Source: Thiomicrorhabdus arctica DSM 13458 (lineage in GTDB: Bacteria > Pseudomonadota > Gammaproteobacteria > Thiomicrospirales > Thiomicrospiraceae). From it: DNA of 64,000 nt. Location: contig NZ_KB905899.1 of assembly GCF_000381085.1 (NCBI RefSeq), positions 992,001 to 1,056,000 on the forward strand, written 5' to 3'. The notes under the pieces were generated by a model, which made no database searches, had not been told where the DNA came from, and worked only from the letters and a program-made list of their open reading frames with translations. The position numbers were made by a program, and so were the translations under genes. Shown in pieces: positions 1 to 64,000 of this stretch. How positions within the stretch are numbered: the first letter of the stretch is position 1; each line of letters begins with the position of its first letter.

Positions 1-157
1 AAACAACCCATCCACAAGTGATTTCACCATCCCACTTAATGTCATCCAATGTAACAAACTAACCAACTCTTTAATAGGTTAAGGCTCTATTTAAAATAGT
101 TAATATCATCCCCTTCTCTCACTACTATTCATTGTTTCTCTTTACCCTTTAAAGCAT

Positions 158-186
158 AAATAGCCCAAGGTCTTTTAAGGTATAAT
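158..186 (+). promoter_or_regulatory. Possible purB promoter
   Basis: A perfect -10 box (TATAAT) lies at 181-186. The -35 position 17 bp upstream (158-163) is poor. The distance to the purB start is about 60 bases. Bases 1-157 hold nothing else I recognise. Confidence 0.4.
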
Positions 187-233
187 AAGCGCCATTAAAA
201 TTACTGTACTTTTCTACTCAAGTTTATACTTAA

Positions 234-1644
<1,411 letters not shown>

Positions 1645-1646
<2 letters not shown>

Positions 1647-1768
1647 TTACGTTTAGTTCACCGCTATAGCACGTTACTTCTTCGTCAGAATCGGTTGTGT
1701 ACACTTGTACACGCCCTCTTTCTTCCTCGATTTAACGCACTCTATCAACGAACTAATTCGCAATTTAA
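1645..1768. repeat. Long imperfect hairpin element A
   Basis: The element starts at the purB stop codon. Its outer arms (about 1645-1670 and 1742-1768) are complementary with a few mismatches, and inside it is a tighter palindrome, GTGTACACTTGTACAC-like, at about 1695-1711. Read on the minus strand it shows the same skeleton as the elements at 6654, 9630, 29455 and 41211. Confidence 0.6.
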
Positions 1769-1789
1769 TATCCTAGTTTAGAAGATTTT

Positions 1790-1831
1790 AAAACCCACCA
1801 GGCCTGGTCAAACAGCTTGAGTGGGTTTTTT
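1790..1831 (+). terminator. Terminator after purB
   Basis: Stem AAAACCCAC / GTGGGTTTT followed by a T-run. The loop carries one copy of the 12-bp palindrome (1797-1808), so an inner hairpin can form as well. Confidence 0.8.
1797..1808. repeat. 12-bp palindrome, copy 1
   Basis: Exact ACCAGGCCTGGT, in the loop of the purB terminator. Confidence 0.9.
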
Positions 1832-1870
1832 GTTTGTTTCACCAACACACTACTTGAATGAGAACTCCTG

Positions 1871-3040
1871 ATGATTCAATTTAACGATACTGATTTAAAA
1901 ACTTTTTTGAATGAATTCTGGCAGAAGAAACCCTTAGTGATTCGAAATGCCCTGCCTGATTTTGAATCGCCTGTTTCGGCTGAGGAACTGGGGGGGCTGT
2001 CTTTAGAGGAGGAAGTTGAAAGCCGTATTGTGATTCAGAATGGCGAACAGGATTATCAGCTTTTAAAAGGGCCATTTACCGAAGAGACTTATGAAGGTCT
2101 GCCGGACAGCAACTGGACACTGTTGATTCAAGGGATGGATCGTTTGGTACCGGAAGTTACGGATGTATTGAATGATTTTGATTTCTTACCACGCTGGCGT
2201 ATTGACGACATTATGATCAGTTACGCCACCAAAGGCGGTAATGTCGGCCCGCATTTCGATCACTATGATGTGTTTCTACTGCAAGCGGCGGGTAAACGTC
2301 AATGGACACTTACCTCGCAAGACTGCTCTGAAGACAACTATATTCAAGGGGTCGATTTGCGCTTGATGGAGACCTTTAAAATCGAAGATGATTTTGTTTT
2401 TGAAAAAGGCGATATTCTGTATATCCCGCCTAAATGGGGACATCACGGTGTGGCGTTAGATGACGAGTGCATGACCTACTCAATCGGCTACCGCACTTAC
2501 CGTGGGCAAGAACTTTGGGACAGCTTTGGCGATCACCTATCGGAGATGGGCTCTTTTAAAGACCTCTATATGGACCCGACTTGGACGGAAGATTTGAATC
2601 CAGGTGAAATTACCGATGCAACCAGTGAACGGGCGCAAACTTTACTGAAAAGTATCTTAGATGACAAAAACCTGATGAAAACCTGGTTTGGTCGCTTTGC
2701 TACCCAACTCGATCCTGTGGCAGCACAACAGTTGCCAGAACCTTTGACCGAAGACGAAACCCCTGACATTGAAGATTTTATGGGGGCAATGCAAGTCGAA
2801 ACGGGTTTAATCAAAGACCCGGTTTGTCGTTTTGCTTATAGCGAAGTCAATGGCAATACGCTGCTGTATATCAATGGCGCGATTTGGGACACCTTTGGCG
2901 CGAGCAATGCATTTATGGCTAAGTTGGCCAACCAATCTTATTTAACACAAGATGAGTTGCTGCTGAGTGGCGATAATGAAGGGAATATCAAACTGTTGTT
3001 TGATTTATGGAAGTTGCAGTATTTGGTCTTTATTGAGTAA
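1871..3040 (+). CDS. roxA: Ribosomal protein L16 arginine hydroxylase (JmjC/cupin)
   Basis: Fe(II)/2-oxoglutarate oxygenase of the cupin-4/JmjC family; the E. coli member YcfD/RoxA hydroxylates an arginine of ribosomal protein L16. The 389-residue product compares with ~373 in E. coli. The metal-binding triad is visible: H128 and D130 in PHFDHYD, and H191 in WGHHGVAL, with the double-stranded beta-helix between them. The C-terminal half (about 210-389) corresponds to the dimerisation and winged-helix part of the family. The neighbouring purB supports the call, as the two genes are close together in E. coli too. It is cytosolic and separated from purB by a terminator. The specific substrate is inferred from the family. 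Confidence 0.88.
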   Translation: MIQFNDTDLKTFLNEFWQKKPLVIRNALPDFESPVSAEELGGLSLEEEVESRIVIQNGEQDYQLLKGPFTEETYEGLPDSNWTLLIQGMDRLVPEVTDVLNDFDFLPRWRIDDIMISYATKGGNVGPHFDHYDVFLLQAAGKRQWTLTSQDCSEDNYIQGVDLRLMETFKIEDDFVFEKGDILYIPPKWGHHGVALDDECMTYSIGYRTYRGQELWDSFGDHLSEMGSFKDLYMDPTWTEDLNPGEITDATSERAQTLLKSILDDKNLMKTWFGRFATQLDPVAAQQLPEPLTEDETPDIEDFMGAMQVETGLIKDPVCRFAYSEVNGNTLLYINGAIWDTFGASNAFMAKLANQSYLTQDELLLSGDNEGNIKLLFDLWKLQYLVFIE

Positions 3041-3063
3041 TTTTTTAAGCAAAGAGCAGGCAA

Positions 3064-3090
3064 AAAAAGGGGAATAAAATTTCCCTTTTT
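3064..3090. terminator. Terminator between convergent roxA and CHMI-like gene
   Basis: AAAAAGGGGAA and TTTCCCTTTTT arms around a short AT loop, with A-run and T-run on either side, so it could serve both strands. Confidence 0.75.
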
Positions 3091-3139
3091 ACTGTGAACG
3101 ATTTGGTCTTTCGACCAAGCCTAAAATTGAAATCCAGCG

Positions 3140-3487
3140 TTAAACAGACGGCGATTTTTTAGCATAACTCATTCCATCCATCTCAATCACTTCAACCGTA
3201 ACGACGACGGCTTCGCTTAAACCGATTTGTAATGCAACCAATAAGCTCTGACTGAGTAACAATTTTTGGACATCTGTCTTCCCAATGTGAATTCGACACA
3301 TTGCGTGTACAAAACCCGTATCAGGCAGGCCCAACCGATAGTCCATCACCGGATGAGCGCGTACTTTGATATTCTCAGTCTCAAACAAACCCGTTGCTTT
3401 AACCGTTTCAAAAGCACCATCCACCCAATTTTTTAGTGTGGTTGCTGGAACGGTATCTTGGCTGTATTCGATAATAATATGCGGCAT
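3140..3487 (-). CDS. 5-carboxymethyl-2-hydroxymuconate isomerase-like tautomerase
   Basis: A 115-residue protein of the CHMI branch of the tautomerase superfamily (HpaF-like, usually ~125 residues). It begins MPHIIIEYS; after removal of Met the N-terminal proline would be the catalytic base of this superfamily. The central HPVMDYRLG and FVHAMCRIHIG segments fit the family fold. No other homoprotocatechuate-pathway genes are nearby, so the physiological substrate is uncertain and it may be a general keto-enol tautomerase. It lies 18 bases downstream of the M16 protease on the same strand, probably as its co-transcribed partner. Confidence 0.8.
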   Translation of the reverse strand: MPHIIIEYSQDTVPATTLKNWVDGAFETVKATGLFETENIKVRAHPVMDYRLGLPDTGFVHAMCRIHIGKTDVQKLLLSQSLLVALQIGLSEAVVVTVEVIEMDGMSYAKKSPSV

Positions 3488-3505
3488 AGTTACTGAACAC
3501 CTAAT

Positions 3506-6427
3506 TTAAAGCGTAATAATGTCAAATTTGCTGTCTGCCAATAACTCAGCACCTCCGGTGTTGGTTAACACCACCGATGAAGCATTATCGCCACTTAGGT
3601 AACGATCTGCCATCAGACGCAACTCATCCAGCGATGCTGAAATCACACCATGGCGATAGGCCATACGCACGTCCAAAGTCCGGCCGTACAACTCTTGGAA
3701 AAAGGCTTTCTTGACTTCACCTGACGGTGAACCCGGAGAATCCATCGCACTGATGACATTCAAAATGGCTTCATCCACTTTCGCTTGGGTCGCTTCAGAA
3801 CTCATTAACCAATCTTTAGCCAATTTGAAATCGGCATAGGTCTCTAACAGACGAGGATCACGGTATGAGAAGAAGACAAACGCGCTGGCTTCGGCGTTAT
3901 AAGTGGCACCACCACCATAAGCACCGCCCTTTTCACGAATACTAGAGTGCAAGAAACCATTACGTAAGCAGGCACCCAATACCGCCAGTTTAGGCGCATC
4001 TTCGTGATCGGCCATGACCGCTGGATAGGCCATGGCGCAGAAGTTAACTTGTGTACTCGTTACCCAGGCCTGGTTGATGGGTTGTTGCGTTGCTTGAATG
4101 GCAAACGAATTCTCTTCCGTACTTGGCATACTCAGCGCTGGCCACTGCTTTTCTAAGCCACTCAAAGCAGTCGATAGACCGGCTTCATCACTGACAAGCA
4201 AAGCTTGTTTAGGCGCTTTGCAAAGCTTGTTTTTAATCCCTGCCAAACCTTCTGCAAAGTTTTCAACGGCTTCAGCTGAAGCCTGTAACTCATCATTTAA
4301 GCGTTTGATGTACTGAATGCCCGCGAAACCTGAGCGTTGGAAGTTCCATTGCGCCGTTGGGGTAAAGTTTTGCGTCGCCGCCATCATCGCTAAACCATGA
4401 CCGTTACCGGTAATACCATGATCGACAGACGCTCGAATTTGACCGACTAAATCTTTTAGACGTGCCGTTTCATCAAAACGCGCAGTATAAAGCGTCTCTT
4501 CAATCAATCCAGACATGGCGTCTTGATTACTATTCAATGCCTTAGACGACAACATAAAGTGGCTATGACACTCATTAGGCGCTTGGAGTTTAGAATGCAC
4601 GGCTGAACGTGCCGATATACCACCTGATATTGCAGCATGGTAAGACTGTGTTTCAAGGTAATCACGACCACCACTACCCACCTCGGTGAAGCAGTTATTG
4701 AACAAAGGCATTAAGATTTTTTCGGCATCGGTTAAAGCGGGCAGATCAATAATCACCTGCTCATAGGTAAGACCATTCGTACCGCACTCATAACGAGTCA
4801 CCGGTACAGCTCCGACCATTGAATGTTCAGAACGATACGTTTTAATGGTTTCTGGAATATCGTCTTTAGTGACTTCTGGCAAAATATCAAAATCATCAAT
4901 CTCAGTCTGACGTTTTTCTAATGCCACGGCTTGATTTACAATTGCCTGCTTTTCTGTCTCGGTTAATTTGGCTTGAATATCGGCTAATTTATCTTTTTCA
5001 GCTTGGTCTTTTTTAGCAGACAACTCAGTGTCTGGCTGCATGGTTAAACGCACACGATGCGGATTATCCAATAACAAGGATTTGACCAGGCCTGGTATAA
5101 ACTGCAGATCTTTAACTTCGCTTTCTAATATCTTAAGCGCTTGATCCGTGTCTAATAACGCAATCGGGTCACCTTCGTGCAGTGCGCCAGGCAAGGAGTG
5201 TAGAATCAATTGCAAACCATAAGGATAACCATCACCACCGACTTCGCGCTGAGAAAGTTCCACTTGATGTAACATCGCGTCTACTTGTGACTGCTCAACA
5301 CCCTCTTCAACAATGCGTTGCAACTCATTCAAAATCAAATCTTCAACGGCTTGGGCATGTTCTAATTCTGAACCTTGCACACCGACCACAAATGCCATCT
5401 CTTTATTAGACTCTTCAAAGCCGCATAAAGGTGAAGGTGCCGATGCGAATGGACACGCTTCTAACGCCATACGTAATGGTGAGGCACTGTTATCAAGCAA
5501 CACCGCAGACAACAAGTGACCTTTTAAAACCTGAATCGGATCTTTGTTTTCGCCAAGCAACCAACCTAAGACAATGTGCGTTTTGCTTTTCACATCCTCT
5601 TCATCTAACGCATAAAATGCATTCACAATTTTAGGTTCAGTCATTCTTTGCTCAAGACCGACATGCACTTGTTTGACCCTGTCTTTAAAAGCAGTCAAGG
5701 CTAACGCTTCAAACTGAGTTTGATGTTGCAGTGCTGGAATATCGCCATACGTCATAAAGACTGAGTTCGAAGGATGATAGTGATTTTTATGGAAATCGAC
5801 TAACTGCTGATGGGTTAAATTTGGGATGTCTTCCGGCTCACCACCACTGTTATAGTGATAGGTATTGGTCGGATATAACTCGGCTGAAAAAGCCTGCCAC
5901 AACGTCGAGATTGGCGAACTCATCGCCCCCTTCATCTCATTAAAAACCACGCCTTTGTAAGTTAAAGTAGATTCTGGGTTCGTCATCTCTTCAAACTCAA
6001 AACGGTGCCCCTCTTGGGCAAAATCCAACGCATCTAATTTAGGGAAAAATACTGCATCCATATAGACTTGCAATAGATTTTGAAAGTCTTTTCTATTCTC
6101 TGTTGCAAATGGATAAGCGGTCCAATCACTGGAGGTAAACGCATTCATAAAGGTATTTAAAGAACGGCGAATCATCATAAAAAATGGGTCACGTACTGGA
6201 TACTTTTCACTGCCGCACAGCGTTGTATGCTCTAAGATATGGGCCACACCGGTTGAGTCCATTGGTACGGTTCTTAAGGCGACTAAAAAGACATTCTGCG
6301 GGTCATCTGCGGCTAAGTGGTAGTGCGTTGCACCCGTCACTTTATGTTCGTAATGCTCTACTGTTAGATTCAAAGAATCAATAGTGTGTTGACCAATGTA
6401 TTCAAATGCTGGATGCGGTTTAGACAT
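3506..6427 (-). CDS. M16C family zinc metalloprotease (PreP/Cym1-like)
   Basis: Large clamshell peptidase of 973 residues, the normal length for the M16C (presequence protease) family, which degrades short unstructured peptides. The inverted zinc motif HILEH is at residues 63-67, and the third ligand is expected in the following NEMKGAMSSP segment. Four homologous halves are expected: the N-terminal M16 pair (to about 400), the M16C-associated linker (about 450-700) and the C-terminal inactive pair carrying the RGGAYGGGA-like arginine/tyrosine element (REKGGAYGGGA). No signal peptide is visible, so a cytosolic location is inferred. One copy of the 12-bp palindrome is embedded in the gene (5085-5096, read as Pro-Gly-Leu-Val), and a one-mismatch copy lies at 4063-4074. 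Confidence 0.93.
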   Translation of the reverse strand: MSKPHPAFEYIGQHTIDSLNLTVEHYEHKVTGATHYHLAADDPQNVFLVALRTVPMDSTGVAHILEHTTLCGSEKYPVRDPFFMMIRRSLNTFMNAFTSSDWTAYPFATENRKDFQNLLQVYMDAVFFPKLDALDFAQEGHRFEFEEMTNPESTLTYKGVVFNEMKGAMSSPISTLWQAFSAELYPTNTYHYNSGGEPEDIPNLTHQQLVDFHKNHYHPSNSVFMTYGDIPALQHQTQFEALALTAFKDRVKQVHVGLEQRMTEPKIVNAFYALDEEDVKSKTHIVLGWLLGENKDPIQVLKGHLLSAVLLDNSASPLRMALEACPFASAPSPLCGFEESNKEMAFVVGVQGSELEHAQAVEDLILNELQRIVEEGVEQSQVDAMLHQVELSQREVGGDGYPYGLQLILHSLPGALHEGDPIALLDTDQALKILESEVKDLQFIPGLVKSLLLDNPHRVRLTMQPDTELSAKKDQAEKDKLADIQAKLTETEKQAIVNQAVALEKRQTEIDDFDILPEVTKDDIPETIKTYRSEHSMVGAVPVTRYECGTNGLTYEQVIIDLPALTDAEKILMPLFNNCFTEVGSGGRDYLETQSYHAAISGGISARSAVHSKLQAPNECHSHFMLSSKALNSNQDAMSGLIEETLYTARFDETARLKDLVGQIRASVDHGITGNGHGLAMMAATQNFTPTAQWNFQRSGFAGIQYIKRLNDELQASAEAVENFAEGLAGIKNKLCKAPKQALLVSDEAGLSTALSGLEKQWPALSMPSTEENSFAIQATQQPINQAWVTSTQVNFCAMAYPAVMADHEDAPKLAVLGACLRNGFLHSSIREKGGAYGGGATYNAEASAFVFFSYRDPRLLETYADFKLAKDWLMSSEATQAKVDEAILNVISAMDSPGSPSGEVKKAFFQELYGRTLDVRMAYRHGVISASLDELRLMADRYLSGDNASSVVLTNTGGAELLADSKFDIITL
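5085..5096. repeat. 12-bp palindrome, copy 2 (in the M16C gene)
   Basis: Exact ACCAGGCCTGGT inside coding sequence; the gene reads it in the frame giving Pro-Gly-Leu-Val. Confidence 0.9.
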
Positions 6428-6607
6428 GTATTATTCCAATTTTTGTATGAATGCGGAGAATGCTTTGCATAGTAATTCAACGGCAAAACCCAACATTAAA
6501 CGTCAATTATTGACTTAATATTTGAGTTGAATTGTTATGCAAAAAACTCTGTGGCATATTTAGTGTGTAGGTTATTAATGGGGATTTAAACTGATTTTTC
6601 AACTTAT

Positions 6608-6636
6608 AAAAAAGGCCATTTCAAAATGGCCTTTTA
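6608..6636. terminator. Terminator downstream of pnp
   Basis: Perfect stem AAAAGGCCATTT / AAATGGCCTTTT with a tiny loop. Bases 6428-6780 contain only this hairpin, the element at 6654-6780 and presumably the promoter of the M16C gene. Confidence 0.75.
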
Positions 6637-6653
6637 AGCTTTCGCCATAACAG

Positions 6654-6780
6654 TTTTTAGTGAGTCAGATTGCGTCTAAAACTTTTCAAATCAAGGCGAA
6701 AAATGAGAGTGTACAAGTTGTACTCGATCATTTTTAAACGCAGAGTTGGAGTGTTTTAGGCGTGATATGACCACTAAAAA
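6654..6780. repeat. Long imperfect hairpin element B
   Basis: Ends TTTTTAGTG and CACTAAAAA are exact inverted repeats. The next ~20 bases on each side also pair (GTCTAAAAC / GTTTTAGGC), and an inner stem AAAAATGA.../...TCATTTTT surrounds the apex GTACAAGTTGTAC. The right end touches the pnp stop codon at 6781. Confidence 0.65.
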
Positions 6781-8871
6781 TTATTTGTCTGCGTCTTTTA
6801 GTGATAACTTCACGCGACCTTGCTTATCAACTTCGGTTAGCTTAACGCGAATCTCTTGACCTTCTTTCAGGTAATCTTCAACGTTTTCTACACGCTCATC
6901 TGCAATCTGAGAAACATGAACCAGACCTTCACGACCCGGCATATAGGCAACAAAGGCACCGAAATCAACGATTTTCTTAACGACAGCATCATAGGTTTTA
7001 CCAATTTCTGGCTCAACGGTAATCTCAGCGATACGTGCTTTCGCGGCATTTGCAGATTCATCATCTTTCGCTGCGATCTTAACGTTACCTTCGTCATCAA
7101 TCTCGATGATACAACCGGTTTCTTCCGTAATCGCACGGATGGTCGCGCCACCTTTACCGATGATTTCACGTACTTTCTCAGGCTTAACTTTCACCATAAA
7201 GAAACGGGGTGCCGTTTCGGCAACCCCGGTGTTAGAAGAGCTAATCGCAAGTGCCATAGATTCTAAGATAGTCAAGCGACCTGCCTTAGCTTGCTCTAAT
7301 GCGATGTGCATGATCTCTTCAGTAATACCGGTGATTTTGATATCCATCTGCAAAGCGGTAACGCCTTGCTCAGTACCCGCGACTTTAAAGTCCATATCAC
7401 CTAGGTAATCTTCGTCGCCTAGGATGTCAGACAATACCGCAAAACCAGCGTCTTCTTTAATCAGACCCATGGCAATACCCGCAATCGGTGCGGCAATTGG
7501 CACGCCTGCGTGCATCAATGACATGGAAGTACCACACACCGATGCCATTGAACTTGAACCATTCGATTCCGTAATTTCAGAAACCACACGAATGGTGTAT
7601 GGGAACTCTTCAACCGTTGGCAATAAAGCGGCCACACCACGACGTGCCAACATACCATGACCAATCTCACGACGACCCGGCATCCCAACACGACCACACT
7701 CACCAACTGAAAACGGAGGGAAGTTATAGTGCAACATAAAGCGATCGTGATAAGAGCCAGCTAGATCGTCAACAATCTTAGCGTCTCTTTCAGTCCCTAA
7801 AGTCGTGACAACCAAGGCTTGTGTTTCACCACGAGTGAACAGCGCAGAACCATGAACCTGAGGCAATACACCCACACGACAAGTGACCTGACGAACGGTT
7901 TGAGTATCACGACCATCAATACGTGGTTCACCTGCAATCACACGGCCACGGACGATCTCTTTTTGAAGTTTACCGAAGGCATTATGAATATCCTTCGCTT
8001 CAAAACCGGTCTCGTTGCTTTCAGAATCCGTCAACTCAGCCATCGCTTTGGCTTTCGCGGCATCTAATGCCGTATTACGATCCATCTTGTCAGCCGTGCT
8101 ATAGGCGATTTCGACGTCAGGACGTACCAAAGCATACACAGCAGCCTCCAAATCAGCATTGGTCGCTTGCGCTTGCCAATCCCACATTGGTTTACCGACT
8201 TCCGCAGCAAATTCAGCAATCGCGCTAATCGCAACTTGCATTTGTGCATGACCAAACATGACCGCACCTAACATGATCTCTTCAGACAGCTCTGCCGCTT
8301 CAGACTCAACCATTAGAACGGCGTCTGCTGTTCCGGCAACACTTAATTCCAAATCAGAGGTCTGTAGACTTTCTGGCGATGGATTTAATAGATACTCATC
8401 ATTACGATAACCGACAATTGCAGCACCTAGAGGGCCTGCGAAAGGCACACCGGAGACGGCCAATGCAGCAGACGTTCCCAACATGGCAGCGACTTCAGTT
8501 CCCACTTCAGGATCTAAAGCAAGCACTTGTGCAATGACCTGTACTTCGTTTTTGAATCCCTTAGGGAATAAAGGACGAATGGGACGGTCAATCAAACGCG
8601 ATGTAAGCGTTTCTTTATCGGAAGGACGTGCTTCACGCTTTAAGAAACCACCCGGGATTTTTCCAGCCGAATAAGCTTTTTCTTGATAGTTTACAGTCAG
8701 AGGGAAAAACTCTTGGCCTTCTTTAGCCGTTTTGACCGCAACAACAGTCACTAAAATTCGGGTATTTCCCATACCGATCATAACTGCGCCGTCTGCTTGA
8801 CGAGCGATTTCACCTGTTTCTAGTGTGACTTCATGGTTTCCGTACTGGAATGACTTGGTAATCTTAGCCAT
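6781..8871 (-). CDS. pnp: Polyribonucleotide nucleotidyltransferase
   Basis: PNPase, the phosphorolytic 3'-5' exoribonuclease of the RNA degradosome; 696 residues against ~711 in E. coli. Order of domains: two RNase PH-like domains (about 1-220 and 310-540) joined by an alpha-helical linker, then a KH domain (about 555-610, GKGGATIR) and an S1 domain (about 620-692, [20 protein letters not shown]). The second core has the phosphate-binding [10 protein letters not shown] loop. It follows rpsO in the same direction, as in E. coli, but a terminator and a long leader separate them. The leader carries a long stem that may be the RNase III autoregulation site. Confidence 0.97.
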
Positions 8872-8933
8872 GTTTGTTCCTTTAATTTTTTATCGGTTTC
8901 GTTTGTTCAATACGCTATTTACAACAGATTGAC

Positions 8934-9014
8934 TGAAACCTGAATCCCTAAATTAATCAGATAAAGTCACCACTGGTTTTGACCAGGCCTGGTTAACTTA
9001 GGGATTCAGGTTCA
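8934..9014 (-). promoter_or_regulatory. Long stem-loop in the pnp leader (possible RNase III autoregulation site)
   Basis: Arms 8934-8956 and 8993-9014 pair over about 21 bp with one bulge and one mismatch. The loop carries a copy of the 12-bp palindrome. In E. coli a leader stem cut by RNase III lets PNPase repress its own mRNA; position and size fit that scheme. A weaker hairpin (about 9040-9070) lies upstream. The whole gap 8872-9216 consists of this leader plus the rpsO terminator. Confidence 0.6.
8982..8993. repeat. 12-bp palindrome, copy 3
   Basis: Exact ACCAGGCCTGGT in the loop of the pnp leader stem. Confidence 0.9.
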
Positions 9015-9172
9015 AATGGTTTGCAGACAATCCTAAAACAGAGAGGCCTTAACGTGTGTAAAGGTCTCTTATAAAGAGCGGTTAATTCATTCCTGAATTT
9101 AACCCCACCATTCTACCCTTTATTGCCAACTCTTCTAGGTCATTTGAGCCCTTTTTCATGAATTTTGAGCAC

Positions 9173-9201
9173 AAAAAAACCCTCTTTCGAGGGCTTTTTT
9201 T
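9173..9201 (-). terminator. Terminator after rpsO
   Basis: AAAAAACCCTC / GAGGGCTTTTTT hairpin with a TTTC loop just beyond the rpsO stop. Partial read-through would feed pnp. Confidence 0.85.
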
Positions 9202-9216
9202 AATCCAACCGTTTGA

Positions 9217-9483
9217 TTACTTACGTAAACCAAGACGCTTAAGGATTTCTAAATAACGCTGTCCGTCTTTTCTATGGATATAATCCAAAAGCTTACGACG
9301 ACGACTAACCAAACGTAATAGACCTGTACGAGAATGGTTATCATGCTTGTGAACTTTAAAATGCTCAGTTAAGTCCTTGATACGTGCCGTCAAAAGTGCA
9401 ATCTGAACTTCTGGGGAACCTGTATCGCCTTCTTTAGTCTTAAATTCGGCTACTATTTTTGCTTTATCTTCTGCGGTAAACAT
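9217..9483 (-). CDS. rpsO: 30S ribosomal protein S15
   Basis: An 88-residue protein, essentially the standard S15 length. S15 binds the central domain of 16S rRNA at an early assembly step. Conserved segments are visible: [14 protein letters not shown], the [17 protein letters not shown] rRNA-binding part and the [17 protein letters not shown] tail. It is preceded by a GGAG ribosome-binding site, a leader that can fold as a pseudoknot, and a clear promoter, so it can be expressed independently of the rimP operon upstream. Confidence 0.98.
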
Positions 9484-9497
9484 ACTACTTTCTCCAT

Positions 9498-9545
9498 ATC
9501 GGTTTTAAATAAAGTTCGCTTCCACAACCGATGATAGGAGCGAAC
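9498..9545 (-). promoter_or_regulatory. Pseudoknot in the rpsO leader (probable S15 operator)
   Basis: On the mRNA a stem GTTCGCT / AGCGAAC (9539-9545 with 9514-9520) closes a loop containing ATCGGTT. That loop sequence is the exact complement of AACCGAT, which sits immediately before the GGAG ribosome-binding site (9498-9504 pairs with 9526-9532). This is an H-type pseudoknot covering the ribosome-binding region, the arrangement by which S15 represses its own translation in E. coli. Confidence 0.7.
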
Positions 9546-9551
9546 CCGCGT

Positions 9552-9580
9552 ATTATACTGATTTTAAACAGAAACACCAA
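9552..9580 (-). promoter_or_regulatory. rpsO promoter
   Basis: Read on the minus strand: TTGGTG (9575-9580), a 17-bp spacer and a perfect TATAAT (9552-9557), placing the start point about 60 bases upstream of the rpsO ATG. Confidence 0.75.
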
Positions 9581-9629
9581 CGTCTTTCATCAAAAAGCAA
9601 TGAAAGACGTTTAGTTAGAACACTAAAAT

Positions 9630-9758
9630 TGATTTTCAGGTCAGATTGCCCCAGAAATCGAGTCAGTTCAAGGCGGGAACAAGGCGCTTACAAGCGTAAG
9701 CAACGACTTCCCAACGAAGAAATGGCCGATTTAAGGGGTAAACTGAACTAGAAAATCA
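9630..9758. repeat. Long imperfect hairpin element C
   Basis: Ends TGATTTTC and GAAAATCA are exact inverted repeats; further pairing follows (GATTGCCCC / GGGGTAAAC), with the apex CGCTTACAAGCGTAAG. The right end overlaps the stop codon of the cyclic-nucleotide-binding gene. Confidence 0.6.
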
Positions 9759-10244
9759 GCGCTTGCCGTAACCGTGTACGTAGTGCCCTAGCGCGGATAT
9801 ATCATTGCCCATATGGCGTACAAGGTGATCCAAACTCACGATCGCATTTTCAAGGATATTCACCGCAATATACGGCTCTTCTACTTTCAGACGGTCATAC
9901 ATCGGACGTGTTAGCACTAAAAACTGCACACCTTTTTTACTGGCGCTCATTCTTAAGTTACGTGGTTTACGGTCAAAAAATGACATTTCACCAATGAGGT
10001 TACCAACCGTTTGCTTGCCTACGGTGTTATCAGGCTCATCTGCTACTGTAAATTCAACCTTTCCCTTTATGATAAAACCAAGCAATTCACCAATATCTCC
10101 GGCATCAAAAATAATTTCACCACCTTCATGGGATTTCTCTTGTAGGTAAGCCATTAATTTGCCGACTTCTTGTAAAGTAAGCGATTCACATATTGAGTTT
10201 GTTTGAAAAAAGTTAAACAACTCTTTATCTGACATTGAAATCAT
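9756..10244 (-). CDS. Cyclic nucleotide-binding domain protein
   Basis: A 162-residue single-domain protein with the cNMP-binding beta-roll seen in CRP and regulatory subunits: GEIIFDAGDIGELLGFIIKG (about 40-60) and the phosphate-cassette-like VGNLIGEMSFFDRKPR (about 85-100). No helix-turn-helix follows, so it is not a CRP-type regulator by itself. The start at 10244 is preferred because AAGGAG stands five bases before it; an in-frame ATG at 10271 lacks such a site. It sits in the rimP-to-pnp operon, 37 bases behind the rhodanese-methyltransferase. Its ligand and role are unknown. Confidence 0.85.
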   Translation of the reverse strand: MISMSDKELFNFFQTNSICESLTLQEVGKLMAYLQEKSHEGGEIIFDAGDIGELLGFIIKGKVEFTVADEPDNTVGKQTVGNLIGEMSFFDRKPRNLRMSASKKGVQFLVLTRPMYDRLKVEEPYIAVNILENAIVSLDHLVRHMGNDISALGHYVHGYGKR

Positions 10245-10281
10245 TTCATCTCCTTGAAACAAAACCTGCATTAGATACTCT

Positions 10282-11124
10282 TCACTCTGCAGGTTTTTGG
10301 GCTATAAAGGACGCCATTGGGCGCCCATCTTCTAATGTATCTATTCTATCAATAATAATTCGATAAGCTGCAAAAACTTCACTCAACTCGCCCTCTTGCA
10401 AGATAAAATTAGGGTTTTTAGGCGAACCAAATGCTTCGGCTCCACAACTAAAGGTTTGGTAGACAATATATCCACCGGGTGAAATGGCGGCGTCAATTTG
10501 ACTGAATAGATCCCGATTCAAATATCGAACCACGGTCACCAAATCAAACGTACCTTCTGGAAAACAATCGGATTTCTTTAAATCACAGCATTTGAACTTA
10601 ATGGAAGCACCCGACTTTGTGGCAAGCTGCTTTGCGCGTTTCAAGACACGAGCTTCTTGGTCTATAGCGGTCACCTGCCAACCATGGGACGCCAAAAATA
10701 CTGAATCACGCCCACCGCCACAGCCTAAATCTAAGGTTCTCGGGCGCGGTTTCAGCGCTTTCGGATCAAAATCGAGTTGTTCCATAAACTCTTTAACCAA
10801 CGGACTTGGAGACCATAAGTTTTTGGACTCTTTTCCTGAAACGACCAGGCCTGGTAACTGTTTTGCCCAACTTATCATCGCCTGCGAACTTTCAATCACG
10901 AGAGAACCGTTAACCTCATAACCTTTGGCATCCAAAAAGAGACTCGCGGCTTCAATTTCCTGTTTATCACCGACCAAAAACAACTTGGCAGGCGTGGCTG
11001 GCAACTCATTTAAGCACTCAGGCAAGGCCTGCCAAGTTAACCAAGTGGAATCCTGAAGATGTCCTGATTGGTACTCTTCGGCGGTGCGTAAATCTAAAAT
11101 ACCATCCGCTTGCTGAAAACGCAT
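10282..11124 (-). CDS. Rhodanese-like domain fused to SAM-dependent methyltransferase
   Basis: A 280-residue fusion. Residues about 1-90 resemble a rhodanese domain (LDLRTAEEYQSGHLQDS), but the position of the catalytic cysteine loop reads FLVGDKQE without cysteine, so sulfur transfer is unlikely. Residues about 115-280 form a class I methyltransferase with SAM motif I LDLGCGGGRDSVFLASHGW, similar to TehB-type enzymes. The gene overlaps the truB stop codon by one base (TAATG), so it is translationally linked to truB. One copy of the 12-bp palindrome is in the linker (10844-10855). The substrate is unknown; an RNA or translation-related target is only a guess from the operon. Confidence 0.85.
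   Translation of the reverse strand: MRFQQADGILDLRTAEEYQSGHLQDSTWLTWQALPECLNELPATPAKLFLVGDKQEIEAASLFLDAKGYEVNGSLVIESSQAMISWAKQLPGLVVSGKESKNLWSPSPLVKEFMEQLDFDPKALKPRPRTLDLGCGGGRDSVFLASHGWQVTAIDQEARVLKRAKQLATKSGASIKFKCCDLKKSDCFPEGTFDLVTVVRYLNRDLFSQIDAAISPGGYIVYQTFSCGAEAFGSPKNPNFILQEGELSEVFAAYRIIIDRIDTLEDGRPMASFIAQKPAE
10844..10855. repeat. 12-bp palindrome, copy 4 (in the methyltransferase fusion)
   Basis: Exact ACCAGGCCTGGT within coding sequence, read as Pro-Gly-Leu-Val, at the linker between the two domains. Confidence 0.9.
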
Positions 11125-12110
11125 TAAGATGTTTCCTCAATAGCAGCCAACTTAGTCGCATCGATTTCGTCGTTTAAAATTTGGAGTGCATCGAGCTTCT
11201 GCTGCTCTTTCGCCAGATGTAAATTGAAGATCCGCTTAGCTTTCAGCATCTGTTTTTTATCAGACCATTCTCCGACTGCAAAACACTCATCTTTATCATA
11301 CAGGCGCACGAGTTCACCTTCTGGTTTAGGATGATCCAGCATTTGACCATGCTGGATCAAATCCACTTCTTGAGGAGTCAAGTCGATCCGCTGTAGATGG
11401 GTTAAGGCAATGTCAATCGGATGAATACAGGCCAACTGTTGGACTTCAATCTCTTCAAAGGTCAACATGTCATCGTCTTTTAAGTCACCGGTTTGAGTAC
11501 GATGTAAGGCAATCAAATGCCCTACCGTGCCCATCGCTAAGGCCATATCTTCGCCTAAGGTTCTGACATAAGTCCCTTTAGTGCATAACACATCAAACAC
11601 GATTTCATTTGCGCTAAAAGAGACAAGATTCAACTCTTTAATGGTAATCGAGCGGGCTGGACGTTCAATTTCAATGCCTTGACGGGCATAGAAATATAAC
11701 GGCTTACCTTGATGTTTTAAGGCGGAATACATAGGCGGAATTTGTTCAATTGCCCCTTTGAATTGTTCAAAAACGGACTCGATAAACTCAGTCGTTAAGG
11801 ATGGAACGGCAAGCTCCTTAATGATTTCGCCTTCTGTATCACCGGTATCACTTTGCTGCCCAAGTTTGAGTGTCGCGGTATAACGCTTATCTGACTCTAA
11901 CAACAGCCCTGAAACTTTAGTCGCCTCCCCCAAACAGATTGGCAACAACCCTGTTGCAAAAGGGTCTAAAGCCCCTGTATGACCGCCTTTTTTGGCTCTA
12001 AAAACACGCATCACGCGTTGCAGAATGCCATTAGACGAAACACCAACGGGTTTATTGAGTAACACAATTCCGTCTATGTGTTTTTTAGGTGGGTGTTTGA
12101 ACTGAGCCAT
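11124..12110 (-). CDS. truB: tRNA pseudouridine-55 synthase
   Basis: Makes pseudouridine 55 in the T-loop of tRNAs. The catalytic aspartate is D49 in HTGALDPFATGLLP, and the N-terminal GIVLLNKPVGVSSN motif is typical. 328 residues, slightly longer than the 314 of E. coli; the C-terminal ~60 residues are Lys/Glu/Leu rich and less conserved. It follows rbfA directly (the ATG is adjacent to the rbfA stop) and overlaps the next gene by one base. This is the conserved nusA-infB-rbfA-truB order. Confidence 0.97.
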   Translation of the reverse strand: MAQFKHPPKKHIDGIVLLNKPVGVSSNGILQRVMRVFRAKKGGHTGALDPFATGLLPICLGEATKVSGLLLESDKRYTATLKLGQQSDTGDTEGEIIKELAVPSLTTEFIESVFEQFKGAIEQIPPMYSALKHQGKPLYFYARQGIEIERPARSITIKELNLVSFSANEIVFDVLCTKGTYVRTLGEDMALAMGTVGHLIALHRTQTGDLKDDDMLTFEEIEVQQLACIHPIDIALTHLQRIDLTPQEVDLIQHGQMLDHPKPEGELVRLYDKDECFAVGEWSDKKQMLKAKRIFNLHLAKEQQKLDALQILNDEIDATKLAAIEETS

Positions 12111-12473
12111 TTACGAATTTAGTGCCTTTTTAATGAGCGCTTCCATATGCTGTGCATGTTCTGGAACACTGTCATAAAAGAATCGTACGTCTGGCACGAT
12201 ACGTAAACGCAAGCGCTTACCTAACTCACTTCTAAAGAACCCTTTGGCTTTTTCTAAAGCTTCTAACGTCTCTTTCACTTCAGGGTCCGCTTCATTAAAA
12301 CCAATTAAAGCAAAATGGATACGCACAATACTGAGATCTTTGCTGATTTTGCAATCGGTAATATTGACTCTTTGAAAGCGAGGATCTTTCACTTCACGCA
12401 CTAATAACTGCGATAAAGTTCGTCTGATTTCTTGAGCGACCCTTGTCGGACGACTCACTGCTTGATTACTCAT
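12111..12473 (-). CDS. rbfA: 30S ribosome-binding factor A
   Basis: A KH-fold 30S maturation factor needed for 16S rRNA processing and cold growth. The start at 12473 gives 120 residues and begins MSNQAVSRPTRVAQEIRR, the usual family start, with an AGAG site upstream. A longer frame reaching 12515 would run through a hairpin and is not favoured. Conserved segments: VREVKDPRFQRVNIT and RLRIVPDVRFFYD. Two strong hairpins separate it from infB, so its dose may be reduced relative to infB. Confidence 0.95.
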   Translation of the reverse strand: MSNQAVSRPTRVAQEIRRTLSQLLVREVKDPRFQRVNITDCKISKDLSIVRIHFALIGFNEADPEVKETLEALEKAKGFFRSELGKRLRLRIVPDVRFFYDSVPEHAQHMEALIKKALNS

Positions 12474-12495
12474 TTTTAATTCTCTTTTAAATACA

Positions 12496-12518
12496 AAATG
12501 CCCCAAATGGGGCATTTT
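12496..12518 (-). terminator. Hairpin between infB and rbfA
   Basis: Perfect AAAATGCCCC / GGGGCATTTT stem with a three-base loop. On the minus strand it precedes rbfA; it may be an attenuating or processing hairpin rather than a full terminator. Confidence 0.6.
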
Positions 12519-12524
12519 AGATGC

Positions 12525-12568
12525 CAGCCTAATAAAAGCGACCAGGTCTGGTCGTTTTTATTAGGCTG
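12525..12568. terminator. 44-bp palindrome downstream of infB with variant 12-mer at its tip
   Basis: The arms 12525-12545 and 12548-12568 pair almost perfectly. The centre is ACCAGGTCTGGT (12541-12552), one base different from the common 12-mer. A T-run in the arm makes it terminator-like. Confidence 0.65.
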
Positions 12569-12581
12569 ATAATGAAGATGT

Positions 12582-15128
12582 TTAAGCTAAAGTACGCTTA
12601 ACTTCAACACGTTCGTAACACTCAATCTGATCACCGACTTTAACGTCGTTGTAATCTTTAACACCGATACCACATTCCATACCTTTGTTAACTTCTTGAG
12701 CATCATCTTTAAAGCGACGTAGTGATTCTAAATGACCTTCATAGATAACTACATTGTCACGCAGTACACGAATTGGGCTGTTACGCTTAACGGTACCTTC
12801 TGTCACCATGCTACCTGCAATTAGGCCAATTTTCGGAGCCTTAAAGACTTCGCGAACATCAGCAACACCCAAAATATTCTCATGAATTTCAGGCGCTAAC
12901 TTACCTTCAACAACACGCTTAACGTCATCGACGATTTCATAAATAATGCTGTAGTATTTTAAGCCAATCCCTTCACTATCAATGATTCGCTTAGAAGCCA
13001 CATCCGCACGCACGTTAAAACCAAAGATAAGAGCATCGGAAGCAATCGCCAAGTTCGCATCGGTTTCAGTGATACCACCCACACCTGATGAGATGACACT
13101 TACTTTGATTTCTTCATTTGACAACTTAATAAGTGCATCGGTAATCGCTTGAATAGAACCTTGTACATCCGCTTTAAGAATGATGTTAACGTGCTGCATC
13201 TCTCCTTCAGCCATTCTGTTGAACATGTTTTCCAGCTTAGATTTCTGCTGACGAGCAATTTTCAACTCTTTGAATTTTCCTTGACGGAAGGTGGCCGCTT
13301 CACGCGCCTTACGATCACTTTCAACGGTAATCATTTCGTCACCAGCGACGGGTACTCCAGAGAGTCCCAACAGTTCAACCGGAATAGAAGGCCCTGCTTC
13401 CAATACGGTTTGACCAGCATCGTTGATTAAAGCACGAACACGTCCGTATTCCATTCCACAAAGTACGATATCACCCTTTTTCAAGGTTCCTGATTGAACA
13501 AGAACCGTTGCTACGGTTCCACGCCCCTTATCAAGACGAGATTCAACAACGACACCTTTAGCAGGACCTTCAATCGCGGCTTCAAGTTCAAGCATTTCTG
13601 ACTGGAGCGCAATCGCATCTAACAGATCATCAATACCCAGTCCGGTTTTGGCCGAAACTGGCACAAACTGTACATCACCACCCCATGCGTCAGGAACGAC
13701 TTCTTCTGCCACTAACTCTTGCATGACGCGATCCATATTGGCCGCTTCTTTATCCATCTTGTTGACGGCAATCACCATACCTACACCAGAGGCTTTAGCA
13801 TGTTGAATCGCTTCACGTGTTTGCGGCATCACACCATCATCCGCTGCAACCACAATAACAACCACATCAGTGATTTTAGCACCACGAGCACGCATTGCTG
13901 TAAAGGCCGCGTGACCCGGAGTATCGATAAAGGTAACACCCCCCTTATCCGTGTCTACATGATAAGCACCGATATGCTGGGTAATCCCACCGGCTTCACC
14001 GTTGGCAACTTTTGCTTTACGGATATAATCCAGCAAAGAGGTCTTACCATGATCTACGTGACCCATAATGGTCACCACCGGAGAACGGGTTACCGTTGCA
14101 CCGTGATACTCTTGGTTTACAACTTCATCTTCAACCGTCACTTCGTTAAAAGCGAATGCTTTATGACCCATCTCTTCTACAATCAACATCGCTGTTTCTT
14201 GATCTAAGATTTGGTTAATGGTCGCCATAGTACCCAATTCCATCATCATAAATTTAATGACTTCACCGGTTTTAATGGACATTTTTTCAGCCAATGCAGA
14301 CAAAGAGATACTTTCTGGAACTTGAACTTCCTTAATAATCACTTCTGTAGGCTGCTGGAAACCATGTTCGTTATCCATCTGCAATGGCGCACGAGATGCT
14401 TTACGGCCGCCTTTACGGCCACCACGTTGTGGACGACGGTTACCTGCGCCACCAGGTGCTCCACCACCACCACGATGATTGTTAGCAGCTGCTTTTTTAA
14501 CAGGCGCTTTAGGACCATCTACACCATCATTCACTTTACGAGTTTCATGATGCTTTTGATCTTTGGCTTTTTTAGCGGCCTTAGAGTGATCTTCTTTTGC
14601 CGCCATAGGCGCTTCCGAAACAACCACAGGTCTTGAAGGCATTCTAACCGGATTTGGCTTGGCTTCGGTCTTAGGTGCAGGTGCTTCAGCTTCAGTTTGA
14701 GTTTTTTCAACCTGAGTCTCTGTTACCTTAGTCTCAACAGTAGGCGTCTCGACAGGTGCTTCAATGTTCGTTTCAGTAACCGCTTCAACAGGCGCGATGA
14801 CGTCTTCAACAACAGGCTCTTCTACCGCATCGTCTTTTTTAACGTAAGTACGTTTTTTACGAACTTCAACTTTAACATTACGTTTGTCACGTCCTGAACC
14901 AGCAGAAAGGTTCATCGTTTGAGTACGGCGTAATGTCACCTTTTTAGGTGCGTCACCCTCTTCACCATGCAAACCTTTTAGATAACCTAAAAGTTTAACT
15001 TTTTCATCATCATTGATTGAATCGCCGGCTTTTTTGCCTTTAATTCCTGAAGCTTCGATCTGTGTTAATAACTTATCTACAGAAAGGTCGAGTTTTTCCG
15101 AAAATTCTTTTATTGATACATCTTTCAT
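12582..15128 (-). CDS. infB: Translation initiation factor IF-2
   Basis: GTPase that brings fMet-tRNA to the 30S subunit and promotes subunit joining. 848 residues from the start at 15128, which has GGGAG seven bases upstream. A longer frame beginning at 15158 would overlap nusA and is not preferred. The N-terminal IF2-N domain (about 1-50) is followed by a long charged, Glu/Val/Thr-rich linker (about 90-230) and a Gly/Arg-rich stretch, then a second IF2-N (about 270-320). The G domain has [17 protein letters not shown] and NKMDK, and the domains III-IV end [15 protein letters not shown]. Second gene pair of the nusA operon. Confidence 0.97.
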
Positions 15129-15142
15129 TGAGTCTCTCCCTT

Positions 15143-16633
15143 TTATTCTTCGAACCATGGAGCACGTGCTTTCAGAATTAATTCTCCAGCGGTTGCTTCA
15201 TCTAGTTCTAGGAACTCAAGCACTTCATCAGTGCCTAATTCTGCTAAATCTTCTTGTGTAATGATTCCGTTACTGGCTAATTGCTTAGCCATCTCTTCGG
15301 TCATGCCTTCTAAACTAAGAAGGTCTTCTGCAGGTTCTGCTAATGCGATTCTTTCTTCATCAGCAATCGCCTTAGTCAACAGTGCATCTTTTGCACGCTG
15401 TTTCAGTTCAGCAACAATATCTTCATCAAAACCATCAATTTGTAGCATTTCGTTCGCAGGAACGTAAGCTATTTCTTCAAGCGTTGCAAATCCTTCGCCG
15501 ACCAACACATCAGCCATTTCTTCATCAATATCTAAGGCATTAACAAAAATTTCGATCTGATCTTTAGATTCAACATCATGCTTCTCATTCATCGCTGATT
15601 GAGTCATTACGTTCAATTCCCAGCCCGTCAATTCACTGGCTAAACGGATATTTTGACCGTTTTTACCAATGGCTTGAGAAAGCTGTTCGTCATCGACTGA
15701 CAGGTCCATGGTGTGCTTGTCTTCATCGACCATAATCGATAAAACTTCAGCAGGGGCCATTGCGTTAATCACATACTGCGCATCATTAGGATCCCAAAGG
15801 ATAATATCAATACGCTCACCAGCGATTTCATTGGTCACTGATTGAACGCGTGAACCACGCATACCAACACAAGCACCAATCGGATCTAAACGCGGATCAT
15901 TTGCACGAACAGCGACCTTAGCGCGGAACCCAACATCACGAGCGGCTCCCATGACATCAATCAGATCGTCGCCAATCTCAGGCACCTCAATTTTGAACAA
16001 CTCTGTCAGCATCTCTTTACAAGCGCGAGACATAATCAACTGTGGACCACGAGGACGGAAACTCACTTCTTGTAAGTATGCGCGAACGCGATCACCCATA
16101 CGGAAGTTTTCACGTGCAATCAATTGATTACGCGGAATCACGGCATCAACGTTATCTCCTAAGTCTAAAATAACATCGCCACGTTCAACGCGCTTAACCT
16201 GACCCGTGATAATTTCACCAATACGTTTAGAGTAGATTTCTACAACCTTCTTACGTTCAGCTTCACGAACTTTTTGAATAATAACTTGCTTGGCGGTTTG
16301 CGCACCAATACGGCCAAATTCAATGGAGTCGATTGGCTCTTCGATAAAATCACCAATGTCGGCATTGGGATCTTCATCAATGGCATCCATTTCACGAATG
16401 TACCACCCCACATTATCCTCAATTGCGGTGGCATCATCAATCACTTCCCAGCGACGGAATGTTGCGTAGTCACCGGTAATGCGGTTAATTTCAACGCGAA
16501 CATCAATCTCATCGTCATTACTTCTGCGTGTTGCGGTTGCTAAAGCGGTTTCGATTGCGTCAAAAATAATTTCTTTATCAACGCCTTTTTCATTCGCCAT
16601 GATTTCTACGACGGCTAAAACTTCTTTACTCAT
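15143..16633 (-). CDS. nusA: Transcription termination/antitermination factor NusA
   Basis: RNA polymerase-associated factor controlling pausing, termination and antitermination. 496 residues, like E. coli (495). Order: N-terminal polymerase-binding domain (1-130), S1 domain (about 135-200), two KH domains (about 230-345, with [10 protein letters not shown] and [12 protein letters not shown]), and two C-terminal acidic repeat domains (about 365-425 and 440-490, [11 protein letters not shown] and [13 protein letters not shown]). It lies between rimP and infB. In E. coli NusA represses this operon, and the leader upstream of rimP here would allow such control. Confidence 0.97.
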
Positions 16634-16708
16634 CTGTCAACGTCCTAATATTTCTATAAACTGATTTTTATAAACTGTTGCAAATCGAATTTGAATGAAC
16701 AAATTCGA

Positions 16709-17164
16709 TTAAAATTCTGCGACCACACTGGCCTTATCGATGATGTCATAGGTGATTTCATATAATTCACCATCTATTTCAATGCCAATCATCGTGTCGT
16801 TTGCTAACACTAAAGGCCCTTTAAATTTTCTACGGCCCAAAACACCCACTGCGGTTCTAACCTGAATAGGTTTATTCAGATAAAGCTTAAACTGCTCTGG
16901 CTTAAATAATAAGCGATCCATTCCTGGAGAAGAGACCTCTAGCATATACGCGCTACTGATTGGGTCTTCAACATCCATAATGGCACTGATCTGACGACTC
17001 ACTGCCGCACAATCATCTACGGTAATACCCATATCTGACTTTTCGACAAAGACTCTTAAAATCGAATGGCGACCGGCTGGCAGGTACTCAAAGCCCCACA
17101 ATTCAAAGCCCATTGACTCAATCGTAGGCTTTAATAAGTTTTCTAATTTTTCTTCTAAATTCAA
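16709..17164 (-). CDS. rimP: Ribosome maturation factor RimP
   Basis: Assists 30S subunit assembly and is the first gene of the nusA-infB operon. I choose a TTG start at 17164 (151 residues, family length ~150, beginning LNLEEKLENLLKPTIES) because a GGAAG site stands just ahead of it. The frame is open to an ATG at 17209, but that is only four bases from a terminator hairpin. Typical segments: GFELWGFEYLPAG, DDCAAVSRQISA, YMLEVSSPGMDRLL. It is driven by the consensus promoter at 17311-17338. Confidence 0.93.
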   Translation of the reverse strand: MNLEEKLENLLKPTIESMGFELWGFEYLPAGRHSILRVFVEKSDMGITVDDCAAVSRQISAIMDVEDPISSAYMLEVSSPGMDRLLFKPEQFKLYLNKPIQVRTAVGVLGRRKFKGPLVLANDTMIGIEIDGELYEITYDIIDKASVVAEF

Positions 17165-17212
17165 AAGATTACTTCCACTGCATTTCCAGATAACATTCCC
17201 TGGATTCAAATA

Positions 17213-17243
17213 ACAAAAAACCCCGTAAAGACGGGGTTTTTTT
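17213..17243. terminator. Intrinsic terminator immediately before rimP
   Basis: AAAAAACCCCGT / ACGGGGTTTTTTT with a four-base loop. It lies downstream of the rimP promoter, not of a gene end, apart from the exonuclease gene 130 bases away. Confidence 0.85.
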
Positions 17244-17304
17244 AAAATTTGAGCCGGGGGTTCATTCGTTCAAACCCCCGCTCAATAATTTTTTTAAAAA
17301 AGCT
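17213..17304 (-). promoter_or_regulatory. Leader RNA with terminator ahead of rimP
   Basis: Between the promoter and rimP lie two GC-rich hairpins. The first (17250-17283) has arms GAGCGGGGG and CCCCCGGCTC. The second (17213-17243) has arms ACCCCGT and ACGGGGT, followed by a run of T on the transcript. The C-rich right arm of the first can instead pair with the G-rich right arm of the second (AACCCCCG with CGGGGTT), so the structures are mutually exclusive, as in an attenuator. Confidence 0.6.
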
Positions 17305-17310
17305 GCGGTA

Positions 17311-17338
17311 ATTATATCTAAAACGAACGTTTTGTCAA
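17311..17338 (-). promoter_or_regulatory. Promoter of the rimP-nusA-infB operon
   Basis: On the minus strand a perfect TTGACA (17333-17338), 16-bp spacer and perfect TATAAT (17311-17316). Confidence 0.88.
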
Positions 17339-17376
17339 GGTATGCACCTTAATTTATTCTAGTAATCAACACCTCT

Positions 17377-18039
17377 CTAAAGGCTATCTTGTTGTAATTT
17401 AACAAAAACCAAAGCCGTCATCAGAGCATCACTAAACGCATCATGCTGTCCCAAGTTCGGCAATTTCAGTGTATGCAAAATCTGATCAAACGTTAAATCA
17501 ATATTCGGTTGCTGAAACCCAGGCTGGCCTGAACGTTTTGTTAGGCGAACGATATGATCATAATAAAGTGCTGACACTTCAATTTGTCGATTCGGCAATT
17601 TTACTCCCAGCCAAGGCTTAATAATCTGATTCACCATCGCAACATCAAATTCTAAGTAATAGCCCACCAAAGTGGATCCCTTTATAAAGGCTAAAAATTC
17701 TTTCAGTGCCTGCTTTTCTGTCAGGAGCCTTACTGAACTTGATTCTTTTTCGACGATATCTACATTACGGATATGATGTACAACGATACTGTCGGGAGCG
17801 ATTAAGTCATCTTGCTTAATCAACACATTCAAACTTTGACTGGTTAAAATTTGATTTTTTTGGATTTTAATGGCGCTCAATGAGATTATTCTGTCTTTTT
17901 TGGGATCTAATCCCGTTGTCTCACAGTCAAAGCTGACATAAGAACCAGGTACGCTTTTAGTGAAGATGAAATCAAATGCTGGCTTTTTTAATTTTTGCTT
18001 TTGACGTGTTAGCAAACAACGTTTCAACCAAGCCAACAT
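17377..18039 (-). CDS. DnaQ-like 3'-5' exonuclease (DEDDh)
   Basis: A 220-residue exonuclease of the DnaQ/epsilon superfamily. ExoI is FDCETTGLDP with D38 and E40, ExoII is GYYLEFDVAMVN and ExoIII is HDAFSDALMTA, giving a complete DEDDh set. It directly abuts the CBS/DUF294 gene (TAG followed by ATG with no gap). This pair beside actP/acs is a recurring proteobacterial arrangement from what I recall. A role with the acetate genes is inferred from position; it is not the replicative epsilon subunit, for which a stand-alone dnaQ is expected elsewhere. Confidence 0.88.
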   Translation of the reverse strand: MLAWLKRCLLTRQKQKLKKPAFDFIFTKSVPGSYVSFDCETTGLDPKKDRIISLSAIKIQKNQILTSQSLNVLIKQDDLIAPDSIVVHHIRNVDIVEKESSSVRLLTEKQALKEFLAFIKGSTLVGYYLEFDVAMVNQIIKPWLGVKLPNRQIEVSALYYDHIVRLTKRSGQPGFQQPNIDLTFDQILHTLKLPNLGQHDAFSDALMTALVFVKLQQDSL

Positions 18040-20049
18040 CTATAGCATCTCGTGTAATTTAAAATGCTTAGTCACTCGCCTCTTAAATGCTTCAACCACA
18101 TTTAGAGATTGCTTGAGTAAATCTTGTTGTAGGTGTGATAAGCCACTGACATCAATGTAATTGTTTGGCACAACTCTCACATCGCCAGTCACTTCGCTAA
18201 AATTGACTACTCCCGAATCGAGCTGATTGATTTGCTTAAGCATCGACTCCAAACGTAACGTATTTAAAAAATTCAATGTTTCGCCTAACTCTATGCCAAA
18301 GCTTTCTTCAAACAGACCTAAATCGATTAAGGCTTTTATTCGCCAATGCGTATTGGTGGGTTCGATCTTGTACTCTAATGCATAACAGCGAACACCATGA
18401 ACGATCGGAAAAATACCGCCCTTTTTAAGGTCTATAGACTCCAGACCCGAGTTATTCTCTGTACGTAAGCCACCAAAAAAACTCACGGGCGTTTCAAACT
18501 GAATCACAGCCTTGGCGAAATGCCTTAAAAAAATGGGATTGTCTGCCATACGCTGTTGTAGTGTGCGTTTAACAGCAAACAACCACTCCGAGTGACCGTA
18601 AACGACCTCGGCATCACATAAAATCGCAATATACATAAAGTTTTCACGCGTTGGATGGTCAAACCAGTGTCGAACTTTTTCTGAGAACTGACTCACTGAT
18701 TGTCGCCACATAGCATTAGAAAGCATAATTTTTCCTGGACACGTCGGAAAACCAATTTCAATCATTGCCTGAGTAAAACTGTCAGAAAATATCATTAACT
18801 GTTCTTGCGCTTTTTTGGACAACTCATTAGAAAACATCAGAGCATTATCCTGATCCGTCCTCACGACCTGCTCTGCCCGACCTTCGCTACCCATCACCAT
18901 CAAACACACTTCTGATTGCAACGCTTCTGGCAAGAGTAATTCCACCAGTTTGTGAATCATTTTACGGTGTAACTCATTGACTAATTTGGCAATATAATGC
19001 GTTTTAATGCCTTTACGATTTAAATTCTCGACTAATTGATCGATCTGCTGGGCGACGATGTGTAGATCGTCAACAGATTGAGCCTGCTCTACCTTAAGTA
19101 AAGCCAGGCCCGATTGATTCGCAAACAGACTCATTAAATCTTTGAGATTCAAAAAACCGACCAGATCTGTATCACTTCTTACAATTAGGCGATCCACTTG
19201 AAAACGGGTCATTTTTAGCAACGCATTAAACAGATAGTCAAACTCATGCACCGTTAATAATGGACCATTGGCTACGCCCGAACTCGCTAAATCCTGTAGC
19301 AACAAGCCTGTTTGCTCATCGGCAATCAGCTTAAGGATATCGGTTGAGGTGATAATTCCATAGCCCACTTCGTCTGCTTGACCACCGCGACTCTGATTAC
19401 CCATAGAGATAGCCCCATGAGGAGCGACCACACAAGCATCGGTTTTGTGTTCAACCATCTTTTGAATAGCGGACTGCAATGTTTCAGAATCAGATACAAT
19501 AACCAAAGGCTGAATCGGTGCAGAACAAACGGTATCCATCATGACTTCAGTGGAAGTCGTTGTTTGGACTGCATGATGCATGGCATTCAATTTATCAACG
19601 ATATTGGCATTAAAATACTCTTGAAAAGCCTCATTTTCCTGAAACAGTTCTAAGAAAACTGCGCCAGGCATCCGATACAGAATCGCTTCTTCTAATACTC
19701 TAAAGACAGAATCTGCATGCGCCATGCCTTTTGGTTTTAATCGAGCAGCGGCACTTTGCATTTGAATAACATTACGCTCACCAAAATAACCTCGGATGCT
19801 ATATCGTCCTACTACCAACCCTTGGGATTCTTCTGCAATAACACCCTTTATAACAAAATAAAGGAACGTTGGAGTTTTGTATTCAGCCTGCTGATTGTCT
19901 GCTGATACACTTGCTAATAAAGGCACTGATACGCCTGTCGGCAAATAAATAACATCCATACTTAATGCGGCTTGCCTGAGAGCAGAAACATCAATCAAAC
20001 CAAAAGGGGGTATTTGTTGTAGAAATTCTGCTTGTTGCTCAAGTGCCAT
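18040..20049 (-). CDS. Cyclic nucleotide-binding/CBS/DUF294 putative nucleotidyltransferase
   Basis: A 669-residue multidomain signalling protein. Order: cNMP-binding-like beta-roll (about 20-140), a CBS pair (about 175-310, with the internal TSTDILKL and VGFLNLKDLM ends), a DUF294 nucleotidyltransferase domain (about 340-470, with GSEGRAEQVVRTDQDNAL, resembling GlnD/PII uridylyltransferase heads) and a DUF294 C-terminal domain (about 510-650). It lies between the exonuclease and actP and is likely regulatory for acetate metabolism or transport. The modified target and the nucleotide ligand are unknown. A strong terminator separates it from actP. Confidence 0.85.
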   Translation of the reverse strand: MALEQQAEFLQQIPPFGLIDVSALRQAALSMDVIYLPTGVSVPLLASVSADNQQAEYKTPTFLYFVIKGVIAEESQGLVVGRYSIRGYFGERNVIQMQSAAARLKPKGMAHADSVFRVLEEAILYRMPGAVFLELFQENEAFQEYFNANIVDKLNAMHHAVQTTTSTEVMMDTVCSAPIQPLVIVSDSETLQSAIQKMVEHKTDACVVAPHGAISMGNQSRGGQADEVGYGIITSTDILKLIADEQTGLLLQDLASSGVANGPLLTVHEFDYLFNALLKMTRFQVDRLIVRSDTDLVGFLNLKDLMSLFANQSGLALLKVEQAQSVDDLHIVAQQIDQLVENLNRKGIKTHYIAKLVNELHRKMIHKLVELLLPEALQSEVCLMVMGSEGRAEQVVRTDQDNALMFSNELSKKAQEQLMIFSDSFTQAMIEIGFPTCPGKIMLSNAMWRQSVSQFSEKVRHWFDHPTRENFMYIAILCDAEVVYGHSEWLFAVKRTLQQRMADNPIFLRHFAKAVIQFETPVSFFGGLRTENNSGLESIDLKKGGIFPIVHGVRCYALEYKIEPTNTHWRIKALIDLGLFEESFGIELGETLNFLNTLRLESMLKQINQLDSGVVNFSEVTGDVRVVPNNYIDVSGLSHLQQDLLKQSLNVVEAFKRRVTKHFKLHEML

Positions 20050-20096
20050 AGACCCTACTCATTGCTTGAAAATGAATTACTTATTTATTTTACACA

Positions 20097-20136
20097 TAAA
20101 AAAAGGGACGGTTACAAAGTAACCGTCCCTTTTTAT
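20097..20136. terminator. Terminator after actP
   Basis: Perfect AAAAGGGACGGTTAC / GTAACCGTCCCTTTT stem of 15 bp with an AAA loop and T/A runs on both sides. Confidence 0.9.
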
Positions 20137-20201
20137 TTGAATCGCTTTGAAAGCAATCCAGGCTTAAGAATGAACATTCATCCTTAATACCTTACACCAT
20201 A

Positions 20202-21860
20202 TTAATGAGAAGAACCTTCTGCACCAATACCCGTTTGAGAACGGATGAACTGAGCTTCAAAGCCCTCTTTATCTTCAGCTGCACGTGCTGATTTATCTGT
20301 AATTGAGAAAAACCAAATACCGATAAATGCAATCGTTACGGTGAATAATGCTGGGAACTTATAAGGAACAATTGCCGCACCCATATCTAGGATTTGCGTC
20401 CAAACAACAGGCCCTAACAACACCATAATAACCGCTGAGCTTAGACCTAACCAACCGCCTATAACCGCACCACGTGTAGTCATATTTTTCCAGTACATCG
20501 ACATAATCAAGACTGGGAAGTTAGCAGAAGCTGCAATCGTAAATGCCAAAGCGACTACGAACGCGATGTTTTGATCTTTAAAACCAATACCGAAGATAAT
20601 CGCTAAAGCACCGATAACGATTGTTGCATAACGTGCAACTTTAGTCTCTTGCACTTCAGTTGCATTTTTATTGATAACATTTGCATAGATATCATGTGAA
20701 ATCGCTGACGCACCCGCTAAGGTTAAACCAGAAACAACCGCTAAAATCGTTGCAAATGCAACGGCAGAGATAAACCCTAGGAAGTAGTCACCACCAATCA
20801 CATTTGATAAGTGAATCGCGGCCATATTGTTACCACCAATCAACTTACCATCAGCAAAGAACTCTCCACCTACGATTAGAGCCACCGCTCCAAAACCAAT
20901 AATGAATGCTAGGATGTAGAAGTAACCGATGAAACCCGTCGCATAAAAGACTGACTTACGCGCTTCTTTAGCATCTGGAACCGTGAAGAATCGCATAAGA
21001 ATATGCGGTAAACCAGCTGTACCAAACATTAGAGCAATACCTAAAGAGATCGCATTAATAGGATCAGAAACAAACCCACCAGAGAACAGGATACTCATAT
21101 CCCCATCACGCTTTTCAACCGCTGTCTTAAACAACGTATCAAAACTGAAGTCCATTTGGTACATGACCGCGATCGCAATAAAGGTCGCACCAGAAAGCAA
21201 TAGGACGGCTTTAATGATCTGCACCCAAGTCGTTGCCAACATACCACCAAAAGTCACATAAGCGATAATAAGTATACCTACCATGACAACAGCATAGTCA
21301 AAGTCTAAACCGAAGAGTAATTCAATCAATTTACCAGCACCCACCATCTGAGCAATCAGATACAGGATAACCACCGCAATACTACCGAAAGCCGCTAACA
21401 CACGAACCGGTGTTTGCTTGAAACGGTAAGCAGCAACATCGGTAAACGTATATTTACCTAAGTTACGTAGACGCTCTGACATCAAGAACAAGATAATCGG
21501 CCAACCTACCAAGAAACCAATGGCAAAAATCAAACCATCGTAACCTTTGAGGTAAACCATACCTGTAATACCCAAGAAAGAAGCGGCTGACATATAGTCA
21601 CCTGCAATCGCTAAACCGTTTTGCAAACCGGTAATGCCGCCACCCGCTGCATAAAAATCCTTAGCTGACTTAGTGCGTTTTGCTGCCCAATAAGTGATGT
21701 AGATAGTTAAACCTACAAATGCGACAAACATTGAAATGGCAGGCCAGTTTGTTGCCACCTTAGTACCATCAGATTCTATCGTACCTGCAGCCATTGCGAC
21801 CATTGGCAATAACGCCAAAAGCATAAAGCTAAATAATGTTTTGAAAAGTGAGTTCATCAT
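20202..21860 (-). CDS. actP: Cation/acetate symporter
   Basis: Sodium:solute symporter family permease (552 residues, E. coli ActP 549) importing acetate with a cation across the inner membrane. The N-terminus has a hydrophobic signal-like segment ending in an AMAAG region (about residue 25), followed by about 13 transmembrane segments. Typical parts: [20 protein letters not shown] and [18 protein letters not shown]. The start overlaps the stop of the DUF485 gene by four bases (ATGA), the usual yjcH-actP coupling. acs is upstream on the same strand. Confidence 0.94.
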
Positions 21861-22162
21861 TCAACCTCTTTCTTAATTTTTGCAGTCAGCTCGTCAAAAT
21901 CATCATTTGCTTTTTTAACGTAATAACCCGTTAATAAAAAAGAAAATACAATAATGGCAACCCCAATAGGGAAACCGATTGAAACATACTCTCCACTGAC
22001 AATCGTTGTGAAGAACTCAGGGTTAAATGCTAATAACATAATATACCCGTAATAAACCACCAATATGGCAATGGACAACTTCCAGGCCAAGCCTGTACGT
22101 TCCTTTACCAACTGTTGATATTCTGGAAGACTTTTAATCTTCTCTATCTTAGCTTGATCCAA
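21857..22162 (-). CDS. yjcH: DUF485 inner-membrane protein (YjcH-like)
   Basis: A 101-residue membrane protein with two hydrophobic segments (about 27-47 and 60-82) and charged ends. DUF485 members are almost always encoded just upstream of actP-type symporters and are thought to help or regulate them. The four-base overlap with actP shows translational coupling. Function beyond that is unknown. Confidence 0.9.
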
Positions 22163-22302
22163 TGTATCTCTCCTCGGTTGAGATAGTCTGAAATGACACT
22201 TTATGACTCATTCTAACCAAAGCTTTAATCGAACTTTAGCTCAGGTACAGAGAAATAAAATGCCTTACTTTCCTTATGGCTTAAAAAGCGATAAACCTGG
22301 CT

Positions 22303-22332
22303 ATTATCAGGCTTAAACTACTCTAGTGACAA
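22303..22332 (-). promoter_or_regulatory. Possible promoter of yjcH-actP
   Basis: Minus strand TTGTCA (22327-22332), 18-bp spacer, GATAAT (22303-22308), about 135 bases before the yjcH start. The rest of the gap 22163-22565 holds the acs terminator and no gene. Confidence 0.45.
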
Positions 22333-22482
22333 TAGGTATTACTTATAGGAGTCTATAAAAAACTTTATGTCTCTTTTTTAAAATTTTCTGTCAAAAAATG
22401 TGATTACATTTCATAGCGTTATCATCCTAAAAATGCAAAGCTTCTTTTTTCAACGCATCACAAATCTATAAAAAACATATAA

Positions 22483-22514
22483 AAAAACCCCATTTGAATC
22501 CTTAAGACCAAATG
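22483..22514 (-). terminator. Terminator after acs
   Basis: On the minus strand CCTCATTTG and CAAATGGGG arms followed by a run of T. Confidence 0.75.
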
Positions 22515-22565
22515 AGGCTCTTTCGACGCACACAATAAGCGTGCTTAATTCTCGTCAAAATGAGT

Positions 22566-24525
22566 TTATTTCTGGTGTTTAAACTGCTCCAAAATACTGG
22601 GGTCTTCAAGTGTTGAAGTATCCTGAGTAATTTCTTCACCCTTAGCAATCGTTTTCAATAAACGTCGCATAATTTTGCCGGAGCGGGTTTTGGGCAAGTT
22701 CGTTCCAAAACGAATTTCATCTGGTTTAGCAATTGGGCCAATCTCTTTGGCAACCCAGTTACGTAACTCTAGAATTAGTGCCTCACGCTCACTGCCTTCT
22801 GGAATGTCGACATTCAAGACCACAAATGCTGAAACGGCTTCGCCTTTAATATCATGCGGGCGCCCCACTATGGCGGCTTCTGCTACTAAAGGATGAGAGA
22901 CTAAAGCCGATTCAATTTCCATGGTGCCCAAACGGTGTCCTGAGACATTTAAAACATCATCAATACGGCCTAATATCCAGAAATAGCCATCTTTGTCTTT
23001 ATGGGCGCTGTCTCCAACCACATAGTAGTTTTTGCCTTTCCCTTTTAAAGGAAAATAAGTGTCTTTAGTAACGCTGGTCATCGTTCCAAACAGTACGAAT
23101 CATTGAAGGCCATGGTTTCTTAATGACTAATAAGCCTCCATCGCCTGAATCTAGTTCATTGCCTTCTTCATCTAAAATGGCGGCATCAATTCCTGGTAAA
23201 GGCTTGGTGCATGAGCCGGGTTTAAGTGGCGTAATGGGGAAAGGCGCAATCATATGCGCACCGGTTTCCGTCTGCCACCAAGTATCAATAACCGGACAAC
23301 GACTGCCACCAATGACTTCGTAATACCACATCCAAGCTTCTGGATTAATCGGCTCGCCGACGGTTCCTAAAATACGTAATTTAGAAAGATCATACTGATT
23401 TGGTAAATCCCCGCCAAATTTCATTAATGCACGAATCGCAGTAGGTGCTGTATAGAAAACGGTAACACCATGATCCTGACAAACCTGCCAAAAACGTCCC
23501 GCATCTGGATAAGTTGGCACGCCTTCAAACATCAACATGGTCGCGCCGACCGACAAAGGACCATAGGCCACGTATGTGTGTCCAGTAATCCAGCCTACAT
23601 CTGCAGTACACCAAAAGACATCACTGTCTTTCAAATCAAACATCCATTCATTGGTAAGATGCGCATTTAGAAGATAACCGCCTGAACTATGCTGCACCCC
23701 CTTAGGTTGGCCCGTCGATCCTGAGGTATACAATAAAAATAGAGGGTGTTCTGACGCCACCATAACAGGAGTATGATAGTTACTCATACCTGCTTCCGCC
23801 TCAAACCAATCAATATCACGCTCTGCTTTCATCATCACTTCATCATCTGTCCGGCGATAGACAATAACCTTTCGAACACTGTCACAACCTTTTGAAAGCG
23901 CCTCATCCACTGCACCTTTCAGGGGAATTGTCTTGCCACCTCGACGACTACCATTGGTCGTAATAACGAGTTTAGCACCCGCATCTTCTATGCGATCTTT
24001 CAATGCCTCGGCTGAGAAACCACCAAATACGATCGAGTGAATAGCACCAATACGGGCACATGCTTGCATGGCGATAACCGCTTGCGGAATCATTGGCATA
24101 TAGATAATAACGCGGTCGCTTTTCTTTATCCCTTGTGCAGTCAATGTATTGGCAAAACGACAAACGTGATCATGTAACTCTTTATACGTATACCGTTCGA
24201 TATCACCCTGATCGCCTTCAAAGATAATCGCTAATTTGTCACTCTTCGTCTCCAGATGACGATCAATACAGTTATAAGAAACGTTTAGTTCACCATCTGT
24301 AAACCATTGAAAGTGCGGTGCATTAGAGTCATCTAGGCCGACCGTAAAAGGTTTTGACCAAGAGAGTTTTTCACGCGCTAAGTCAGACCAAAATCCAACA
24401 TTGTCTTTTTCAGCCGCGGCGTACATAGCATCCAGCTTATCCTGGGTAATGGCAACACTGGCGAGTGTTTCAGCAGAAGGTTCAAAAACACGGGTTTCTG
24501 TTAGGATAGATTCGATTTTAGACAT
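22566..24525 (-). pseudogene. acs: Acetyl-CoA synthetase, reading frame broken by one base
   Basis: AMP-forming acetate:CoA ligase. The N-terminal part (24525 down to 23065, 486 residues) carries the AMP-binding motifs, including [14 protein letters not shown] and [11 protein letters not shown], and ends at a TAA after NDDQRY. The C-terminal part (frame continuing from about 23066 to 22566) has [13 protein letters not shown] and the acetylation-site region [14 protein letters not shown]. Removing one base, the A at 23067 on the + strand, joins them as NDDQRY-KDTYFP, matching the family, and gives about 651 residues, the normal length. All catalytic motifs are otherwise intact, so the lesion is recent or a sequencing error. 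Confidence 0.9.
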
Positions 24526-25079
24526 GGAAACACTCTCTGTAATTTTTCAAAAATTGATGGCAGTGCCATTTAATAATAATTATTTTAGAAGTTTACCCTG
24601 CTCCCTCTAAAATTTAAAGCACTCCCCGCAAAGTTTGCCATATTAAAAGTGAATAACTTACCTTTAATCATTAAAATTTTCATAAGAACACCTTCATCTC
24701 TCTCAGTTTGTATTTTCATGCATAAACTTTCATTGAAACACCTGTTTTTTGAGATAATATTTAAAGGCATTAGAATGTTTACACACCTGCATGTACTACA
24801 TACGGCTATCGTCATGGCTGACTTTTTGCAAGAGAGCCTATTAGTTATAATGCATTGATACTAAGCTAGCAGAGCAACCCAAATCGATCAAGTTTAATGA
24901 CAGCCTTCATCTCCCCCTTTACGACCTAAACATTATCACAATCCTTAGACTGTCAGTCATCCCTCTGAGACTCTATTGATTTGAGCACACTATCCGTTTT
25001 TTAGGCTAAAACGCATTGCGTACCAAACAACTGCAATGTTACGATTAAAAACATCTATAGACAGAAAGGATCCCATCAA
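24526..25079. other. Intergenic region between acs and nitroreductase
   Basis: 554 bases between divergent genes. It is AT-rich and should hold both promoters. I see a short palindrome ATGGCAGTGCCAT (24556-24568) close to the acs start and an AGAAAGGA ribosome-binding site just before the nitroreductase. Short open frames here have no ribosome-binding site or recognisable protein and I do not call them. Confidence 0.5.
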
Positions 25080-25745
25080 ATGAACGTCACCCAAGCGATT
25101 AAACAACGTCATTCGACAAGAGCTTATTTAGATAAGGCTGTTAGCCAGCAGCAAATACAGAGTATTTTAGAGGTAGCACGTTTTGCACCTTCTGGTGTGA
25201 ATATGCAGCCTTGGCAGGTTGCCATTATCAGCGGGCAAAAAAAATCATCACTGCAACAACAGATGCAAACGGCCTTTGAAAAGGGTGACAAAGAGTCCAT
25301 GGATTATCATTACTACCCAACCCGCTGGGTGGAGCCATACAAAAGTCGCCGTATTGCAACGGGAACAGAGCTTTATACTGCTCTAGATATTTCACGTGAA
25401 GATAAAGCGAGACGACTTCAACAATGGCAAGCCAATTATCGTGCTTTTGATGCGCCTATTATGTTGTTGTTTTTTATGGATCCCAACTTAGAAACCGGCT
25501 CGTACATAGACTACGGCATGTTTCTACAAAACATCATGTTGCTTGCTGAAGAACAAGGACTAGCCACTTGCCCACAAGGTGCTTTAGCAGAGTTCCCTAA
25601 ACTGATTAAAAACTTCCTCAACTATGATGAATCGCTGATTTTGTTAGGCGGAATGGCGTTAGGGTACGAAGATAAAGACCATGTGGTCAATCAATACCGC
25701 ACCACTCGTGTGGAGGTGCCTGAGTTTAGTCAATTTTTTGAGTGA
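25080..25745 (+). CDS. Nitroreductase family flavoprotein
   Basis: FMN-dependent NAD(P)H oxidoreductase fold, 221 residues. The FMN-phosphate-binding RHSTRAYLDKAV segment is at the start (residues about 10-20) and ARFAPSGVNMQPWQVAII follows. QGLATCPQGALAEFP and GMALGYEDKDH complete the family pattern. Members reduce nitroaromatics, quinones or enones; the natural substrate cannot be told from sequence. AAAGGA ribosome-binding site upstream. Convergent with dnaE, with a hairpin between them. Confidence 0.9.
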   Translation: MNVTQAIKQRHSTRAYLDKAVSQQQIQSILEVARFAPSGVNMQPWQVAIISGQKKSSLQQQMQTAFEKGDKESMDYHYYPTRWVEPYKSRRIATGTELYTALDISREDKARRLQQWQANYRAFDAPIMLLFFMDPNLETGSYIDYGMFLQNIMLLAEEQGLATCPQGALAEFPKLIKNFLNYDESLILLGGMALGYEDKDHVVNQYRTTRVEVPEFSQFFE

Positions 25746-25807
25746 ATAAGAGGGTTTTGAAGCCGATTGTGAAAAGTGTTTTTTAGTGAATAAGTCAGCC
25801 ATATATG

Positions 25808-25875
25808 TCAAAAGTGACCAGGCCTGACATGTCCTGCGGCTTTACAAAACCATGTGGACGTAGGGTCACTTTTGA
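25808..25875. terminator. Hairpin between convergent nitroreductase and dnaE
   Basis: Exact 12-bp arms TCAAAAGTGACC (25808-25819) and GGTCACTTTTGA (25864-25875) around a 44-base loop. The loop boundary contains a decayed copy of the 12-bp palindrome (ACCAGGCCTGAC, 25817-25828). Confidence 0.55.
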
Positions 25876-25894
25876 AAATGCCCTAATTCATTGC

Positions 25895-28800
25895 TTAGAG
25901 AACAACTTCCGGTTGCCAACCTTGTGCCGTTAGAGCCTCTAACAAATCGTCTTCAGGCAGATATAAAACACCATCATGACTCTTCATCTGCACGTTGGCG
26001 ACTTGATTGGTGTAATCGATCACCACCGGCAAACCGACTTCAGCACGATAAACCTCTAATAACCGTTTTAATTCATCGATTTTATTCGATTTTACCGTCG
26101 ATTGATTGACCGATAACTTAATCGCTCTGGCCTTTTCAACTCGCGCCTCGGCTAAGGTAACAATCTGTTCGGCATCCAGTTTGATACCACCATTGAAGGT
26201 ATCTTCTGCGACTTCACCATAGGCTAAGACGACCATATCGACTTTAACCGTGTCTTTAATGGCTTCATAAACGGCTGGACGCATGACGATGTCAAGACGT
26301 GCTGTTTTGTCATCCAGCGCTGCGAAGCCCATTCTTTGACCATTACGCGTGGTTTTATTGCGTAACTCCATAACCAAACCCGCTACCCAAACTTTTTTCC
26401 ATTTTTCTGGGCGTAAGCTAGACAATTTACCGTTGACCAGTGTCGATAACTCTTTTTGGTACATATCTATCGGATGGCCGGTCATATAAAGACCAAGTGT
26501 CTCTTTTTCACCTTTCAAACGCAGTTTTTCAGACATCTCAGGTACATTTAACAGTTGAGAATCACCACTCTCTTCAACCGACAAAATCTCTCCAAACAGA
26601 TCGTTCTGCCCAAATTCATCATTTTTAAGTTGCTGCTCTGCCTGCTTAAGCGCCATCGGAATACTTTCCAATACCGACTGACGGTTATCATGCAGACTGT
26701 CGAAAGCCCCTGCTCGTACCAGCGCTTCTAAAACACGACGATTAACCTTTTTACCCACACGCAAACAGAAATCAAATAAATCTTTGAAATCACCATTCGC
26801 TTCACGTTCAAGAATCATACCTTCCAAAGCCGCCTCACCTGCGCCTTTAATCGTTCCCAGACCGTAATTAACGGTTCTTTCAGCGTAAGGTTTAAAATGC
26901 ACCTGACCGGTATTGATATCGGGTTGAAGTATCGTTAGACCCATTGAATAACACTCGTTCACCATATGAACCACTTTCTCAGTGTTATCCATATCTGATG
27001 AGATCTGTGCCGCCATAAATTCAGCTGGGTAATGGGTTTTTAACCAGGCCGACTGATAAGAAACCAAAGCATACGCCGCCGAGTGGGATTTGTTAAAACC
27101 ATACCCTGCAAACTTCTCTACCAAATCGAAGATTTTCATCGCCAGTTGGCCATCAACGCCATTGGCAATGGAGCCCGCCTCAAAACCAGAACGCTCTTTA
27201 GCCATCTCTTCAGGCTTCTTTTTACCCATGGCGCGACGCAACATATCCGCTTGACCTAATGAGTAACCCGCCAGAATCTGAGCAATCTGCATAACTTGCT
27301 CTTGATAAAGAATAACCCCGTAGGTCGGCTCTAGAGTTTCCTTAAGGCTTTCATGCTGGTACTGTGCATCAGGATAAGAGACCTTTTCTTTACCATGCTT
27401 ACGCGCGATAAAGTTATCAACCATTCCCGATTCAAGAGGCCCTGGACGGAACAAAGCGACCAAGGCAATAATATCTTCAAAGCAATCGGGTTTTAAACGC
27501 ACGATCAAACTCTGCATTCCGCTGGATTCCAACTGGAATACGCCAGTGGTTTTACCCGTCTTAATCATCTCAATGGTGGGTTGATCGGCTAAAGGGATAC
27601 GCGCAATATCAACGAAACCTTCATCGCCGACTTTTTTATTGACGTTAATCGACTGCAAGGCCCAATCAATAATGGTTAGGGTTCTTAACCCCAAGAAATC
27701 GAATTTAACTAGACCGACTGTTTCTACATCGTTTTTATCAAGTTGTGTCACGACACTAGAGCCATCCGGGTCACACAATACCGGACAGAAATTATCTAAA
27801 GGCTTAGGTCCAATGACCACACCTCCAGCATGCTTACCCGAATTACGCACAGTACCTTCAAGTTTAAGGGCAAACTCGAGTAACTGACGGGCATCATCGT
27901 CATTGTCATATTTATTCTGTAATTCAGCTTCTTGCTCTAAAGCCCCGGCCAATTTAATGCCTAATTCATTTGGAATCAGTTTGGCAATACCATCGACTAC
28001 GCCATAACCTAAGCCCAATACACGTCCAACATCACGCACTACGGCCTTAGCGGCCATCGTACCAAAGGTGACAATCTGTGACACGTGATCACGACCATAA
28101 TGTTGTGCTACGTAATCAATCACTTCATCACGACGATCCATACAAAAATCAATATCGAAATCGGGCATGGACACACGTTCTGGGTTGAGGAAACGTTCAA
28201 ACAGCAAGTCGTATTCAATCGGATCTAAGTCAGTAATTTTTAAGGAATACGCCACCAAAGAGCCCGCTCCAGAACCACGACCTGGCCCTACCGGAATCTG
28301 TTGGTTTTTACCCCACTGAATAAAGTCAGCAACGATTAAGAAATAGCCAGGAAAGCCCATTTCCAGAATTACGTCTAACTCGAATTTAATGCGTTCGTAA
28401 TACTCAATGCGTTTAACGTCATAGGCCTCCGAATCTAAGTGACCAAATAAAAAGGCTAAACGCTCTTCTAACCCTTTATGACTCTCGGCAATAAAAAACT
28501 CATCCATTGTCATGCCTTCCGGCACGGGAAAGTCAGGCAGGAAATATTGATCTAACGTGAGGTTCAAACTACAACGCTTGGCAATTTCAACAGTATTGGC
28601 GATGGCTTCTGGAATATCTGCAAACAGCTCAATCATCTCTTCGGTACTTCTAAAGTACTGCTCTTCTGAATAAAGTTTAGGGCGATTTTGATCGTCGAGG
28701 ATATAACCGGCGCCAATACACGTACGGACTTCGTGCGCTTCAAAATCTTCAGGTTTAGCAAAACGCACATCATTAGTAGCGACCACAGGTAAGTCATAAC

Positions 28801-29371
28801 GTAGCGCGACGTCAATCGCTAACGCTAGATAAGCCTCTTCTTGAGGGCGACCTGTACGAATTAATTCCAGGTAAAAACGCTCGGGGAAGTGGGTTTGCCA
28901 CCATTTAATACGACTGGCGACTAGGTTCGGTTTTTCAGCCAATAAAGCAACCCCAACGTCTCCTAAACGTCCCCCCGAAAGGACAATCAAACCTTCATTA
29001 AACTCTTCTAACCACTGACGTTTTATTAAACCAAGCATATTGTTTTGATAGAGCTTCTGGTTCTTTAAATAACTCTGAGAAATCAGGTGTGACAAATTTA
29101 AATAGCCGGCTTCATTTTGAACCAGTAAGAGCATTTTAAAAACGTCGCCGTTTTCATCTTCAATAAAGACTTCGGAGCCGACAATAGGTTTAATGCCCGC
29201 TCCCATCGCAGCCTTATAGAATTTGACCAGCGCAAAGAGGTTATTCTGATCGGTCAAGGCCATCGCGGGTTGCTCGCAACCTTGCACTAATGCCATCAAT
29301 GGCTTAATGCCTAAGGTACTGTCGACAACTGAGTATTCTGAATGGACGTGAAGATGAACAAATTGAGTCAT
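25895..29371 (-). CDS. dnaE: DNA polymerase III alpha subunit
   Basis: Replicative polymerase catalytic subunit, 1158 residues against 1160 in E. coli. N-terminal PHP domain begins FVHLHVHSEYSVVDS. The palm carries the catalytic aspartates in MPDFDIDFCMDRRDEV (about residue 400) with the preceding GPGRGSGAGSLVAY. A helix-hairpin-helix and OB domain (about 990-1070) precede the C-terminal tail. It lies alone, divergent from aat. Confidence 0.98.
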   Translation of the reverse strand: MTQFVHLHVHSEYSVVDSTLGIKPLMALVQGCEQPAMALTDQNNLFALVKFYKAAMGAGIKPIVGSEVFIEDENGDVFKMLLLVQNEAGYLNLSHLISQSYLKNQKLYQNNMLGLIKRQWLEEFNEGLIVLSGGRLGDVGVALLAEKPNLVASRIKWWQTHFPERFYLELIRTGRPQEEAYLALAIDVALRYDLPVVATNDVRFAKPEDFEAHEVRTCIGAGYILDDQNRPKLYSEEQYFRSTEEMIELFADIPEAIANTVEIAKRCSLNLTLDQYFLPDFPVPEGMTMDEFFIAESHKGLEERLAFLFGHLDSEAYDVKRIEYYERIKFELDVILEMGFPGYFLIVADFIQWGKNQQIPVGPGRGSGAGSLVAYSLKITDLDPIEYDLLFERFLNPERVSMPDFDIDFCMDRRDEVIDYVAQHYGRDHVSQIVTFGTMAAKAVVRDVGRVLGLGYGVVDGIAKLIPNELGIKLAGALEQEAELQNKYDNDDDARQLLEFALKLEGTVRNSGKHAGGVVIGPKPLDNFCPVLCDPDGSSVVTQLDKNDVETVGLVKFDFLGLRTLTIIDWALQSINVNKKVGDEGFVDIARIPLADQPTIEMIKTGKTTGVFQLESSGMQSLIVRLKPDCFEDIIALVALFRPGPLESGMVDNFIARKHGKEKVSYPDAQYQHESLKETLEPTYGVILYQEQVMQIAQILAGYSLGQADMLRRAMGKKKPEEMAKERSGFEAGSIANGVDGQLAMKIFDLVEKFAGYGFNKSHSAAYALVSYQSAWLKTHYPAEFMAAQISSDMDNTEKVVHMVNECYSMGLTILQPDINTGQVHFKPYAERTVNYGLGTIKGAGEAALEGMILEREANGDFKDLFDFCLRVGKKVNRRVLEALVRAGAFDSLHDNRQSVLESIPMALKQAEQQLKNDEFGQNDLFGEILSVEESGDSQLLNVPEMSEKLRLKGEKETLGLYMTGHPIDMYQKELSTLVNGKLSSLRPEKWKKVWVAGLVMELRNKTTRNGQRMGFAALDDKTARLDIVMRPAVYEAIKDTVKVDMVVLAYGEVAEDTFNGGIKLDAEQIVTLAEARVEKARAIKLSVNQSTVKSNKIDELKRLLEVYRAEVGLPVVIDYTNQVANVQMKSHDGVLYLPEDDLLEALTAQGWQPEVVL

Positions 29372-29454
29372 AATAATAGGGAGTTCGCTACTGGGCTTTG
29401 TACTGATTTAGGTACTAAAACATGGGCTATAAAACAGGGTTAATATTAAAGCTA

Positions 29455-29631
29455 GATCTAAGCCTTGAATCAGGGTGCGACAAAATAGAGGAAAGTACCC
29501 CTTGAGGGTGTAACCTTTTACTGATTAAGGCGGAAAACGGAGTGAATAGCTAGCTATTGACACGTTTTTCAACGAAAAGCAGTGACCTTTTAGCCATTTT
29601 TATCCGTTTATGATCTGGTGCAAGAGTCTCT
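29455..29631. repeat. Long imperfect hairpin element D
   Basis: Lies in the 400-base gap between the divergent dnaE and aat. The right half (about 29530-29631) aligns closely with element E at 41211-41372, including the apex GAATAGCTAGCTATT and the end GTGCAAGAGTCTCT. The left end is degenerate and its border is approximate. Confidence 0.55.
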
Positions 29632-29771
29632 TTAAATATTTTAAGTTATTCTAACGGTTTATGGCCTCGTTAGTGCTAAAATTACACAAAATTAATTGTT
29701 TAAAACCGTTTAAATTCGTTGCTTAAACAACCATAGAACCTCCATCAATCGAGCTATGCCACTAAAGCACT

Positions 29772-30548
29772 ATGACACATATACCCATTAATACCCCTTT
29801 CTGGCTAGAACCCAAACCCGTAATGTTTCCGCCGACAAATTTGGCCTTAAAAGAACCCGACGGACTACTCGCCGTGGGCGGTGCTTTAACGCCTGAATGG
29901 TTACTGCAAGCCTACAGCAATGGCATCTTCCCTTGGTTTAATCCAGGTGAACCTATTCTTTGGTGGACTCCCAATCCGCGTAGTGTTCTCTTTATCGATT
30001 CATTAAAAATCAAACGCAGTTTGCGTAAAACCATCCAAAAACTGGAGTGGGATGAATCACTCACAGTGACATTAGATCAAAATTTCACCGGTGTCATGCA
30101 AGCGTGTGCAACGGTCTCTCGTGAAGGTCAAGACGGCACCTGGATCTCCCCTGAAATGTTAAGCGCCTATCAATCACTGCATCAATCTGGGCATGCTCAT
30201 TCGGTAGAAGTTTGGCAAAAAGGTCAATTAGTCGGTGGTTTGTATGGCATTGCCATTGGTAAAATGTTTTTTGGTGAGTCCATGTTTTCCAAGGTCTCAG
30301 ACAGCTCAAAAATTGCTTTAGTCGCCTTAGCGATGCAGTTAAAGGCATGGGGGTTTGAATTGATTGATACTCAAGTTGAAACGCCCCACTTGAATAGTTT
30401 GGGCGCTTCAACTCTCTCAAGGGTGGCATTTGAAAAGGTAATTCAGCAGCAAATCAATCAACCTTTTAAACCACAAAAATGGCAATTTTCAATTGATTGG
30501 GCAGATGCAGTCTATGGACACTGCCAAACAGAATGTAAGACACCTTAA
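29772..30548 (+). CDS. aat: Leucyl/phenylalanyl-tRNA-protein transferase
   Basis: N-end rule enzyme that adds Leu or Phe from aminoacyl-tRNA to proteins with N-terminal Lys/Arg, marking them for ClpAP. 258 residues (E. coli 234). The family signature GIFPWFNPGEPILWWTPNPR is near residue 52, and GLYGIAIGKMFFGESMFS and FELIDTQVETPHL follow in the GNAT-like C-terminal domain. In E. coli aat is next to infA; here the sdh operon lies between them. Confidence 0.96.
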   Translation: MTHIPINTPFWLEPKPVMFPPTNLALKEPDGLLAVGGALTPEWLLQAYSNGIFPWFNPGEPILWWTPNPRSVLFIDSLKIKRSLRKTIQKLEWDESLTVTLDQNFTGVMQACATVSREGQDGTWISPEMLSAYQSLHQSGHAHSVEVWQKGQLVGGLYGIAIGKMFFGESMFSKVSDSSKIALVALAMQLKAWGFELIDTQVETPHLNSLGASTLSRVAFEKVIQQQINQPFKPQKWQFSIDWADAVYGHCQTECKTP

Positions 30549-30559
30549 TATGTCATTTG

Positions 30560-30571
30560 ACCAGGCCTGGT
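30560..30571. repeat. 12-bp palindrome, copy 5 (within a 22-bp palindrome)
   Basis: Exact 12-mer just after the aat stop; pairing extends to 30555-30576 without mismatch. A terminator role is possible but there is no T-run. Confidence 0.9.
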
Positions 30572-30683
30572 CAAATAGTATTTACGACGAAATTATTCGT
30601 ACAATTTTTACCACCTGCTTTAAAATTCACAGTAGAATGGATTGCTTGAATATCGACTTGTAAGAGGTTGAAAAGGCTATTTT

Positions 30684-31073
30684 ATGTACTCGCACCCAGG
30701 CAATCGTCCTCGTTTTCTAAAATTAAGTGCTCTTCATTTTCCAATCAATGCTGTGCTATCTGGTGGACATCGTCTAACGGGATTGGCACTGGTTATTAGT
30801 CTGGTAGGTTATCTGACACTGGCCAATCTTATTCTTATTCATCCCGGCATCACTCTGATTTCCATCTCTGACCATTGGGTATTACGTTGTTTACATACCG
30901 CTTTTTGGATAGCGCTGAGCTTTCACTGGCTCACGGGCTTGCGTCACTTGCTGGCCGAACACTTTGTAACACCCAAACCTTATCAAATCATTAATAGCCG
31001 ATTTATCAGTTTTTTACTGATTACCGTTTGGGCTTTGATCAGTCTTTTTATCGTTTACCAGGTGTGGTCATGA
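30684..31073 (+). CDS. sdhC: Succinate dehydrogenase cytochrome b556 subunit
   Basis: Membrane anchor of complex II, 129 residues, three transmembrane helices (about 29-52, 70-90, 108-128). The quinone-site segment LSGGHRLTGLAL near residue 27 and the haem-ligand region SFHWLTGLRHLLAEH (about 80-95) are present. First gene of sdhCDABE and followed by sdhD with a four-base ATGA overlap. A terminator or palindrome, not a gene, precedes it. Confidence 0.95.
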   Translation: MYSHPGNRPRFLKLSALHFPINAVLSGGHRLTGLALVISLVGYLTLANLILIHPGITLISISDHWVLRCLHTAFWIALSFHWLTGLRHLLAEHFVTPKPYQIINSRFISFLLITVWALISLFIVYQVWS

Positions 31074-31432
31074 TTGAACTTAACGTCAAACTCAAAAACC
31101 TCTCTGGTAAAAAAGCGCATCTTTGGCAAAGAATCAGCGCACTCTATCTTCTTTTGTACATCCCATTTTTGGCCTGGACAGTATGGCAACAACCCAAGTT
31201 TCATACTCTGTACGCACTGGTTCACAACCTGGCCGACCCCCTTTTTAGCCTGACTAGTCTAATGGCACTGGGGCTCATTTTGGTACATGCTTGGGTTGGT
31301 GTTCGTGACATTATGATTGATTATTTACCCCGCAAGAATTTAGCGCTCTGGCTGACGATTTATCACAGTTTACTCGCGTTAATATTGATCAATAGTCTAT
31401 GGTTAGTCGTCACACTTTTTGGCAGTATTTAA
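31070..31432 (+). CDS. sdhD: Succinate dehydrogenase membrane anchor subunit
   Basis: Second anchor of complex II, 120 residues, three hydrophobic helices. HAWVGVRDIMIDYLP (about 72-86) has the His and Asp typical of SdhD at the quinone and haem site. I start it at the ATG at 31070, which overlaps the sdhC stop as in most sdh operons; an in-frame start at 31028 would add 14 residues inside sdhC and is unlikely. Confidence 0.93.
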   Translation: MIELNVKLKNLSGKKAHLWQRISALYLLLYIPFLAWTVWQQPKFHTLYALVHNLADPLFSLTSLMALGLILVHAWVGVRDIMIDYLPRKNLALWLTIYHSLLALILINSLWLVVTLFGSI

Positions 31433-31526
31433 TGCTTAATCTACTAAAAATCACACTCCATACACTCTTTTTCAAGACACTTCACACCAAACTGACATTA
31501 AGTTTTATAAGCAGATTAGGAACACT

Positions 31527-33326
31527 ATGAACCTGAGCGACAATTTTCCGATTGAATTTTACGATGCCCTTGTGATTGGTGCTGGTGGGGCCGGTATGCG
31601 TTGTGCGCTAAAACTTACCGAGCAAGGTCACAAGGTCGCGATGGTGTCTAAGGTCTTTCCGACCCGTTCGCATACGGTGGCTGCCCAAGGCGGTATTAAT
31701 GCTGCCTTGGGCAATGTTACCCCTGATCAATGGCAGTGGCATATGTATGACACCATTAAGGGCAGCGACTATTTAGGCGACCAAGATGCGATTGAATTCA
31801 TGTGTCAAGAAGCGGCAGAAATCGTGCGTGAATTGGAACATTTTGGTGTCCCTTTTTCACGTTTAGAAAGCGGTAAAATCTATCAGCGTGCTTTTGGCGG
31901 ACAAAGCCAGAATTATGGTGAAGAACAAGCGCATCGCACCTGTGCTGCAGCCGATCGCACCGGTCATGCCATCTTACATTCACTCTATCAACAAAACATC
32001 CGCTTAGGCACCACCATTTACGATGAGTATTACGCACTTGATCTATTAAAAACGATCAATGGGGAGATCGGAGGCGTGCTGGTGATGAACATTCACGATG
32101 GCGCCTATAAGATTTTACAAAGTTCACATACCCTATTAGCCACAGGAGGCGCCGGACAAGTGTTTCGTAACAACACCAATGCCAGCATTAATACCGGCGA
32201 TGGTTTGGGTATGGTGTTACGTGCGGGTCTGCCGTTGCAAGACATGGAATTCTGGCAATTTCACCCGACGGGAGTGGCAGGAAAAGGCATGCTCATTTCT
32301 GAAGCCGTACGTGGTGAAGGCGGTAAGTTACGCAATGCCCTTGGTGAAGCCTTTATGGAAAAATATGCCCCCCATGTTAAAGATTTAGCCTCCCGTGATG
32401 TGGTCTCTCGAGCCATTGCGATTGAAGTCAAAGAAGGCCGTGGTTGTGGTGCAAATAAAGATTATGTGCTCTTAGACATTAGCCACATCCCAGAAGAAGT
32501 CATCACTGAACGTCTCCCTGGGATTCGAGATATTAGCCAAACTTTTTTAGGTATAGATCCAATCAAAGAACCGATTCCAGTTTTCCCGACCTGCCATTAT
32601 ATGATGGGGGGCATTCCAACCAATATCCAGGGGCAAGTTGTATCGCCAGACGATTTAGGAGAACAAAAAGTGGTGAAAGGATTGTATGCCATTGGCGAAT
32701 GCGCCTGTGTTTCCGTACACGGTGCGAACCGCTTAGGGGGTAACTCCCTGTTGGATATCATCGTATTTGGCCGTAAAGCGGCATTAACCATCTCCGAAGC
32801 TCTGCACTCGCATAAACCTAACCGGAGCAATACCGATCTAAACCTACAGTCCATTAGACAACGTCTCCAACGTTGGCAAAAACGTAGTGAAACTTCTGCC
32901 GAAACATCAGCTCAAATCGACAGTGTGATTCAAATCAAAAAATCACTGCAACAAATCATGGACAGAGGGTGTGGCGTATTTAGAGACCACCAGACCATGC
33001 AGCAGGCATTCAATGATTTACAGGGCATTCAATTACGGTTGGATAACGTCTGTTTAACGGATTTTAACGATGTCTTCAATTTAGAACGCCTGGCAGGATT
33101 AGAGTTAGAAAATTTAGTGGCTATCGCGTTTGCGACAGTCACATCAGCCTTAGCCCGTACTGAAAGCCGAGGGGCACATTCACGCGTCGATTTTGCTGAA
33201 CGAGACGACCAGGCCTGGTTGAAACATACACTGTATTTTCAAGAAGCGCATCGATTGGTCTACAAGGCCGTGAACTTACACCCAAAACATCATGTGGCTT
33301 TTGAACCAAAACCTCGCGTTTATTAA
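31527..33326 (+). CDS. sdhA: Succinate dehydrogenase flavoprotein subunit
   Basis: Catalytic subunit oxidising succinate to fumarate, with covalently bound FAD. 599 residues (E. coli 588). FAD dinucleotide motif GAGGAGMRCALKL near residue 17, flavinylation histidine in TRSHTVAAQGG (about 50), active-site segments HPTGVAGKGMLISEAVRGEGG (shortened region near 245) and GANRLGGNSLLDI (about 405). One 12-bp palindrome copy lies near the 3' end (33208-33219), read as Asp-Gln-Ala-Trp. sdhB follows after 97 bases. Confidence 0.97.
   Translation: MNLSDNFPIEFYDALVIGAGGAGMRCALKLTEQGHKVAMVSKVFPTRSHTVAAQGGINAALGNVTPDQWQWHMYDTIKGSDYLGDQDAIEFMCQEAAEIVRELEHFGVPFSRLESGKIYQRAFGGQSQNYGEEQAHRTCAAADRTGHAILHSLYQQNIRLGTTIYDEYYALDLLKTINGEIGGVLVMNIHDGAYKILQSSHTLLATGGAGQVFRNNTNASINTGDGLGMVLRAGLPLQDMEFWQFHPTGVAGKGMLISEAVRGEGGKLRNALGEAFMEKYAPHVKDLASRDVVSRAIAIEVKEGRGCGANKDYVLLDISHIPEEVITERLPGIRDISQTFLGIDPIKEPIPVFPTCHYMMGGIPTNIQGQVVSPDDLGEQKVVKGLYAIGECACVSVHGANRLGGNSLLDIIVFGRKAALTISEALHSHKPNRSNTDLNLQSIRQRLQRWQKRSETSAETSAQIDSVIQIKKSLQQIMDRGCGVFRDHQTMQQAFNDLQGIQLRLDNVCLTDFNDVFNLERLAGLELENLVAIAFATVTSALARTESRGAHSRVDFAERDDQAWLKHTLYFQEAHRLVYKAVNLHPKHHVAFEPKPRVY
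33208..33219. repeat. 12-bp palindrome, copy 6 (in sdhA)
   Basis: Exact ACCAGGCCTGGT in coding sequence, in the frame GAC-CAG-GCC-TGG (Asp-Gln-Ala-Trp), unlike the Pro-Gly-Leu-Val frame of other in-gene copies. Confidence 0.9.
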
Positions 33327-33423
33327 TGCCTCACAAACTGAACATTCAACCATCTCAATTCACCGTTAAACCCATTTGGACATCACGACTGGTGAACTCA
33401 AGTGTTTAACGGAAGGAACCGTC

Positions 33424-34122
33424 ATGCAATTTATTATCAGTCGCTATAATCCACAAATCGATAAAATACCTTACGACCAAACCTTTGAGCTAGACAATAC
33501 ACAAATCTCGACAGACAGTATGTTGCTTGATGCCTTGCACCTGTTACGCGAGCAAGACCCAAGCCTAGCGTATCGTTCCTCATGCCAGGAAGGGGTTTGC
33601 GGCTCTGACGGCATGAACGTCAATGGCCGTAATCGTCTTAGTTGCATCACACCGCTGTCTGATTTACCGCAAAAAATTGTTATTAAACCCATGCCAGGCC
33701 TGCCTATTATTAAAGACCTAATCATTGACATGGAGTTGTTCTATCAGCAATACCAAGGTGTCGACCCTTTCTTGCAGAGTGAACCACTCGATTTACAGCA
33801 TGAGCATTTGCAATCGCCTGAAGACCGCGCCAAACTTGATGGTTCTTATGAGTGTATTTTGTGTGGCTGCTGCACGACCAGCTGTCCTTCTTTCTGGTGG
33901 AATCCTGACCAATTTGCTGGTCCGGCGGCTTTGTTAGCCGCGCATAGATTTGTCATTGATTCACGCGATATTCAGCACGTTGACCGTTTAAAAAACTTAG
34001 ATAGCCCAACACAAATATTTCGTTGTCGTCATATTCAAAATTGTACTGACGCTTGTCCCAAAGGACTCAACCCCAGTCGTGCAATTCAGGAATTGAAATC
34101 AATTATGGTTAAAGAGATCTAA
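33424..34122 (+). CDS. sdhB: Succinate dehydrogenase iron-sulfur subunit
   Basis: Electron-transfer subunit, 232 residues. The [2Fe-2S] cluster Cys come from SSCQEGVCGSDGM and LSC (about 60-85); the [4Fe-4S] and [3Fe-4S] ligands from CILCGCCTTSCPSFWWN and CRHIQNCTDACPKGLNP. The start at 33424 (MQFIISRYNP) follows a GGAAGGA site; an in-frame start at 33376 lacks a comparable site. The stop overlaps the sdhE start (TAATG). Confidence 0.96.
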   Translation: MQFIISRYNPQIDKIPYDQTFELDNTQISTDSMLLDALHLLREQDPSLAYRSSCQEGVCGSDGMNVNGRNRLSCITPLSDLPQKIVIKPMPGLPIIKDLIIDMELFYQQYQGVDPFLQSEPLDLQHEHLQSPEDRAKLDGSYECILCGCCTTSCPSFWWNPDQFAGPAALLAAHRFVIDSRDIQHVDRLKNLDSPTQIFRCRHIQNCTDACPKGLNPSRAIQELKSIMVKEI

Positions 34123-34463
34123 TGCCTTTAAGTTACAAATTGTCTATTTCACAAAAGACGGAGCTTCTAACAGATATTGAAGCACATCGCAGAAAGCTAC
34201 TTTTTTTATGTAAGCGGGGCAACTTAGAAAGTGAGTTACTGTTAATCGCTTTTGTTGAAGCACTAGACCTGCAACTTTCTCCACAAAAAAATCAGCTTTT
34301 TGAGACATTTTTAAATGAAAACGACCAAAATCTACTTTGCTGGCTACTTAAACACAATCCGCAAGCACCGAGTCAAACAGTGGGTATTCCCACTGAATAT
34401 CAGGCCCTAATTGATGAAATACGCCTTAACTACCTAAATAAACCCTCATTAGTTGATAATTAA
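34122..34463 (+). CDS. sdhE: FAD assembly factor SdhE
   Basis: Small helical protein (113 residues) needed for covalent attachment of FAD to SdhA. The RGxxE motif is present as KRGNLESEL near residue 31. It is about 25 residues longer than E. coli SdhE (88), mostly at the C-terminus. It overlaps sdhB by one base, so it belongs to the sdh operon, which supports the identification. Confidence 0.92.
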
Positions 34464-34492
34464 TTGAATTTAAACAACTAAGTTGGTATAAT
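34464..34492 (+). promoter_or_regulatory. infA promoter
   Basis: TTGAAT (34464-34469), 17-bp spacer, perfect TATAAT (34487-34492), about 37 bases before the infA ATG. Confidence 0.8.
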
Positions 34493-34528
34493 CCGCGCAA
34501 ATTTATTACAAGGGTTTATATAAAACTT

Positions 34529-34747
34529 ATGGCTAAGCAAGACGTTATTGAATTCGACGGTGTCGTATTAGAAACATTACCAAATACACTTTTTAAAGTA
34601 GAACTAGAGAATGGGCACAAAATTTTGGCGCATATTTCTGGTCGCATGCGTAAAAACTACATTCGAATCCTAGCGGGTGATGCCGTTAAGGTTGAACTAA
34701 CGCCATACGATTTGACGAAAGGCCGTATCACTTACCGCGGTAAGTAA
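34529..34747 (+). CDS. infA: Translation initiation factor IF-1
   Basis: A 72-residue OB-fold protein that binds the ribosomal A site during initiation, exactly the family length. The sequence runs [19 protein letters not shown] to [13 protein letters not shown], which is nearly invariant. It has its own strong promoter after sdhE and a hairpin terminator after the stop. Confidence 0.98.
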
Positions 34748-34760
34748 TTCCAGCGCAACC

Positions 34761-34792
34761 TTAACGGCTTTATATTCATTAAAGCCGTTAAA
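34761..34792 (+). terminator. Terminator after infA
   Basis: TTAACGGCTTTA / TAAAGCCGTTAA perfect stem with a six-base loop, followed by AAAT rather than a strong T-run. Confidence 0.6.
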
Positions 34793-34823
34793 ATCTGGAA
34801 TCCATCGTTTGAATCAAGCCCTG

Positions 34824-34861
34824 AAAAGCCTCTTAATGTCATTTCATTAAGGGGCTTTTTG
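34824..34861. terminator. Second terminator between infA and the methyltransferase
   Basis: AAAAGCCTCTTAATG / CATTAAGGGGCTTTTT stem, T-run on the + strand and A-run on the other side; suits the convergent genes. Confidence 0.75.
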
Positions 34862-34928
34862 CTTTTTCTTAAAGTCGAACTCTACACCAAGTTTCAAGCC
34901 TATTGAAGCGTTTTGACCAACAGACCCA

Positions 34929-35867
34929 TCAAAGCTCGTTCGATAAATATCGATAGATCATGACCTTTAAACCTCTCTCTAACATCGTCTCTACAAACAC
35001 CTCTGGTGGTGAAATGGATTCAACATACTCACAAGCGGGACACTCTCTTGCAACCGTATCGTGCAAAAACTGCTCACTTAAATAGGGAGAGTTTAAACAA
35101 AGCATAATCAGACTATTAGGTTTCATAAATTCAGGGATGCGGCGGATAATTTTTTTGTAATCACGTTTAATGTCGACACTGCCCTTTTGGAACGATGGCG
35201 GATCACAAACGAATAGTTCATAAGGGCCATGCTTTTTGATGCGTCCAAAAGATTTGAAAATATCCAAGCCTTCAAAAAACACCTTATTGGTATCTTGCTG
35301 ATTCAAACGGTGATTTTCTCGTCCCATCGACAGTGCCGCTCGGCTCATATCCAGATTAACCACCTTGGATGCACCGCCTGCAAGAGCTGCAACAGAAAAT
35401 CCGCAGGTATACGCAAATAGATTCAGAACAGCCTTATCCAGAGCATGCTCCCTCACCCAGCGACGCCCATTAAGCATGTCCAAAAAAAGTCCAGTGTTTT
35501 GCGCTCTGCCCAAACTTATATGATATTTCAGGCCAGACTCCTCTACCACGGTTTGCGTGACAGGCTCACCTAATAACAACTCTATGGGTGCATTTGGCTG
35601 ATCGCGATACTGAACCTGTACTGAGCGGCTTTTCGTGACCTCAGCAAACAGCTTGTCAGCTAAAGACAATAAGAGCGCTTCAGGCATGGCTTTATATAAG
35701 GTAATGAGGACCACAGGATGAAGCCAATCAATAGAGATATGCTCTAACCCAGGATAGGCATGACCACGGCCATGAAACAGACGCTGTGCATCCAAAGTAC
35801 TGGGCACACTAAATACAGGAAAGCTAGGCATGGCTTTGGAGCTGGTGATCGGTAGGGTTTCAGACAT
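34929..35867 (-). CDS. Class I SAM-dependent methyltransferase (RlmI-like)
   Basis: A 312-residue methyltransferase of the COG1092/RlmI-like group that usually acts on RNA bases. SAM motif I is in NLFAYTCGFSVAALAGGASK (about 168-187), followed by VNLDMSRAAL, and the catalytic-loop motif FVCDPPSFQKG (about 238-248). It lacks the N-terminal PUA domain of RlmI, so the exact target is uncertain. It stands alone between terminators, divergent from nothing and separated from the symporter gene by 53 bases on the same strand. Confidence 0.8.
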   Translation of the reverse strand: MSETLPITSSKAMPSFPVFSVPSTLDAQRLFHGRGHAYPGLEHISIDWLHPVVLITLYKAMPEALLLSLADKLFAEVTKSRSVQVQYRDQPNAPIELLLGEPVTQTVVEESGLKYHISLGRAQNTGLFLDMLNGRRWVREHALDKAVLNLFAYTCGFSVAALAGGASKVVNLDMSRAALSMGRENHRLNQQDTNKVFFEGLDIFKSFGRIKKHGPYELFVCDPPSFQKGSVDIKRDYKKIIRRIPEFMKPNSLIMLCLNSPYLSEQFLHDTVARECPACEYVESISPPEVFVETMLERGLKVMIYRYLSNEL

Positions 35868-35920
35868 AATATATTCTTATTTAGACTTATTAAAACAAAG
35901 GGTAAATATTAAACAGCATT

Positions 35921-36826
35921 CTATTTGTCTTTGTCTTTTTGTTGCCAGTAACTGGCGAACACTGAACCCGACAAGTTATGCCAGATACTGAACAAAGCCC
36001 CCGGTAAGGCACTGGTGGCACTAAAATAGTGTAGAGCGAGCGCCACGCTGAGGCCTGAATTTTGCATACCGACTTCAATGGCAACGGTACGTGCAATCAC
36101 GCTGTCATACCCTAATTTTCGAGTCAACCAGTAACCACAAAGCAAGCCGGTGATATTATGCAGTATAACGGCCAGTAAAACGGGCCAAGCCAGGGTTTGT
36201 AAATTCGCCTGGTTAAGAGCGACAACGATGGCAATAATCAATAAAATGACCCCCATTGAAAACAGCGGGAAAACGGGCATTATTTTTGAGAGTTTATCGT
36301 GAAACAGTTTGTTTAACGCCATCCCGAACAACAATGGCAAGACAATCAATTTCAGTAACATCCACAGCATAGACGTCACTGGCACATCGACCGATTGACC
36401 GAGATAGAACCATGTCAGAAAAGGCAACATGACCACCGCGGCTAAGGTCGATACTAATGTCATGCTCACCGACAAAGCGACATCACCTTTGGCCAGATAT
36501 GCCATCACATTAGAAGCTGTTCCCCCGGCCGTAGCGCCAACTAACATCATGCCGATGGTCAACTCTAATGAGAGTCCCATCAACAATGACAAGGCCCAGG
36601 CGGTAAGTGGCATGATTAAGAATTGAATACCAATGCCTAATCCGACCACCCGCCGATTGTGCCAGACTTGCTTAAAGTCTTTCCAGCTTAAGGTGAGCCC
36701 CATACCGAGCATGACCGCCATCAATAAGGGGACAATCCAAGACTTTAGATCGACAAAAAACTGCGGATAGAACAGTGCAAAACCACTGAAAATAAGTGCC
36801 CAGAAGGGAAATGCCATTAATAACAT
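35921..36826 (-). CDS. Bile acid:sodium symporter family protein
   Basis: A 301-residue inner-membrane transporter of the BASS/SBF family with about nine or ten hydrophobic segments. MLGMGLTLSWKDFKQVW (about 40-55) and GGTASNVMAYLAKGDVALS (about 112-130) are the sodium-binding crossover region of the family. The natural substrate in bacteria is generally a small organic acid and cannot be assigned here. Confidence 0.87.
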   Translation of the reverse strand: MLLMAFPFWALIFSGFALFYPQFFVDLKSWIVPLLMAVMLGMGLTLSWKDFKQVWHNRRVVGLGIGIQFLIMPLTAWALSLLMGLSLELTIGMMLVGATAGGTASNVMAYLAKGDVALSVSMTLVSTLAAVVMLPFLTWFYLGQSVDVPVTSMLWMLLKLIVLPLLFGMALNKLFHDKLSKIMPVFPLFSMGVILLIIAIVVALNQANLQTLAWPVLLAVILHNITGLLCGYWLTRKLGYDSVIARTVAIEVGMQNSGLSVALALHYFSATSALPGALFSIWHNLSGSVFASYWQQKDKDK

Positions 36827-36873
36827 AGACTAAGTTCCGTGTGGCGGTGAGAGGCATTTAGTGTTTGAGAATG

Positions 36874-36885
36874 ACCAGGCCTGGT
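36874..36885. repeat. 12-bp palindrome, copy 7
   Basis: Exact ACCAGGCCTGGT in the 91-base gap between the DUF445 gene and the symporter gene; flanked by TG and CG so the palindrome extends to GACCAGGCCTGGTC. Confidence 0.9.
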
Positions 36886-36917
36886 CGTTCTACATAAAAG
36901 GCTCTTTTTCAAATGAG

Positions 36918-37622
36918 CTACAAAACAATCAGTGCTGAAGCGAGACCGATTAGACCGCCAAATACGCCACCCCAGACGACTAACCAACCTAAGTGTTCAT
37001 GAATCAACTTCTGAACCATCTCTTTTACCAATTGTGGTGTCAGCTCTTCTAAACGAACATCAATAATGTCAGCGACCTTCCCACGAATATCGGCCATAAC
37101 ATCTGGTTGATCCATCTCTTCTTGCAACAGTTTATGAAACGACTCTGTTTGGGTCATTTCAATCAGTGAGACTTTCATATTCTCAACAAAAGGTTCTTTT
37201 AACGGGGTTAAGGCGTCTGCCCCGCCAAACATACCTAACATACTGCCAAAAGAAGAGTTCATAATCACCTCAACCAACTTTTCAAAAGAAGCGCTTAAAT
37301 CCACCTTGGCGATGACTGGCTGTAGGTCGAACTTGGAGTTTTTCGCACTGCTGGCAGCAAAACGATCAATGTTTTCTTGAGTGAAAAATTGCTCCATCAT
37401 TAAGCTTTTAATGGCGGCTTTAAAAGCTTCAAAACGATTAGGAATCACTCCAGAACCGACCAGGCCTGGTACCTTTTCAAACAACATGTAAACGGCTAAC
37501 CAGTTGGTCAAAGCACCTGATAAGGCAAATAATCCGACCATCATGACAATAGAATTATGTAAAAACCAACCCGTTCCAAGAATGGCGGCGGCGAAAATAT
37601 TAGTCAAAACACTTTTATTCAT
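36918..37622 (-). CDS. DUF445 family membrane protein
   Basis: A 234-residue protein with hydrophobic segments at both ends (about 8-45 and 212-233) and a long helical soluble part. The N-terminal GALTNWLAVYMLFEKVPG segment is characteristic of DUF445, which sometimes is called YheB-like. Function is unknown. One 12-bp palindrome copy lies near the start, coding Pro-Gly-Leu-Val right after the conserved FEKVPG segment. Confidence 0.85.
   Translation of the reverse strand: MNKSVLTNIFAAAILGTGWFLHNSIVMMVGLFALSGALTNWLAVYMLFEKVPGLVGSGVIPNRFEAFKAAIKSLMMEQFFTQENIDRFAASSAKNSKFDLQPVIAKVDLSASFEKLVEVIMNSSFGSMLGMFGGADALTPLKEPFVENMKVSLIEMTQTESFHKLLQEEMDQPDVMADIRGKVADIIDVRLEELTPQLVKEMVQKLIHEHLGWLVVWGGVFGGLIGLASALIVL
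37459..37470. repeat. 12-bp palindrome, copy 8 (in the DUF445 gene)
   Basis: Exact ACCAGGCCTGGT in coding sequence, frame Pro-Gly-Leu-Val. Confidence 0.9.
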
Positions 37623-37683
37623 TTGTTACTCTCTTCAAAATTAGACTTAGTTGTTTTTAGATCATTGCATCAGCAAGGTCTTT

Positions 37684-38049
37684 TTATAATTCATCTGCGG
37701 TAGATTGAGCTTCAAATGCACTTAAATCGACCTTAATCTTACCCAAATCAGATACCGTAAAAGTAGCCTTATCTTTCACCTCACCAGTTTCATCCATTCC
37801 TATACAGCCTTGGAAAATATGCCAGGTATAGACAAAATGCAGTTGATAACGATTAGCGTGCAGATAACTAACATGGGAAATTTGCATACCGTCTTTATAG
37901 TGCGCCAACTGACTAATAAAACTTAAATCTCTTACCAATTTAAGATGAATATTGGTTAACTGTGCCGTGAAAAAACCCGCTAAAAAGTCACACCGATTTT
38001 CATCGGCAATAAATGGTTCATTATTGGCAAGTTCAAGCTGCAATAACAT
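37684..38049 (-). CDS. Hypothetical protein
   Basis: A 121-residue open frame I do not recognise. It has no signal peptide or membrane segment and is fairly balanced in charge, with a cluster of His/Tyr residues in the middle (about 45-85) and an acidic C-terminus. It is followed by a terminator and lies 61 bases behind the DUF445 gene start region, on the same strand, with no other frame competing. Codon use looks like its neighbours, so I accept it as a gene. Confidence 0.7.
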   Translation of the reverse strand: MLLQLELANNEPFIADENRCDFLAGFFTAQLTNIHLKLVRDLSFISQLAHYKDGMQISHVSYLHANRYQLHFVYTWHIFQGCIGMDETGEVKDKATFTVSDLGKIKVDLSAFEAQSTADEL

Positions 38050-38083
38050 ATCAACCCTTAAAAATTACTAGAAAATTGGTTAT

Positions 38084-38118
38084 AAAAAAAGGGCAACCAG
38101 ATCTGGCTACCCTTTTTT
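38084..38118. terminator. Terminator after acpS with related palindrome at its tip
   Basis: AAAAAAGGG ... CCCTTTTTT stem whose top is AACCAGATCTGGCT, a relative of the 12-bp palindrome with AT in place of GC at the centre. Confidence 0.8.
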
Positions 38119-38126
38119 GAGTGAAA

Positions 38127-38510
38127 TCACTCTCTTTGTTCGGCCACCACAAAAGCCACCGTATGGTGTTTTTCATCACTCACACTAATGGACCAATCGG
38201 TAATTCCCAATGCACCCGCTTTCTCTAACGTCGACCCCGTTAACACAAGAATCGGTTGTCCAGATCTCTTATGGCCAATCGTCATGTCTTTAAAGCAAAC
38301 CCCTTGCGCAATACCGGTGCCTAATGCTTTAGAAACGGCTTCTTTTAATGCCCAACGTTTGGCCAGGAAACGTTCAGGGTAATGCTGGTCTTCTAGTTCC
38401 ACTAACTCATCCGCCGAAAGCAGCCTATTCGCAAAGGCTTCACCCTGTTTCCTGTAAACCTTGGCGATACGCTCAACGTCGACAATATCGGTTCCAACGC
38501 CAATAATCAT
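38127..38510 (-). CDS. acpS: Holo-[acyl-carrier-protein] synthase
   Basis: Transfers 4'-phosphopantetheine from CoA to acyl carrier protein. 127 residues, the usual length (E. coli 126). Magnesium-binding GVGTDIVDVERI at the N-terminus and RFLAKRWALKEAVSKALGTGI (shortened: WALKEAVSKALG, about 52-65) are diagnostic. It follows pdxJ on the same strand, the conserved pdxJ-acpS pair. Confidence 0.96.
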   Translation of the reverse strand: MIIGVGTDIVDVERIAKVYRKQGEAFANRLLSADELVELEDQHYPERFLAKRWALKEAVSKALGTGIAQGVCFKDMTIGHKRSGQPILVLTGSTLEKAGALGITDWSISVSDEKHHTVAFVVAEQRE

Positions 38511-38547
38511 CGCACTTCCTCTTTCATCGAACGATTCCTTGAACCAC

Positions 38548-39294
38548 TTATTTTAAATATGCTTGTTGGCGGGCTTCAACCATAATGCGTTTCATTTCTC
38601 GCACCGCTTCGGGTAATCCAGAAAACACCGCTTTTGCAATAATGGCATGCCCAATATTCAGCTCTTCAATCTCTTTAATGGCGGCAATGGCTTGTACATT
38701 GTGATAATGCAAACCATGTCCGGCATTCACGACAAGCCCTAAACGCACAGCATATTCTGTTGCATGACGAATGCGTTCAAGCTCTTCTTCAATATCAGCA
38801 GGATGTGTGAGTTCAGCATAGGTTCCTGTGTGTAATTCGATCACTGGCGCACCACACTCTTTAGCGGCTTCAATCTGAGTTTCATCTGGATCAATAAACA
38901 AAGAGACACGACAGCCTACATGCGCTAAACGCTCACAAACCTCGGTTAACCAAGGGATTTGTCCGGCAACATCCAAACCACCTTCTGTGGTAAGCTCTTC
39001 CCGTTTTTCGGGTACTAAACAGATGTCTTCTGGTTCATATTTACACGCAATTTTAACCATCTCTTCTGTCGCGGCCATCTCTAAGTTGACTTTGGTTTGA
39101 CGCATCGCAGAGATCAACGCAACATCTTCATCCTGGATATGGCGGCGATCTTCACGTAAATGCAGGGTGATACTATCAGCACCGGCCATTTCAGCATCTA
39201 ATGCGGCTTTAATAGGGTCAGGATAAGTCGTCCCGCGCGCCTGTCTTAGAGTCGCGACGTGATCTATATTCAAACCTAAAAAAATTGGATTCAT
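38548..39294 (-). CDS. pdxJ: Pyridoxine 5'-phosphate synthase
   Basis: Condenses 1-deoxyxylulose 5-phosphate with 3-amino-2-oxopropyl phosphate in vitamin B6 synthesis. TIM-barrel protein of 248 residues (E. coli 243). Begins [16 protein letters not shown], with [13 protein letters not shown] and [11 protein letters not shown] as the other signature segments. It sits in the conserved recO-pdxJ-acpS order. Confidence 0.97.
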
Positions 39295-39369
39295 GATTAT
39301 TCCTTGGTAAATTTGAACGTAAACTCTGGTTGAGCTAACATTCTATGTGTGTTGTTTTCGATGTCTATA

Positions 39370-40089
39370 TTATCTAAAAAGTTGGCGAGTCATCAACGGT
39401 TTCTCACCTAAATATTGATTGAGAATCGCTCGAAATAGCTGTTTCCACTGCCCCAAGCACGTTTCGCAAAAAGCCGCTTTTGCTAATGCTAACAGACACT
39501 CCCCTTCAATGGGTATGCCATTACCAATGCCATCCATATCCGCTCTAATCGCTCCATTTTCTGGGTAGAAATGATACAACACCCCCGGTTCAATAGGCTG
39601 CTGTTGGATATCTACATCACAGATCAATCCTTGACCGAGTTCATTTAGAAGGTGATATTCAAATTGCCGTAATGCCCAGGCCTGATCACTTCTATTATTG
39701 GCCGCCAATAGTTGATACAAGGCCTGTTGGTAGTAATTATAGAGTGGTTCCACCGGTACTTGTGCAAACAACAAACGATATAATAACTCATTGAGGTACA
39801 GCCCACAAAGACTGGCATCACCAGACAGTGGAAAACGTAAGTGATTAAGTTCAACCTGTTGAATAGAGACTAAATCTGATGGTTTGTGGGTTCGTTCACG
39901 CCATAAGACGGTCAATTGCTGAAAAGGTTGTAGCAGTGCGGTTTTTTGAGTCGCTGTTTTCCGACCCCCTCTCACGCCACGTACTATGCCATTAAACTTA
40001 CCATAATCAGGCGAAAGAAACGTCACCAAAGCACTGGTTTCACGGTAAGGGCGAGAGTGCAGGACAAAAACAGACTGTTCAATCTCCAT
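39370..40089 (-). CDS. recO: DNA repair protein RecO
   Basis: RecF-pathway mediator that helps load RecA on SSB-coated DNA. 239 residues (E. coli 242). N-terminal OB fold starts FVLHSRPYRETSALVTFLS; the central helical part contains LCGLYLNELLYRLL. A relic of the 12-bp palindrome (CCCAGGCCTGAT, 39675-39686) is in the gene. Neighbours era and pdxJ are as in E. coli. Confidence 0.94.
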   Translation of the reverse strand: MEIEQSVFVLHSRPYRETSALVTFLSPDYGKFNGIVRGVRGGRKTATQKTALLQPFQQLTVLWRERTHKPSDLVSIQQVELNHLRFPLSGDASLCGLYLNELLYRLLFAQVPVEPLYNYYQQALYQLLAANNRSDQAWALRQFEYHLLNELGQGLICDVDIQQQPIEPGVLYHFYPENGAIRADMDGIGNGIPIEGECLLALAKAAFCETCLGQWKQLFRAILNQYLGEKPLMTRQLFR

Positions 40090-40210
40090 TTAAATCATTA
40101 AACCTTAAAATAGCCTGCGAAAATCATGCTTTCGAAGAAAGTTTGTTTTACGGCATAAGACAGTGTCTTAACGCCAATTAAAAGGAGCTTATAATCATTG
40201 AAAAACGAAC

Positions 40211-41191
40211 TTAACTGCTGTAGTTATCGTCGTAACCTAAGCTGGCTAAAGCACGTGCATCATCCGACCAGTTCTCTTTGACCTTAACCCAAAGCTCCAA
40301 ATGCACACGGGCATCTAATAAAGTGATTAAATCTTTGCGGGCTTGAATACCCATCGTTTTAATCATGTCACCCTTCTTGCCGATGACAATCTTCTTTTGG
40401 CCTTTTCGCTCCACTAAAATCAGCGCATTAATAATCCACCGATCTTCTTCATGATCAAACTTGAATTGTTCAATTTCAACCGTCGAACCATAAGGTACTT
40501 CTTCACCCAAGGTACGCATCAGTTTTTCACGGATGATTTCAGCGGCTAAAAAGCGTTGTGAGCGATCCGTCACATACTCTTCTGGAAAGATTTTTTCTTG
40601 TTTAGGCAGATACTTAAGCACTTCTTTCTTGATTAAATCCAGGCCACTTTTCTTATAGGCTGAGATCGGAATCAAAGTATCCATTTGAACATTGGCGGCA
40701 ACGGTCTGTAAAAACGGAAATAGATCTTCTTTATTTTTGTAGTTATCGATTTTATTCATCAAAACAACCACTGGCGTTTCGATGCCTTCAAGTTTCTTGG
40801 CAACGGCATCGTCTTCTTTGGTCCAACGCCCAGCTTCGACGACAAATAAAATCACGTCCACATCCGAAAACGCGCTGTTGGCGGTACGATTCATGTATTC
40901 ATTAATCGATTTTTCACCGCCTAAATGCATTCCCGGAGTATCGACATAGATAATTTGGTGCTCATCAGTGGTATAAATACCATGAATTCGATGACGAGTA
41001 GTTTGTGGCTTATGTGACGTAATACTCAACTTTTGACCCAGCAACTCGTTCATAATGGTCGATTTACCCACATTTGGGCGGCCAATCACAGCAGCAAAAC
41101 CCGTTTGATACTCTGTTGGTTCTTTGGAACCTGAGTCATCACCACCGGCTAAAATAGCCTCTAAATCGAGTGTACGTTTTTCATCAGTCAT
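40211..41191 (-). CDS. era: GTPase Era
   Basis: Ribosome-assembly GTPase binding the 3' end of 16S rRNA. GTPase motifs: GRPNVGKSTIMNELLGQ (about 36), DTPGMHLG and NKIDNYKN; C-terminal KH domain with RKGQKKIVIGKKGDMIK (about 262-278). 326 residues, about 25 longer than E. coli because of an acidic N-terminal extension before the G domain. It normally overlaps rnc; here element E lies between them. Confidence 0.96.
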   Translation of the reverse strand: MTDEKRTLDLEAILAGGDDSGSKEPTEYQTGFAAVIGRPNVGKSTIMNELLGQKLSITSHKPQTTRHRIHGIYTTDEHQIIYVDTPGMHLGGEKSINEYMNRTANSAFSDVDVILFVVEAGRWTKEDDAVAKKLEGIETPVVVLMNKIDNYKNKEDLFPFLQTVAANVQMDTLIPISAYKKSGLDLIKKEVLKYLPKQEKIFPEEYVTDRSQRFLAAEIIREKLMRTLGEEVPYGSTVEIEQFKFDHEEDRWIINALILVERKGQKKIVIGKKGDMIKTMGIQARKDLITLLDARVHLELWVKVKENWSDDARALASLGYDDNYSS

Positions 41192-41210
41192 TTTTAGTGT
41201 TCTCTTTTAC

Positions 41211-41372
41211 AGAGACCTTTATGCGAGTCAGGGACGAGATAGAAATGAGATAGAATTTAGGCTGATTGCGGTAAAAAACGTGGGGAATAGTAAGCTATTT
41301 CTTAGTTTTTTAACAAAAATCAGTCAAATTATAGCCACTTATAGCCGTTCATTCACTCGTGCAATGGTCTCT
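41211..41372. repeat. Long imperfect hairpin element E (MITE-like)
   Basis: 162 bp between era and rnc. Ends AGAGACC (41211-41217) and GGTCTCT (41366-41372) are exact inverted repeats, with about 26 bp of terminal homology (CGAGTCAGGGACG / CGTTCATTCACTCG). The inner apex is GAATAGTAAGCTATT. The right end abuts the rnc stop codon. Closest relative in this window: element D. Confidence 0.7.
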
Positions 41373-42086
41373 CTATAGGTTATCCAGAGCATCAAGTGCG
41401 AACTCAGCCGCTTTTTGCTCTGCTTTACGTCGGTTCGAAGCCGTAGCTTCAAATTTGGTATTTAATTTTTCTACGAAACAGGAGACGGTGAACTGTTGAG
41501 CATGTGCGGCTCCATTAACACTGATAATACTGTATTCAGGTAAAGGCTGATTCTTTGATTGCAACCACTCCTGCAAGCGCGTTTTAGCATCTTTGCCTAC
41601 TTTTTTAGGATCTAGAATTTGCAAACGGCCATCATATAGGTGATTTACCAATTCTCGACAAACATCCAAACCACCATCCTCGTAAACAGAGGCAATAATC
41701 GCTTCTACGGCATCCGCAATAATCGAATCACGTCTAAAGCCACCACTCTTAAGCTCACCAGGTCCTAACACTAAATAGTCACTCAAGTTATATTCACGGC
41801 CAATCACAGCTAAGGTGTCACCCTTAACTAAATGTGCCCTGACACGGCTCATATCACCTTCTGGTAAATTTGAAAATTGATGAAACAAGATATCTGCAAT
41901 CATGAAATTGACCAAACTATCGCCTAAAAACTCGAGTCGTTCGTTATTTTTAGAACCAACACTGCAGTGGGTGAGTGCATGTTGTAAGTATGAAATATTT
42001 TGGTATTCATACCCTAGTTTTTTAGCCAATTGATGTAACTTAGCCAAACGTTCAACCGAGAGTTTTTCGGCCTTTTTGGTCGCCAT
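41373..42086 (-). CDS. rnc: Ribonuclease III
   Basis: Double-strand-specific endoribonuclease processing rRNA and regulatory mRNAs. 237 residues (E. coli 226). Catalytic signature NERLEFLGDSLVNF (about 43-56) and DAVEAIIASVYEDGG (about 119-133); C-terminal dsRNA-binding domain includes ASNRRKAEQKAAEFAL. It starts two bases after the lepB stop, in the lepA-lepB-rnc-era order. Confidence 0.97.
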   Translation of the reverse strand: MATKKAEKLSVERLAKLHQLAKKLGYEYQNISYLQHALTHCSVGSKNNERLEFLGDSLVNFMIADILFHQFSNLPEGDMSRVRAHLVKGDTLAVIGREYNLSDYLVLGPGELKSGGFRRDSIIADAVEAIIASVYEDGGLDVCRELVNHLYDGRLQILDPKKVGKDAKTRLQEWLQSKNQPLPEYSIISVNGAAHAQQFTVSCFVEKLNTKFEATASNRRKAEQKAAEFALDALDNL

Positions 42087-42087
42087 C

Positions 42088-42858
42088 TTATTTAATCTCC
42101 TGACCCAAACGATTTAATTGTAAACCGTTGTCCCAGTGCATCCAGATTCCAAACGCTTTGCCTTTAAGATTTTTCGCTGGGACAAAGCCCCAAAAACGGC
42201 TGTCATTACTGTGATCACGATTATCGCCCATCATAAAGTAATGACCTTCCGGAACCACGACGGTATCCAAATCGAGGCTCGACTTATCCATATCCAACAG
42301 TACTTTATGTGTCGTGCCATTTGGAAAGGTCTCTTTAACGACCGAAGCACCGTCCATAATCGAGCCAGATTCCGTACCGTGATACTTACCGATAAACTCA
42401 CTTTTGACCGGATTACCGTTAATAAAAATGGTGCGCCCAACATAAGTAATTTTATCGCCCGGCAAACCTACGACGCGTTTGATGTAATCCACCGCTGGGT
42501 CATTCGGATATTTAAAGACCACAACATCACCCCGTTCTGGTTCACTAACCGGAATAATGGTCGTTTGCAGAACCGGTAATTTAACACCGTATGCGAACTT
42601 ATTGACGGCAATAAAATCTCCAATTTGCAGTGTCGGGTACATTGACCCGGATGGAATTCTAAAGGGTTCAATAATGAACGATCTCAAGACCAACACAACC
42701 AAAAATACAGGAAACAGTGAACGAGCATATTCCACCAAAATAGGTTCTTTGACGCTCATCATGGCCGCTTGGCGTTTTGGACGCCAGACAACACGATCTA
42801 CATAGGTAATTACCCCCGTGATTGCGGTGATAATGACAAGAATAAGTTCAAAGCTCAT
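42088..42858 (-). CDS. lepB: Signal peptidase I
   Basis: Inner-membrane leader peptidase with a Ser-Lys catalytic pair. S72 is in PSGSMYPTLQIGD and K127 in DYIKRVVGLPGDK. A hydrophobic N-terminal helix (1-20) and a second one (about 45-62) anchor it. 256 residues, shorter than E. coli (324) because of less periplasmic insertion. The box MGDNRDHSNDSRFWGF is conserved. The start is immediately adjacent to the lepA stop, so it is co-transcribed. Confidence 0.96.
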   Translation of the reverse strand: MSFELILVIITAITGVITYVDRVVWRPKRQAAMMSVKEPILVEYARSLFPVFLVVLVLRSFIIEPFRIPSGSMYPTLQIGDFIAVNKFAYGVKLPVLQTTIIPVSEPERGDVVVFKYPNDPAVDYIKRVVGLPGDKITYVGRTIFINGNPVKSEFIGKYHGTESGSIMDGASVVKETFPNGTTHKVLLDMDKSSLDLDTVVVPEGHYFMMGDNRDHSNDSRFWGFVPAKNLKGKAFGIWMHWDNGLQLNRLGQEIK

Positions 42859-44663
42859 TATGATTCTCCCGTGCTTAATATCGCTAAGAAAGCTTCTTGC
42901 GGAAGTTCGACATTACCAACTATCTTCATGCGTTTCTTACCTTCTTTCTGTTTCTGTAATAATTTCTTCTTACGTGAGACATCACCGCCATAGCATTTCG
43001 CAGTCACGTTTTTACGTAACGCTTTAACGTTCGCTCGACCAATGACTTTAGCGCCAATGGCCGCTTGAATGGCCACATCAAACATTTGGCGAGGGATCAC
43101 ATCCTTGAGCTTGTCAACAATCACTTTACCGCGCTGTGCAGCAAATGCTCGATGGACAATCACCCCTAATGCATCTACTTTTTCACCATTGATAAGGAAG
43201 TCCATTCGAACTAAGTCATCTTGCTGGAAGCGCTTAAATTCATAATCCATTGAGGCGTAACCGCGGCTACACGATTTAAGACGATCAAAGAAATCAAGCA
43301 CCACTTCATTTAATGGTAATTCATAATTAATGGAAACTTGACCACCTGAATATAGCATGTCTTTTTGGACGCCGCGTTTTTCAATACACAACTTCATAAC
43401 CGCCCCGACATGCTCATGGGGCACTAAAATATTCGCTTGAATAATCGGCTCACGGATCGCTTCAACCAAACTCAAATCCGGGAGTTCTGAGGGATTATCA
43501 ATTTTAATGACTTTGCCATTTTTCAGCTCTACTTCGTAGATTACCGTCGGCGCAGTCACAATCAAATCAATATTATATTCACGCTCTAAACGTTCTTGAA
43601 CGATTTCCATGTGCAGCATACCCAAGAACCCACAGCGGAAGCCAAAACCTAAAGCTTCAGAACTTTCTGGTTCAAAATGTAAAGCGGCATCGTTCAAACG
43701 CAATTTACGTAGTGACTCGCGCAGATCTTCATACTGTTCAGAAGAGACAGGAAAAATTCCGGCAAAAACGCGCGGTTGAGCGGGAGCAAAGCCAGGCAAT
43801 GCCTCTACATCAGGTTTAGAGGCATCGACTAAAGTATCACCCACCGGTGCGCCATCAATGTCTTTAATTCCTGACGTTACATACCCCACTTCTCCTGCAC
43901 TTAAATAAGGAGTTGACTTGCGTTTCGGCGTAAAAATACCGACATCATCGACCAAATATTCTTCTTTAGTCGACATGACTTTCATTTTGGTTTTTTTACC
44001 AATACGACCGTCAATGACACGAACCAATGAAACCACACCAAGGTAGTTATCAAACCAGGAATCTATAATAAGGGCTTTTAAGGGGGCATTTAAATCCCCT
44101 GTTGGCGGTGGAATTTTCGCTACAATATCTTCTAGCGTTTCTTTAATACCGATACCCGCTTTGGCACTCGCACGCACCGCATCAGTGGCTGAAACCCCGA
44201 TAATCTCTTCAACTTCTTCAATGACACGATCTGGTTCGGCAGAGGGTAGATCGATTTTATTCAGTACGACCAAAACTTCTAGACCTTGTTCTATTGCCGT
44301 ATAACAGTTCGCGACGGTTTGCGCCTCAACCCCTTGAGAGGCATCCACAACCAATAAAGCACCTTCACAAGCCGCCAGAGAACGCGAGACTTCATAGGAG
44401 AAATCAACGTGCCCAGGGGTATCAATAAAGTTGAGTTGATAGGTTTCACCATTATCCGCTTTATAATTCAGGGTCACACTCTGCGCTTTAATCGTAATGC
44501 CGCGCTCTTTTTCGATATCCATTGAATCAAGTACTTGTGCTTGCATCTCACGATCAGATAAACCGCCACATAGGTGAATAAATCGATCAGCAATGGTTGA
44601 TTTTCCGTGGTCGATATGTGCAATAATCGAAAAGTTACGAATGTGTTTTAAATCGTCTGACAT
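42858..44663 (-). CDS. lepA: Elongation factor 4
   Basis: Ribosome-associated GTPase that remodels or back-translocates stalled ribosomes. 601 residues (E. coli 599). G motifs [25 protein letters not shown] and [10 protein letters not shown] are present; the C-terminal domain contains [20 protein letters not shown] and [18 protein letters not shown]. First gene of the lepA-lepB-rnc-era block on the minus strand. Confidence 0.97.
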
Positions 44664-45012
44664 TGATGCTCCAGGTAGTATCTGTTTGAAAGCGGCTTAA
44701 ATTGATTTAGGTCGAATTAAGTCGATTCTATAAACGGACAATACGGTCTATAAAAAAAGGGGACTATCGTCCCCTTTCAGCCTATTCTTTAAAACGGATG
44801 TTTTTATAATTATCTTCAATGGTTCGTCTTTCAAAAAAGACGCTTGCACATTCAATAACGGAATAAGAGTTGGTTTAAAGTTAATTGCGCGTATTTTACG
44901 CTAATTTATGGCGATTCGCATGGATTAATCGCCATATTAGGAACAATGTAAACTTAACCGAGTTCAAGATCCCCTTTTCTTATTATTTAATAAAGATAAG
45001 GCTCTTTGAAGC
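44664..45012. other. Intergenic region between mucD and lepA
   Basis: 349 bases with a terminator for mucD (44756-44777), a hairpin ATGGCGATT / AATCGCCAT (about 44908-44935) of unknown role and presumably the lepA promoter. No gene seen. Confidence 0.6.
44756..44777 (-). terminator. Terminator downstream of mucD
   Basis: AAAGGGGAC / GTCCCCTTT stem with a four-base loop, followed on the minus strand by a run of T. Confidence 0.8.
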
Positions 45013-46467
45013 TTACTTATCTAAAATCAACGGTAAGAACAAAGAGTGCCCTTCTCTCAAGATGCGTACCGCAACAGACCGGTTTTTCGGTAAACTTTTT
45101 AACAAACTATCTAATATCTGGATATTTTTTACCGGTTTAAAATCAATGGTAACGATCACATCGCCTTGGCGTAAACCAGCACTTAAAGCCGGTTCTGCAA
45201 AGACATTTACCACTCTTACGCCAAATGGAATTTTCAATTGACTTAAGTCTGCTTTATCCATGACTTCGACTTCTGCGCCTAAAAGATTGTGCATATTATG
45301 GCCGGCTTGCTCTGCAGCCACGGACTCTGACTTATCCAGAGATGCCAGTTTAAGCCTAATAGTCTTCTCCTTTCCTTGGCGCAACAGCTTAACATCAACC
45401 TTTTTATCAATCGGCGTCACGCCGACAATAGGCGGTAAATCAGACGATTTGGTAATTTCTTTGCCGTCAAATTCTAAAATAATATCCCCTGGTTCAATCC
45501 CGGCCTTTGCCGCAGGTGTTGCAGGAAAGGTTTCCCCCACTAAAGCCCCCATTGGCTTTACTAAACCAAAGGATTTAGACAGCTCACTGGTCACTTCTTG
45601 TACTTGAACGCCTAAGTACCCGCGAACGACCTTACCACCATGCTTTAATTGATCAACCACATTCATAGCAATGTCGATAGGAATCGAAAAAGATAGACCC
45701 ATTGCACCACCACTTTTGCTATAAATCATCGAGTTAATACCGATGACTTCGCCCTCTAAATTAAAAAGTGGACCCCCTGAGTTTCCTGGATTAATGGCAA
45801 TATCTGTTTGGATAAATGGCACATAAGTATCTTCAGGCAAAGCACGCCCCAAAGCGGAAATAATGCCATGCGTTACAGTATGATCCAAACCAAATGGCTG
45901 ACCAATTGCCAAAACCCACTGACCGACCTTAAGATCTTTCAAAGAACCAATTTTAGCAAAAGGCAAATCTTTAGCAGAAATTTTCAATAAGGCTACATCC
46001 GTTCTGGGATCCGAACCAATCACTTTTGCCTTTAGCTCTTTACGGTTACGCATACGGACAATAATTTCATCTGCACCATCAATAACATGGTGATTGGTTA
46101 AAATATAACCATCGGCACTGATCACAAAACCTGAGCCGAGTGAGTGGGATTGTTGCTGTTTTTGAGGCATCCCAGGCTGTTTGCCACCAAACCGATCTCT
46201 AAATTGATCTAAATCACCACCCGGAATTCCGAAAAAATAACGCAACAATTCCTCTGGCATACCCTGAAGCGGGGCGACTGATTGCGATTGGTCGCGAACA
46301 ATCTTTTTTGTGGTGCTTATATTCACCACCACCTGATTGTTTTGTTCAACCAGTTCGGTAAAATCTGGTAAACCATAACTATTAACCGTCGTAGCCATCG
46401 CCGTTGTAGCCGTAAAACTTAGCCATATCGCAACCAGTAAAGATGTTAAAACTGACATTTTTTTCAC
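45013..46467 (-). CDS. mucD: Periplasmic serine protease Do (DegP/MucD)
   Basis: Envelope quality-control protease/chaperone, 484 residues. A signal peptide is visible (MKKMSVLTSLLVAIWLSF..., cleavage after about residue 25, AMA). Catalytic triad H127 (ILTNHHVID), D157 (RTDVALL) and S230 (NPGNSGGPL). Two PDZ domains follow (about 275-360 and 390-480). It lies downstream of rseC with the same strand, like mucC-mucD in pseudomonads. Confidence 0.96.
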   Translation of the reverse strand: MKKMSVLTSLLVAIWLSFTATTAMATTVNSYGLPDFTELVEQNNQVVVNISTTKKIVRDQSQSVAPLQGMPEELLRYFFGIPGGDLDQFRDRFGGKQPGMPQKQQQSHSLGSGFVISADGYILTNHHVIDGADEIIVRMRNRKELKAKVIGSDPRTDVALLKISAKDLPFAKIGSLKDLKVGQWVLAIGQPFGLDHTVTHGIISALGRALPEDTYVPFIQTDIAINPGNSGGPLFNLEGEVIGINSMIYSKSGGAMGLSFSIPIDIAMNVVDQLKHGGKVVRGYLGVQVQEVTSELSKSFGLVKPMGALVGETFPATPAAKAGIEPGDIILEFDGKEITKSSDLPPIVGVTPIDKKVDVKLLRQGKEKTIRLKLASLDKSESVAAEQAGHNMHNLLGAEVEVMDKADLSQLKIPFGVRVVNVFAEPALSAGLRQGDVIVTIDFKPVKNIQILDSLLKSLPKNRSVAVRILREGHSLFLPLILDK

Positions 46468-46656
46468 AATCGTGCCCCCTTATTTTTCAAAACTTTTCAT
46501 GATTCTTACAAAAAAACACCTTAAATCATGCTTAATGACTAAACCTAAAAATTTAATTTTCAACCTCTTGCTACTAAATACCTCAACCCAACAAGTTCAC
46601 CTGTCTTATGTTGAGGGTTTATCGCATAAATTTAACTTAAAGTACCGTTCTAACCG

Positions 46657-47214
46657 TTAGGTGTTAGGTAAACTTATTTCAGGCAATACTGGCTGATAAA
46701 TCGTATGCGTCAACCACCATCCCAAAGCTACGCCAAGAAAACCGCCAATCATTGCGGCGACATCAGCAACCGTATCACTGACATCGAAAACTCGTACACT
46801 CAACACACTAAACAATACTGAAAACAAAAACAAGCCTATTAATGGTACACCGTAGGCCATAAAGGAATGCTTAATCAATCGTGACTCATCCAGAGTTAAT
46901 ATAACGTGATCACCCACTTGAGCATTCAGTCTGTTTCTCACTTTGATAGCACTTTGAGAGGTATTCGTAAATAAAGTGGCCAATGCAGATGTACCACAGC
47001 TTGATGATGAAGCACAACCGCTACATCCCGACTGACGCTGGGCATCTACATAAGCAAACTCACCTTCAATGGAGGAGATAATGCCGGATTCACGTAATAG
47101 ATGAGATTCACCCATTGGAAACACATCAAGTTCAGCGTCCCCGCCCAAGTCTAGCGGCCTGCTCTCAGAAACAGATTCTGTCTGTTGGTGACTTTCATTC
47201 ACATGTTTATTCAT
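46657..47214 (-). CDS. rseC: RseC/MucC family envelope regulator
   Basis: Inner-membrane protein of the SoxR-reducing/RseC family. N-terminal cysteine cluster CSGCASSSSCGTS (about residues 60-72), then two transmembrane helices (about 120-140 and 145-170). I prefer a start at 47214 (MNKHVNES, 185 residues); the frame is open to 47295 but that adds a stretch unlike the family. Normally it is the last gene of rpoE-rseA-rseB-rseC, which are absent here. Confidence 0.88.
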   Translation of the reverse strand: MNKHVNESHQQTESVSESRPLDLGGDAELDVFPMGESHLLRESGIISSIEGEFAYVDAQRQSGCSGCASSSSCGTSALATLFTNTSQSAIKVRNRLNAQVGDHVILTLDESRLIKHSFMAYGVPLIGLFLFSVLFSVLSVRVFDVSDTVADVAAMIGGFLGVALGWWLTHTIYQPVLPEISLPNT

Positions 47215-47301
47215 TTTTTTACACCACTCTTTTTCCACTGAAACCAGGATGATTGTCCACAATACTCTCTTGCCGTCGCACAGGACTTTGAGCATAAAAG
47301 A

Positions 47302-47330
47302 ACAGTCCTTAGCCAGTATTTAAATATAAT
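47302..47330 (+). promoter_or_regulatory. Possible nadB promoter
   Basis: TATAAT at 47325-47330; the -35 region at about 47302 is weak. Confidence 0.4.
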
Positions 47331-47418
47331 ATGCTACCATTAAATAAATTATTCAAGTTAAGTTCAGTTTTTATGACTCACTTGATGAACTTCTTTATAG
47401 AAATTAAAAGGTTCCTGC

Positions 47419-49020
47419 GTGGCCACTTCAACTCATAATCATAGTTTAAAAACCGACATATTAGTCATCGGTAGTGGCATTGCCGGGCTTTCTGCTGCAC
47501 TTAAACTGGCCACGGATTACTCTGTCATCTTAATAGCCAAAGCCTCTTTAAATGAAGGCAGCACAAATTATGCACAAGGTGGCATTGCAGGTGTTCTAGA
47601 TCCTTTTGACAGCATCGATGCACACATTTCAGACACCCTAGATGCCGGTGCTGGCTTGTGTGACCCTAAAGCAGTTTCTGTCGTCGCAACCCATGCAGCT
47701 GAAGCAATTCGAGAGCTCATTGACTTAGGCGTGCCCTTTAGTAAACAGGTTGACAGTGAATCCTCCTTTCCATTTCACTTGACTCAGGAAGGTGGACATA
47801 GTCACCGTCGAGTGATCCACGCCGCTGATCATACTGGGCAATCGGTCATCGATACCTTGATCTCCTGCGTTAAAACACACCCAAACATCACCCTTTTACC
47901 AGAGCACATTGCCATTGACTTGATTTTAAATCAAAAACGCAATCGCTGTTTGGGTACCTATGTTTTAAATAAAACGGAGAAAACAATTTATGGCATTGCG
48001 GCTCGTTTTACGATATTAGCCACTGGCGGCGCAAGTAAAGCCTATCTCTATACCAGTAATCCGGACACCTCTACCGGAGATGGCATCGCAATGGCCTGGC
48101 GCGCAGGTTGTAGTATTGCCAATATGGAATTTAATCAATTCCATCCGACTTGCTTACATCACCCCAAGGATCGTTCATTCTTAATCAGTGAGGCAATTCG
48201 TGGTGAAGGCGGTATTTTGAAGCTACCTGATGGCACTGCATTTATGGCGAACTATGATCCACGAGCGGATCTCGCTCCACGAGATATTGTTGCCAGAGCA
48301 ATAGACCATGAGATGAAAATACACGGGATTGACTGTGTCTATTTAGACATATCACATAAACCACGCGACTTTATTCAAAACCACTTTCCAACCATTTACG
48401 AACGTTGTCTTAAGGTTGGTATTGATATCGCACGAGAACCAATCCCAGTCGTGCCTGCGGCGCACTATACCTGCGGTGGTGTCATCACCGATTTAGAAGG
48501 CCAGACCTCTTTAAACGGCCTTTATGCGATTGGTGAAACAGCTTATACAGGGTTACATGGTGCCAACCGTCTTGCCAGCAACTCATTGGCTGAAGGTTTG
48601 GTGTTTGCCAAAATGGCCGCTCAAAGTATTAAAAAGGCATTTCCACTGACCGTGCCAGCGGAGCATGAAATCACTCCCTGGGACTGCACTGGCATTACGG
48701 ACCCCGCTGAAAAAATTCTAGTGAGTCACGATTGGGATGAGCTGCGCCGAGTCATGTGGGATTATGTAGGTATCGTGCGTACAAACGAACGCCTAAAACG
48801 TGCCCGTCAACGATTACGAAATCTACATAAAGAGATTGATGAATACTACCATCAACATACGGTGACCAGCGATCTCTTAGAGTTAAGAAATCTCGTTATG
48901 GTCGCTGAATTGATGGTGATGAGTGCGCAACGTCGTAAAGAGAGCCGTGGACTGCACTATAATTTAGACTACCCTCACACCCATAAAAAAGCCAAACCAA
49001 CCATTTTAAAACCAAAGTAA
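47419..49020 (+). CDS. nadB: L-aspartate oxidase
   Basis: FAD enzyme oxidising aspartate to iminoaspartate, the first step of NAD synthesis. 533 residues (E. coli 540), with a GTG start preceded by AAAAGG. FAD-binding VIGSGIAGLSAALKLA near residue 15, flavin segment NYAQGGIAGVLD, and substrate-site motifs HPTCLHHP and EAIRGEGGILKL. Divergent from rseC, the same nadB/rpoE-operon geometry as in E. coli, although rpoE is missing. Confidence 0.96.
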   Translation: MATSTHNHSLKTDILVIGSGIAGLSAALKLATDYSVILIAKASLNEGSTNYAQGGIAGVLDPFDSIDAHISDTLDAGAGLCDPKAVSVVATHAAEAIRELIDLGVPFSKQVDSESSFPFHLTQEGGHSHRRVIHAADHTGQSVIDTLISCVKTHPNITLLPEHIAIDLILNQKRNRCLGTYVLNKTEKTIYGIAARFTILATGGASKAYLYTSNPDTSTGDGIAMAWRAGCSIANMEFNQFHPTCLHHPKDRSFLISEAIRGEGGILKLPDGTAFMANYDPRADLAPRDIVARAIDHEMKIHGIDCVYLDISHKPRDFIQNHFPTIYERCLKVGIDIAREPIPVVPAAHYTCGGVITDLEGQTSLNGLYAIGETAYTGLHGANRLASNSLAEGLVFAKMAAQSIKKAFPLTVPAEHEITPWDCTGITDPAEKILVSHDWDELRRVMWDYVGIVRTNERLKRARQRLRNLHKEIDEYYHQHTVTSDLLELRNLVMVAELMVMSAQRRKESRGLHYNLDYPHTHKKAKPTILKPK

Positions 49021-49047
49021 AAGAGTCATTCAGGCACCCTAGACACG

Positions 49048-49072
49048 AAAAAAGCGCACTAAGCGCTTTTTA
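49048..49072. terminator. Terminator between convergent nadB and cheW
   Basis: AAAAAGCGC / GCGCTTTTT hairpin with a five-base loop. Confidence 0.8.
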
Positions 49073-49114
49073 TCGTCTCAAACGAGATGTCTTTTAAAGT
49101 TCGCCAGAACTGGC

Positions 49115-49669
49115 TCAACCGTTACCCGTTGGCATCCCACCATTATCAGCCACAATAGACTCAATCAAACCTTCTGATGCAAGCTTATCTATATCAATCA
49201 AAATGACCATTCGACCTGTTGATTTATTTCGGCTTTCCACCGCATTTTCTTGAGCAAGCGCTTGCTCAGCAGGTGTATTTTCGATGGTTGCCAATCCTAG
49301 AACAAATTGATTTTGAACAGACGTTGAAATATCTGGCGCCGCTTGCAGCTTAGTAAGGTCAAATACATGCACATCCGATACGGCATCAACCACTAAACCG
49401 ACAACACGCTCTCCTTGACTGGTAATCACATGCACAACAATAATCACCGTTGTGTTATCAAAACTTGAGTTTAATCTGAACTTTTCTCGTAAATCAATAA
49501 TGGGTACGACAGTACCACGTAAATCCACCACACCTTTTACAAAACTCGGCACGTTTGGCAAAGGACTAGGTTTTTCCCAACCCCGGATTTCCTGAACACG
49601 GAGTATTTCAACCGCATATTCTTCGCTACCGATAATAAAGGTTAAAAACTCTTTCTTTGATTCAGACAC
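49115..49669 (-). CDS. cheW: Chemotaxis coupling protein CheW
   Basis: Links methyl-accepting receptors to the CheA kinase. 184 residues (E. coli 167). Signature segments: FIIGSEEYAVEILRVQEI, PNVPSFVKGVVDLRGTVVPI and GLVVDAVSDVHVF. No cheA or receptor genes are next to it, so it is an isolated copy; which pathway it serves cannot be told. It is flanked by nadB and ygfZ, both unrelated. Confidence 0.93.
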   Translation of the reverse strand: MSESKKEFLTFIIGSEEYAVEILRVQEIRGWEKPSPLPNVPSFVKGVVDLRGTVVPIIDLREKFRLNSSFDNTTVIIVVHVITSQGERVVGLVVDAVSDVHVFDLTKLQAAPDISTSVQNQFVLGLATIENTPAEQALAQENAVESRNKSTGRMVILIDIDKLASEGLIESIVADNGGMPTGNG

Positions 49670-49912
49670 GTTTTGACTCCGTTACACAATAGTTAACTTG
49701 ACATGAAAAAGGCTTTAAGCCCGTCAAGGCGAATTCCTTAGAAAAAGAATACACCCCATATTACTATACTTTAGAGAGAATTCAACTGCTTTTAACAGTG
49801 TTTGTAGTGGCGAAAAGCCAAGATGGGAGTTCATAAATTAAGCCAAGATATTTTGCGATTTTAAAGTCCTGCGGTATCATCTGCACACCGTTTAAGAATG
49901 AAGGATAAAGCA

Positions 49913-50998
49913 ATGAGTTCCAGTGCCACTTTAGATCCACTATGGCTAGAGGTTCTAGCCTCACAAAATGTCGAATTTGATGAAACCGGAAAGATAGTCA
50001 CTTTCGGGCAAGCCGAATTAGAGCGTTTTTTAATCAAAAATGGCCCAGTGTTAACAAGCCTAACCCACCAGGGACTCATTAAAGCCACTGGCAGTGATGT
50101 TGCAAGCTTTTTACAAAGTCAACTCAGTAGTGACATCAGCATTGTCTCTGATAGCCAAGCACAACTGTCCGCCTATTGTGATCCACAAGGCCAAGTTCTC
50201 GCGCTCTTCTTAGTTTTCAAGTACCAAGGTGACTTCTACCTAAATTTTGATGGCTCTTTGAAAGAGTCCATTTTAAAGCGTTTAAGTATGTTTGTTATGC
50301 GCTCCGATGTTCAATTAACCGATGTTTCTGACAGTTTGATCCAGATTGGTTTTGCTGGAGAATTCGGTGATTTAGACATCCAGCGCCGCTTAAGCACTAA
50401 AGTAAAAGACGTTTATGAAACGGGCTATATCGATATTGATGGCATGCGAGATGTCTGCGTGGTTAAAGTACCCGGTCCATACCATCGTTATGCTTTATTT
50501 GGTCCTGCTGAACAAATGAAAGAGGTTTGGAAAAGCTTGCGTAGCAATGCTGACCTTACCAACTCTTATGATTGGAATCTACTGAATATTGCCGCTGGCA
50601 TGCCTGAAGTGAATACCGATACCACAGGAAAATTTGTCGCTCAGTTTTTGAACCTCGATAAACTGGATGCCATTAACTTTAAAAAAGGCTGTTTTCCCGG
50701 CCAAGAAATTATTGCGCGCATGCATTATCGCGGAAAAGTCACCAAACGTATGTTCCGTATTCGTTTTGAAGAGAGTCTTGATTTAAAAGCCGGTGAAACA
50801 CTGATTTTAAAAGACTCAAATGATAAGAGTCACAAGTTAGCGATCATCAGTGCTAATCCAAACATCTTCAACGGCACACTCTGTTTAGCCATAGGCACAT
50901 TAAGATCTTTAGAAGCGGTTGAAGGCGATTTATTAACCGAGTCCGGCTCACCTGCTATTATTGAACCTCTACCATACTCGGTGACAGACGACGAATAG
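49913..50998 (+). CDS. ygfZ: tRNA-modifying protein YgfZ
   Basis: Folate-binding protein of the GcvT-like fold, helping iron-sulfur enzymes such as MiaB. The diagnostic KGCFPGQEIIARMHYRGK motif, with its redox-active cysteine, is at about residue 250. I choose the ATG at 49913 (MSSSATLDP, 361 residues) because of an AAGGA site seven bases upstream; an in-frame ATG at 49898 has a poorer site. Followed by a perfect 48-bp palindromic terminator. Confidence 0.93.
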   Translation: MSSSATLDPLWLEVLASQNVEFDETGKIVTFGQAELERFLIKNGPVLTSLTHQGLIKATGSDVASFLQSQLSSDISIVSDSQAQLSAYCDPQGQVLALFLVFKYQGDFYLNFDGSLKESILKRLSMFVMRSDVQLTDVSDSLIQIGFAGEFGDLDIQRRLSTKVKDVYETGYIDIDGMRDVCVVKVPGPYHRYALFGPAEQMKEVWKSLRSNADLTNSYDWNLLNIAAGMPEVNTDTTGKFVAQFLNLDKLDAINFKKGCFPGQEIIARMHYRGKVTKRMFRIRFEESLDLKAGETLILKDSNDKSHKLAIISANPNIFNGTLCLAIGTLRSLEAVEGDLLTESGSPAIIEPLPYSVTDDE

Positions 50999-51046
50999 AC
51001 CGAACCTAACACAGGTTCAAATTCCGCTGAAATAAAGCGTAAAAGC

Positions 51047-51094
51047 AAAAAGCCCGTTAAACTGACCAGGCCTGGTCAGTTTAACGGGCTTTTT
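51047..51094. terminator. 48-bp perfect palindromic terminator with the 12-mer at its tip
   Basis: Bases 51047-51094 form one uninterrupted inverted repeat, with the 12-mer at its centre (51065-51076). Base arms AAAAAGCCCG / CGGGCTTTTT end in T-runs on both strands, so it could stop ygfZ and lysS transcripts in the converging arrangement. Confidence 0.92.
51065..51076. repeat. 12-bp palindrome, copy 9
   Basis: Exact ACCAGGCCTGGT at the centre of the 48-bp palindrome. Confidence 0.9.
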
Positions 51095-51159
51095 TATTGT
51101 CTAGGTTCTTAAATAACAGTTCAGGCCATTCTTCAGGCTAGAACATTTATCCATAAACT

Positions 51160-52671
51160 TTACTGCTTACGCATATGCGGAAACAGAAGTACGTCGCGAA
51201 TCGAAGCCGAATCGGTAAAAAGCATCACTAAACGGTCAATGCCGATCCCTTCACCCGCTGTCGGAGGCATACCATGCTCTAAAGCCGTAATATAATCCTC
51301 ATCGTAATGCATCGCTTCATCATCACCCGCGTCTTTTGCTTCTACTTGAGACATAAAGCGCTCAGCTTGATCTTCTGCATCATTCAACTCGTTAAAGCCG
51401 TTGGCCAATTCACGGCCACCGATAAACAGTTCAAAACGATCGGTAATAAACGGGTCTTGATCATTACGGCGTGCCAAAGGCGAAACTTCTGCCGGATACT
51501 CAGTAATGAACGTTGGATCCATTAGCTTTTCTTCAACCGTTTCTTCAAAGATTTCAGTAATGATTTTACCTAAACCATAACCTTCTTTAACATGAATCTT
51601 TAAGCTATTGGCCAAAGCCGTTACTGACTCAATCGTCTCTAACTGAGACAATTCAATGCCTTCGTTGTACTGTACAATCGAATCTTTCATGCTGATACGC
51701 GCAAACGGCTTCCCAAAATCAAACTCTTGCCCTTGATAAGGTACTTTCGTTGAACCGACGGCTAATTCGGCTAATTCCTTCAGCAACTCTTCGGTGTAAT
51801 CCATTAACTGATTATAATCGGTATAAGCCGCGTAGAATTCAACCATAGTGAACTCTGGATTATGACGCGTCGATAGCCCCTCATTTCGGAAACTACGATT
51901 AATTTCAAAAACACGTTCAAATCCACCGACCACTAAACGCTTAAGGTAGAGTTCAGGTGCGATTCGAAGATAAAGTGGCATATCCAACGCATTGTGATGC
52001 GTATTAAAAGGCTTAGCAGTTGCGCCCCCTGGAATGACATGCATCATTGGCGTTTCAACTTCCATAAAATCATGACGAATTAAGAAGTTACGCACGTGCT
52101 GAACAATTTTAGAACGCAACATGAACGTTTCACGCGTTTCTTGGTTAACAATTAAATCGACATAACGCTGGCGATAACGGACTTCTTGATCTTGCAGGCC
52201 ATGGAATTTATCCGGCAGTGGACGAATTGACTTAGTGATGAGCTCAATATGTTCAACGTGAATTGAAAGCTCGCCAGTGTTGGTTTTGAAGATAAAGCCT
52301 TCAGCGCCAATAATATCGCCTAAATCCCATTTTTTAAACTGAGTGTTATAGAAATCAGTTGGTAACTCATCACGCGTAACATAGACTTGAATACGCCCGG
52401 TAGGGTCTTGTAACGTTGCAAAACTGGCCTTACCCATAATTCGACGTAACATCATGCGTCCAGCTATCTTTACACGGACTGGCTCTGCTTCTGCAAGCTC
52501 TTCTTTGCTCATAGCGTTATAAAGAAGGTGTAACTCTGCAGCATTATCCTCACGGCGAAACGTATTTGGGTATGAATGCCCGCCTTCTTTTAATGCATGA
52601 AGTTTTGCGCGGCGTTCGGCAATGATTTTATTCTCATCAACTTCAGGGGCTGTATTTTGTGTTTCGGACAT
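51160..52671 (-). CDS. lysS: Lysyl-tRNA synthetase, class II
   Basis: Attaches lysine to tRNA-Lys. 503 residues (E. coli 505). N-terminal OB anticodon-binding domain (about 55-165, [20 protein letters not shown]), then the class II core: motif 1 near [15 protein letters not shown], motif 2 [18 protein letters not shown] (about 270-287) and motif 3 [13 protein letters not shown] (about 475-490). It lies downstream of prfB, the conserved prfB-lysS pair, with two palindromes between them. Confidence 0.97.
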
Positions 52672-52704
52672 GGGATAACTCTCTTAACTTTAATGTGTAA
52701 AACG

Positions 52705-52716
52705 ACCAGGCCTGGT
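52705..52716. repeat. 12-bp palindrome, copy 10
   Basis: Exact ACCAGGCCTGGT, first of two copies 25 bases apart between lysS and prfB. Confidence 0.9.
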
Positions 52717-52729
52717 GGTTTTGAAAACG

Positions 52730-52741
52730 ACCAGGCCTGGT
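52730..52741. repeat. 12-bp palindrome, copy 11
   Basis: Exact ACCAGGCCTGGT, second of the close pair; both are preceded by AACG. Confidence 0.9.
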
Positions 52742-52839
52742 AACTTAATAGATTGGAATATGAATGGTATTTTAAGGCTTTAAATGCTTAAAAACTAGTT
52801 AAACAACACTTAACTTGGTTAAAGACACTTTTAAAAGTC

Positions 52840-53935
52840 TTACACACCTGCTTTTAAGCTGGCGACAATAAACTGATCTAAGTCACCATCTAAAACAGCA
52901 CCGGTATTGCCGGTTTCAACATTGGTTCTTAAATCTTTAATACGTCCTGAATCCAAAACGTACGAGCGAATTTGACTGCCCCAACCGATATCCGATTTAG
53001 AGTCCTCTAACTCTTGTTTATCGGCATTACGACTTAACATTTCGAGCTCATATAACTTCGCGCGCAACTGCTTCATCGCTTCGGCTTTGTTTTGATGCTG
53101 TGAACGACCATTCTGGCACTGGGTCACGGTATTGGTCGGCAGATGGGTAATACGCACCGCTGATTCGGTTTTGTTAACGTGCTGTCCACCCGCGCCACTG
53201 GCACGATAAACATCAATACGTAAATCCGCAGGATTAATATCCACTTCAAAACTGTCATCAATTTCAGGCGATATAAAGACTGATGCAAAAGAGGTATGGC
53301 GGCGATTACTTGAATCGAATGGTGACTTACGTACCAAACGATGCACACCGGTTTCGGTACGCAACCAACCAAAGGCATAATCACCTTGCACATGGATTGT
53401 GGCGCCTTTAATACCCGCGACATCGCCGGCGGTTATTTCAATTATTTCAGCCTTAAAACCGTGGCTATCCGCCCAACGCAGATACATTCTTAAAATCATA
53501 TTCGCCCAGTCTTGGGCTTCTGTGCCACCAGAACCAGATTGAATTTCTAAATACGCATTATTGGGATCCATCTCACCGGAGAACATCCGCTGAAACTCAA
53601 GTTTTTCAAGTTTTGCACCTAAAGCATCCAAATCGACAATGACTTCATCGACCATCTCCTGGTCATTTTCCATCTCAGCCATTTCGAGCAACTCTTTGAC
53701 CGATTCGGTACCGGACTCCATTTGATCAATAGTGGAAACAATCATCTCCAACTGAGACTTTTCTTTGCCTAAAGCTTGTGCCTTTTCAGGATCATTCCAA
53801 ACAGTCGGCTCCTCTAGTTCTCGTAAAACTTCGTCTAAACGCTCTGAACGGGCTTCGTAGTCAAAGATACCCCCTAAGCACTAGCGTACGCGCCTGGTAA
53901 TCATCAATACGAGTATAAACAAGATTAAGTTCCAT
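52840..53935 (-). CDS. prfB: Peptide chain release factor 2 (programmed +1 frameshift)
   Basis: Stops translation at UGA and UAA. The start at 53935 reads [24 protein letters not shown], then an in-frame TGA (53863-53861). Ribosomes shift +1 at CTT-TGA-C and continue as DYEARSERL to the end, giving about 364 residues (E. coli 365). The internal AGGGGG (53870-53875) directly upstream of the slip site is the known stimulator. The GGQ loop is in [19 protein letters not shown]; the SPF anticodon-like motif is in [12 protein letters not shown]. lysS follows. Confidence 0.97.
53860..53875 (-). promoter_or_regulatory. prfB frameshift site
   Basis: Minus strand AGGGGGTATCTTTGAC: a Shine-Dalgarno-like AGGGGG, then CTT and the TGA stop followed by C. 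This autoregulates release factor 2 when its level is low. Confidence 0.95.
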
Positions 53936-54252
53936 TCTCTTCCACTTCCAAATCACACTAAAAAATATCCACGCATGATACCAGTATTCCCCCTATCCTG
54001 CTGAAATTATGAGCAAATCTATTATTTATAACGTATTTTTTTGACACTTACACTCCATGCGAATGTCACGGCATTTTTCTTAACAAATGACCAGCAATTT
54101 AAGCTTTAGTATTGTCGGCCGATACAAACTGTATAAGAATTTATCTATAAGTTGTTTGAAGACTTATTTAGAGACATTTCCCAACATTACAAATAAGCGT
54201 TAACATAAACGCACTTGATCATAAAAATCTTCGACTAGAAAAAGGATCTATC
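53936..54252. other. Intergenic region between prfB and the DUF5610 gene
   Basis: 317 AT-rich bases between divergent genes. It should hold both promoters; I see no clear element apart from AAAAAGGA before the DUF5610 start (about 54239-54247). Confidence 0.5.
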
Positions 54253-54981
54253 ATGGCTGTTGAAATGAATAATTTAAGTTCCATCCAGGCCTATCAAAAA
54301 TCGGCTGGGCTTGATCATGCAAACACGGATAACCAAGGCCGCCGCGCCTTAGGTCAACCGGAACAAGCCAATCAAGCGAACCAACCTGACCTACCCGAAC
54401 AAGCCTCCTTGCAAGCCACCCAAGCGACGATTCGTACCGAACGTCAGGCGAGTTTGGTTGCACACTTGTTTGGAGATGGCAAATCGGCCTCTGCAGATTC
54501 ATTAAAACTGACCTATCAAGCCGCTATCGAAAAAATAAATGAAGTACTGAGTGCTCAGTTTGGTATCAGTGAAGGTGAAGGCGACACCGCCCCCATCAGC
54601 AAAGAAGCCTTAAAGACACAAGGCGGTATGGAATATTGGACGCCTGAAAATACCGCGAAACGTATTGTCGATGGTAGCACGGCTTTCTTAACAGGTTTTC
54701 AAGCCGCGAATCCTGAACTTAAAGGCGAGGCTTTAATGGATCGTTTTATGGACGTGATTGGTGGCGGAATTGCCCAAGGCTTCGATGAAGCAAAAGGTCT
54801 ATTGGGTGATTTGGATGTACTGAAAGGTGATATCGCCACGAATATTGAATCAACTTTTAAATTAGTGCAAGAGGGATTACAAAACTTTCGTAATCAATAT
54901 TTAGGCACAACAGAAACAGCCGTTCCTGTAACTGACACGGCCAAAACTAAAACTGACACAACAAATCTTGGTAATGTATAA
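54253..54981 (+). CDS. DUF5610 domain-containing protein
   Basis: A 242-residue protein with no signal peptide or membrane segment. The N-terminal ~70 residues are low complexity, rich in Gln/Ala/Asn (DNA repeats of CAAGC and CAAGCG type). The DUF5610 region covers about 75-215, with SLKLTYQAAIEKINEVLSA and EGLQNFRNQYLG. Proteins of this family are found in flagellated and chemotactic bacteria but the function is unknown; I can only report the context, which is beside a two-component pair and not far from cheW. Followed by a terminator. Confidence 0.85.
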   Translation: MAVEMNNLSSIQAYQKSAGLDHANTDNQGRRALGQPEQANQANQPDLPEQASLQATQATIRTERQASLVAHLFGDGKSASADSLKLTYQAAIEKINEVLSAQFGISEGEGDTAPISKEALKTQGGMEYWTPENTAKRIVDGSTAFLTGFQAANPELKGEALMDRFMDVIGGGIAQGFDEAKGLLGDLDVLKGDIATNIESTFKLVQEGLQNFRNQYLGTTETAVPVTDTAKTKTDTTNLGNV

Positions 54982-55028
54982 ACTCTATTGGATGGCTTGA
55001 ATTCTAGAGTAAGTATATGACAGATAAT

Positions 55029-55054
55029 AAAAAAGGGCCGAAAGGCCCTTTTTT
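55029..55054. terminator. Terminator between DUF5610 gene and response regulator
   Basis: AAAAAAGGGCC / GGCCCTTTTTT hairpin with a GAAA tetraloop. Confidence 0.9.
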
Positions 55055-55102
55055 ATGCGTTGAAGAATAAGTCTTTATCGCCAACGCGAATTGAGAGATG
55101 AA

Positions 55103-55750
55103 TTATTCGATCTCTTCCAGTCCAACTTTTGTTAGACCCGTTTCATTTGCATAGTTCGTTAACTCAGCCGTTGAAGTCGCGCCCATTTTGGTCATTAAGT
55201 TCTCACGGTGTTTAGACACCGTACGATCGCTGATCTCTAACATTTCAGCAATCTCTTTAGTTTTATAGCCTTCCGCAACTAACTTTACGACTTGTTTCTC
55301 ACGAACCGACAAGCGCTTATTAAGTAAACCAGAAGCTTCTTCCAATATAGGTTGGATTTCAGAATGAATAAATAACTCACCCTTCATCACTTGGCGAACA
55401 CCTTGAATCAACTCTTTTGGCGAAATTGATTTCATGGCAATACCACTTACACCTAATTCAAGAACCTCATTCCAAACATTGGTCGTTTCAGCTGCCGTTA
55501 ACACAATCACTTTCGTCTCAGCATATCGTTTTTTAATGTGAGCAATTGCGTTTAAACCACTTAACTTTGGCATCGATAAATCCAAAAGCACAACCTGAGG
55601 AGATTTCGTTCTAACCAATTCCAAGCACTCTAAACCATCTTCAGCTTCACCAACGATCACAAAGTCTGCTTCTGCTTGTAAAATGGATTTGAATCCTGCT
55701 CTTACTAAAGCATGATCTTCCGCTAGTAGAATACTAATTTTTTCAGACAT
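55103..55750 (-). CDS. LuxR/NarL-family response regulator
   Basis: A two-domain DNA-binding regulator of 215 residues. Receiver domain 1-120 with the phosphorylated Asp near residue 57 (VVLLDLSMPKLSG) and acidic pocket LLAEDHALVR; HTH LuxR domain about 145-205 (LSVREKQVVKLVAEGYKTKE, dimer SDRTVSKHRENLMTKM). Start at 55750 has GGGTGA at good distance; a GTG at 55759 is the alternative. It sits 51 bases behind the hybrid kinase, on the same strand, so they form a pair. Confidence 0.92.
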   Translation of the reverse strand: MSEKISILLAEDHALVRAGFKSILQAEADFVIVGEAEDGLECLELVRTKSPQVVLLDLSMPKLSGLNAIAHIKKRYAETKVIVLTAAETTNVWNEVLELGVSGIAMKSISPKELIQGVRQVMKGELFIHSEIQPILEEASGLLNKRLSVREKQVVKLVAEGYKTKEIAEMLEISDRTVSKHRENLMTKMGATSTAELTNYANETGLTKVGLEEIE

Positions 55751-55809
55751 ATAAATCACCCAATTTAACGAATCTTAAGTAACAACACTTATCAAAGTGT
55801 ACGCTTTGT

Positions 55810-57948
55810 TTATTTAAAGCCATTATGACGAATCGCTAATGACTTCTCAAGGTATTTCAGGGAAATTTCTAGTTTTTCTAATACTAGGTCTACTTTTTGT
55901 TGTTTAATATGTGGCTGATCCTCATATTGAATGGTGCCTTCAACCGTTTTAAATAAACTCACCATCTTATCTAACTGAAACAACATACAATTACCTTTAA
56001 AATAGTGTGCTTTAGCGGCTAATGCAAACTCGTCATGGGCTTTATTCAACACATCCATTTCAGCTAAGCCATCTCTCATTTCGATTAGAAACGAATCGAT
56101 TAGGGCATGAAACTGTACGGGAATTTTATCAACCCCATCCCATTCATTTTCTGCTTCAACTTGATTCGTTTCCGCGTGTGTTATTTGCTCTAATGGCTGT
56201 GCTGGTGTTTCTGACGTGCTTGAAAGCTGAGTTTCTTGTAACAAACCAATAATCTGTGCTTTAGTCACGGGTTTTACAAACCATCCATTAAAACCGACCG
56301 AAGCCAAAGACTCTCCTTGTGGAATTAAATTCGACTCTTCGCCACCGGCCGTAATGGCAAAAACCCCTTTTAACTTTTTTGCATGAGAAGGATTTTGTTT
56401 AATACTCTGTTGAATTTTTTGACTGACTTCAATACCATCTAAAAAGGGCATTTGAATATCCAGAAAGACAAAATCAAAGTTTTCTTTTTGGAAAATATCC
56501 CAGGCTTGTTTGCCATCCATTGCCTCAGAAACACTGCAATTTTGTTCTTCTAAATAACCCGCTAGAATCATTCTATTTATCTTTGAATCATCTGCCACTA
56601 AAATCTTGTAATGTTTTCTAGAGTGGTTGCTCGTATGTGCTTTATTCCTATTTTGAGAGAGGTCATTGCCTGCTTTAACCTCATATGCCGTTTGCTGTGA
56701 TTCATGGGATTTTAATATTGATGCTTTTTTGCTCTCGGGCTCTTTCGCGTTTTTCACAACAACAACAGGGAGATTAGAATACGCCTTCTCACCCTCAACT
56801 TTTGGGGCCCGTGGCAGCGCGAGGTCTACATAAAAGGAGGTACTTATGCCCACATTCGATTTTACAGAGATCTCCCCTCCCATCAATAAAACCAATTTTT
56901 TAACGACAAATAAACCCAAACCAGAACCGATATTAAGGCTACTGCCTCGACTTTCTAACTGCTCGAAAGGTTCAAAAATATGCGCTTGCTGTTCCGCCGA
57001 GATGCCCTCTCCTGAATCTGTTATTTTAAACCGAAAGTGGTTATCAGCTTTTTCAGTGACTTCAATTGAGACACCACCAAACTGAGTAAATTTGAGACTA
57101 TTTACAATCAAATTAATTAAAATCTGCGACAGCCGAACACTATCGCCAACCACTAAATCACGTTGTCCTAAATAGATCATTGAAACGATTAAATTTTTAT
57201 CAGAGGCGATAGACTTCGTCAATTGTTTTACATTCTCCAATACGCCTTTTAATGAAAACGTCATCGGATGCAAAGTTATCACGTCATATTCTGTTTGTGA
57301 ATAGGTCAAAATATCATTCACTAAAAAGATCGATTGCTCAGCGGTCATGTGTATTGTCTTTAACGCCGTCACCACCTCACCTCTCACAGATTCTGCACCT
57401 AATTGTTTTTGCAAGCGCTCTACTAGACTGCTAATCCCCAATAGTGGTGAACGTAACTCATGGCTTAGCATCGCTAGAAAACGAGACTGTTTTTTATAAG
57501 AGTCATTAATAAATTTATTCTGTTCCAGTAGAAGTGTTTCCCTCTCATATACTTGATTGAGAGAGAGCCTTCCCTGAGCATCCACCATTTCTCGTTCCAA
57601 CTCAATCATTTCGGTTATTTCGATACAGACTGCCCAAATATAACGAACCCCTTCACTTTCAAAGGTACTTAAACAATGTTGAAAGGACAACTTGCCCATC
57701 AAAGTGTCAAATGAAGCAGAGAAACGTATGCTTACAGCGGGATTTTCCAGTATCTGTTGGATTTTGATGGACATCAATGGCGTCGTGTATTGCCCCGTCA
57801 AGTCGTTTAGTTTTCGGATGGGCCCTTCAAACAAGAGTTGTAGCGAGTCAGACAACTCAATAATTTGATTATCATCGTCAATCGCATAGCGCCACCATAA
57901 AGCCTTATCCAACATTTCATTGGCAAAAGCACTCTTATCAAAACTCAT
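55810..57948 (-). CDS. Hybrid sensor histidine kinase with receiver and HPt domains
   Basis: A 712-residue cytosolic kinase, no membrane segment. N-terminal PAS-like part (1-120) and helical linker, HisKA with H163 in FLAMLSHELRSPLLG, HATPase (about 265-385, with ILINLIVNSLKFT and SGEGISAEQQAHIFEPF and GSGLGLFVVKKL), receiver domain (about 450-570, FVFLDIQMPFLDG) and C-terminal HPt domain with H648 in AKAHYFKGNCMLF. The phosphorelay Asp and HPt His are both intact. It probably feeds the adjacent LuxR regulator. The signal is unknown. Confidence 0.92.
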   Translation of the reverse strand: MSFDKSAFANEMLDKALWWRYAIDDDNQIIELSDSLQLLFEGPIRKLNDLTGQYTTPLMSIKIQQILENPAVSIRFSASFDTLMGKLSFQHCLSTFESEGVRYIWAVCIEITEMIELEREMVDAQGRLSLNQVYERETLLLEQNKFINDSYKKQSRFLAMLSHELRSPLLGISSLVERLQKQLGAESVRGEVVTALKTIHMTAEQSIFLVNDILTYSQTEYDVITLHPMTFSLKGVLENVKQLTKSIASDKNLIVSMIYLGQRDLVVGDSVRLSQILINLIVNSLKFTQFGGVSIEVTEKADNHFRFKITDSGEGISAEQQAHIFEPFEQLESRGSSLNIGSGLGLFVVKKLVLLMGGEISVKSNVGISTSFYVDLALPRAPKVEGEKAYSNLPVVVVKNAKEPESKKASILKSHESQQTAYEVKAGNDLSQNRNKAHTSNHSRKHYKILVADDSKINRMILAGYLEEQNCSVSEAMDGKQAWDIFQKENFDFVFLDIQMPFLDGIEVSQKIQQSIKQNPSHAKKLKGVFAITAGGEESNLIPQGESLASVGFNGWFVKPVTKAQIIGLLQETQLSSTSETPAQPLEQITHAETNQVEAENEWDGVDKIPVQFHALIDSFLIEMRDGLAEMDVLNKAHDEFALAAKAHYFKGNCMLFQLDKMVSLFKTVEGTIQYEDQPHIKQQKVDLVLEKLEISLKYLEKSLAIRHNGFK

Positions 57949-58077
57949 TCAAAAGCCTTATCATGTTGTTACTGTATTTTTGAATTAAACAGGCGTAAAA
58001 TGAGTCCCATTCAATGTTATTTATAGGTTATTAAACCACGAATAACCTTCAATCACTTATATTAAAAGACCCTTCTA

Positions 58078-59487
58078 ATGCCTATGTCAGTAAATAACAA
58101 ACCACCCCAGACCCGAATTGAAAAAGATAGCATGGGGAGCTTAGAAGTTCCAATCGATGCCCTTTATGGCGCTCAAACTCAGCGTGCGATTAATAACTTC
58201 CCTATCAGTGGCATACCTATGCCACAAGCGTTCATTAAAGCGCTTTGTTACGTTAAGTTTGCCTGTTCAAGCAGTAACAATGAACTGGGTTTATTAAGCA
58301 ATGAGAAGGCGGCTGCCATCCAAACAGCGGCAAAAGAAGTCATTCAGGGTCATTATCTAGAACAGTTTCCCATTGATGTCTTTCAAACCGGCTCTGGCAC
58401 CAGTACCAATATGAATGCCAATGAAGTGCTCGCCTCTCTAGCCAAACAATTGACTGGAGTGGAGATTCACCCGAACGATGATATCAACATGAGCCAAAGT
58501 TCAAACGATGTCATTCCAACCGCCATTCATGTTGCCGCAGCGATCGCTCTAGAAGAAGCCTTACTGCCTGCCTTGCAACACTTAGCTGTCACCATTGAAG
58601 ACCGCGAAAATGAGTTAAGCCACATCATTAAGACAGGCCGGACCCACTTGATGGATGCCATGCCGATCAAAATGAGCCAAGAACTTTCAAGTTGGCGCGT
58701 TCAAATTACGGATAATATTAGCCGTTTAAGCGAGACACGAAAACGCATTCAAAGATTACCACAAGGTGGAACCGCGGTTGGTACTGGAATTAACGCCGAT
58801 CCAGAATTTGGACGACTCGTATCCGCTAACTTAGCGACCATAACGGCCATCAAATTTGAACCGATGGAAAATCTGTTTGTTGGCTTAAGCTCTCAAGATA
58901 CTGCATTAGAGTTAAGCGGTCAATTAAATGTCTTAGCGGCAAGTTTGATGAAAATATCCAATGATTTACGCTGGATGAACTCAGGACCGCTAGCAGGTTT
59001 GGGTGAAATTCAACTGCCTGCCTTACAACCAGGCAGTTCGATCATGCCTGGAAAAGTAAACCCTGTCATTCCAGAGGCCGTCGCAATGGTTGCCGCACAA
59101 ATTATGGGAAATCATACCGCGATTACAGTGGGTGCTCAGTCAGGCACGTTTCAGTTGAATGTTATGCTACCCATGATTGCGCTGAACTTACTACAAAGCA
59201 TTGAGATTGCCGCAAATGCCTCTGTACAACTGGCCGATTTAGCCATTAAAGGTTTCACCGTTAATCAGACAAACCTTCAAAAAACCTTAGATGTAAATCC
59301 TATTCTCGTGACCGCCTTAAATACTGTTGTCGGTTATGAGAAAGGTGCGGCTATTGCCAAAGAGGCTTATCGTTCTGGAAAGCCTGTATTAGATGTTGCT
59401 TTGGAGATGACCGATTTGGATGAAGCCACTTTAAAACAATACTTAGATCCTGCCTTATTGACAGAAGGCGGTAATCCTAAGATTTAA
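58078..59487 (+). CDS. fumC: Fumarate hydratase, class II
   Basis: Reversible hydration of fumarate to malate. 469 residues (E. coli FumC 467). GSSIMPGKVNPVIPEA (the class signature), TGSGTSTNMNANEV and SQSSNDVIPTAIH are present. The variant parts (NPVIPEA, GTGINADPEF) resemble the second FumC type of pseudomonads more than E. coli FumC. Aspartase is a related possibility, but TGSGTSTNMNANEV with GGTAVGTGINA fits fumarase better. Together with sdh it shows a working TCA step pair in the window. Confidence 0.9.
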   Translation: MPMSVNNKPPQTRIEKDSMGSLEVPIDALYGAQTQRAINNFPISGIPMPQAFIKALCYVKFACSSSNNELGLLSNEKAAAIQTAAKEVIQGHYLEQFPIDVFQTGSGTSTNMNANEVLASLAKQLTGVEIHPNDDINMSQSSNDVIPTAIHVAAAIALEEALLPALQHLAVTIEDRENELSHIIKTGRTHLMDAMPIKMSQELSSWRVQITDNISRLSETRKRIQRLPQGGTAVGTGINADPEFGRLVSANLATITAIKFEPMENLFVGLSSQDTALELSGQLNVLAASLMKISNDLRWMNSGPLAGLGEIQLPALQPGSSIMPGKVNPVIPEAVAMVAAQIMGNHTAITVGAQSGTFQLNVMLPMIALNLLQSIEIAANASVQLADLAIKGFTVNQTNLQKTLDVNPILVTALNTVVGYEKGAAIAKEAYRSGKPVLDVALEMTDLDEATLKQYLDPALLTEGGNPKI

Positions 59488-59535
59488 ACATCCCAATTTT
59501 ATAGCATTATTTTTTAAAAACCAAAAGGAATCAAT

Positions 59536-59916
59536 ATGGCTGTTATCAACTTAAAAACGGATCAATTTGAAGAAACCATCAAAAATAATGAAATCGTTAT
59601 TTTAGATTTTTGGGCGGAATGGTGTGGGCCCTGTAAGCAATTCGGCCCTGTCTTTGAAGACATTTCTGAAAAGCATCCTGACATTGCTTTCTGCAAAGTA
59701 AATGTCGAAGAAGAACAAGAGTTAGCAGGTATGTTCCAAGTCCGTTCTATTCCGACGATCACTTTTATGCGTCAAGGCATTGTCGTTTTCTCAAACCCAG
59801 GCGCAATACCAGGTAATGCCTTAGAAGACGGCATTAAGCAATTACTTGAACTCGATATGGAGCAAGTTCATAAAGATTTAGCGGTGGCTCAAGCTAAACA
59901 AGAATCTGAAGCTTAA
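59536..59916 (+). CDS. Thioredoxin-family protein
   Basis: A 126-residue thioredoxin-fold disulfide reductase with the standard active site WAEWCGPCKQF near residue 31 and the cis-proline segment RSIPTITF (about 74). It is slightly longer than thioredoxin 1 (108) by a charged C-terminal tail, and it has no signal peptide, so it is cytosolic. AAAAGGA ribosome-binding site upstream. Gap of 49 bases to fumC suggests co-transcription. Confidence 0.92.
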   Translation: MAVINLKTDQFEETIKNNEIVILDFWAEWCGPCKQFGPVFEDISEKHPDIAFCKVNVEEEQELAGMFQVRSIPTITFMRQGIVVFSNPGAIPGNALEDGIKQLLELDMEQVHKDLAVAQAKQESEA

Positions 59917-60133
59917 TTCACTCAGCGAATGCTCTACTGATCCTACAAAGCAACCACCACGTTTTGTAGGAACTCCCCTCCCAAGCCCTCTTGACCAAAC
60001 CCCTCTCATGTACGGCAGAGAAAACCAGCCCACAAAGCCCTTAGTTGCGGATAATAAAGCCAAAATAAGCTAACATAGCCATAATTTTTAAACGTCGTTC
60101 CAAAACCCCCGTCATATACAAAAGGAAAACAGT

Positions 60134-60976
60134 ATGCTCGTAACCCATTCAGGTCGATTTCACGCCGACGAAGTCTTTGCAATATCGATGATATTAATGA
60201 TTGAAGACCGAGAAGTCACTCGCACAAGGGAGGACGAAATTATTCAAAAAGCCGACATAGTGTTGGATGTAGGGGCTGAATATAATCCAGAAACATTGCG
60301 CTTCGACCACCATCAAAATAGTTTTACCAGAGCCAGAGAGGATGGTACGCCGTATGCAACGGCAGGATTGGTTTGGGAACATTTTGGCGCACGCATTTTG
60401 GCCAAAAAAGGCCTGGAAGGCGATTATGAAAAACAGTTTGCATTGCAATGGGTCGATCAGAAACTCATCCGTGACATAGACGCGGTTGATAACGGTCTGT
60501 TCACCGAAGACCCTCGCCCATCGGTCTCAATGTTAGTCGGCATGATGAATGCATCCTCCTCTGATGAGGCTGAGCAACAAGAGGCGGCCTTTAATGAAGC
60601 GGTCAGTTTTACAACCGGTATCCTAAATAATTTTATTAAAGCCGCAATAAAAGAAGCCGAAGTGGTGGTTGAACTGGAGGCCTGTGCTAAACAGGTTGAG
60701 GCTGGGATTCTCACACTCGAAAAAAACCTACCTTTCAAAGATTTTATCCGTTCACATCCAGAAATCACCCGTGTTGTCTATCCAAGAAGTGCGGAGCAAT
60801 TTGGTGTTTTCTGTAATGGTAAAGAGAATCATCTGCCTGAAAGGTTTCGCGGGTTAAGAGATATTGAGCTCAATGAAGCCACGGGATTAACGGACACTAT
60901 TTTTTGTCATAAGTCCGGCTTCATGTCGGTTTGCTTAAGCTTGGAAAGCGCTTTGTTTATGGCGAAAAGCCATTAA
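60134..60976 (+). CDS. MYG1 family metal-dependent hydrolase/exonuclease
   Basis: UPF0160/MYG1 protein of 280 residues, shorter than eukaryotic MYG1. DHH-like metal motifs: LVTHSGRFHADEVFA at the N-terminus and RFDHHQNSF near residue 57, then DNGLF (about 122). MYG1 in eukaryotes is a 3'-5' RNA exonuclease of mitochondria and nucleolus; the bacterial function is not established. Short hairpin CTACAAA/TTTTGTAG lies in the upstream gap (59942-59968). Confidence 0.87.
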   Translation: MLVTHSGRFHADEVFAISMILMIEDREVTRTREDEIIQKADIVLDVGAEYNPETLRFDHHQNSFTRAREDGTPYATAGLVWEHFGARILAKKGLEGDYEKQFALQWVDQKLIRDIDAVDNGLFTEDPRPSVSMLVGMMNASSSDEAEQQEAAFNEAVSFTTGILNNFIKAAIKEAEVVVELEACAKQVEAGILTLEKNLPFKDFIRSHPEITRVVYPRSAEQFGVFCNGKENHLPERFRGLRDIELNEATGLTDTIFCHKSGFMSVCLSLESALFMAKSH

Positions 60977-61030
60977 ATTCACATTTCCAGGCTTACAAAA
61001 CAAGTTTTCAACGCGTTAATTAATCTAAAT

Positions 61031-61058
61031 TAAAACCGACCAGGCCTGGTCGGTTTTA
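61031..61058. terminator. 28-bp perfect palindrome after the MYG1 gene
   Basis: Perfect inverted repeat with the 12-mer in the centre (61039-61050), ending in A/T runs (TAAAACC / GGTTTTA), a likely terminator. Confidence 0.8.
61039..61050. repeat. 12-bp palindrome, copy 12
   Basis: Exact ACCAGGCCTGGT, at the centre of the 28-bp palindrome. Confidence 0.9.
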
Positions 61059-61143
61059 GAACTTTCCTTTAAACTTAACCTATTAGAGTCATTGTTAAAT
61101 TTAGCAAATAATCCGTGACTGATAAACCGTTGATGACTTATAG

Positions 61144-61419
61144 ATGATAGAAGACGCTTTAAATAAATTACCAGAAATACTCACCAGAGATTTGGAACGT
61201 AACCTCTGCGTCTGCAATGATGTGCTTAGAATTGATGTCATTCAAGCCATTGATGAAGGAGCGGATACGCTCGAAAAAGTACGTCAAAAAACCTATGCCA
61301 CTGATGGCAATGGCTGTTGCAAACGTCAAGTACAACGTCTTTTAGAGTGTTTATCTGAGGATACAGAGAGCACTCCCATTGCGTCCGAAAATATAACTCA
61401 CGATCCTTTCCCTAAATGA
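61144..61419 (+). CDS. BFD-like [2Fe-2S] protein with altered cysteine pattern
   Basis: A 91-residue protein resembling bacterioferritin-associated ferredoxin/NifU-middle domains: NLCVCNDVLRIDVIQAIDEG (C-x-C near residue 21) followed by GNGCCKRQVQRLLECL (about 55-70). In the family the second motif is C-x-x-C; here the first of these Cys is Asn and the preceding position differs, leaving an adjacent CC. If a cluster is bound the ligand set must be different. Weak ribosome-binding site; start at ATG 61144 is the only good choice. Confidence 0.75.
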   Translation: MIEDALNKLPEILTRDLERNLCVCNDVLRIDVIQAIDEGADTLEKVRQKTYATDGNGCCKRQVQRLLECLSEDTESTPIASENITHDPFPK

Positions 61420-61631
61420 TGAACACCTATTCCTTTGGTGCGCTTCCAGCACCATTTTGAACCAATCAAGCTAGTTTACAATCCAATAAATACCAACTCC
61501 TGCCACAACCTATTGAAAAAACTCTCTATTTAGTATTGGTACACCAATTGCTTATTACTATTTAATAAAATCGTAATACTTTATTAAACCGCTAAGTTTA
61601 AAGCCTTAATAAAACTACTTGAGAGAAATGA
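61420..61631. promoter_or_regulatory. Upstream region of the ABC transporter operon, with inverted repeats
   Basis: TTTAATAAA (61561-61569) and TTTATTAAA (61580-61588) are exact inverted 9-mers 10 bases apart, forming a 28-bp site. A second repeat ATTGGT / ACCAAT is at 61535-61548. Either may be an operator for the NikR-like protein encoded in the operon; this is inference. Confidence 0.5.
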
Positions 61632-62624
61632 ATGGCTATTTTTTCGAAATCCTGGACTACCCCTCGCGTTCCACTAGATAGACGCTCTAGAAATTGGTTA
61701 ACGATTGCCAGTTTCGCCATTCCACTACTGCTTTGGTCTTTAGTGAGTTATTCGCCTTATATCTGGCATCCACAGATGGAAATCACCGAACCAGGCGATG
61801 TCAGTTATTTTAAGGTAGGTACATTGATTGATAGAGATATTTATGACCGTGAGGTTGAAAAAATACGCACTCTTCAAAAAAGTTCCACAGAGACTCTACC
61901 TCAAAACCTAAAGTTGCCAGTAGGATTTCCAAGTAATCCTGTTTATTTACCTGCACCCGATGAAGTCGCTACCGCGCTCTATACCGCTTTTACCACCCCA
62001 CCAAAACGCACAAATGAGCCTTGGTTTCATGAGAGTCTAGGGCATTCCATACAAATTATAGCTTGGGGATTTTTCTGGGCGATGTTGTTTGGCTTACCCT
62101 TAGGTATTATGGCTGGCACCTATGATTCGGCTTCGCGTTTAATTGAACCCTTTACAGACTTCTTCCGTTATTTACCAGCACCCGCTTTTGGCGCTTTAGC
62201 GGTCGCAATTTTAGGGATCTATGATGCGCCGAAAATCGCCATTATCTTCATTGGTACTTTTTTTCAAATGGTTCTCATTACCGCCAATACAACTCGTACG
62301 TTAAATATGGCCTTTATAGAGGCTTCTCTGACATTAGGCTGTAAAGGTCTTTCTTTGATTCGTAGAGTAATTCTACCAGGCATTATGCCTGACCTGCTTC
62401 GCGATATGCGCATTCTGCTCGGTTGGGCGTGGACCTATTTAATTGTCGCTGAACTGGTTGGAACAAGCTCAGGAATCACTTGGTTTATTACTCAACAAGC
62501 ACGCTATAAAAACTTTGATAATGTTTTTGCAGCCATTTTAATTATTGGCTTGATTGGAGTGACCACCGATATGATTTTAGCTAAATTGGGTAAACGTCTG
62601 TTTCCTTGGAAAGATGGCCAATAA
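61632..62624 (+). CDS. ABC transporter permease (nitrate/sulfonate/taurine type)
   Basis: Inner-membrane permease of the TauC/SsuC/NrtB family, 330 residues, long for the family because of an N-terminal ~130-residue part with one hydrophobic segment (about 28-44) and a hydrophilic stretch. Five or six transmembrane helices follow (about 140-320). The EAA loop is EASLTLGCKGLSLIRRVILP (about 233-252), which binds the ATPase. No substrate-binding protein is in the window. It is co-transcribed with the next two genes. Confidence 0.88.
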   Translation: MAIFSKSWTTPRVPLDRRSRNWLTIASFAIPLLLWSLVSYSPYIWHPQMEITEPGDVSYFKVGTLIDRDIYDREVEKIRTLQKSSTETLPQNLKLPVGFPSNPVYLPAPDEVATALYTAFTTPPKRTNEPWFHESLGHSIQIIAWGFFWAMLFGLPLGIMAGTYDSASRLIEPFTDFFRYLPAPAFGALAVAILGIYDAPKIAIIFIGTFFQMVLITANTTRTLNMAFIEASLTLGCKGLSLIRRVILPGIMPDLLRDMRILLGWAWTYLIVAELVGTSSGITWFITQQARYKNFDNVFAAILIIGLIGVTTDMILAKLGKRLFPWKDGQ

Positions 62625-62636
62625 GGAGTGACAAAT

Positions 62637-63566
62637 ATGACGAATAAAACACAAGTAGAGCAACAATCCCACCCTTTAAATTCTTGGCAAACAGCAGAGA
62701 TTCAAGATCGAAATGAACGCATTTTAAAGCGTCCTAAGACTTTAGAAGTGAAGGGGCTGGATAAATCATTTGAACATAAAGGTAAAACTAACAAGGTTTT
62801 AAATAAGATTGATTTTACCGCTTATAAACGTGAATTTATCTGTGTCGTTGGTCCTTCTGGTTGTGGCAAATCGACTTTAGCGAGACTGATTGCAGGACTG
62901 GAAACGCAAGAAGCTGGCCACATATTGGTAGATGGTAAACATGTTACGGAACCCGGTCCAGATCGAGGCATGGTGTTTCAGAGCTACTCTCTGTTTCCTT
63001 GGATGTCAGTCAAACACAATGTTATGTTTGGCTTAACCCAGTCAGGCATGTCCAGAAATTCCGCTGAATCCGAAGCCTTTCAATGGATCGATTTAGTCGG
63101 TTTAACACCATTTTTAGATGCTTATCCGCATCAACTTTCGGGCGGAATGAAACAGCGTGTTGCAATTATTCGTGCCTTAGCCAATCAGCCTAAAATCTTG
63201 TTAATGGATGAACCCTTCGCGGCTTTAGACCCTCAAAATAGACTTAAAATGCAGCAGTATCTTCTTGAGATTTGGCAGAACATTGATATTACTGTTTTCT
63301 TTATTACCCACGATTTAGATGAAGCTATTTATCTCGCAGACCGCATCTTAGTGTTAGATGCTAACCCAGGACAGGTGAGAGAGGTACTCAATGTACCTCT
63401 ACCGAGGCCGCGCGCAGAAGATACCTTATTAAGTCCCGCCTTTATGGCAACCAAAGATTATTTAGAAACTCTGGTACACCCTCCACAACCAGAACTCGAT
63501 TTCGAAGAAAAGCTTAGCATGGTACGCCTCGTATCGGTTAATGCCCAAGTACCGGATATATTTTAA
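62637..63566 (+). CDS. ABC transporter ATP-binding protein (nitrate/sulfonate/taurine type)
   Basis: ATPase subunit, 309 residues. Walker A GPSGCGKSTLARLIAG (about 81-96), Q-loop FQSYSLFPW, signature LSGGMKQRVAIIRAL, Walker B ILLMDEPFAALD and the H-loop THDLDEA. The ATG at 62637 has AAGGAG eight bases upstream; a GTG at 62628 is an alternative and would overlap that site. The C-terminus beyond about 230 is variable. The stop overlaps the regulator start (TAATG). Confidence 0.93.
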   Translation: MTNKTQVEQQSHPLNSWQTAEIQDRNERILKRPKTLEVKGLDKSFEHKGKTNKVLNKIDFTAYKREFICVVGPSGCGKSTLARLIAGLETQEAGHILVDGKHVTEPGPDRGMVFQSYSLFPWMSVKHNVMFGLTQSGMSRNSAESEAFQWIDLVGLTPFLDAYPHQLSGGMKQRVAIIRALANQPKILLMDEPFAALDPQNRLKMQQYLLEIWQNIDITVFFITHDLDEAIYLADRILVLDANPGQVREVLNVPLPRPRAEDTLLSPAFMATKDYLETLVHPPQPELDFEEKLSMVRLVSVNAQVPDIF

Positions 63567-64000
63567 TGACTCAAAATGCCAAAACCAATCATACCTTAGT
63601 GCGAACCAGCGCCTCACTGCCAGCTAAAGTCTTAGAAGATTTAGACCAACTGGTCATTAAACGGGGCTTTAATAACCGCTCTGCGCTACTTGCTGAAATG
63701 ATTCAAAAAGAAGTCTCTTCTTATCGCCAAGAGTTCACCAATGAAATCATGGCGGGCACACTGACCATGGTATATGACCACTCTGTACCTGGACTACAAC
63801 TCAAATTGAATCATTTAAAACACCTGCATGTTGCTGAAATCATCTCATCCACGCAAAGTCAGTTGATGGAACAACAGACGCTTGAGGTCATACTGATGCA
63901 AGGTGGAGCTCAAGATTTAAATAGAATCAGTCAAGATATGCTCTCTCATCGCGGGGTCAAAACAGGCAATCTCTATCTCACCCACTCAGCGCTTCCTGCT
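63566..64000 (+). CDS. NikR-like ribbon-helix-helix regulator with missing nickel ligands (partial, cut by window end)
   Basis: 145 residues are visible before the window ends and no stop is reached. It has an N-terminal ribbon-helix-helix with KRGFNNRSALLAEMIQ (about 32-47) and an ACT-like NikR C-domain (about 64-135: TMVYDHSVPGLQ, TLEVILMQGG, DMLSHRGVKTGNLYL). Ungapped alignment with E. coli NikR from memory gives H86 for H76, but Q97, Q99 and T105 for H87, H89 and C95. The high-affinity nickel site is therefore not conserved. Stop-start overlap with the ATPase gene makes it a member of the transporter operon and its likely regulator. Confidence 0.88.
   Translation, partial: MTQNAKTNHTLVRTSASLPAKVLEDLDQLVIKRGFNNRSALLAEMIQKEVSSYRQEFTNEIMAGTLTMVYDHSVPGLQLKLNHLKHLHVAEIISSTQSQLMEQQTLEVILMQGGAQDLNRISQDMLSHRGVKTGNLYLTHSALPA

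Follow-up and report, generated by a model that had tools for sequence, protein, structure and literature searches.

A NikR-like regulator with an altered nickel site as the predicted repressor of a guanidine-related regulon in Thiomicrorhabdus arctica

What does a NikR-type regulator respond to, and which genes does it control, once most of its nickel-ligand positions carry other residues? This question is raised by a locus at the end of the 64,000-nucleotide stretch of the T. arctica DSM 13458 genome that we analysed (the window; G000 C1:992001-1056000). Here a TauC-type ABC importer permease (61632..62624), the first gene of its operon, is followed on the same forward strand by the importer ATPase (62637..63566, with an ATG start, and a GTG start at 62628) and by a NikR-like gene (63566..64000, forward strand) that is cut by the window edge. 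The initial annotation, made from the window alone, had proposed that this protein, a NikR relative, has ceased to sense nickel through the square-planar site, may respond to another ligand and controls the linked importer, and that its gene overlaps that of the ATPase by one base. The overlap is present as a TAATG junction between the ATPase stop and the regulator start. The rest of the gene, which that annotation had called for, was recovered from the assembly: the open reading frame (L003:3566-4045) encodes 159 amino acids and ends at window-equivalent position 64045, 45 bases beyond the window.

The protein carries RHH_1 and NikR_C domains, both above Pfam cut-offs, and is the sole NikR_C protein of the host genome. 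Solved NikRs are the best structural matches to its AlphaFold model (2bj3 at E 1.3e-13), which covers the monomer only, has moderate confidence (pLDDT 77) and is uninformative on the inter-subunit site. It has domains, fold and full-length homology in common with the NikRs of E. coli, H. pylori and P. horikoshii. However, while all five NCBIfam NikR models match it, each does so below its curated cut-off (best score 95.4 against 105; TIGR02793, 60.9 against 175.45), and the ligands differ. In E. coli NikR, nickel is held by His87, His89 and Cys95 from one subunit and His76 from its neighbour (PMC7055735). Alignment places H86, Q97, Q99 and T105 of the regulator at E. coli positions 76, 87, 89 and 95, the same set that had been read from the window. 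That reading would have been refuted by an alignment placing the ligands elsewhere; instead, full-length alignments to solved NikRs and to 24 orthologues agree, and misalignment can be ruled out. The H-Q-Q-T tetrad is invariant in 24/24 orthologues from 24 species, found in an order-level search of 63 genomes, whereas the canonical NikRs turned up by a class-wide search are H-H-H-C throughout.

On an alignment of 21 of the 24 orthologues, the invariant columns include K85, H86, V89, A90, E91, I92, I93, S94, Q97, Q99 and T105-V108, and the ACT domain ranks with the best conserved regions of the protein. As these columns run through the ligand region, the altered site is a fixed and constrained trait, and decay of the gene is ruled out by the strong conservation that persists there. 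A tree of 87 NikR homologues with their ligand states, also suggested by the initial annotation, separates the regulator clade from the H-H-H-C NikRs by a single branch (SH-aLRT 100); few columns were usable and the inner forks are poorly resolved. The clade extends through Pseudomonadota, beyond the host order too, and into Verrucomicrobiota, and the ligand cysteine is absent from every member. The other ligand positions vary from group to group, with YHHM in Thiobacillus and relatives, RHLV in Verrucomicrobiota, and HHHT, YNNT, HNNT, SNNI and YHNT elsewhere. The proposed loss of the square-planar site is thus supported at the sequence level, as a change that is fixed across orthologues and takes other forms in sister groups, though for nickel binding itself there are no data.

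Past the window edge, the importer operon continues with genes of the guanidine carboxylase pathway, and its order is ABC permease, ATPase, NikR-like gene, carboxyguanidine deiminase, guanidine carboxylase and allophanate hydrolase. Located 3' of the regulator are UAAP1 (TIGR03425) and UAAP2 (TIGR03424), the two carboxyguanidine deiminase subunits (CgdA/CgdB), both above cut-off; the carboxylase, of 1209 residues, matches TIGR02712 at 1760 bits, and the allophanate hydrolase beside it matches TIGR02713 above cut-off. Identity as a urea carboxylase was considered and is not supported: at the position of Asn1330 in the K. lactis urea carboxylase the operon's enzyme has an Asp (GAIDFTGD versus GAINFTGD), which is a published criterion for a guanidine carboxylase (PMC11410670), and the same guanidine-type Asp occurs in all NikR-linked carboxylases that could be read. 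Within the host order, the NikR-like gene is found in 23/23 genomes with a full-length carboxylase and in 1/40 others (Fisher p about 3e-16, uncorrected for relatedness). In the single genome with the regulator and no full-length carboxylase, G012, the regulator is found at one end of a contig of 6.4 kb.

Loci of beta-proteobacteria and others are arranged as binding protein, permease, ATPase, creatininase-like protein and type III glutamine-synthetase-like (GSIII) protein, followed by the NikR-like gene, CgdA/B, carboxylase and hydrolase. T. arctica has the genes for the binding protein and for the creatininase-like and GSIII proteins in a unit of their own on the minus strand (L003:11268-14648). 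The creatininase-like and GSIII genes are confined to NikR-type loci and absent from ten carboxylase loci of the riboswitch type; some NikR-linked loci have no such genes adjacent (L174). The substrates of the creatininase-family hydrolase and the type III glutamine-synthetase-like ligase at L003:11268-13463 may reveal the imported compound.

Upstream of the permease lies a dyad, TATTAC-N14-GTAATA (TATTACTATTTAATAAAATCGTAATA, 61553..61578, forward strand), that we predict to be the operator of the regulator. It is present upstream of the permease in 15/15 orthologous loci. When gaps of 8 to 20 were scanned for sites with at most one mismatch, a gap of 14 returned 21, 18 and 9 dyad sites in three groups and any other gap no more than 2, and the ten riboswitch-type carboxylase loci, used as a negative control, contained none at gap 14. 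Genome-wide, exact sites number about 2.4 per genome with the regulator and about 0.5 without it, and a reversed-pattern control gave about 0.9 per regulator-carrying genome. A chance origin is ruled out by the gap scan, the control loci and these counts. Across several phyla, the dyad sits before the gene that comes first in each unit, be it permease, binding protein, creatininase-like protein or desaturase, and is missing wherever that same gene lies inside a longer unit. Another dyad, the first to be spotted by eye (TTTAATAAA...TTTATTAAA), was set aside after the conserved TATTAC dyad emerged. The predicted operator and regulon are well supported by these comparisons, in the absence of binding data. 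A fourth exact match in the host genome (G000:C1:1530252-1530277; L156:3252) precedes a 504-residue gene that by eye resembles the thymidine phosphorylase family; it is probably due to chance, given the average of about 0.5 matches in genomes without the regulator.

The predicted operator is equal in total length and spacing to that of NikR. Written in the longer form, the dyad of Pseudomonadota is GTATTA-N16-TAATAC and has one altered base in each half-site relative to the E. coli NikR operator, GTATGA-N16-TCATAC (PMC7055735), and the E. coli form itself is found in 10/14 verrucomicrobial loci (at most one mismatch). It is the predicted targets that depart from those of NikR: the operators stand before units of the guanidine pathway, importer units and units associated with them, and not before nickel uptake or nickel-enzyme genes. 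This supports the earlier proposal that the regulator controls the linked importer, and sets that importer in a regulon of guanidine and nitrogen genes with no recognised nickel gene.

The regulator could still be a metal sensor in which H86, together with other residues, holds nickel or some other metal, as H86 and nearby histidines are retained, two or three histidines are kept in sister groups (HHHT, YHHM), and metal dependence is probable, judging by family, for enzymes of the regulon such as the creatininase-like protein. However, the cysteine is gone clade-wide, two histidines have become Gln in the group of the window, the ligand states vary among groups while regulon and operator stay constant, and we found the operator at no recognised nickel gene. 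We therefore consider continued metal sensing unlikely.

A sigma-54-type -24/-12 element (TGGTACACCAATTGC, 61537..61551, forward strand), identified by a match to the pattern GG-N10-GC, ends one base before the predicted operator. Such an element is present in 14/15 permease promoters, at a spacing of exactly one base from the operator in 12. It also occurs in 15/15 operator-bearing binding-protein promoters of the beta group, 15 bases from the operator in 14, and in 8/17 binding-protein promoters of the host family, all 8 bases from the operator; in shuffled sequence the rate is 1-7% (1% for the permease promoters). The element is absent from the creatininase-unit promoters. Operators at sigma-54-type promoters are a further difference from NikR. 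The arrangement suggests sigma-54 dependence and, by inference, a nitrogen-limitation signal through NtrC; since NtrC boxes (GCAC-N7-GTGC) were matched only in some promoters, NtrC as the activator is an inference only. Repression is inferred from the dyad, which covers or follows the expected start site.

Carboxylase operons of this kind are known under guanidine-I riboswitches, and both types comprise an ABC importer, CgdA/CgdB deiminase, D-type carboxylase and allophanate hydrolase. Unlike those operons, the locus studied here lacks a riboswitch, has a regulator gene within the operon and has a different importer, the binding protein of which is encoded in the separate unit with the creatininase-like and type III glutamine-synthetase-like genes and is only 27-34% identical to that of riboswitch-type loci. 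A hidden guanidine riboswitch was sought and not found at either scale: L003 yielded no Rfam match, and RF00442 and RF01068 were not found in the host genome. Across the order, a search of all 63 genomes gave no guanidine-I riboswitch. The genome-wide searches used stricter filters and may have missed weak matches. Of the genomes sampled class-wide, 31 encode the carboxylase; a NikR-like gene is linked to it in 8 of them and not in the other 23, and RF00442 was found in 0/8 of the former versus 20/23 of the latter (Fisher p 2e-5). The eight span seven families, and family f124 has one genome of each kind. Counts across genomes share ancestry, and some contigs are truncated.

A similar exchange is seen at a second unit, which encodes a fatty-acid-desaturase-family enzyme, a metallo-beta-lactamase-fold hydrolase, a xylose-isomerase-like protein and an EamA transporter (L155:607-2467 and L003:14840-16601). 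The guanidine-II riboswitch (mini-ykkC), an RNA element rather than a protein and absent from the genome of the window, was found in the order only in G024, G042 and G047, in each case directly before this desaturase unit; in T. arctica and several others, the NikR-type dyad stands in its place. This unit is another part of the predicted regulon and possibly represents an undescribed guanidino-compound pathway. The alternation of regulator and riboswitch is not absolute, since in the Thiobacillus locus L061 a guanidine-II riboswitch precedes the carboxylase and a NikR-like gene is present as well.

These observations also bear on whether the protein senses anything. It might be a ligand-free, constitutive DNA-binding protein that merely tempers sigma-54 activation, with all sensing done by nitrogen status; the ligand site is variable among groups, and the sigma-54-type promoters would supply a nitrogen signal without it. 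We regard this as very unlikely, because the ACT domain is conserved (K85, H86, V89-S94, Q97, Q99, T105-V108) in a manner unexpected under decay, and because the regulator alternates with riboswitches that do sense a ligand.

Collectively, the data make it likely that this is a NikR paralogue in which the NikR nickel site has fallen out of use, and that it serves as a dedicated repressor of a nitrogen-scavenging regulon for guanidine or a guanidino compound. In the mechanism that we propose, the regulator would bind the 26-28 bp TATTAC-N14-GTAATA dyads over or just downstream of the mostly sigma-54-type promoters and block transcription, while nitrogen limitation would activate these promoters, probably through NtrC. 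Guanidine, or a guanidino compound of the pathway, would bind the remodelled C-terminal ACT domain, the regulator would leave the DNA, allowing expression of the importer, deiminase, carboxylase and hydrolase genes. The NikR fold, altered ligand site, regulon membership, operator, promoter type and alternation with the riboswitch at the carboxylase are well supported by computation; what is inferred is the sign of regulation, the release of the regulator by its ligand, and that this ligand is guanidine or a close relative. All of this evidence is computational, and no binding data exist for DNA, nickel or guanidine.

The identity of the ligand rests on inference. It is quite possible, if somewhat short of an even prospect, that the same regulator and regulon respond to an imported precursor rather than free guanidine, such as a creatinine-like compound or a substituted guanidine processed by the creatininase-like and glutamine-synthetase-like enzymes. 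These enzymes accompany the NikR type only, and the NikR-linked importer is unlike that of the riboswitch type, as noted above. Furthermore, four genomes (G428, G429, G431 and G273) have the NikR-like gene with the importer alone and keep the carboxylase elsewhere under a guanidine-I riboswitch, an arrangement from which the ligand may be such a precursor. Against this, the guanidine-II riboswitch before the regulon's desaturase unit in the three sister genomes points to guanidine itself, and in some linked loci, L174 among them, no creatininase-like or GSIII gene adjoins the regulator. Guanidinium sites usually need an acidic pocket, and it counts against the main reading that a comparison of column preferences revealed no acidic guanidinium pocket specific to the clade.

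If free guanidine is the ligand, the clade would hold the first protein transcription factor to sense it, derived from a nickel sensor by conversion of the metal site into a pocket accommodating a small organic cation, and in several lineages it would have displaced the guanidine riboswitches that control the carboxylase; we advance this only tentatively. According to a 2025 review, riboswitches are the only known guanidine receptors besides transporters and enzymes (PMC12186494), and we found no published description of such a regulator in the open literature, a search that mostly did not cover subscription papers. The clade is nonetheless a concrete candidate whose predicted operator and regulon are defined and directly testable. 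The states HHHT, YHHM, HQQT and RHLV form a natural series of nickel-site loss, through which one could study how a metal sensor gains a new role, and they caution against annotating genes of this clade as nickel regulators. The regulon also points to associated enzymes of unknown substrate.

Two further features lie near the importer promoter. Directly upstream of it, a small BFD-type [2Fe-2S] protein (61144-61419) resembles part of the nitrite reductase NirB. A terminator-like inverted repeat (61030..61059) separates the operon from the upstream gene, and its core is a perfect 12-base palindrome, ACCAGGCCTGGT, with 12 copies in the window where none is expected by chance (for example 61039-61050, 52705-52716 and 52730-52741) and others in L003 at 5547, 8116 and 10774. 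The palindrome is present in related genomes too, both inside genes and in the terminator-like hairpin, and looks like a highly iterated palindrome of the host family.
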